Source: a virus. Taken from it: 20,307 bases of DNA. Each line of letters begins with the position of its first letter. Position 1 is the stretch's first letter. The notes beneath the pieces were generated by a model, which was given only the letters and a program-made list of their open reading frames with translations, did not search any database and had not been told where the DNA came from. The stretch spans positions 1 through 20,307 of the IMG/VR virus record IMGVR_UViG_3300002053_000083; one strand, 5' to 3'. Positions 1-20,307 of the stretch are shown one piece after another. The translations under genes and the position numbers were made by a program.

Positions 1-58
1 CTTGTTCAAAAAGATGCATTATTGAATTTTTGGTATCATAAAAAGCATTAATAAACAT
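1..58 (-). CDS. Start of a protein cut by the left edge of the window
   Basis: Only the first 19 codons are present. The ATG at 58-56 is preceded by a strong Shine-Dalgarno (GAGGAGGAA, 62-70 on the complementary strand), so the start is convincing. The visible N-terminus reads MFINAFYDTKNSIMHLFEQ. It follows the 74-aa gene by 41 bases and is the next gene in the replication and repair unit. An N-terminus of the type 'FxNAFYDxxxxxIHLxE' recalls the start of some phage family B DNA polymerases, but that is a memory-level resemblance over 19 residues and not an assignment. The rest lies outside the window. Confidence 0.7.
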   Translation of the reverse strand, partial: MFINAFYDTKNSIMHLFEQ

Positions 59-99
59 TATTCCTCCTCAAGCGTTATGGATTTCTTCATCCCATCGGC

Positions 100-324
100 T
101 TATTCAATGTTAAATTCTTCTTCTTTAAAAAATTCTTGTTCAATTGGTGATACAAAATCATAAGGTTCCCAATAACTAGGCTTTCCCATTGGTTGTACAC
201 TAACTAGCTCTTTTGCTATTAACTTAGGAAAATATTGTCTTAATAGAGGAATTCTAATTGTTTTACTTCTATCCCATGATGATAAATCTATTCCTATCTC
301 TGTATTTGGATCAAGTATACTCAT
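100..324 (-). CDS. 74-aa protein of unknown function with the shared acidic-aromatic C-terminal tail
   Basis: I do not recognise this small soluble protein. It opens with an ATG that overlaps the TGA of the uracil-DNA glycosylase gene (ATGA), and its ribosome site (GGAAGAAGAG) lies inside the last codons of that gene, so the two are translationally coupled. The body contains a short basic segment (SKTIRIPLLRQYFPKLIAKE) and no membrane segment or signal peptide. Its most informative part is the C-terminus, EFFKEEEFNIE. This nearly repeats the ends of the 90-aa protein, the glycosylase and the UvsW-like helicase in this window. Being small, in a replication unit and ending in this tail, it may be an adaptor for a replisome component; that is inference. 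Confidence 0.75.
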   Translation of the reverse strand: MSILDPNTEIGIDLSSWDRSKTIRIPLLRQYFPKLIAKELVSVQPMGKPSYWEPYDFVSPIEQEFFKEEEFNIE

Positions 325-959
325 ACGTTAAACTCTTCTTCCGTAAACCCCCAATTTTCATCTGGTGTATTATGGAATTCCTTAAATAGTTTCAAATCTT
401 CTTGTAATGCTGGCAATCCAATCTCTTCATTATAAAGTAAAAAAGCTGGATGAACAGTTATGAGAACTGGATATGATCTTGTACTTGGATCAAGCTGATA
501 TTGCCTGAATACTCCTCTTTGAGACATCACCCCCTCATAGCTTTCTGTAAAATAATACTTAGCATAATTTCCTAGACAAAGTATTTTTTCTGGATTTACT
601 ACTTTCAGGTATTTTCTTATCCAAGGTTGACAAGCATGTAATTCATTTCTTGTAGGCTTGCCATTAGAGCTTGTACCTGATTTTATTGCTCTGCAATTGA
701 CAGAGTTGATTATTAAAAAATCACTCTTTTTAAAACCACATCCATGTAATTGAGTGACTAGTATTTCTCCTGCTTGACCTACAAATGGTTCTCCTCCTTT
801 TACTTCGTGGAATCCTGGAGCTTCACCAACAATAGCATATCTACTATGCTTAGTCCAAAATGGTTTAGCCATTCCATTAACATACAATCCACAATTTTTA
901 CAATTTTTGAATTGCGAGTCCAATAGCTGTAACATTCTTATTTGTTTCTCACTCAACAT
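321..959 (-). CDS. Uracil-DNA glycosylase, family 4/5 type with iron-sulfur cysteines
   Basis: This enzyme should remove uracil from DNA and leave an abasic site. The 212-residue reading shows the family motifs in order: CKNC at 20-23, GEAPG at 45-49, PFVGQAG at 58-64, NSVNCR ending near 90, a further Cys at 110, and a late VHPAFLL motif. The four cysteines (20, 23, 89, 110) match those that bind the 4Fe-4S cluster in family 4 enzymes. An upstream Met at 1022 is in frame, but it would put 21 Lys-rich residues before the family's usual start. The Met at 959 has a good Shine-Dalgarno (AAGGAAGAG) and overlaps the previous gene by 11 bases, so I prefer it. The protein ends in GFTEEEFNV, the tail shared with three neighbours. 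Placement in a replication unit fits repair, or protection of phage DNA from uracil. Confidence 0.92.
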   Translation of the reverse strand: MLSEKQIRMLQLLDSQFKNCKNCGLYVNGMAKPFWTKHSRYAIVGEAPGFHEVKGGEPFVGQAGEILVTQLHGCGFKKSDFLIINSVNCRAIKSGTSSNGKPTRNELHACQPWIRKYLKVVNPEKILCLGNYAKYYFTESYEGVMSQRGVFRQYQLDPSTRSYPVLITVHPAFLLYNEEIGLPALQEDLKLFKEFHNTPDENWGFTEEEFNV

Positions 960-1221
960 CAAACTCTTCCTTCTTGAAAAATTCTTCTTTTTCTGGTTCA
1001 AGTCTTTTTTCAAGAGAATCAAAATATGAAGTTCCCAAATTATTTTGTCTTCTGGTTGAAGAAGCAGAGGACGAATACCAAGACATAGACATAGACGAAT
1101 AATCTCTATAATGAGGTTGCATTTCTCTAAATGTCCTTAGTTGTTCTTCTGAATACAACTGTCTATTGTTAACCCATTCACCAATCATTCCAATTAATCC
1201 TCCTAATAATTGATTAATCAT
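949..1221 (-). CDS. 90-aa protein of unknown function with the shared C-terminal tail
   Basis: I do not recognise this protein. The ATG at 1221-1219 overlaps the last eight bases of the replicative helicase gene (ATGATTAA) and follows a purine-rich GGAAGAAGAAGAAG stretch. An in-frame Met at 1275 would add 18 very acidic residues and bury more of the helicase gene, so the shorter form is preferred. Residues 1-15 form a hydrophobic, Gly-rich helix (MINQLLGGLIGMIGEW). The middle is rich in Ser, Met and Tyr, and the end is highly charged, finishing in EEFFKKEEFDVE. That tail closely matches the end of the 74-aa protein, and less closely the ends of the glycosylase and the UvsW-like helicase. Its position between helicase and glycosylase suggests a replication accessory role, which is inference. 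Confidence 0.72.
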   Translation of the reverse strand: MINQLLGGLIGMIGEWVNNRQLYSEEQLRTFREMQPHYRDYSSMSMSWYSSSASSTRRQNNLGTSYFDSLEKRLEPEKEEFFKKEEFDVE

Positions 1222-2617
1222 TTCTTCTTCTTCTTCCGTTTTGATTAGCTCTTCTTCTTTCAGCAATTGCTTCATGGTCTACAGAAGCCCTATCATCTCC
1301 TGATATTTCAGCTTCTTGAACCCATAGTTCTTGTTCACTTATGTCATACATCTTTAAACTTCTAGCGTCCATATAAAATTTCTCTATTTCTCCTACTCTA
1401 CCTCCTAACCTGTTCTTTGTTATCTTATAGAGTATTTCATTTTCATAAATCATTTTATCTTCATCTGTTCCAAGTATAGCCATAAAATCAGCGGTAGCTG
1501 GAACTCCCAAAGATTCAGCAACAAAGTTAAAATCTAGTGCATTGAAGTTTGCAAATGTTCCTTCTCTGTTTAATTGAGAAACTGATACTACAGGTATTTT
1601 GAATTCAAATGATAGTGCTCTTAGTTCTTCTGCAACTCTCTTGACAGTAGAGTACATATTTCTTTCTACTTTATATGCTGTCTTCATTAAGTTAATATAG
1701 TCAACATATAGAATATGAGGTTGTGTTCCTCTCATTATTAGCTCACGCAAATATACTTTGAAGTCAAGAACGGATGCTTCTCCAGTAGGATACTGTTTGA
1801 TAAACAACTCTCCTCTGTTCTCTGTTCTTTTGATTTCTCTGAGTTTAGATACTAACTGCTCTTTATATCTTCTTGACAAGTACATCCTGTTAATATCCAT
1901 ACAGGAATATATACCATCGAATCTTTGAGCAAAAGCGTCTTCTCCCATCTCAAGGGATATAACTACTGGATTGAATCCGTTTAGAACTTGCCTTGCCGCA
2001 AAATTAGCCATTGTGTTACTTTTACCACCATGAATTTTTGCAGTTAAGATGCTAAGAGTGAAAGGAGGGAATCCGTTGTTTATAAACTCATCGAATACAG
2101 GAAAAAATGTAGGTACTCTGTCTTCACTTGCAGTAAATATTCTATGTAACCTTATTCCTAAATGTTCAAAGTAGTGAAGCCCTAAATCTATCTTCAAATC
2201 CTTTATTAATGCTTTCTCTATTCTATCACGAATTTGATTTCTTCTTTCAGGGTCTTCTACTTCATCTATTGAGTCAACTATAGCATTTTTAAGAGCTTTC
2301 TCTTTTAAATAATCATTAGATTGCTCCAGTAAAAATTCATAACTTCGTGATAAATCAAATTCCAGAGATTCTACTTCTTCTATAAGGTTTCTTACTCCTT
2401 CTACATTTTCCTCCGAACAGTTTATTATTGAATCTCTTGAGGGAATATCGTTATATTCTGTAAAGTAGGTTTTACAGAACTCAAAGGCAACTCTAATATA
2501 AGGATCGTCAAAATACTTAGCTTCAAATACGGCAGATGTAAGAACTAAAAAGTCCTTGCTGTTCATAATACCTTTGATTATGAGCTTTTCTAAATAGTCA
2601 GAATTTATACGTTCCAT
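1214..2617 (-). CDS. Replicative DNA helicase, DnaB/RecA-fold type
   Basis: This 467-residue protein is a hexameric-type 5'-3' helicase that should unwind DNA at the phage fork. Residues 1 to about 150 are a helical N-terminal domain of DnaB style. The RecA-like domain has a P-loop variant AKIHGGKSNT with Lys199, the following VVISLEMG segment, the Walker B strand LYVDYINL with Asp306, and the sensor-like PVVSVSQLNREG. The C-terminus is very basic (RRRRND) and lacks the acidic tail of its neighbours. A near-consensus promoter ends only seven bases before the ATG, and no Shine-Dalgarno precedes it, so the message may be leaderless. An internal Met18 (2566-2564) with AAAGG before it is the alternative start, but the residues before it look like normal N-terminal domain. 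It is the first gene of its unit. Confidence 0.93.
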   Translation of the reverse strand: MERINSDYLEKLIIKGIMNSKDFLVLTSAVFEAKYFDDPYIRVAFEFCKTYFTEYNDIPSRDSIINCSEENVEGVRNLIEEVESLEFDLSRSYEFLLEQSNDYLKEKALKNAIVDSIDEVEDPERRNQIRDRIEKALIKDLKIDLGLHYFEHLGIRLHRIFTASEDRVPTFFPVFDEFINNGFPPFTLSILTAKIHGGKSNTMANFAARQVLNGFNPVVISLEMGEDAFAQRFDGIYSCMDINRMYLSRRYKEQLVSKLREIKRTENRGELFIKQYPTGEASVLDFKVYLRELIMRGTQPHILYVDYINLMKTAYKVERNMYSTVKRVAEELRALSFEFKIPVVSVSQLNREGTFANFNALDFNFVAESLGVPATADFMAILGTDEDKMIYENEILYKITKNRLGGRVGEIEKFYMDARSLKMYDISEQELWVQEAEISGDDRASVDHEAIAERRRANQNGRRRRND

Positions 2618-2624
2618 GTGGGTA

Positions 2625-2652
2625 ATTATAACAGATTTTTAGATTTTGTAAA
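2625..2652 (-). promoter_or_regulatory. Sigma70-like promoter for the replicative helicase unit
   Basis: On the minus strand TTTACA (2652-2647) is followed by a 16-base spacer and a perfect TATAAT (2630-2625). The helicase ATG begins seven bases beyond the -10 box, so initiation at the usual distance would start at or next to the AUG. It has host-type elements and lacks the late box seen elsewhere, which fits early or middle expression. Confidence 0.7.
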
Positions 2653-2669
2653 CGTACTAATTTTGTTAG

Positions 2670-2698
2670 TTTACTTTTTCTATTACTTATGTTACTAT
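2670..2698 (+). promoter_or_regulatory. Probable sigma70-like promoter for uvsY-uvsW
   Basis: TTTACT (2670-2675), a 17-base spacer and TACTAT (2693-2698) face the UvsY-like gene, with the start codon about 48 bases downstream. The -10 box is weaker than its divergent partner. The two -35 boxes lie back to back and form the outer arms of an imperfect inverted repeat (GTAAAC at 2648-2653 and GTTTAC at 2669-2674), which could serve as an operator shared by both directions. That last point is inference. Confidence 0.5.
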
Positions 2699-2745
2699 AC
2701 GTTAATGTAAATATATATAGTAAAGATATAATAGGAGAAATGTCT

Positions 2746-3159
2746 ATGACAGATGAAGAGAAGATATTTGAAGAGCTAAAACAGCAATATCCAATAGACC
2801 AGCTAATCAAATTTGATGAAACTGACATTCAAGAGAAGCTTCAAGACAACACTTTTCAAATAATCAAGTTCAAAGAGCTTTACTACAAGGAGCTTGATAT
2901 CTATGAAGACCTTGAAAGGAAACTTGAAGCTCTAACAGGCATAAGATATAAGCACTATAGATTTAATCAAGATGAAGAATGGAGCAAACCTGAAATTGAG
3001 AAATACTGTCTTCCAGCCGATAAGAAAATAATCAGAATGAAGAAGTTGTTAAAGAAACAAGGTGTAAGAGTAAGATTCTTTGAGATGTGCTATAAAGCAT
3101 TTGAACAGCAAGGATGGAGGATGAAGACATACACCGATAGAGAAAGACATGGCATTTGA
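2746..3159 (+). CDS. uvsY: UvsY-like recombination mediator protein
   Basis: In T4, UvsY helps load the UvsX recombinase onto single-stranded DNA coated with gp32. This 137-residue protein is the length of T4 UvsY and shows the same order of features: an acidic helical N-terminal half, a Lys/Glu-rich middle with paired helices, and a C-terminal part beginning with LPADKKIIRMKKLL, which matches the T4 'LSADKDVL...L' region. The aromatic GWRMKTY stretch near the end also fits. The ATG at 2746 has AGGAG at a good distance; ATGs at 2689 and 2740 are in frame but have no site or one that is too close. The gene overlaps the UvsW-like helicase gene by 11 bases, and these two genes are also neighbours in T4. 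The assignment is from pattern recognition, so a profile search would settle it. Confidence 0.75.
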   Translation: MTDEEKIFEELKQQYPIDQLIKFDETDIQEKLQDNTFQIIKFKELYYKELDIYEDLERKLEALTGIRYKHYRFNQDEEWSKPEIEKYCLPADKKIIRMKKLLKKQGVRVRFFEMCYKAFEQQGWRMKTYTDRERHGI

Positions 3160-4642
3160 AGCAAGATTATCGCTATATAAGAACATTAGAATAAAAATAC
3201 TTACCAATTCAAACGACTATATGAAGTCGATGAGAAAGGCTTTTACTTACAAGGTACAAGGCTATTATTGGATGCCTAAGTATAGAGCAGGAGTTTGGAA
3301 TGGTGAGTCTCCGTTGATTACTCCTGCTGGAACTTTCCCCTATGGAATACTTCCTGAATTTCTAAGAGAGCATAAGAAACATCCAGACGTTGAACTTAAA
3401 ATAGATGACGATGTAAAGAATCTTTTTAAGGGAGATGACTTGGATATAAAGTTTGACCTATCTTTGTTCCCTCATCCATATCAAAAAGAAGCTGTAGAAT
3501 ACTGCTTGAAATATACTAAAGGAATTATTAGAAGTGCTACCGCTTCTGGAAAATCTTTGGTTATCTCATATATCGTAAAAGCCCTTCTGGACAATAGAGA
3601 AAAAACAAAAGTACGTAGAGCTTTAATTATAGTTCCTTCAAAGCAACTGGTAGAACAGTTCTATACTGACATGCAGGAATATGGAATAAAAGGGGAATAC
3701 ATAGGACGTATCTATGACAAGATAAAAAACAAACCTGTTCAATGGGCCAAGACAATTGTAATTACTACGTGGCAATCACTTAAAAATAATACCAAGAGAT
3801 TAGTTGATTATGATGCAATCATTGGAGATGAGTGTCACCAAGTAAAAGCACATGAGCTAAAGAAAATTTTCTCCAAATCTCCAGCGAAATACAGATTAGG
3901 ATTTACTGGAACTATGCCAAACGATGAATTAGAAATACTTCAAACAAAATCCTTTTTAGGGCCAGTCCTAAGAGACTATCCTTCTGGACTATTAGGAGAA
4001 CAAGGCTATATAGCAAAATGTAATGTGAATGTTTTAAGTATTGATTATAATCGTTTGGAGCTTTCATCTGATTACTATCCAGACGTAAAGAGAGAGACAT
4101 TTGAAAATAAATTCAGAATGAAATTAATAAAGGATATAGTCAAGAATCTGGATCATAATGTTTTACTTCTGGTAGGATATAAAAGAGAAGGAAGACAATT
4201 GTTAAACTATCTTGGAAACTACACTAAAAGAAATACCATATTTCTTAGTGGAAATGATGACGTTGATTTCAGAGAGAAGTGGAGAAAGAAAATGATAGCT
4301 GAAAAGAACATTGCTCTAATTGCTACATATGGAATTTTCCAGCAAGGAATAAATATCCCTAATCTCAAATACCTTATATTAGCCGCTCCATTCAAATCTA
4401 AAATTAGAGTCCTTCAAAGCATTGGACGTGCTTTAAGAGCACATGAAGAAAAAAAAGAAGGTGCTTTTGTATTTGACATAGTTGATAACGTGAAGTACTT
4501 ACGTAAACATGGGAATGAAAGATATGAATTTTACAAAAGTGAAGGATTCAATATAAAAGAGGTAGACCTTAATGTTAGAGAACCTTATGATCTACCTCTT
4601 ATGTTCGACTTTCTATTTAGCCGTGAAGAATTTGAAGTTTAA
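3149..4642 (+). CDS. uvsW: UvsW-like SF2 DNA helicase
   Basis: T4 UvsW is a superfamily 2 helicase that rewinds and branch-migrates DNA during recombination-dependent replication and fork rescue. At 497 residues this protein is close to T4 UvsW in length. The N-terminal domain has the aromatic motif YYWMPKYRAGVWNG and the following YGILPEFL. The helicase core has Walker A ATASGKS at 130-136, a VPSKQLVEQF motif, DECH at 227-230, GFTGTMP, and motif VI QSIGRALR at 423-430. Its start lies inside the end of the UvsY-like gene. The C-terminus, FLFSREEFEV, carries the tail shared with three minus-strand neighbours. The stop codon overlaps that of the convergent phosphoesterase gene in the four bases TTAA, with no visible terminator between them. 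Confidence 0.92.
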   Translation: MAFEARLSLYKNIRIKILTNSNDYMKSMRKAFTYKVQGYYWMPKYRAGVWNGESPLITPAGTFPYGILPEFLREHKKHPDVELKIDDDVKNLFKGDDLDIKFDLSLFPHPYQKEAVEYCLKYTKGIIRSATASGKSLVISYIVKALLDNREKTKVRRALIIVPSKQLVEQFYTDMQEYGIKGEYIGRIYDKIKNKPVQWAKTIVITTWQSLKNNTKRLVDYDAIIGDECHQVKAHELKKIFSKSPAKYRLGFTGTMPNDELEILQTKSFLGPVLRDYPSGLLGEQGYIAKCNVNVLSIDYNRLELSSDYYPDVKRETFENKFRMKLIKDIVKNLDHNVLLLVGYKREGRQLLNYLGNYTKRNTIFLSGNDDVDFREKWRKKMIAEKNIALIATYGIFQQGINIPNLKYLILAAPFKSKIRVLQSIGRALRAHEEKKEGAFVFDIVDNVKYLRKHGNERYEFYKSEGFNIKEVDLNVREPYDLPLMFDFLFSREEFEV

Positions 4643-5976
4643 AACTTTCCTTTTACCAATTCATCATAATCAATATGACTAGTAAACTGACCTATCATTC
4701 CATATTTCATATCCCAAACATAAGATTCAGCGGCATGATAAGCTTTGATGTATCCTTTCCTGTAATGCCATGCATCCTCTGTAGCAATTGAGGGAATCAT
4801 TCTTATTACAGTTCCAGGATGTGTGTCTACGTTTACCCATCTGATTTCCTGTTTTTTATGTTTGTGTCCAATATGGATTTCTCTGTATTTAGAGTTTCCC
4901 CAAAGTTGAGCTTCTTCTGTAGCAATAATACTAGGCAAATCTCTAATAGGTTCTTCTACTCCATGAGTAAAGATAATTAGTCCTTCTCCCCAAGGATAGA
5001 ATTTCCTCCATCTAGGCCCGACATCTACAGTTACATATTTATCTTCACTAAAGATTTCACCTATAACATCACATAGATAATATGAGACATTAGGATCATG
5101 GTTACCTGGAATCCACACAACATCTACAGGAGCAACTTGTCTACAGTAATTTATTGCTTTGATTACCGCTTTCTTTGCCTTTGTGTAAATCTTTATCAGA
5201 CGTGAATCAGTATCAAGTGGATTTCGATTTTGCGGAGTTAGATTTGTAGGATCATCTATATGCAAGAAGTCATTTCCAAATGGGAATAAAATTCTTGAAG
5301 GTTTATAACCAGCGGATTTGTTCAATAGGTCTTGAACAGCATATAGAAATAAATGCTCTGCAATATCTATATCGTAGTCATTCATGGTTTCCTTGCCCCA
5401 TGCAAGCATACCAAAATGAACATCAAATAAAGCCACTTCCAAAAGATATCTGTCAATCTCTTCAATCTTAGGACGTTTAACCGCTGGAGTCTTAATCTTA
5501 GGAACTTCTTTAATAAGATTTCTGACAGCATCTACCCACTCCATATTATGGAGTTTGACTAGCCATACCTGAATCTTATACATGGTAACAGTTTTAGGTT
5601 CATCTATATAAACCTTGTGTCCTTTCTTATCAACTTCACCAGTAGGTTTCTTTAGTTTCAAAGTTACTTGCCATGAACCAATGGTATATCTGTCTACTTT
5701 CCATTGAGTCATATCAACATTAGCAACTTCTAAAGCTTGTTCTAGTGTAGTGATTGTAAGAGATTCAAGTTCTAAGGTAGCTCTGTTCTTTGAAGTCCTA
5801 TTGAACTCTATTTTTTCTTCTAGTGGTTTGTGTCCTTGTTTGATTTGATTTTTCTTGAGTGGTCTAATTGTGGCTCTTATATAGGCTTGATCTACATTTA
5901 GTTCATTTGCTAATTTCTTTCGATTGAAATTAGGATTTTTATAGTACTCCTCTATTATTTTTTCTTTTTTATTCAT
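4639..5976 (-). CDS. Calcineurin-like metallophosphoesterase with N-terminal helix-turn-helix
   Basis: This 445-residue protein has the metal-binding signature of calcineurin-like phosphoesterases: DVHFG from Asp185, a GNDFLH motif in place of the usual GD, GNHD at 291-294, a THG motif, and GHKH at 370-373. Such enzymes hydrolyse phosphodiesters or phosphomonoesters with two metal ions, and phage members are often compared with SbcD/Mre11 nucleases; the substrate here cannot be read from sequence. Residues 1-45 resemble a DNA-binding helix-turn-helix (RKKLANELNVDQAYIRATIR). The start has a strong GGGAGGAAA site, located inside the upstream Cys4 mini-gene, whose TGA overlaps this ATG. It is the last gene of the late unit that begins near 10530. 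Its late setting suggests a role in DNA processing near packaging, which is inference. Confidence 0.85.
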   Translation of the reverse strand: MNKKEKIIEEYYKNPNFNRKKLANELNVDQAYIRATIRPLKKNQIKQGHKPLEEKIEFNRTSKNRATLELESLTITTLEQALEVANVDMTQWKVDRYTIGSWQVTLKLKKPTGEVDKKGHKVYIDEPKTVTMYKIQVWLVKLHNMEWVDAVRNLIKEVPKIKTPAVKRPKIEEIDRYLLEVALFDVHFGMLAWGKETMNDYDIDIAEHLFLYAVQDLLNKSAGYKPSRILFPFGNDFLHIDDPTNLTPQNRNPLDTDSRLIKIYTKAKKAVIKAINYCRQVAPVDVVWIPGNHDPNVSYYLCDVIGEIFSEDKYVTVDVGPRWRKFYPWGEGLIIFTHGVEEPIRDLPSIIATEEAQLWGNSKYREIHIGHKHKKQEIRWVNVDTHPGTVIRMIPSIATEDAWHYRKGYIKAYHAAESYVWDMKYGMIGQFTSHIDYDELVKGKF

Positions 5977-6125
5977 ACAATTTCCTCCCTATATTTCACA
6001 TATTCAAATCTTTTTAATTCCTCAAACTCTTTACAGACATTTTTAGGCAAAAATATTTTTGTTTTAGGACAATACTTCATGTCCTCCCAATAATGCTTGC
6101 AATCTTTACAAGATAAGTTTGTCAA
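5973..6125 (-). CDS. 50-aa Cys4 mini-protein with a TTG start
   Basis: This short reading frame fills the only gap in the minus-strand unit. It runs from a TTG at 6125-6123, just after an in-frame TAA, to a TGA that overlaps the phosphoesterase ATG. It overlaps the preceding gene by 20 bases. The product reads MTNLSCKDCKHYWEDMKYCP at its start and continues with a Lys-rich part holding a fourth cysteine. Cysteines at 6, 9, 19 and 31 give a CxxC...C...C arrangement able to hold one zinc ion, as in small phage zinc-finger proteins. The first ATG in frame lies after the CxxC pair and would leave only two cysteines, so TTG is preferred, although its Shine-Dalgarno is weak. The function is unknown; nucleic-acid or protein binding is a guess. 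Confidence 0.62.
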   Translation of the reverse strand: MTNLSCKDCKHYWEDMKYCPKTKIFLPKNVCKEFEELKRFEYVKYREEIV

Positions 6126-6576
6126 TTCTTTTTATTAATTCTTCTGCTTGGATTTCTTTTGGAGGTAAAGCAACATCTGCTTTATCTTTACCTAATTGTG
6201 TAGCTCCTGTTCTCCAAGGTTGTCCAGCTTTATCAAACTCCTTTTCTGTTTCTTTGTCTGGAACTTGTCTCATTCTTTTCCAAATATTTTTCCATTTATC
6301 ATCCGAAAATAAAGGCTTCATTGCTTGTAATGTTTGATGGTAGTTATCGTAATCCTCCATTCCTCCAGCGTTCTCAAAATCATCCCACGTCCAATCTCCA
6401 TTATCATAATCCCAATTCCTAGCAAATGTAGTTAGTTTATTGAAAAACTCTGTCTGTTTCATTTTAGTTCCAATGAGTATATTTCCAGGTGGCCTATCGT
6501 CATCCGTACAAACTCCTCTTCCGTCATCTGGATAGTTATAAGCTGACCATGTTGTTTCGGATAACTTCTTCTTCAT
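6106..6576 (-). CDS. 156-aa protein of unknown function, acidic and Trp-rich
   Basis: I do not recognise a family. The protein has many Trp, Asp and Tyr residues, for example DNGDWTWDDFENAGGMEDYD, and a basic WKNIWKRMRQ helix. It ends in AEELIKRIDKLIL, close to the 'KIDKLL' segment that opens two other proteins of the same unit. The ATG shares one base with the upstream stop (TAATG) and has an AAGGAG site, so the start is firm. Its place in a late unit of small proteins suggests a virion or assembly component, without direct proof. Confidence 0.8.
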   Translation of the reverse strand: MKKKLSETTWSAYNYPDDGRGVCTDDDRPPGNILIGTKMKQTEFFNKLTTFARNWDYDNGDWTWDDFENAGGMEDYDNYHQTLQAMKPLFSDDKWKNIWKRMRQVPDKETEKEFDKAGQPWRTGATQLGKDKADVALPPKEIQAEELIKRIDKLIL

Positions 6577-6869
6577 TATTTCTCCTTACCTTTACCTCTC
6601 CACTCTGTATTACCATAATAAGTATCTTTAAGGCTTGCACAAAAACCTTTAGCGTCACCTACTTTACCTTTCATCTTTGTAACACAAGCATCAAAAAACC
6701 CTTTCTTTCCTGGTGGATGCCCTATTGTCTTCCCAAATTTCTCTACAGAAGATTTTGTCCATCCAGCGGTTCTTACAGCATCTTCTTTAAGCTCTGGATC
6801 ATTCATCATTTCTTTAGTGTCAAGAATTAACTCTTCTACTTCAATTCTATCTAATATATCATCTGACAT
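6576..6869 (-). CDS. 97-aa protein with a two-Cys phage motif
   Basis: No function can be assigned. Residues 1-30 are acidic and helical (DDILDRIEVEELILDTKE). The C-terminal half holds a compact motif, GFFDACVTKMKGKVGDAKGF, followed by CASLKD and TEWRGK. The pattern F-x2-CV-x2-M...FCA-x-LKD...G-x-T-x-WRGK, with cysteines at 62 and 77, resembles a short module I associate with phage structural-region proteins; I cannot name a domain for it. Both ends use one-base TAATG overlaps with neighbours, and the start follows a GGAGGAT site. It is probably soluble, with no membrane segment or signal peptide. Confidence 0.8.
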   Translation of the reverse strand: MSDDILDRIEVEELILDTKEMMNDPELKEDAVRTAGWTKSSVEKFGKTIGHPPGKKGFFDACVTKMKGKVGDAKGFCASLKDTYYGNTEWRGKGKEK

Positions 6870-7087
6870 TACATATCCTCCAATCTATCATCTGCCATGT
6901 CTGTAAGTTTGATAGCTTCCTTTTGATCTATCTCTTTTTGACTGACAGCTTTTTTGATATCATTTAAAACTGCCGTAATTTCTTTGGCATTTTTAGCTCT
7001 TTTAATTCTATCGGAAAAGCTCTTGAACATTTTACTAGCTTCGTTAACTTTCCCTTCATTTAGATATTTGTCTATCAAATCATTCAT
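6869..7087 (-). CDS. 72-aa helical protein of unknown function
   Basis: This small, Lys-rich, almost wholly helical protein begins MNDLIDKYLNEGKVNEASKM, so it carries the I-D-K-x-L segment seen at an end of several proteins in this unit. The rest has heptad-like hydrophobic spacing and could form a helical hairpin or coiled coil. The ATG overlaps the end of the preceding gene by eight bases and follows a GGGAGGAAG site. No family is recognised. Confidence 0.78.
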   Translation of the reverse strand: MNDLIDKYLNEGKVNEASKMFKSFSDRIKRAKNAKEITAVLNDIKKAVSQKEIDQKEAIKLTDMADDRLEDM

Positions 7088-7721
7088 AGTCTACTTCCTC
7101 CCAATGGTCAGGAACATAAGCACCTAAAACATGGTTAAATTTTAATCCTCTTCTTCCCAAATTCTCTACAGTCTTATCAGGACTGATTATATTCATTTTA
7201 TTTTTTCTAGCAAGATCAATTATCTCTTGTCTTCGTGTTCCTACTGTTCTTGTTTGTCCAGAACCAATTATGTTTATAGTAGTTCCAGCAATATATGATC
7301 CTCCTACAACGCTGGATTCTCCAAGGTATTTAAACTCATTACCCTTGAAGAAATTCTTCATTGAAATATCTCTACGATGTTTCTCATTGTCGAATTGAAC
7401 GGTTATATATTTATCATGGCCCATTCCAGAACCAACTTTCACTATAGTCAACTTCTTTCCTTTGTATTCAAACTTATCTCCAGCTTGTGGGCTTCTTGCA
7501 CTTTCATTTTTTGAAGAAACACATTTTCTTGTGTTCTTATCCCATACTTGGCCTTTAGGACATTGATACCCTATACTGCTCACTCCTCTACGTACACCAC
7601 CTATAACATCCACATGTCCTTTGGCTAAATTAGGTTCTACGTTTGCTGTAGTGGTAGCTCCACTTCCAGCGGTCATAGCTTGATCTCCTAGTAATTTGTC
7701 TATTTTATTAATGATGTCCAT
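7080..7721 (-). CDS. 213-aa protein with CPKGQ cysteine motif and a possible SH3-like barrel
   Basis: I do not recognise the protein as a whole. It begins MDIINKIDKLLGDQ, matching the N-terminus of the 230-aa protein two genes upstream. After a low-complexity Gly/Ala/Thr stretch comes YQCPKGQVWDKNTRKCV (Cys54 and Cys67), a motif that recurs in two other proteins of this unit. Residues about 78-125 (GDKFEYKGKKLTIVKVG... YITVQFDN) look like a small beta-barrel of the SH3 or KOW kind. A GTG at 7730 is also in frame, but the ATG at 7721 is better spaced from AAGG and puts the IDKLL segment right at the N-terminus. A virion or assembly role fits the late context. Confidence 0.78.
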   Translation of the reverse strand: MDIINKIDKLLGDQAMTAGSGATTTANVEPNLAKGHVDVIGGVRRGVSSIGYQCPKGQVWDKNTRKCVSSKNESARSPQAGDKFEYKGKKLTIVKVGSGMGHDKYITVQFDNEKHRRDISMKNFFKGNEFKYLGESSVVGGSYIAGTTINIIGSGQTRTVGTRRQEIIDLARKNKMNIISPDKTVENLGRRGLKFNHVLGAYVPDHWEEVDYE

Positions 7722-7750
7722 ATTGTACACTACCTTGTAGTATTTGTAAA

Positions 7751-8719
7751 CTAACTTTCTTGTTTCTCTTTTTTGAAAAGGTTATTCATTTTATCCTTTG
7801 CTTTCTTAACAAGATCATGGTTTTTTGATAATTTAGCTCCAGAATATGTTAATGCCAATGATAATCCTTTTACTCCTCCTATCCATATAGGAAGTCCACC
7901 AGTAGCAAGTCCTATTCCTAATTGAGCCATTCCTTTTAATCCGCTGGTAGTTCCAAGCAAATCCTTCATTCCATACTCACCTTTTAATGCCGCTGGTAGA
8001 TTAGATAAATCATAATCGTCTTCTACATCTCCGCTAAATGTCATATTCAGCCATTGGTAGATCATAAATCCACCAATAGCCGCTCCACCAATTTTCTTTA
8101 AAGCTGGATGTTTTCCTAGAAACTCATCCACTTTCATAGCTCCAGATTTTAATTTTTTTAATGCTTTGGTTTTCTCAAGTTCTTCTATTGTTCCTTTTAA
8201 TCCTACATTCAAAGTTTTTATTGACTTTGAAGCGGCCTTTGCCATGTTGCCTACACTAAACCCAAAATGCTTCAAAACATTATATACTTTAGGTTGCTGG
8301 TATGCTTTTACTATATGATCTTTACTTGTCTTTAAATCACTAGCTATAGAATCCACATGTTTCCTTAGTTTTACGGCTACATTTTTCAGTCTTATCTTAT
8401 CACTATCTTCTCCACTACCTGTTTCTTCATCGTCTTCTGTTTCTGGTCTTACAGCTTTACGTGGTTCTATATCCACAAGCTTGCCAGCTTTGGATACGGC
8501 TATTACAGTATCCTTGTTATCCTTAGTAGTATATCTCCCGAACCCGATGTATTCCAGTCCTCTTTTCTTTGCTTCATCACTAGCCTCACTTTCGTCTAAA
8601 GGTGAATATTCTATAAGATAGTCTAAGTCCTCATCACTACATTCAAGAATATCACAATATAGCTCATAAGTTATAGCGTCAAGATAAGAGTTATCTTTTA
8701 AATATTGCTTAAATTTCAT
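7751..8719 (-). CDS. 322-aa protein with hydrophobic C-terminal segments, possible internal virion protein
   Basis: No family is named with confidence. Residues 1-45 are acidic and begin MKFKQYLKD, which recalls the short N-terminal capsid-targeting peptides of T4 internal proteins; this is only a resemblance. Residues 51-85 hold GLEYIGFGRYTTKDNKDTVI followed by GKLVDIEP, a small module I associate with T4-like phage proteins. An acidic linker (91-108) leads to a Lys-rich helical part. Two hydrophobic segments follow, at about 210-226 and 265-291, rich in Gly and Ala. These could insert in a membrane or pack inside a capsid. The ATG follows the previous stop directly (TAAATG). Late expression and the amphipathic build suggest a virion or ejected protein, which is inference. 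Confidence 0.8.
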   Translation of the reverse strand: MKFKQYLKDNSYLDAITYELYCDILECSDEDLDYLIEYSPLDESEASDEAKKRGLEYIGFGRYTTKDNKDTVIAVSKAGKLVDIEPRKAVRPETEDDEETGSGEDSDKIRLKNVAVKLRKHVDSIASDLKTSKDHIVKAYQQPKVYNVLKHFGFSVGNMAKAASKSIKTLNVGLKGTIEELEKTKALKKLKSGAMKVDEFLGKHPALKKIGGAAIGGFMIYQWLNMTFSGDVEDDYDLSNLPAALKGEYGMKDLLGTTSGLKGMAQLGIGLATGGLPIWIGGVKGLSLALTYSGAKLSKNHDLVKKAKDKMNNLFKKEKQES

Positions 8720-9412
8720 TTAGCCCCATTTTTTTGACTTCATGCCATATTTCTTTGCTATTGAACTGTAATCAATAAAAGCATTATCGAAAGCAGAAGC
8801 TAAAGCGTTCTTACCTTCTTTATTAATTGCTCCTGCTCTGTTAAGCATACCCTTTGAAATTAATTGAGCTTTGACAGTTTCATAGTCGATTCCATATTCT
8901 GCCGAAGCTTCTTTTCTTGGATATCCTCCACCATAAGCCGCTTTGAGTCCTCTAGTTATAGCAAGAACCATATACTCTTCTGGAGTTAATTGCTGTTTAG
9001 GTTCATCTAATGCTTTTATCATAGCGTCTGGATGAACATAGAGCTTTGCTGTCTTTGGATAAGTATTTGTAATCAAGATCATCTTTTCTTTATTAAGAGT
9101 AGTTTCAAATCCTTTTTTTACTTGTGCTTCTTTTCCAGAATCCCAAGGAGATTGTCCACCTATAGCCATTTGGTGAGCTACCTTTCCTCTGTCATAAAGA
9201 TAAACATCCATAACATTAGCATCATGCCAGTTACCACTAGTTACTACTCTGTCTCCTATTTCTACTGCAACATCTTTTCCTATCTTCTTTCCCTTTAAAA
9301 CTCTTTGTACCCAATCTGGTAAATCTCTTGGAGCAACATATCTAACAGTTCCTTCATTAAAGACATCCTCCCCTATTAGGAGCTTGTCTATCTTATATAA
9401 TATAGAATCCAT
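8720..9412 (-). CDS. 230-aa protein with IDKLL N-terminus and C-terminal helix-turn-helix-like part
   Basis: Function unknown. It starts MDSILYKIDKLLIGED, the clearest copy of the segment shared by several proteins here. The middle (about 20-140) is a mixed alpha/beta region with VRYVAPRDLPDWVQRVLKG and a beta-rich VAVEIGDRVVTSGNWHDANV stretch, and could be a small globular domain. The last 80 residues (LTPEEYMVLAITRGLKAAYG... YGIDYETVKAQLISKGMLNR) have the spacing of a winged-helix or similar domain. The start follows AAGGAGAAAG. The stop abuts the next start. It could be a DNA-associated virion component; other roles cannot be excluded. Confidence 0.8.
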   Translation of the reverse strand: MDSILYKIDKLLIGEDVFNEGTVRYVAPRDLPDWVQRVLKGKKIGKDVAVEIGDRVVTSGNWHDANVMDVYLYDRGKVAHQMAIGGQSPWDSGKEAQVKKGFETTLNKEKMILITNTYPKTAKLYVHPDAMIKALDEPKQQLTPEEYMVLAITRGLKAAYGGGYPRKEASAEYGIDYETVKAQLISKGMLNRAGAINKEGKNALASAFDNAFIDYSSIAKKYGMKSKKWG

Positions 9413-9424
9413 AATACTTTCTCC

Positions 9425-9643
9425 TTACGTTCTCTTATATTTGTTTCCACCAGCTTTTACAAGTTCTCCGTCATCTATAAGCCCACTCCAAGCTGTATTG
9501 AATTCATGTCTTTGTAAGTTATATTCTTTTTTGATAAGTTTGAAAACTTCATCTTTGGTCATTGGCCCATGTTCCAAAGCATCCATAATCCCATCTTCTG
9601 CATCTGTAACGGACTCTGCCATTCTTCTTTCTCTGTTCTTCAT
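9425..9643 (-). CDS. 72-aa winged-helix-like protein, probably the C-terminal part of an interrupted gene
   Basis: The reading from the ATG at 9643 gives MKNRERRMAESVTDAEDGIM and then a compact helical part ending in GLIDDGELVKAGGNKYKRT, which looks like a small winged-helix domain with a wing hairpin. It lies in the same frame as the 73-aa gene upstream. The 13 codons between the TGA at 9685-9683 and this ATG continue the cysteine motif of that gene without interruption. It may therefore be translated by readthrough, or on its own. The AGGAGG directly before the ATG is too close for an ideal site, while the second Met (MAES) has AGAAAGAAG before it. No separate function is recognised. Confidence 0.6.
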   Translation of the reverse strand: MKNRERRMAESVTDAEDGIMDALEHGPMTKDEVFKLIKKEYNLQRHEFNTAWSGLIDDGELVKAGGNKYKRT

Positions 9644-9682
9644 TCCTCCTGTACCAACTGGTACACATTCTTTTCTTACAGG

Positions 9683-9685
9683 TCA
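9683..9685 (-). other. In-frame TGA inside a conserved cysteine motif
   Basis: The codon TGA interrupts CPKGQKY-TGA-PVRKECVPVG. The neighbouring 204-aa protein has the same motif intact as CPEGQQWCPVQKKCVPVG, with TGT at this position. The frame stays open through 9425. A short inverted repeat, TGTACC-AGTT-GGTACA, begins 17 bases after the TGA. Part of that palindrome is forced by the codons for CVPVGT. TGA ends other genes in this window, so it is not generally reassigned. Confidence 0.75.
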
Positions 9686-9904
9686 GTACTTTTGTCCTTT
9701 AGGACATTGAGGTTCTTCTATTTCTCCAATGAGTAAAGCAAATCGTCTTAAAATAGCATCCTCATTAGTTCCTTTTCCCCATTCTCTTAAACATATGGCT
9801 ACTCTTTGTTTCTGAGGTCTTTCTTTTCCTTTCTTCAATTCATGCATACATACATCCATGTATTGATTTCTATTTTGTCCTTTTGATGGTTTTGGAAGTG
9901 GCAT
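9683..9904 (-). CDS. 73-aa protein with two-Cys phage motif, ending at an in-frame TGA
   Basis: The product begins MPLPKPSKGQNRNQYMDVCM and continues to QKQRVAICLREWG. This R/Q-x2-YM-x2-CM...QRVAIC-x3-W pattern, with cysteines at 19 and 38, resembles a short module common in phage structural-region proteins, sometimes attached to larger ones. It then reads ALLIGEIEEPQCPKGQKY and stops at TGA exactly where the matching motif of the 204-aa protein has Cys. The start has AAGGAG at good spacing and lies 11 bases after the preceding gene. As written it is a truncated protein. With readthrough the full product would be 159 codons long and include the winged-helix-like part. No function is known. 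Confidence 0.72.
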   Translation of the reverse strand: MPLPKPSKGQNRNQYMDVCMHELKKGKERPQKQRVAICLREWGKGTNEDAILRRFALLIGEIEEPQCPKGQKY

Positions 9905-9915
9905 TTTACTTCTCC

Positions 9916-10530
9916 TTAAATATTAGCTAGTGATTCAGCAAACTTTGATCTTTTCTTTCCTGATCCAACTGGTACACATTTCTTTTGTACTGGACACCAT
10001 TGCTGTCCTTCTGGACATTCCTCTTCTTCTTTGATTTCTTCTTCTTTTTCAATAGGCTCTTCAACTTTTACGTCTGGTTTGAGTTCAGCTTCTAAAGCAT
10101 CTTTTATTTTGCTTTTCCTTTTAATAGCATCGTCAAAGGCTTCAAATAAATCAGGATCATTAACATTTATTTTCTTTTTCTCTGTTATGACTGTTTTCTT
10201 ATCTTCTTTAACTTGGATGTCTATAGGAACTTCAATATCTATTTCACTATTCCAAGGAGTTACAAATGCTTCTCCGTTAGCTATAATATCTAGTCTTGCA
10301 TTGACAGTAACTTCTTTGTGATTTGAAATAGATTCTGTTAGACGATTGCTTAGAAGTGATTGAAATGCTGGAACTTTTACTTTAATAATTCCAGATTCAA
10401 AGATAGCTGGAAATCCATATTCCACATCCTCAAATGTAAATCTTAGAAATCCTTTAAGGTCTTCCTCATTACATCCCTTTGTGTCTACATTGAATTCTAG
10501 TGTTTTTGGTTCATTTAGTTTTATTTTCAT
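9916..10530 (-). CDS. 204-aa beta-rich protein with acidic linker and C-terminal Cys motif
   Basis: First gene of the late unit behind the promoter at 10565-10572, with an AGGAGAAG ribosome site. Residues 1-110 form alternating strands (LRFTFEDVEYGFPAIFESGI, VKVPAFQSLLS, NARLDIIANGEAFVTPW), the look of a compact beta domain. Similar proteins occur in T4-like phages, but I cannot attach a function. A charged Lys/Glu linker (about 105-170) is followed by ECPEGQQWCPVQKKCVPVGS with cysteines 172, 179 and 185, then a basic tail KKRSKFAES. The intact cysteine motif here is the reference for the broken copy in the next gene. A prohead, scaffold or virion role is plausible from context only. Confidence 0.82.
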   Translation of the reverse strand: MKIKLNEPKTLEFNVDTKGCNEEDLKGFLRFTFEDVEYGFPAIFESGIIKVKVPAFQSLLSNRLTESISNHKEVTVNARLDIIANGEAFVTPWNSEIDIEVPIDIQVKEDKKTVITEKKKINVNDPDLFEAFDDAIKRKSKIKDALEAELKPDVKVEEPIEKEEEIKEEEECPEGQQWCPVQKKCVPVGSGKKRSKFAESLANI

Positions 10531-10564
10531 TTTTGCTTCTCCTAAATGTATAAGCTTTCATTAA

Positions 10565-10572
10565 TATTTATA
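10565..10572 (-). promoter_or_regulatory. T4-type late promoter box upstream of the 204-aa gene
   Basis: TATAAATA on the minus strand is identical to the T4 late-promoter -10 consensus. It lies between the end of the poly-serine gene and the first gene of the next unit, 34 bases before its ATG. No -35 element is expected for this promoter class. Confidence 0.72.
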
Positions 10573-10576
10573 AAAA

Positions 10577-13500
10577 TTATTTCGTTTTTATCGTTTTTAT
10601 ACCCACATGAGGTTTATTATTTTTCTCTATTGGTTCCACGTCTAAATATTCTTCTTGTTTCTCTTCTCTTAGAGTTATATTAATACTAACTTTCTTAGGT
10701 TTTTTTCTTGGTTTTCTTTCAGTTACCTTTATATCAATTGCTCTATCAAATCTTTTTGGAAGTTTTATACTAATTCTTACAGCACTTGAACTAGAACTTG
10801 AACTAATAGAACTTGAACTTGAAGTTGAGCTTAAAGACGAAGAAGAACTACTTGACGAAGATGATGAAGAATCAAAGTCAAAGAAAAATACAGGTTTTCT
10901 ATAAAGGTCTTCATAATATTCTTCTCCTCCACCTGTATCAAATTCACTTGAACTTGAACTCTTAGAACTTGATGAAGAACTTAAAGAACTTGAACTTGAA
11001 GATATTGATGAACTTGAAGAAGATTTGGAGCTACTTGAATAAGAACAAGATGATGATGATTCAGATGAGGATGATTTTGAACTTGACGAAGAAGAAAAGC
11101 TACTTGAACTGCTTGAGGAACTTAAACTAGATGAAGAAGAGCTACTTGAAGAAGAACTTGAACTTGAAGACAAAGAGCTTGAACTACTGCTACTTGATGA
11201 GGAAGAACTGCTACTGCTTGATGAAGAAGAACTACTTGAACTGGAACTTAATGAACTTGAAGAGGAGCTTGAAGAACTGCTTGATGAAGAGGAGCTTGAA
11301 GAACTGCTTGATGAAGAACTGGAACTACTTGAGCTTGAAGAACTAGATGAACTTATAGAAGATGATGAAGAAGAACTACTTGAGGAGCTACTTGAAGACG
11401 AAGACGAACTTGAACTGGAACTGCTTGACGAAGATGAACTGCTTGACGAAGATGAACTGCTTGACGAAGATGAACTTGAGCTACTGGAACTTGATTTACT
11501 TGAAGAACTTGATGAAAAAGAACTTGAAGATGAAGAAATTGAAGACGGGCAAATCAACTCATCCCAATAAACAACTTCAAAATTATCTAAATCAATATAA
11601 ACCTGTTCTCCATTAGCTTTGTAGAAATAAAGTTCTACATATATATCTGAATTATCATTATTAGTTACTTTTCTTCCTGTAGTACTTGTTCCCCATTCCC
11701 ATCTAGTTTGAGATTGATCCCAATAATAAACTCTAATTTCACCAGATGATCTTGTGATTCTAAACTTACCATCTTCATCTACCGTGTTTATAGTTTCTTC
11801 ACTAACATCCAAACCATCTGATAAATATCTAACTTGAGTATTATTTTCTATTCCAATATTAGCTAGTAAAACATTGTCTGAACTTCTTCTTATTATAAGA
11901 TTAAATCCACTATCAGCAGAAGTATTAACAGCCGTAGCAAAATCAAAGAATTCAATAATTATTTCATAATCTCCACCTAATTCAAAGCGTGAGTTTAACT
12001 CTGATATAGCAGAACCAGAAGTTACATTGGCATCATAATTAAGCTGATTATCGAAAATAGTAAGAAAATCATTATCATTTTGAACTGTATCCCATCTATT
12101 AAAATTAATTTGAGATTCACTAAATTCATCATTAGGATCAAGAAAACATGAATAAGATGAAGATGAAGATGATCCACTAAAACTAGAACTTGATGAAGAT
12201 GCAGAAGAGGAACTTGATGATGAACTAATAGAACTACTAGAGCTAGAGCTGGATAGAGAGCTTGAACTGGAAGATGAAGATGATGAACTACTTATTGAAC
12301 TACTAGAACTGGAACTGCTTGAGCTAAATGAGCTACTTGAGGAAGAGCTTGAAGAGCTAAATGAACTTGAAGACGAAGAACTACTTGAACTTGACGAAGA
12401 ACTTGAAGAACTGCTTGATGAACTTGAGGACGATGAACTACTTGAAGAACTAAAACTACTAGATGAAGAAGAACTTGAAGAGCTTGACGAAGAGCTTGAT
12501 GAAGAAGAGCTACTTGAAGAAGTTGAAGAGCTACTTGAGGAAGAACTAAAGCTACTTGATGAACTGCTTGATGACGATGAACTACTGGAACTTGATGAAC
12601 TGCTTGAGGAAGAACTAAAGCTACTTGAACTTGAAGAAGATGAAGAACTGCTACTTGATGAAGAAGAGCTACTTGAGGAAGAACTAAAGCTACTTGAACT
12701 TGAAGAAGATGAGCTACTTGAACTAGAAGAAGATGAGCTACTTGAAGAAGAACTAAAGCTACTGGAACTTGATGAAGAAGAGCTACTTGAAGATGATGAT
12801 GAAGAAGATGAGCTACTTGAACTAAATGAACTACTGGAACTGCTAGAACTACTTGAACTTGACGAAGAACTTGAAGAAGATATGCTACTTGAACTACTTG
12901 AAGATGATGAGCTTCCACTAAAAGAACTACTGCTACTTGAACTTGAACTGCTTGAAGAAGAGGAACTACTTGAACTTGAAGATGATGATGAACTTGAGGA
13001 GCTACTTGATGAAGAAGAGCTACTTGATGAAGATGAAGAAGAAAATGAACTTGAGGAGCTACTTGAACTGGAACTGCTACTTGAAGATGAAGAACTTGAA
13101 GAAGAGCTACTTAATGAGGATGATGAGGAACTGCTACTAGAACTGCTACTTGATGAAGATGAGCTACTTGATGATGACGATGAACTAGAACTGGAACTGC
13201 TAGAAGATGAAGATGAACTTGAAAATGAACTTGAAGACGAAGAACTACTAGAGCTTGAACTACTTGACGAAGACGAACTTGAAGATGAAGAACTGCTTGA
13301 ACTTGACGAAGAAGAACTTGAAGACGAAGAGCTAAAGCTACTGGAACTTGAGGACGATGAGCTTGAACTACTTGATGAAGAAGAACTACTTGATGAAGAA
13401 CTAAAGCTACTGGAACTTGACGAAGAACTGCTTGAAGAACTGCTTGAGGAAGACGAACTACTTGATGAACTTGAAGAACTGGAGCTTGAACTTGAGGAGC

Positions 13501-15409
13501 TACTTGAACTAGAAAATGAACTTGAAGATGAACTTGAACTGCTTGAGGAACTTGATGAACTGGAACTGCTACTTGATGAAGAAGAGCTACTTGAAAATGA
13601 ACTTGAAGAACTTGATGAACTGGAACTGCTTGAGGAAGACGAACTACTTGATGAACTTGAAGAAAATGAAGAAGAACTACTTGACGAAGAACTTGACGAA
13701 GATGAACTTGATGAAGAACTGGAGCTACTTGAACTTGATGAACTGCTACTACTTGAGGAAGACGAAGAAAATGAACTTGAAGATGAACTTGATGAACTGG
13801 AGCTACTTGAACTTGATGAAGAACTGGAGCTACTTGAACTTGATGAACTGCTACTACTTGAGGAAGACGAAGAAAATGAACTTGAAGAACTTGACGAAGA
13901 AGAACTTGAACTACTACTTGAAGACGAAGAACTACTTGAGGAAGATGATGAACTTGAGGAAGATGAACTTGAAAATGAAGAACTACTTGAACTTGATGAA
14001 CTACTACTTGAAGACGAAGAACTACTTGAACTTGAACTACTAAATGAACTAGATGAACTACTTGAGGATGAGCTTGATGAAGATGAGCTTGATGAAGATG
14101 AAGAAAATGAACTTGAACTACTTGAACTTGAACTGCTACTTGAAGATGAAGAACTACTTGATGAAGATGAAGAAAATGAACTTGAACTACTTGAACTGGA
14201 ACTGCTACTTGAAGATGAAGAACTACTTGATGAAGAGGAACTTGAACTACTGGAACTTGATGAAGAGGAAGAAGAAGAAAATGAACTGGAACTACTTGAA
14301 GAAGAACTTGATGAACTGGAAGAGGAACTTGAGGAGCTACTTGAACTTGAACTACTTGATGAAGAACTGGAGCTTGAAGAACTACTACTAAAAGAACTAG
14401 AAGAAGATGAGCTTGAGGAAGAACTGGAACTTGAGCTTGAAGACGATGAAGAAGAACTACTTGAAAATGAACTTGAACTACTTGAACTACTGCTACTTGA
14501 AGAAGAACTACTGCTACTTGAAGAAGAACTACTGCTACTAAAAGAACTAGAAGAAGATGAGCTTGATGAACTACTTGACGAAGAACTTGAAGAACTGGAA
14601 CTTGAAGAACTGGAGCTTGAACTACTACTTGATGAAGAACTGGAACTTGAAGAAGATGAAGATGAACTTGATGAAAAAGAACTACTGCTACTTGAACTGG
14701 AGCTACTTGAACTGGAGCTACTTGAACTGGAGCTTGAACTTGAACTTGAACTACTACTTGATGAAGAACTTGAACTTGAAGAAGATGAAGAAGAACTTGC
14801 AAAATAGTTAAGATTAAAAGCTACTAATGCGTTTTTTGATCTAGTTGGAAAAGTCCAAGACATTGTAACATTAGTAGCTCCAGGTTCCGTTGAAGCAGAG
14901 CCGTTAGTTACTGTATTAGGACTTAAATTATATCTTTCTGTTTGTCCTGCACCTACAGTTGCTTTATAGTTATCTATGCTAAAAGCATCTACAACCATAT
15001 TATCAATAGCAGATGCTACTGTAACTTGAGTAGGAGATGTCGTATTTCCAGAAGCAGTTTGAACTCCGCTTGTGGGAGTAGTGGGATCAACAAAATTAAA
15101 TGTCATTGCTCCAACTACTATATTTGCAATAGTAGATGGATGAGTAACAACTACGTCAGCAGTAGTATTAGAGCTAACAACAAGTCCATAAACAAAAGTA
15201 CTAGCACCAGCAGGATTTGTTGCACTTCCAATCAATGACATGGAAACACCATTGAAAGTCACACTACTAGGTGTTGTCATGTTTGTGCTTTGATGAATAG
15301 CTACAACTAGAAATGCACTAGAACCATTAACTTGATGATTAGTTATGGTATGAGTTGTAGCATTTTGAGTAAATGCTACGGAACTCTGATTTACAAAAGT
15401 TACAGCCAT
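10577..15409 (-). CDS. Giant poly-serine protein, probable fibre or virion surface protein
   Basis: This 1610-residue protein has three folded parts separated by serine tracts. Residues 1-204 are a Thr/Ser/Val-rich beta domain. Residues 205-1085 are almost pure Ser with about 28 single Phe and rare Leu, Ile, Gly, Thr. Residues 1086-1288 are a second beta domain resembling a lectin or LamG-type sandwich (NRWDTVQNDN, YEIIIEFFDF, VYIDLDNFEVVYWDE), with Cys1088 and Cys1287 at its two ends. A second tract (1289-1488), a short acidic-aromatic spacer, a third tract (1514-1542) and a basic C-terminal part (1543-1610) follow. Serine is written with AGY and TCN codons mixed, so selection on the protein is likely. 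The start has GAGGAA and lies three bases after the previous gene. Long flexible serine linkers suggest an extended, possibly glycosylated fibre; this role is inferred from composition and late context. Confidence 0.85.
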   Translation of the reverse strand: MAVTFVNQSSVAFTQNATTHTITNHQVNGSSAFLVVAIHQSTNMTTPSSVTFNGVSMSLIGSATNPAGASTFVYGLVVSSNTTADVVVTHPSTIANIVVGAMTFNFVDPTTPTSGVQTASGNTTSPTQVTVASAIDNMVVDAFSIDNYKATVGAGQTERYNLSPNTVTNGSASTEPGATNVTMSWTFPTRSKNALVAFNLNYFASSSSSSSSSSSSSSSSSSSSSSSSSSSSSSSSSSSSSSSSFSSSSSSSSSSSSSSSSSSSSSSSSSSSSSSSSSSSSSSSSSSSSFSSSSSSSSSSSSSSSSSSSSSSSSFSSSSSSSSSSSSSSSSSSSSSSSSFSSSSSSSSSSSSSSSSSSSSSSSSSSSSSSSSSSSSFSSSSSSSSSSSSSSSSSSSSSSSSSSSSSSSSSSFSSSSSSSSSSSSSSSSSSSSSSFSSSSSSSSSSSSSSSSSSSSFSSSSSSSSSSSSSSSSSSSSSSFSSSSSSSSSSSSSSSSSSSSSSSSSSSSSSSSFSSSSSSSSSSSSSSSSSSSSSSSSSSSSSSSSSSFSSSSSSSSSSSSSSSSSSSSSSSSSSSSSSSSSSFSSSSSSSSSSSSSSSSSSSSSSFSSSSSSSSSSSSSSSSSSSSSSSSSSFSSSSSSSSSSSSSSSSSSSSSSSSSSSSSSSSSSSSFSSSSSSSSSSSSSSSSSSSSSSFSSSSSSSSSSSSSSSSSSSSSSSSSSSSSSSSSSSSFSSSSSSSSSSSSSSSSSSSSSSSSSSSSSSSSSSSSLSSSSSSSSSSSSSSSSSSSSSSFSSSSSSSSSSSSSSSSSSSSSSSSSSSSSSSSSSSSSSSSFSGSSSSSSSSSSISSSSSSSSSSSSSSSSSSFSSSSSSSSSSSSSSSSSSSSSSFSSSSSSSSSSSSSSSSSSSSSSFSSSSSSSSSSSSSSSSSSSSSSFSSSSSSSSSSSSSSSSSSSSSSFSSSSSSSSTSSSSSSSSSSSSSSSSSSSSSSFSSSSSSSSSSSSSSSSSSSSSSSSSSSSSSFSSSSSSSSSSFSSSSSSSSSSISSSSSSSSSSSSLSSSSSSSSISSSSSSSSASSSSSSFSGSSSSSSYSCFLDPNDEFSESQINFNRWDTVQNDNDFLTIFDNQLNYDANVTSGSAISELNSRFELGGDYEIIIEFFDFATAVNTSADSGFNLIIRRSSDNVLLANIGIENNTQVRYLSDGLDVSEETINTVDEDGKFRITRSSGEIRVYYWDQSQTRWEWGTSTTGRKVTNNDNSDIYVELYFYKANGEQVYIDLDNFEVVYWDELICPSSISSSSSSFSSSSSSKSSSSSSSSSSSSSSSSSSSSSSSSSSSSSSSSSSSSSSSSSSSSSSISSSSSSSSSSSSSSSSSSSSSSSSSSSSSSSSSSLSSSSSSSSSSSSSSSSSSSSSSSSSLSSSSSSSSSSSSSSSLSSSSSSSSFSSSSSSKSSSSESSSSCSYSSSSKSSSSSSISSSSSSLSSSSSSKSSSSSEFDTGGGEEYYEDLYRKPVFFFDFDSSSSSSSSSSSSLSSTSSSSSISSSSSSSAVRISIKLPKRFDRAIDIKVTERKPRKKPKKVSINITLREEKQEEYLDVEPIEKNNKPHVGIKTIKTK
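11262..11315. repeat. 27-base tandem duplication in the second serine tract
   Basis: Two identical 27-base units lie head to tail (11262-11288 and 11289-11315), each encoding nine serines on the minus strand. The exact match at all codon positions points to recent duplication. Confidence 0.8.
11421..11474. repeat. Three exact 18-base tandem repeats in the second serine tract
   Basis: The unit ctgcttgacgaagatgaa occurs three times in a row (11421, 11439, 11457). Each encodes six serines on the minus strand. Identity at silent positions indicates recent slippage or recombination. Confidence 0.85.
12155..14797. repeat. 2.6-kb degenerate serine-codon repeat array with periodic phenylalanine
   Basis: This stretch encodes residues 205-1085 of the poly-serine protein. 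On the plus strand it is a purine-rich mixture of gaa, ctt, act, gat and gag words. Phe codons (TTT) interrupt it, and the commonest interval is 69 bases: the five Phe codons at 12548, 12617, 12686, 12755 and 12824 are exactly 69 bases apart. Longer exact duplications also occur, for example 13703-13783 repeated at 13808-13888, offset 105 bases. Because the tract lacks stops in other frames, long overlapping readings appear on both strands and should not be taken as genes. Confidence 0.9.
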
Positions 15410-15412
15410 TTA

Positions 15413-15784
15413 TTATTCCTCTAGTGCTGGAAAGAAAGCTTTATAATCTATTTCTGGATCAATATTTCCTTCATCGTCTTCTATCATATAATAATTCAAA
15501 TTACTTATATCTATTTCTTCATTGTCTATATTATATGAAATATAATCTATAATTAATGTTGCAGGAGAATCTCCATAGTGTCCAGCTTTTGTAATTAACA
15601 AAGATTCTGAATTATAAACGAAATAAATCTCCATATTATTATTTCCATAAATAGAAGCAGTTAAAGAAAATTTTGTTTCTAATTTAGGATGCCATCTACA
15701 TACAACTATCTCTTTCCAAGGACGATAAATTCTATCCTTAGACCATCTATTATTAGCTCTATTTCCTAACCATAGTTTTTCCAT
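15413..15784 (-). CDS. 123-aa protein of unknown function upstream of the poly-serine gene
   Basis: No family is recognised. The N-terminal third is basic and Trp-rich (MEKLWLGNRANNRWSKDRIY) and the rest is beta-rich and acidic (TASIYGNNNMEIYFVYNSES), ending in DPEIDYKAFFPALEE. There is no signal peptide or membrane segment. The ATG shares one base with the stop of the 283-aa gene (TAATG), and the site before it is weak, so translation is probably coupled. Position between two probable virion genes in a late unit suggests a fibre-attachment, baseplate or chaperone-like role, with no direct evidence. Confidence 0.78.
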   Translation of the reverse strand: MEKLWLGNRANNRWSKDRIYRPWKEIVVCRWHPKLETKFSLTASIYGNNNMEIYFVYNSESLLITKAGHYGDSPATLIIDYISYNIDNEEIDISNLNYYMIEDDEGNIDPEIDYKAFFPALEE

Positions 15785-16635
15785 TAGTGTATATTACCGC
15801 TTTGTCCTGGAAGTACTTGAGTATGACATCTATACATTTCCAAGGAAGCATATCCTTTACTTTGATTATCACTTTCAGGAGTTACTATAAGTCCTCTTAT
15901 ATACCATCCTATAGGTAGTGCTTCTACAGCCGCTCCTTCTGCATTTAATTCATCTCCCATTGGACAATCTCCGTAAATAAAATGTTTAGCTAGATATCTT
16001 TGAAAAAGAGTATCCTCTGTAGCTTGAGAATACATCTTGTTTCCAGACAAACCAAGCATGTATGCAGGGATACTTCCTGCTGGATTTGGATAGTATGCTC
16101 CACTAGGAACTACTATATCCATGTAGATATGGGAACCAAAAGGAGCATCGAAAAAATAAACTGTTCCATCTTTCAAATATACAGGACAAGAAAATGATAT
16201 TTTAATTTCCTTTGCTTTATATCCAGATGGTATTTCAGAACCAGTATATAAATCATCATCATTTGAAAAATCCCATCTAAGTTCTTTTCCTTCTCCTATA
16301 CTTTCAGCGTCTTTATCTCCTTCCATTGTAAAATAAGTACTAGTATTTAAAGGTCTTGTATCTGATCTAATTATAGGTCTTCCATCATCCATATGAGGAT
16401 GAGCTTCATACCATACATAATTTAAACTATTAGTTAAATTATCTGACTCATCATTTAAAGTTATTTTTGTTCCAGCACTTACAGGAAAGGATACTGAACT
16501 AATTTCTCCATATTTAAATCCATCATTTCCACAATCTGCTTTTACTTTTCTCCCTGTTATAAATAAATCAGTAACATTTTCTTCGATTAAAAAATTTTTT
16601 GTATCCAAAAAAATCGCATCAATACCTATAGACAT
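15784..16635 (-). CDS. 283-aa beta-rich protein of unknown function, probable virion protein
   Basis: First gene of the late unit that ends with the poly-serine protein. It has a strong GAGGAGGAA site before the ATG at 16635. The sequence is rich in short strands and turns (ISSVSFPVSAGTKITLNDES, KEIKISFSCPVYLKDGTVYF, IYMDIVVPSGAYYPNP), with many Asp, Gly and Pro, and ends in MYRCHTQVLPGQSGNIH. This is the look of a tail, baseplate or fibre component. No enzyme motif, signal peptide or membrane segment is visible. I cannot name a family. Confidence 0.8.
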   Translation of the reverse strand: MSIGIDAIFLDTKNFLIEENVTDLFITGRKVKADCGNDGFKYGEISSVSFPVSAGTKITLNDESDNLTNSLNYVWYEAHPHMDDGRPIIRSDTRPLNTSTYFTMEGDKDAESIGEGKELRWDFSNDDDLYTGSEIPSGYKAKEIKISFSCPVYLKDGTVYFFDAPFGSHIYMDIVVPSGAYYPNPAGSIPAYMLGLSGNKMYSQATEDTLFQRYLAKHFIYGDCPMGDELNAEGAAVEALPIGWYIRGLIVTPESDNQSKGYASLEMYRCHTQVLPGQSGNIH

Positions 16636-16679
16636 TTCTTCCTCCTCATCATAAAAATTTAAATATTCCTATTCTTTTA

Positions 16680-16687
16680 TATTTATA
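16680..16687 (-). promoter_or_regulatory. T4-type late promoter box upstream of the 283-aa gene
   Basis: TATAAATA on the minus strand, 44 bases before the ATG of the 283-aa gene and just beyond the end of the glycosyltransferase-like gene. It should drive the unit 283-aa, 123-aa and poly-serine genes. Confidence 0.7.
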
Positions 16688-16691
16688 ATAT

Positions 16692-17615
16692 TTACTTCAT
16701 TTTGTACCATTGATCTAAGAATTTCTTGTCCTTAGTCTGATAGTATTTTTCTACTATTTCTTTTTTATTTCTCCAATATGTTTCATCTATATATTTTGCA
16801 GGAGGAGGAATGTCTTTATACCGATGAGCATAATTCCATTCACCATGTATATGTCTGAATCCTAATATTTCATTCCATGTACCTCCAGGTTTATGCACTT
16901 GAGTACTTGGAGGATTCTTAGGAACTTTAACTACTTTCAATCCTAAATCTTTAATTGCTATAGCAAAACGTCTTTCAGTATTTCCAAATTGCTCTCCATA
17001 TTTTTCATAATTGTCTATAGGAATTAAATGATCTCTGAAATGTTTCATCATTGCTTGAGCGGCTTTAGTCTTTGCAATCCATGAAGTAGTATTGAAAAGT
17101 TCTCTACCGTTATTTTCTTCCCATCCACAACCCATAATATCAGCATCCCCTAGCATCTCAATTATCTTAGGAAATCCTTCTGGCTTCTCTAAAATACAGT
17201 CTCCATTAGAACAGAATACATACTCAAAGCTTCCCATTGTTTGTAATCCCAAGGATAGACACCAAAAATATGGATATAGAACCCCTCCCCATGTTTGATA
17301 ATGAGAAATCAGAAAAGTATCAATTTGATCGAATACTTCTCTACTAGGCATGTAAGAATCATAAGTAATATTTTTATTATCTGGATTCCAATAATTATCA
17401 TAAACTACTGTTAACCAAAATCCCAATTTCTTATGAGTCTCAACGGAAGCTCTTAAAAATGGTCTGTTACTCGGATGACTAGTCAAAAGCACACCTATAT
17501 TTTTCAATGCTTTAGTAGCCCATTTATCATTGTCCATATAACCTTTTAACACATATCTTGCATAATCTTTTTCTGGCCCTTCTTTTAACTTAGACACATA
17601 TTCTCTTGTAATCAT
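16692..17615 (-). CDS. Glycosyltransferase-like protein (GT-A type), second of two related copies
   Basis: This 307-residue protein looks like a nucleotide-sugar glycosyltransferase with a GT-A fold. The strand-helix start IGVLLTSHPSNRPFLRASVE (about 40-59) is followed by WLTVVYDN, and then by FEYVFCSNGDCILEKPEGF, where NGDC at 137-140 sits in the place of the metal-binding DxD. It shares NGDC-x3-KPEG-x3-II-x2-LGD-x-D-x-M, a later LGFR...GE block and a similar C-terminal layout with the 335-aa protein upstream, so the two are paralogues. The start follows AGGAGGAGAT and lies 26 bases inside the DUF1353 gene. No signal peptide or membrane anchor is visible. Donor and acceptor are unknown; the next unit downstream encodes the poly-serine protein. 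Confidence 0.68.
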   Translation of the reverse strand: MITREYVSKLKEGPEKDYARYVLKGYMDNDKWATKALKNIGVLLTSHPSNRPFLRASVETHKKLGFWLTVVYDNYWNPDNKNITYDSYMPSREVFDQIDTFLISHYQTWGGVLYPYFWCLSLGLQTMGSFEYVFCSNGDCILEKPEGFPKIIEMLGDADIMGCGWEENNGRELFNTTSWIAKTKAAQAMMKHFRDHLIPIDNYEKYGEQFGNTERRFAIAIKDLGLKVVKVPKNPPSTQVHKPGGTWNEILGFRHIHGEWNYAHRYKDIPPPAKYIDETYWRNKKEIVEKYYQTKDKKFLDQWYKMK

Positions 17616-17988
17616 ATCTCCTCCTATATTTTATCCATGTAGGCCATCCACCTACATAGACAGCTAAATAAATACAGTTTCTCTTCCATTGAGGAACTTC
17701 TAAAACTTTCATTGCTTCATAAAATATTTTTTCGCATACTGATTTTTTGGCATAGTTAAATCTATACATCCAATCATGTAGTACTGCCGCTTTAGCATGA
17801 TTGTCTATTGGTGAGATAATGGGCCAAAAGATTCTTGGAACAGAAGCAAAGTCAGTAATAAATCCTATTGGAACTTTTATTACTTGTTCAGATGGATAGT
17901 CTCCAACATGATATTCAAATGGTTCCGTTAGTCTAAATAAATTCTTTCCAATTACTTCTACTATACACGGTGTTGTAAATTGGCTCAT
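17590..17988 (-). CDS. DUF1353 family protein
   Basis: This 132-residue protein shows the family signature clearly: VPIGFITDFASVPRIFWPI (TDFASVPR at 45-52) followed by KAAVLHDWMY (HDWMY at 71-75). DUF1353 proteins are found widely in tailed phages; their role has not been established to my knowledge. The conserved Asp, His and Asp residues could form an active or metal site. The C-terminal YVGGWPTWIKYRRRYDYKR is basic, and its YRRRY codons double as the ribosome site of the next gene. The start overlaps the protease stop (ATGA). The tight coupling to a protease and two glycosyltransferase-like genes suggests one shared late function. Confidence 0.88.
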   Translation of the reverse strand: MSQFTTPCIVEVIGKNLFRLTEPFEYHVGDYPSEQVIKVPIGFITDFASVPRIFWPIISPIDNHAKAAVLHDWMYRFNYAKKSVCEKIFYEAMKVLEVPQWKRNCIYLAVYVGGWPTWIKYRRRYDYKRICV

Positions 17989-18812
17989 ATTAGTTTATCT
18001 CCTGCTCTTTCTTTTATTATTTTTCTAGTAACTTGCAAGTCTTTTGCTACCCATGCATCCCACATGAAGTCATTTATATATCTATAGGAAAGAAAACCAT
18101 ATCCGCTTTTTCCCCATCCTGTTCCCCATGAGTTTTTGAATTTAATCTGCTTTGCATTATCAGAAAATCCCACTACGCAAATAGCATGACCTCCGTAAAG
18201 ATTATTTGGATTAGCTGGATATGGAACTACTCCTGTTTCAAAATTAGGACGGAGTATTTCTTCAAAACAAGCAATACCAATAACTACAGGCCCATCTAGT
18301 AAAGCTGTTCTCAATTCGTCTATAGTTGCTATTCTCCAATAAGAATCTATAAGACCCCATTTGGCTACAAGACTGGCCCATGATTCAGGTTCTCCTTTAA
18401 ACCTATCGTCATACTCCCATCCAGCTTCACAAGGAATTCCTATCTTGTGAATTACTTGCATTGCACATCTAATACTTGTTCCTTCCTGATTAGGCCAAGG
18501 ATCAATTTTCTTTGAATTCCAATAAACCCACGCTTCTGATAAATCATAATGATCTTCTTTTCTTGTATACTTCTTTCCTGCCGCTACTTCCTCCATGTGC
18601 TCTTTCTGTTCTTGAAATTCCTTCATTGCCGCTACAGCAAATCCAACACATGATCCAAGTCTTCCTTGATCTTTTACAGGACTCATATATTTTGTCCAAT
18701 CAATATAATTTACAGGAGTTTCTGTAGTAATTGGTTTCATACTTGAAAATTTAAAATCCCTGTTATCTTTTTTATCTTTCCTTAATGTCAGTCTGAAATT
18801 TTTCTTAATCAT
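17985..18812 (-). CDS. Papain-like cysteine protease (peptidase family C1)
   Basis: This 275-residue protein has the full papain catalytic set. VKDQGRLGSCVGFA gives the oxyanion Gln and the nucleophile Cys55, GGHAICVVGF gives His209, and KNSWGTGWGKSGYGF gives Asn227. Before the core lies a short basic stretch (about residues 1-30) with KDNRDFKF, much shorter than a classical inhibitory propeptide. No secretion signal is present, so the enzyme acts in the infected cell or in the virion. The start shares one base with the stop of the 335-aa gene (TAATG) and follows AAGGAGGAA. Late expression suggests cleavage of a virion protein, or a virion-borne enzyme that acts on host surface proteins. The substrate is unknown. 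Confidence 0.92.
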   Translation of the reverse strand: MIKKNFRLTLRKDKKDNRDFKFSSMKPITTETPVNYIDWTKYMSPVKDQGRLGSCVGFAVAAMKEFQEQKEHMEEVAAGKKYTRKEDHYDLSEAWVYWNSKKIDPWPNQEGTSIRCAMQVIHKIGIPCEAGWEYDDRFKGEPESWASLVAKWGLIDSYWRIATIDELRTALLDGPVVIGIACFEEILRPNFETGVVPYPANPNNLYGGHAICVVGFSDNAKQIKFKNSWGTGWGKSGYGFLSYRYINDFMWDAWVAKDLQVTRKIIKERAGDKLI

Positions 18813-19819
18813 TATTCCTCCTTATTAACGAAGTCCAAATTGAACCTGTTAAATAATCCCTTTCTTTCTGAGTCTGGCCCTAATTCCTTTCTTTTTGAAT
18901 CATCATGTAAAGGCTTATTTCCGTAGTGTTCAAGAGGATAGTACTTTCTGTTATACCAAGAATCCTCTCCCTGATCCCAATACATATAAAGCCATCGTCT
19001 ATCTTGTGTAAGATAGAAATTTAGGAGGGTATCCTTTTCATGCTTGCTTAGATACTCTCCGTTGTTTCGTAAATCAAAATACCGTTTAGGAACTGGTTCT
19101 AGATGCTCAAGACAAGCCCATTTATGTTCCCCTCCCAAATTTCTATAACCTAGTAATCTTTTCCATGTACTATCTTGACAGTATGAGCTATAATGATCTA
19201 TTGCTCCTGCATGTAAATGTCCTTCTGGATATCTAGCTTGAAGCGAAGGAACTTTTACATTCATTTTATTTTTAATGCTCCAATCACGAAGAAGAACTTC
19301 TGGTGAGTAGGATTGTGGTATGTTGGATTTCAAGTTCTTTCTTATATAAGATACAAAGTTCAAGAAAGCTGGACGTTTCCATATAACGCTACAAGTATGA
19401 ATAGTTCCATTGCAACTTGAAGACATTAAATCATTGTCTCCTAGTAGATTAATAATATCTTCTACTCCTTCTGGTTTATCCCATACACAATCTCCATTTA
19501 CCGTGAATATGTATTTAAAATTTTCAAAAAGATTAATTACTCCAGCCCCATAAATAATATCCCACAACCATCCATTTCTCTTCTCTGCTCCATGAGTCTT
19601 GTGTTTGAATGTCCATGAATGAGGTATATCAAAAATGTCCTTTGGAATATTGCTATGATGCTTGTCAAATGAGCATATTACGTATTTTTTTGAAGCCCTA
19701 TACCCTAACAGAGTATTTTTAAGAAACATCATATGACCGTCAAATGACGTTACAATTATAGCCATATTTGATTCTACTAGTGGATTATTTTCTACATATC
19801 TATCACTAGTTGCTACCAT
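18812..19819 (-). CDS. Glycosyltransferase-like protein (GT-A type), first of two related copies
   Basis: First gene of its late unit, 335 residues, with a GGAGGT site before the ATG. The core begins NMAIIVTSFDGHMMFLKNTL (about 18-37), continues to KYVICSFDKH, and reaches FKYIFTVNGDCVWDKPEG with NGDC at 108-111 in the DxD position. The C-terminal half contains WKRLLGYRNLGGEHKWACLE and ends with a charged tail rich in Lys, Arg and Asp. It is clearly related to the 307-aa protein three genes downstream, but has a shorter N-terminus and a longer tail. The family is inferred from the fold-like pattern and the NGDC block, so other GT-A-like nucleotidyl or sugar enzymes remain possible. Sugar donor and acceptor are unknown. 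Confidence 0.66.
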   Translation of the reverse strand: MVATSDRYVENNPLVESNMAIIVTSFDGHMMFLKNTLLGYRASKKYVICSFDKHHSNIPKDIFDIPHSWTFKHKTHGAEKRNGWLWDIIYGAGVINLFENFKYIFTVNGDCVWDKPEGVEDIINLLGDNDLMSSSCNGTIHTCSVIWKRPAFLNFVSYIRKNLKSNIPQSYSPEVLLRDWSIKNKMNVKVPSLQARYPEGHLHAGAIDHYSSYCQDSTWKRLLGYRNLGGEHKWACLEHLEPVPKRYFDLRNNGEYLSKHEKDTLLNFYLTQDRRWLYMYWDQGEDSWYNRKYYPLEHYGNKPLHDDSKRKELGPDSERKGLFNRFNLDFVNKEE

Positions 19820-19855
19820 AAACTATACCTCCACAAATTATTTTTCATCTAACTT

Positions 19856-19863
19856 TATTTATA
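19856..19863 (-). promoter_or_regulatory. T4-type late promoter box for the protease and glycosyltransferase unit
   Basis: TATAAATA on the minus strand, 36 bases before the ATG of the 335-aa gene. It faces away from a second copy on the plus strand five bases further on. Confidence 0.72.
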
Positions 19864-19867
19864 AAAA

Positions 19868-19875
19868 TATAAATA
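19868..19875 (+). promoter_or_regulatory. T4-type late promoter box for the membrane protein gene
   Basis: TATAAATA on the plus strand, 19 bases before the ATG at 19895, with GAGGAGG in between. Together with the box at 19856-19863 it forms a compact divergent late-promoter pair. Confidence 0.72.
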
Positions 19876-19894
19876 TATAAGAGGAGGATTTGCA

Positions 19895-20307
19895 ATGTTT
19901 TTAGAAAAAATTAATTGGAAGAAATCTATATTTGTCAGTATCTTATCAATTATTATTGCTTGTGCTTCGTTTTTTATGATAACTGAATCAGCTAGGTATT
20001 ATATTCATTTCTATGAACAAGGTGCTTGGCAACCCTTATATTTAGCTGGTTTGCTGGAATTATTTGTTCTAGTTCTTGCAGTAATAAAAATTGGAAGAGT
20101 AAAGACATTCCATCTAATTCAGAAGTTTATTATGGTTGGAGTGTTTTGTGCTATTATTTTTGCGGCTGGTATGCAAGCAGTTAATCCTACATTGGAAAGT
20201 TTAGCAGAGATAAGCAAAAAGGAAGAACTAGCTGAAATTCTTAAAGAAGAATATAATACTCTTAAAGAAGATAGAGCTATTTTTGACAAGCAAAAGCAAA
20301 AAACCCG
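19895..20307 (+). CDS. Three-helix membrane protein with a charged helical C-terminal part, cut by the right edge
   Basis: The 137 visible codons start at an ATG with GAGGAGG before it. Three hydrophobic segments are clear: residues about 11-30 (SIFVSILSIIIACASFFMIT), 46-65 (around QPLYLAGLLELFVLVLAVI) and 76-95 (QKFIMVGVFCAIIFAAGMQ). From residue 100 the sequence is highly charged with heptad-like spacing and looks like a coiled coil. The positive residues at the very N-terminus suggest that end is cytoplasmic. A late promoter and a small multi-helix membrane domain allow a lysis or holin-like role, but an envelope-attached virion or exclusion protein is equally possible. I do not recognise a family, and the C-terminus lies outside the window. 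Confidence 0.8.
   Translation, partial: MFLEKINWKKSIFVSILSIIIACASFFMITESARYYIHFYEQGAWQPLYLAGLLELFVLVLAVIKIGRVKTFHLIQKFIMVGVFCAIIFAAGMQAVNPTLESLAEISKKEELAEILKEEYNTLKEDRAIFDKQKQKT

Follow-up and report, generated by a model that had tools for sequence, protein, structure and literature searches.

Archaeal uracil-DNA glycosylases (UDGs) bind PCNA. For T4, it has been described that unrelated replication and transcription proteins (gp43, gp55 and gp33) end in short hydrophobic/acidic peptides, the clamp motif being SLDFLFG in gp43 and SLDFLYEAND in gp55 (PMC2988020, PMC7892883). SSB and T4 gp32 have an acidic C-terminus with a Phe near the end; in SSB, it is the hub itself that bears this tail, while its partners have the pockets.

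The window, i.e. the whole stretch of 20,307 nucleotides of viral DNA analyzed here, encodes four proteins sharing a C-terminal tail: a 74-aa protein, a UDG, a 90-aa protein and a UvsW-like helicase (Table 1). The four nearly identical C-termini named in the original prediction are all present in the sequence as written, and none of the other genes among the 24 called in the window has such an end. The carriers belong to an uncultured T4-like phage group, in which the tail follows the consensus x-[FLGW]-[FL]-x-[EK]-[ED]-[ED]-F-x-[ILV], sometimes with one or two residues more. No close cultured relative was found, the best identities being 34% (UvsW), 30-32% (DnaB) and 31% (UDG). The proteins of the window and of 19 related contigs (1,272 distinct ones, 244,578 residues in all) were scanned for EEFx[IVL], which was detected at 22 C-termini (at most two residues from the end) where 0.115 were expected; internally it occurred seven times, a rate of 3.0e-5 per position. 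A position-specific matrix applied to 2,194 proteins (423,514 residues) gave more than 14 bits for 38 C-termini but for only five internal windows. Since this matrix was itself derived from the tails, the regular expression is the less circular test.

Table 1. Positions of the genes, tails and other segments of the locus within the window
Feature	Position	Strand	Evidence or remark
Start of family-B DNA polymerase gene (MFINAFYDTKNSIMHLFEQ...)	1..59	-	cut by contig end; complete polymerases of relatives compared
Conserved hairpin-forming leader, flanked by the last tagged gene and the DNA polymerase gene	69..102	-	
74-aa protein (type B), made up of a capsid-protein-like segment, then a short linker and the tail EFFKEEEFNIE	100..324	-	PF07068 23.7 bits; blastp-short; MCP HMM
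Tail EFFKEEEFNIE of the 74-aa protein	103..135	-	11/12 identical to G004 orthologue
gp23-like segment IRIPLLRQYFPKLIAKELVSVQPMGKPS, residues 22-49 of the 74-aa protein	178..261	-	PF07068 match 22-49; alignments
Family-4-type UDG, 212 aa	321..959	-	PF03167 84.9 bits; AF2 pLDDT 91.7; Foldseek to family-4 UDG/UdgX
UDG tail WGFTEEEFNV (end GFTEEEFNV)	324..353	-	conserved in clade; pLDDT 55-65 at C-terminus
90-aa protein (type A), Ser-rich, with DnaB-like motif and tail	949..1221	-	108-aa version from upstream ATG at 1275
Type A tail EFFKKEEFDVE	952..984	-	12/12 identical to G004 orthologue, 4 synonymous changes
Type A motif LGTSYFDSLEKRL, common with DnaB	1000..1038	-	regex + HMM
DnaB-like replicative helicase (gp41 type), no tail	1214..2617	-	phrog_19 E 1e-63; PF03796
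DnaB segment LGLHYFEHLGIRLHRI, counterpart of the type A motif	2138..2185	-	regex
UvsY-like recombination mediator, no tail	2689..3159	+	PF11056 24.4 bits, cut-off 22.8
UvsW-like helicase	3149..4642	+	phrog_16 E 1.9e-83; UvsW_N
UvsW tail FDFLFSREEFEV	4604..4639	+	absent from most relatives' UvsW

The tail is under purifying selection at the peptide level. In pairs of type A proteins, all 12 tail residues are the same despite four synonymous changes, while the bodies are identical at 44/73 and 37/82 positions; the type B protein and its G004 orthologue agree at 11 of 12 tail residues and at 23/61 residues of the body. Codon usage in the tails is that of the genome (GAG 15% vs 21%), and thus there is no hidden ribosome-binding site. 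For the glycosylases of related phages the tail had been predicted, and it was indeed retained in 12/12 members of the clade, preceded by a linker variable in length and sequence; in three outgroup UDGs it is absent or unrecognisable. The UDG, the constant carrier within one clade, has the fold of its superfamily (Foldseek matches 4zbx, 1vk2 and UdgX, E about 1e-15) and, in the alignment with relatives, the conserved Cys and the GEAPG/HP motifs, which are the marks of family 4. According to the structure model, the tail is a flexible, low-confidence appendix on an otherwise confident enzyme. The same expectation for UvsW half failed: among 25 UvsW proteins only that of the window is clearly tailed and one other weakly so, and the occurrence of the tail on UvsW is sporadic.

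Only one repair enzyme and one helicase bear the tail; in this group, it is lacking on the DnaB helicase, UvsY, DNA polymerase, RecA/UvsX, gp55 and ligase. In the relatives of 107-132 kb, the tail is confined to the UDG and one or two further proteins, and their C-termini rule out a generic tail on every replisome protein. Nor is it scattered over virion proteins, which mostly bears out the original expectation. At least eight types of carriers with natural tail variants were identified, including, elsewhere, a SWIM protein and proteins with Zn-ribbon/Zn-finger and SH3-like or other small domains. For the type A, SH3-like and Zn-ribbon carriers, no usable match was obtained in Pfam and PHROGs. 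The carriers cluster by dnaB and pol in several combinations, nearly always with at least one per locus, and are also found away from this locus (8.2 kb in G002, 1.7 kb in G008). The leader preceding the polymerase gene gave no match in Rfam.

Segments of gp23, the major capsid protein (MCP), recur in two kinds of small proteins, types B and C. The type B protein of the window reached a score slightly below the cut-off of PF07068 (Gp23; 24.4 bits), which was exceeded in two families: type B of G004 scored 31.0 bits, and a pair of type C proteins 29.8 and 26.3 bits. The window protein matched the MCP of the group by blastp-short (E 1.3e-7) and by an MCP HMM (E 1.6e-5). In an unbiased search of 18,740 small ORFs, this HMM returned nine matches with E<0.06, the next having E=2.1; eight of the nine are tailed, and the remaining one is a truncated copy. 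A search of 50,697 phage records with one capsid-segment protein yielded nearly only annotated capsid genes. With 58-102 aa and profile matches over short segments only, types B and C contain parts of gp23 without being capsid proteins, for which about 400 aa and the complete HK97 fold are expected. Compared with T4 gp23 (PF07068), they share the conserved N-arm segment and other conserved segments, but have only 20-45 residues per segment, sometimes in permuted order and without the full fold, are encoded in the replication cluster and are always tailed. One of them (L188) gave a poor AF2 model (pLDDT 58). A MAFFT alignment hinted that the tail was copied from the end of the gp23 spine helix, an origin that is not supported, as the HMM matches end before the tail. 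In the literature searched, no precedent was found for capsid-protein fragments on small proteins of a replication cluster.

The type A protein is suggestively tied to the adjacent helicase gene by a 13-residue motif. In 423,514 residues, the expression G..YF..[LI]..R[LFMI] was found in DnaB helicases and type A proteins only. A type A HMM matched DnaB at E 0.0005-0.002, while the reverse search with a DnaB HMM did not recover type A. A second, weaker likeness exists between LLGGxIGxI and DnaB residues 395-440, which was not counted. The small proteins had been proposed to act as adaptors; they do bear the tail, but the term is too generic because they have content of their own, i.e. gp23 segments and a helicase motif.

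As the tail is selected, group-specific, shared by otherwise unrelated products of the replication/recombination neighbourhood and, in the UDG model, flexible, it fits what is expected of a docking tag, as originally proposed, although docking itself is what we infer. Probably, the tail is a C-terminal docking peptide specific to this lineage, by which a rotating set of accessory modules is tethered to a single partner common to all carriers at the replisome of the phage. The tethered modules would be those encoded chiefly in the uvsY-dnaB-DNA polymerase neighbourhood, namely the family-4 UDG, types B and C with gp23 segments and type A with the DnaB motif; in other places, they would include small domains such as Zn fingers and, now and then, UvsW. 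The small proteins would exchange their bodies while keeping a constant 3′ end, and through the borrowed segments they might bind partners of the helicase ring, or neighbours or chaperones of the capsid protein. More tentatively, the locus might encode miniproteins mimicking interfaces, each joining short stretches copied from assembling proteins of the phage itself (gp23 or the linker region of DnaB) to the common docking tail that is also present on the UDG. Capsid- or helicase-like surfaces would thereby be placed at a common replisome hub, possibly to regulate capsid assembly or the helicase, or to deceive host capsid sensors.

It is rather unlikely that the miniproteins with capsid segments are decoys or competitors which show gp23 surfaces to host factors (an interaction of the Gol/Lit/EF-Tu type or another capsid-sensing defence) or poison the capsid assembly of competitors, with the tail as an anchor. 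The type B segment corresponds to the conserved N-terminal region of gp23 and may, by its residue numbers, coincide with Gol. In T4, the Gol peptide is a partner of EF-Tu and an activator of the Lit protease; its site within the first quarter of gp23 is described as the most conserved part of that protein (PMC3014915). Several defences are triggered by capsid proteins (PMC9712102). Both observations favour decoys, as do the small-protein bodies, which diverge fast and are apparently swapped as in an arms race. On the other hand, a Gol-like peptide is expected to trigger Lit rather than to block it, type C draws on different gp23 segments, and the idea does not account for UDG, SWIM and Zn-ribbon proteins ending in this tail as well.

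Still less probable is a capsid- or prohead-targeting peptide resembling the T4 CTS, a terminal peptide of 10 residues (PMC9026906), by which UDG and miniproteins would be packaged. The gp23 segments and the superficial likeness of some tails (EFIAEEEF) to a CTS are in line with this idea, but the T4 CTS is N-terminal and occurs with internal head proteins, while the tail is C-terminal. Moreover, the group has N-terminal CTS-like starts of its own on many small proteins, all of them untailed, the carriers are encoded in the replication and not the head cluster, and UDG and UvsW act on intracellular DNA. We give very little credence to a degron setting the lifetime of early proteins via a host or phage protease: the C-terminal site and the small, regulatory-looking carriers would suit it, but acidic tails with an aromatic residue differ from ssrA-like degrons (hydrophobic, ending in AA), and strict 12/12 conservation on a repair enzyme would be odd. 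Slightly less credible still is a local duplication that spread a single tail-bearing 3′ end to adjacent genes, with neutral drift thereafter. In its favour, lineages in which the last small gene has a different body nevertheless share almost the same DNA for its tail. Duplication may account for the origin of tails, but not for their maintenance, as they are more strongly conserved than the bodies; UDG and UvsW tail DNA is unlike that of the small genes, and carriers lie outside the locus as well. The least credible idea, that the tails are a side effect of nucleotide constraints, the purine-rich GAAGAAGAG doubling as a ribosome-binding site for the overlapping next gene, draws on several operons with an ATGA overlap and a downstream start directly after the tail, but this Shine-Dalgarno origin is largely refuted by the ordinary codon usage, freely accepted synonymous changes, conservation of the upstream FF and downstream F, and tails kept without an overlapping downstream gene (UvsW, whose following gene is convergent and whose tail thus cannot serve it, and the last tagged gene before pol).

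Should all tails bind one and the same hub, their carriers would make up its client list, and the tail provides a concrete peptide for locating the hub of an uncultured T4-like replisome. In addition, the locus reveals small proteins with fragments of the major capsid protein inside a replication gene cluster; if their partners are EF-Tu, capsid neighbours or immune sensors, replication would be linked to capsid supply or to capsid-sensing immunity.

As to the docking partner, a phage PCNA-like sliding clamp appears most likely because the UvsW and UDG tails resemble the T4 clamp motifs, while SSB or another hub is possible. Searches of the group with the T4 gp45 HMM and protein did not find a clamp gene; a 244-aa ORF of G003 adjoining gp44/gp62-like genes is a candidate by position only, without a family match. 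The polymerase of the group ends in a different motif (LKVFF) and gp55 in a Lys-rich stretch without a clamp-like motif; hence the tail is no general clamp signature. A canonical PIP box was rejected as the Q and L positions are not conserved in the tails, and the tail of the UDG, whose body is family-4/UdgX-like by fold as in its archaeal counterparts, has no QxxLxxFF. T4 UvsX ends in LSDMEEFNE, which has EEFN and an acidic residue like the tails, but this is a single T4 protein and the UvsX of this group has a different end. The tails share with SSB and gp32 an acidic C-terminus with Phe near its end, but here many clients bear it instead of the hub. Closest to the T4 clamp motif are FDFLF of the window UvsW and [DE]W[LF]F of the UDGs; by contrast, EFFKEEEF of the small proteins fits poorly, lacking the L-D-F-L-F spacing, and the tail of the group has an extra EE[ED]Fx[ILV] end. 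As in T4, a short hydrophobic/acidic peptide is thus placed on unrelated proteins, its carriers here being UDG, UvsW and miniproteins instead of polymerase or gp55, with binding to the clamp as the prediction.

In the window, a 20.3 kb IMG/VR fragment of a T4-like, uncultured phage, the original prediction was that two small proteins of 74 and 90 amino acids, the uracil-DNA glycosylase (UDG) and UvsW end in a common C-terminal peptide (tail). Re-reading of the sequence confirmed all four C-termini exactly.

Genes of the window that encode or adjoin tailed proteins
Gene product	Position	Strand
DnaB-like helicase	1214-2617	-
90-aa protein (type A)	949-1221	-
Uracil-DNA glycosylase (UDG)	321-959	-
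74-aa protein (type B)	100-324	-
Family-B DNA polymerase, start only	59-1	-
UvsY	2689-3159	+
UvsW	3149-4642	+

Relatives were gathered by searches with UvsW, DnaB, polymerase, capsid and UvsY and by a degenerate tail pattern, and 19 contigs were read. The contigs compared are fragments, and the clade of nearer relatives is represented here by partial genomes. EEFx[IVL] was counted across 1,272 distinct called proteins: it lies at most two residues from the C-terminus 22 times, compared to 0.115 expected, and internally seven times. A matrix scored above 14 bits at 38 C-termini versus five internal windows of 2,194 proteins, a result that is partly circular since the matrix was trained on 20 tails.

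Judged by the sequences, the tail is selected at the peptide level. Between the type A proteins of the window and the related contig G004, the last 12 residues are identical despite four synonymous codon changes, while the remainder agrees at 44/73 positions; a second type A pair showed 12/12 (again four synonymous changes) and 37/82. For the 74-aa protein, the values were 11/12 (tail) and 23/61 (body). UDG tails are looser (8/12 residues), with E-E-E-F fixed. That the tail merely provides a ribosome-binding site was dismissed because its codon usage fits the genome (GAG share 0.15 vs 0.21) and because it is retained without an overlapping downstream gene, as in UvsW, which is convergent with the next gene, and in the last tagged gene, which is followed by a leader carrying its own ribosome-binding site; the synonymous changes point the same way.

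It had also been predicted that relatives keep the tail on the glycosylase and on UvsW. This held for UDG, in 12/12 members of the clade delimited by polymerase identities from about 58% upward, the tail being absent or unrecognisable in three outgroup UDGs, but not for UvsW, where among 25 proteins it was clear only in the window, weak in G013 and missing from the rest. The UDG model has a predicted family-4 UDG/UdgX fold (pLDDT 91.7 overall, tail 55-65). Type A genes lie beside dnaB; type B genes and those of type C, small tailed proteins with other segments of the capsid protein gp23, lie between dnaB/UDG and pol, or beside uvsY in outgroups. Further carriers in single contigs were an unrelated 81-aa protein (G005), a SWIM-like zinc-finger protein (G008, sub-threshold Pfam match) and a Cys-rich 91-aa protein (G002). 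Outgroup small proteins that gave the impression of Zn-ribbon-like and SH3-like folds have weaker tails (FDILMEEDFII, NFFSEKDFTI). No tail was found on the group's DnaB, UvsY, polymerase, ligase, RecA/UvsX or gp55.

The 74-aa protein matched the N-terminal conserved region of T4 gp23 with 23.7 bits (Pfam cut-off 24.4), and relatives exceeded the cut-off (type B of G004, 31.0 bits; type C, 29.8 and 26.3). The type B segment ends at VQPM, while type C contains KxRTRKLKxxWTLE, preceded in G006 by GYKxxxxxDxGxIYxPYIxL, i.e. in permuted order. In G003 and L188, two to three segments are joined in one protein of 79-102 residues and the long intervening capsid stretch is missing. In an unbiased test, an HMM from about 50 group capsid proteins was searched against 18,740 small ORFs, yielding nine matches with E<0.06 (next at E=2.1). 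Eight end in the tail and the remaining match, in L002, is a truncated copy; therefore, capsid segments and tail are coupled. The L188 protein, ending PWLDDKDFLI, was missed by the tail pattern and found by this HMM; against 50,697 phage records it returned nearly only annotated capsid genes. In the near-identical relative L002 (contig 3300002053_000126, 4015-4449), a deletion or misassembly has altered the DNA from the type B body to the polymerase start; the tail, the leader and the start of the polymerase are gone, and the reading frame stays open beyond this point. Near-identical tail DNA under differing bodies in the last small gene suggests an exchange of bodies upstream of an unchanging 3' end.

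The type B segment falls in the first quarter of gp23 and may correspond to Gol. T4 Gol, a gp23 peptide of 29 residues in this quarter reported as the most conserved region of the protein, binds EF-Tu and activates Lit (PMC3014915). Capsid-segment proteins, for one of which (L188) the predicted fold had a low pLDDT of 58, could be decoys, assembly regulators or sensors. Type A proteins share LGxxYFxxLxxRL with DnaB, where it directly precedes the motor domain; in 423,514 residues, G..YF..[LI]..R[LFMI] occurred only in these two. A type A HMM reached DnaB (E 0.0005-0.002), but since the reverse search from DnaB did not recover type A, the link is only suggestive.

After the last tagged gene, the polymerase gene is preceded by a leader (57-103, minus strand; ATAAGCCGATGGG...CCATAACGCTTGAGGAGG). 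This leader is strongly conserved, recurs in L107, L109, L111, L092, L099, L113 and L100, and folds as a two-part hairpin directly upstream of the ribosome-binding site. It had no Rfam match and is possibly an autoregulatory operator akin to that of T4 gene 43. In L166 (2958-6226), the polymerase gene is broken by a 203-aa GIY-YIG-like ORF, the C-terminal half being a separate ORF, which looks like an intron with a homing endonuclease or a split polymerase. Elsewhere in the window, a papain-like cysteine protease (17985-18812, minus strand; PF00112, 50.2 bits), retained in relatives, is flanked by genes of unknown function. A 1,610-aa protein (10577-15409, minus strand) consists mostly of serine runs broken by single Phe or Leu and encloses a non-repetitive domain; serine-rich relatives occupy the same place in related contigs. 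Many small proteins, encoded in runs of adjacent genes, start MxLIDKYLxEx or MKFKxYLxE (window 6869-7087 and 7751-8719; G003, ~55-62 kb; G001, ~85-106 kb), recalling T4 N-terminal capsid targeting sequences.

The tail is probably a docking peptide. The sliding clamp is proposed as its partner solely because the tail resembles T4 clamp motifs, and this particular identification is rather doubtful. Searches with T4 models identified no clamp gene in the group; a 244-aa ORF of G003 (46576-47310) beside gp44- and gp62-like genes, with no Pfam or PHROG match, may encode it. The gp45 clamp of T4 is a hub on which gp43, gp55 and gp33 dock by hydrophobic/acidic C-termini; these motifs can be interchanged, and their conservation does not extend to all T4-like phages (PMC2988020; PMC7892883). 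The UvsW tail of the window (FDFLF) and the UDG tails ([DE]W[LF]F) are close to T4 SLDFLF/SLDFLY. Unlike the clamp-bound proteins of T4, however, the group's polymerase ends in LKVFF, and its gp55 late sigma homologues (G001, 61650-62093; G002, 51829-52302) have a Lys-rich end without the T4 motif.
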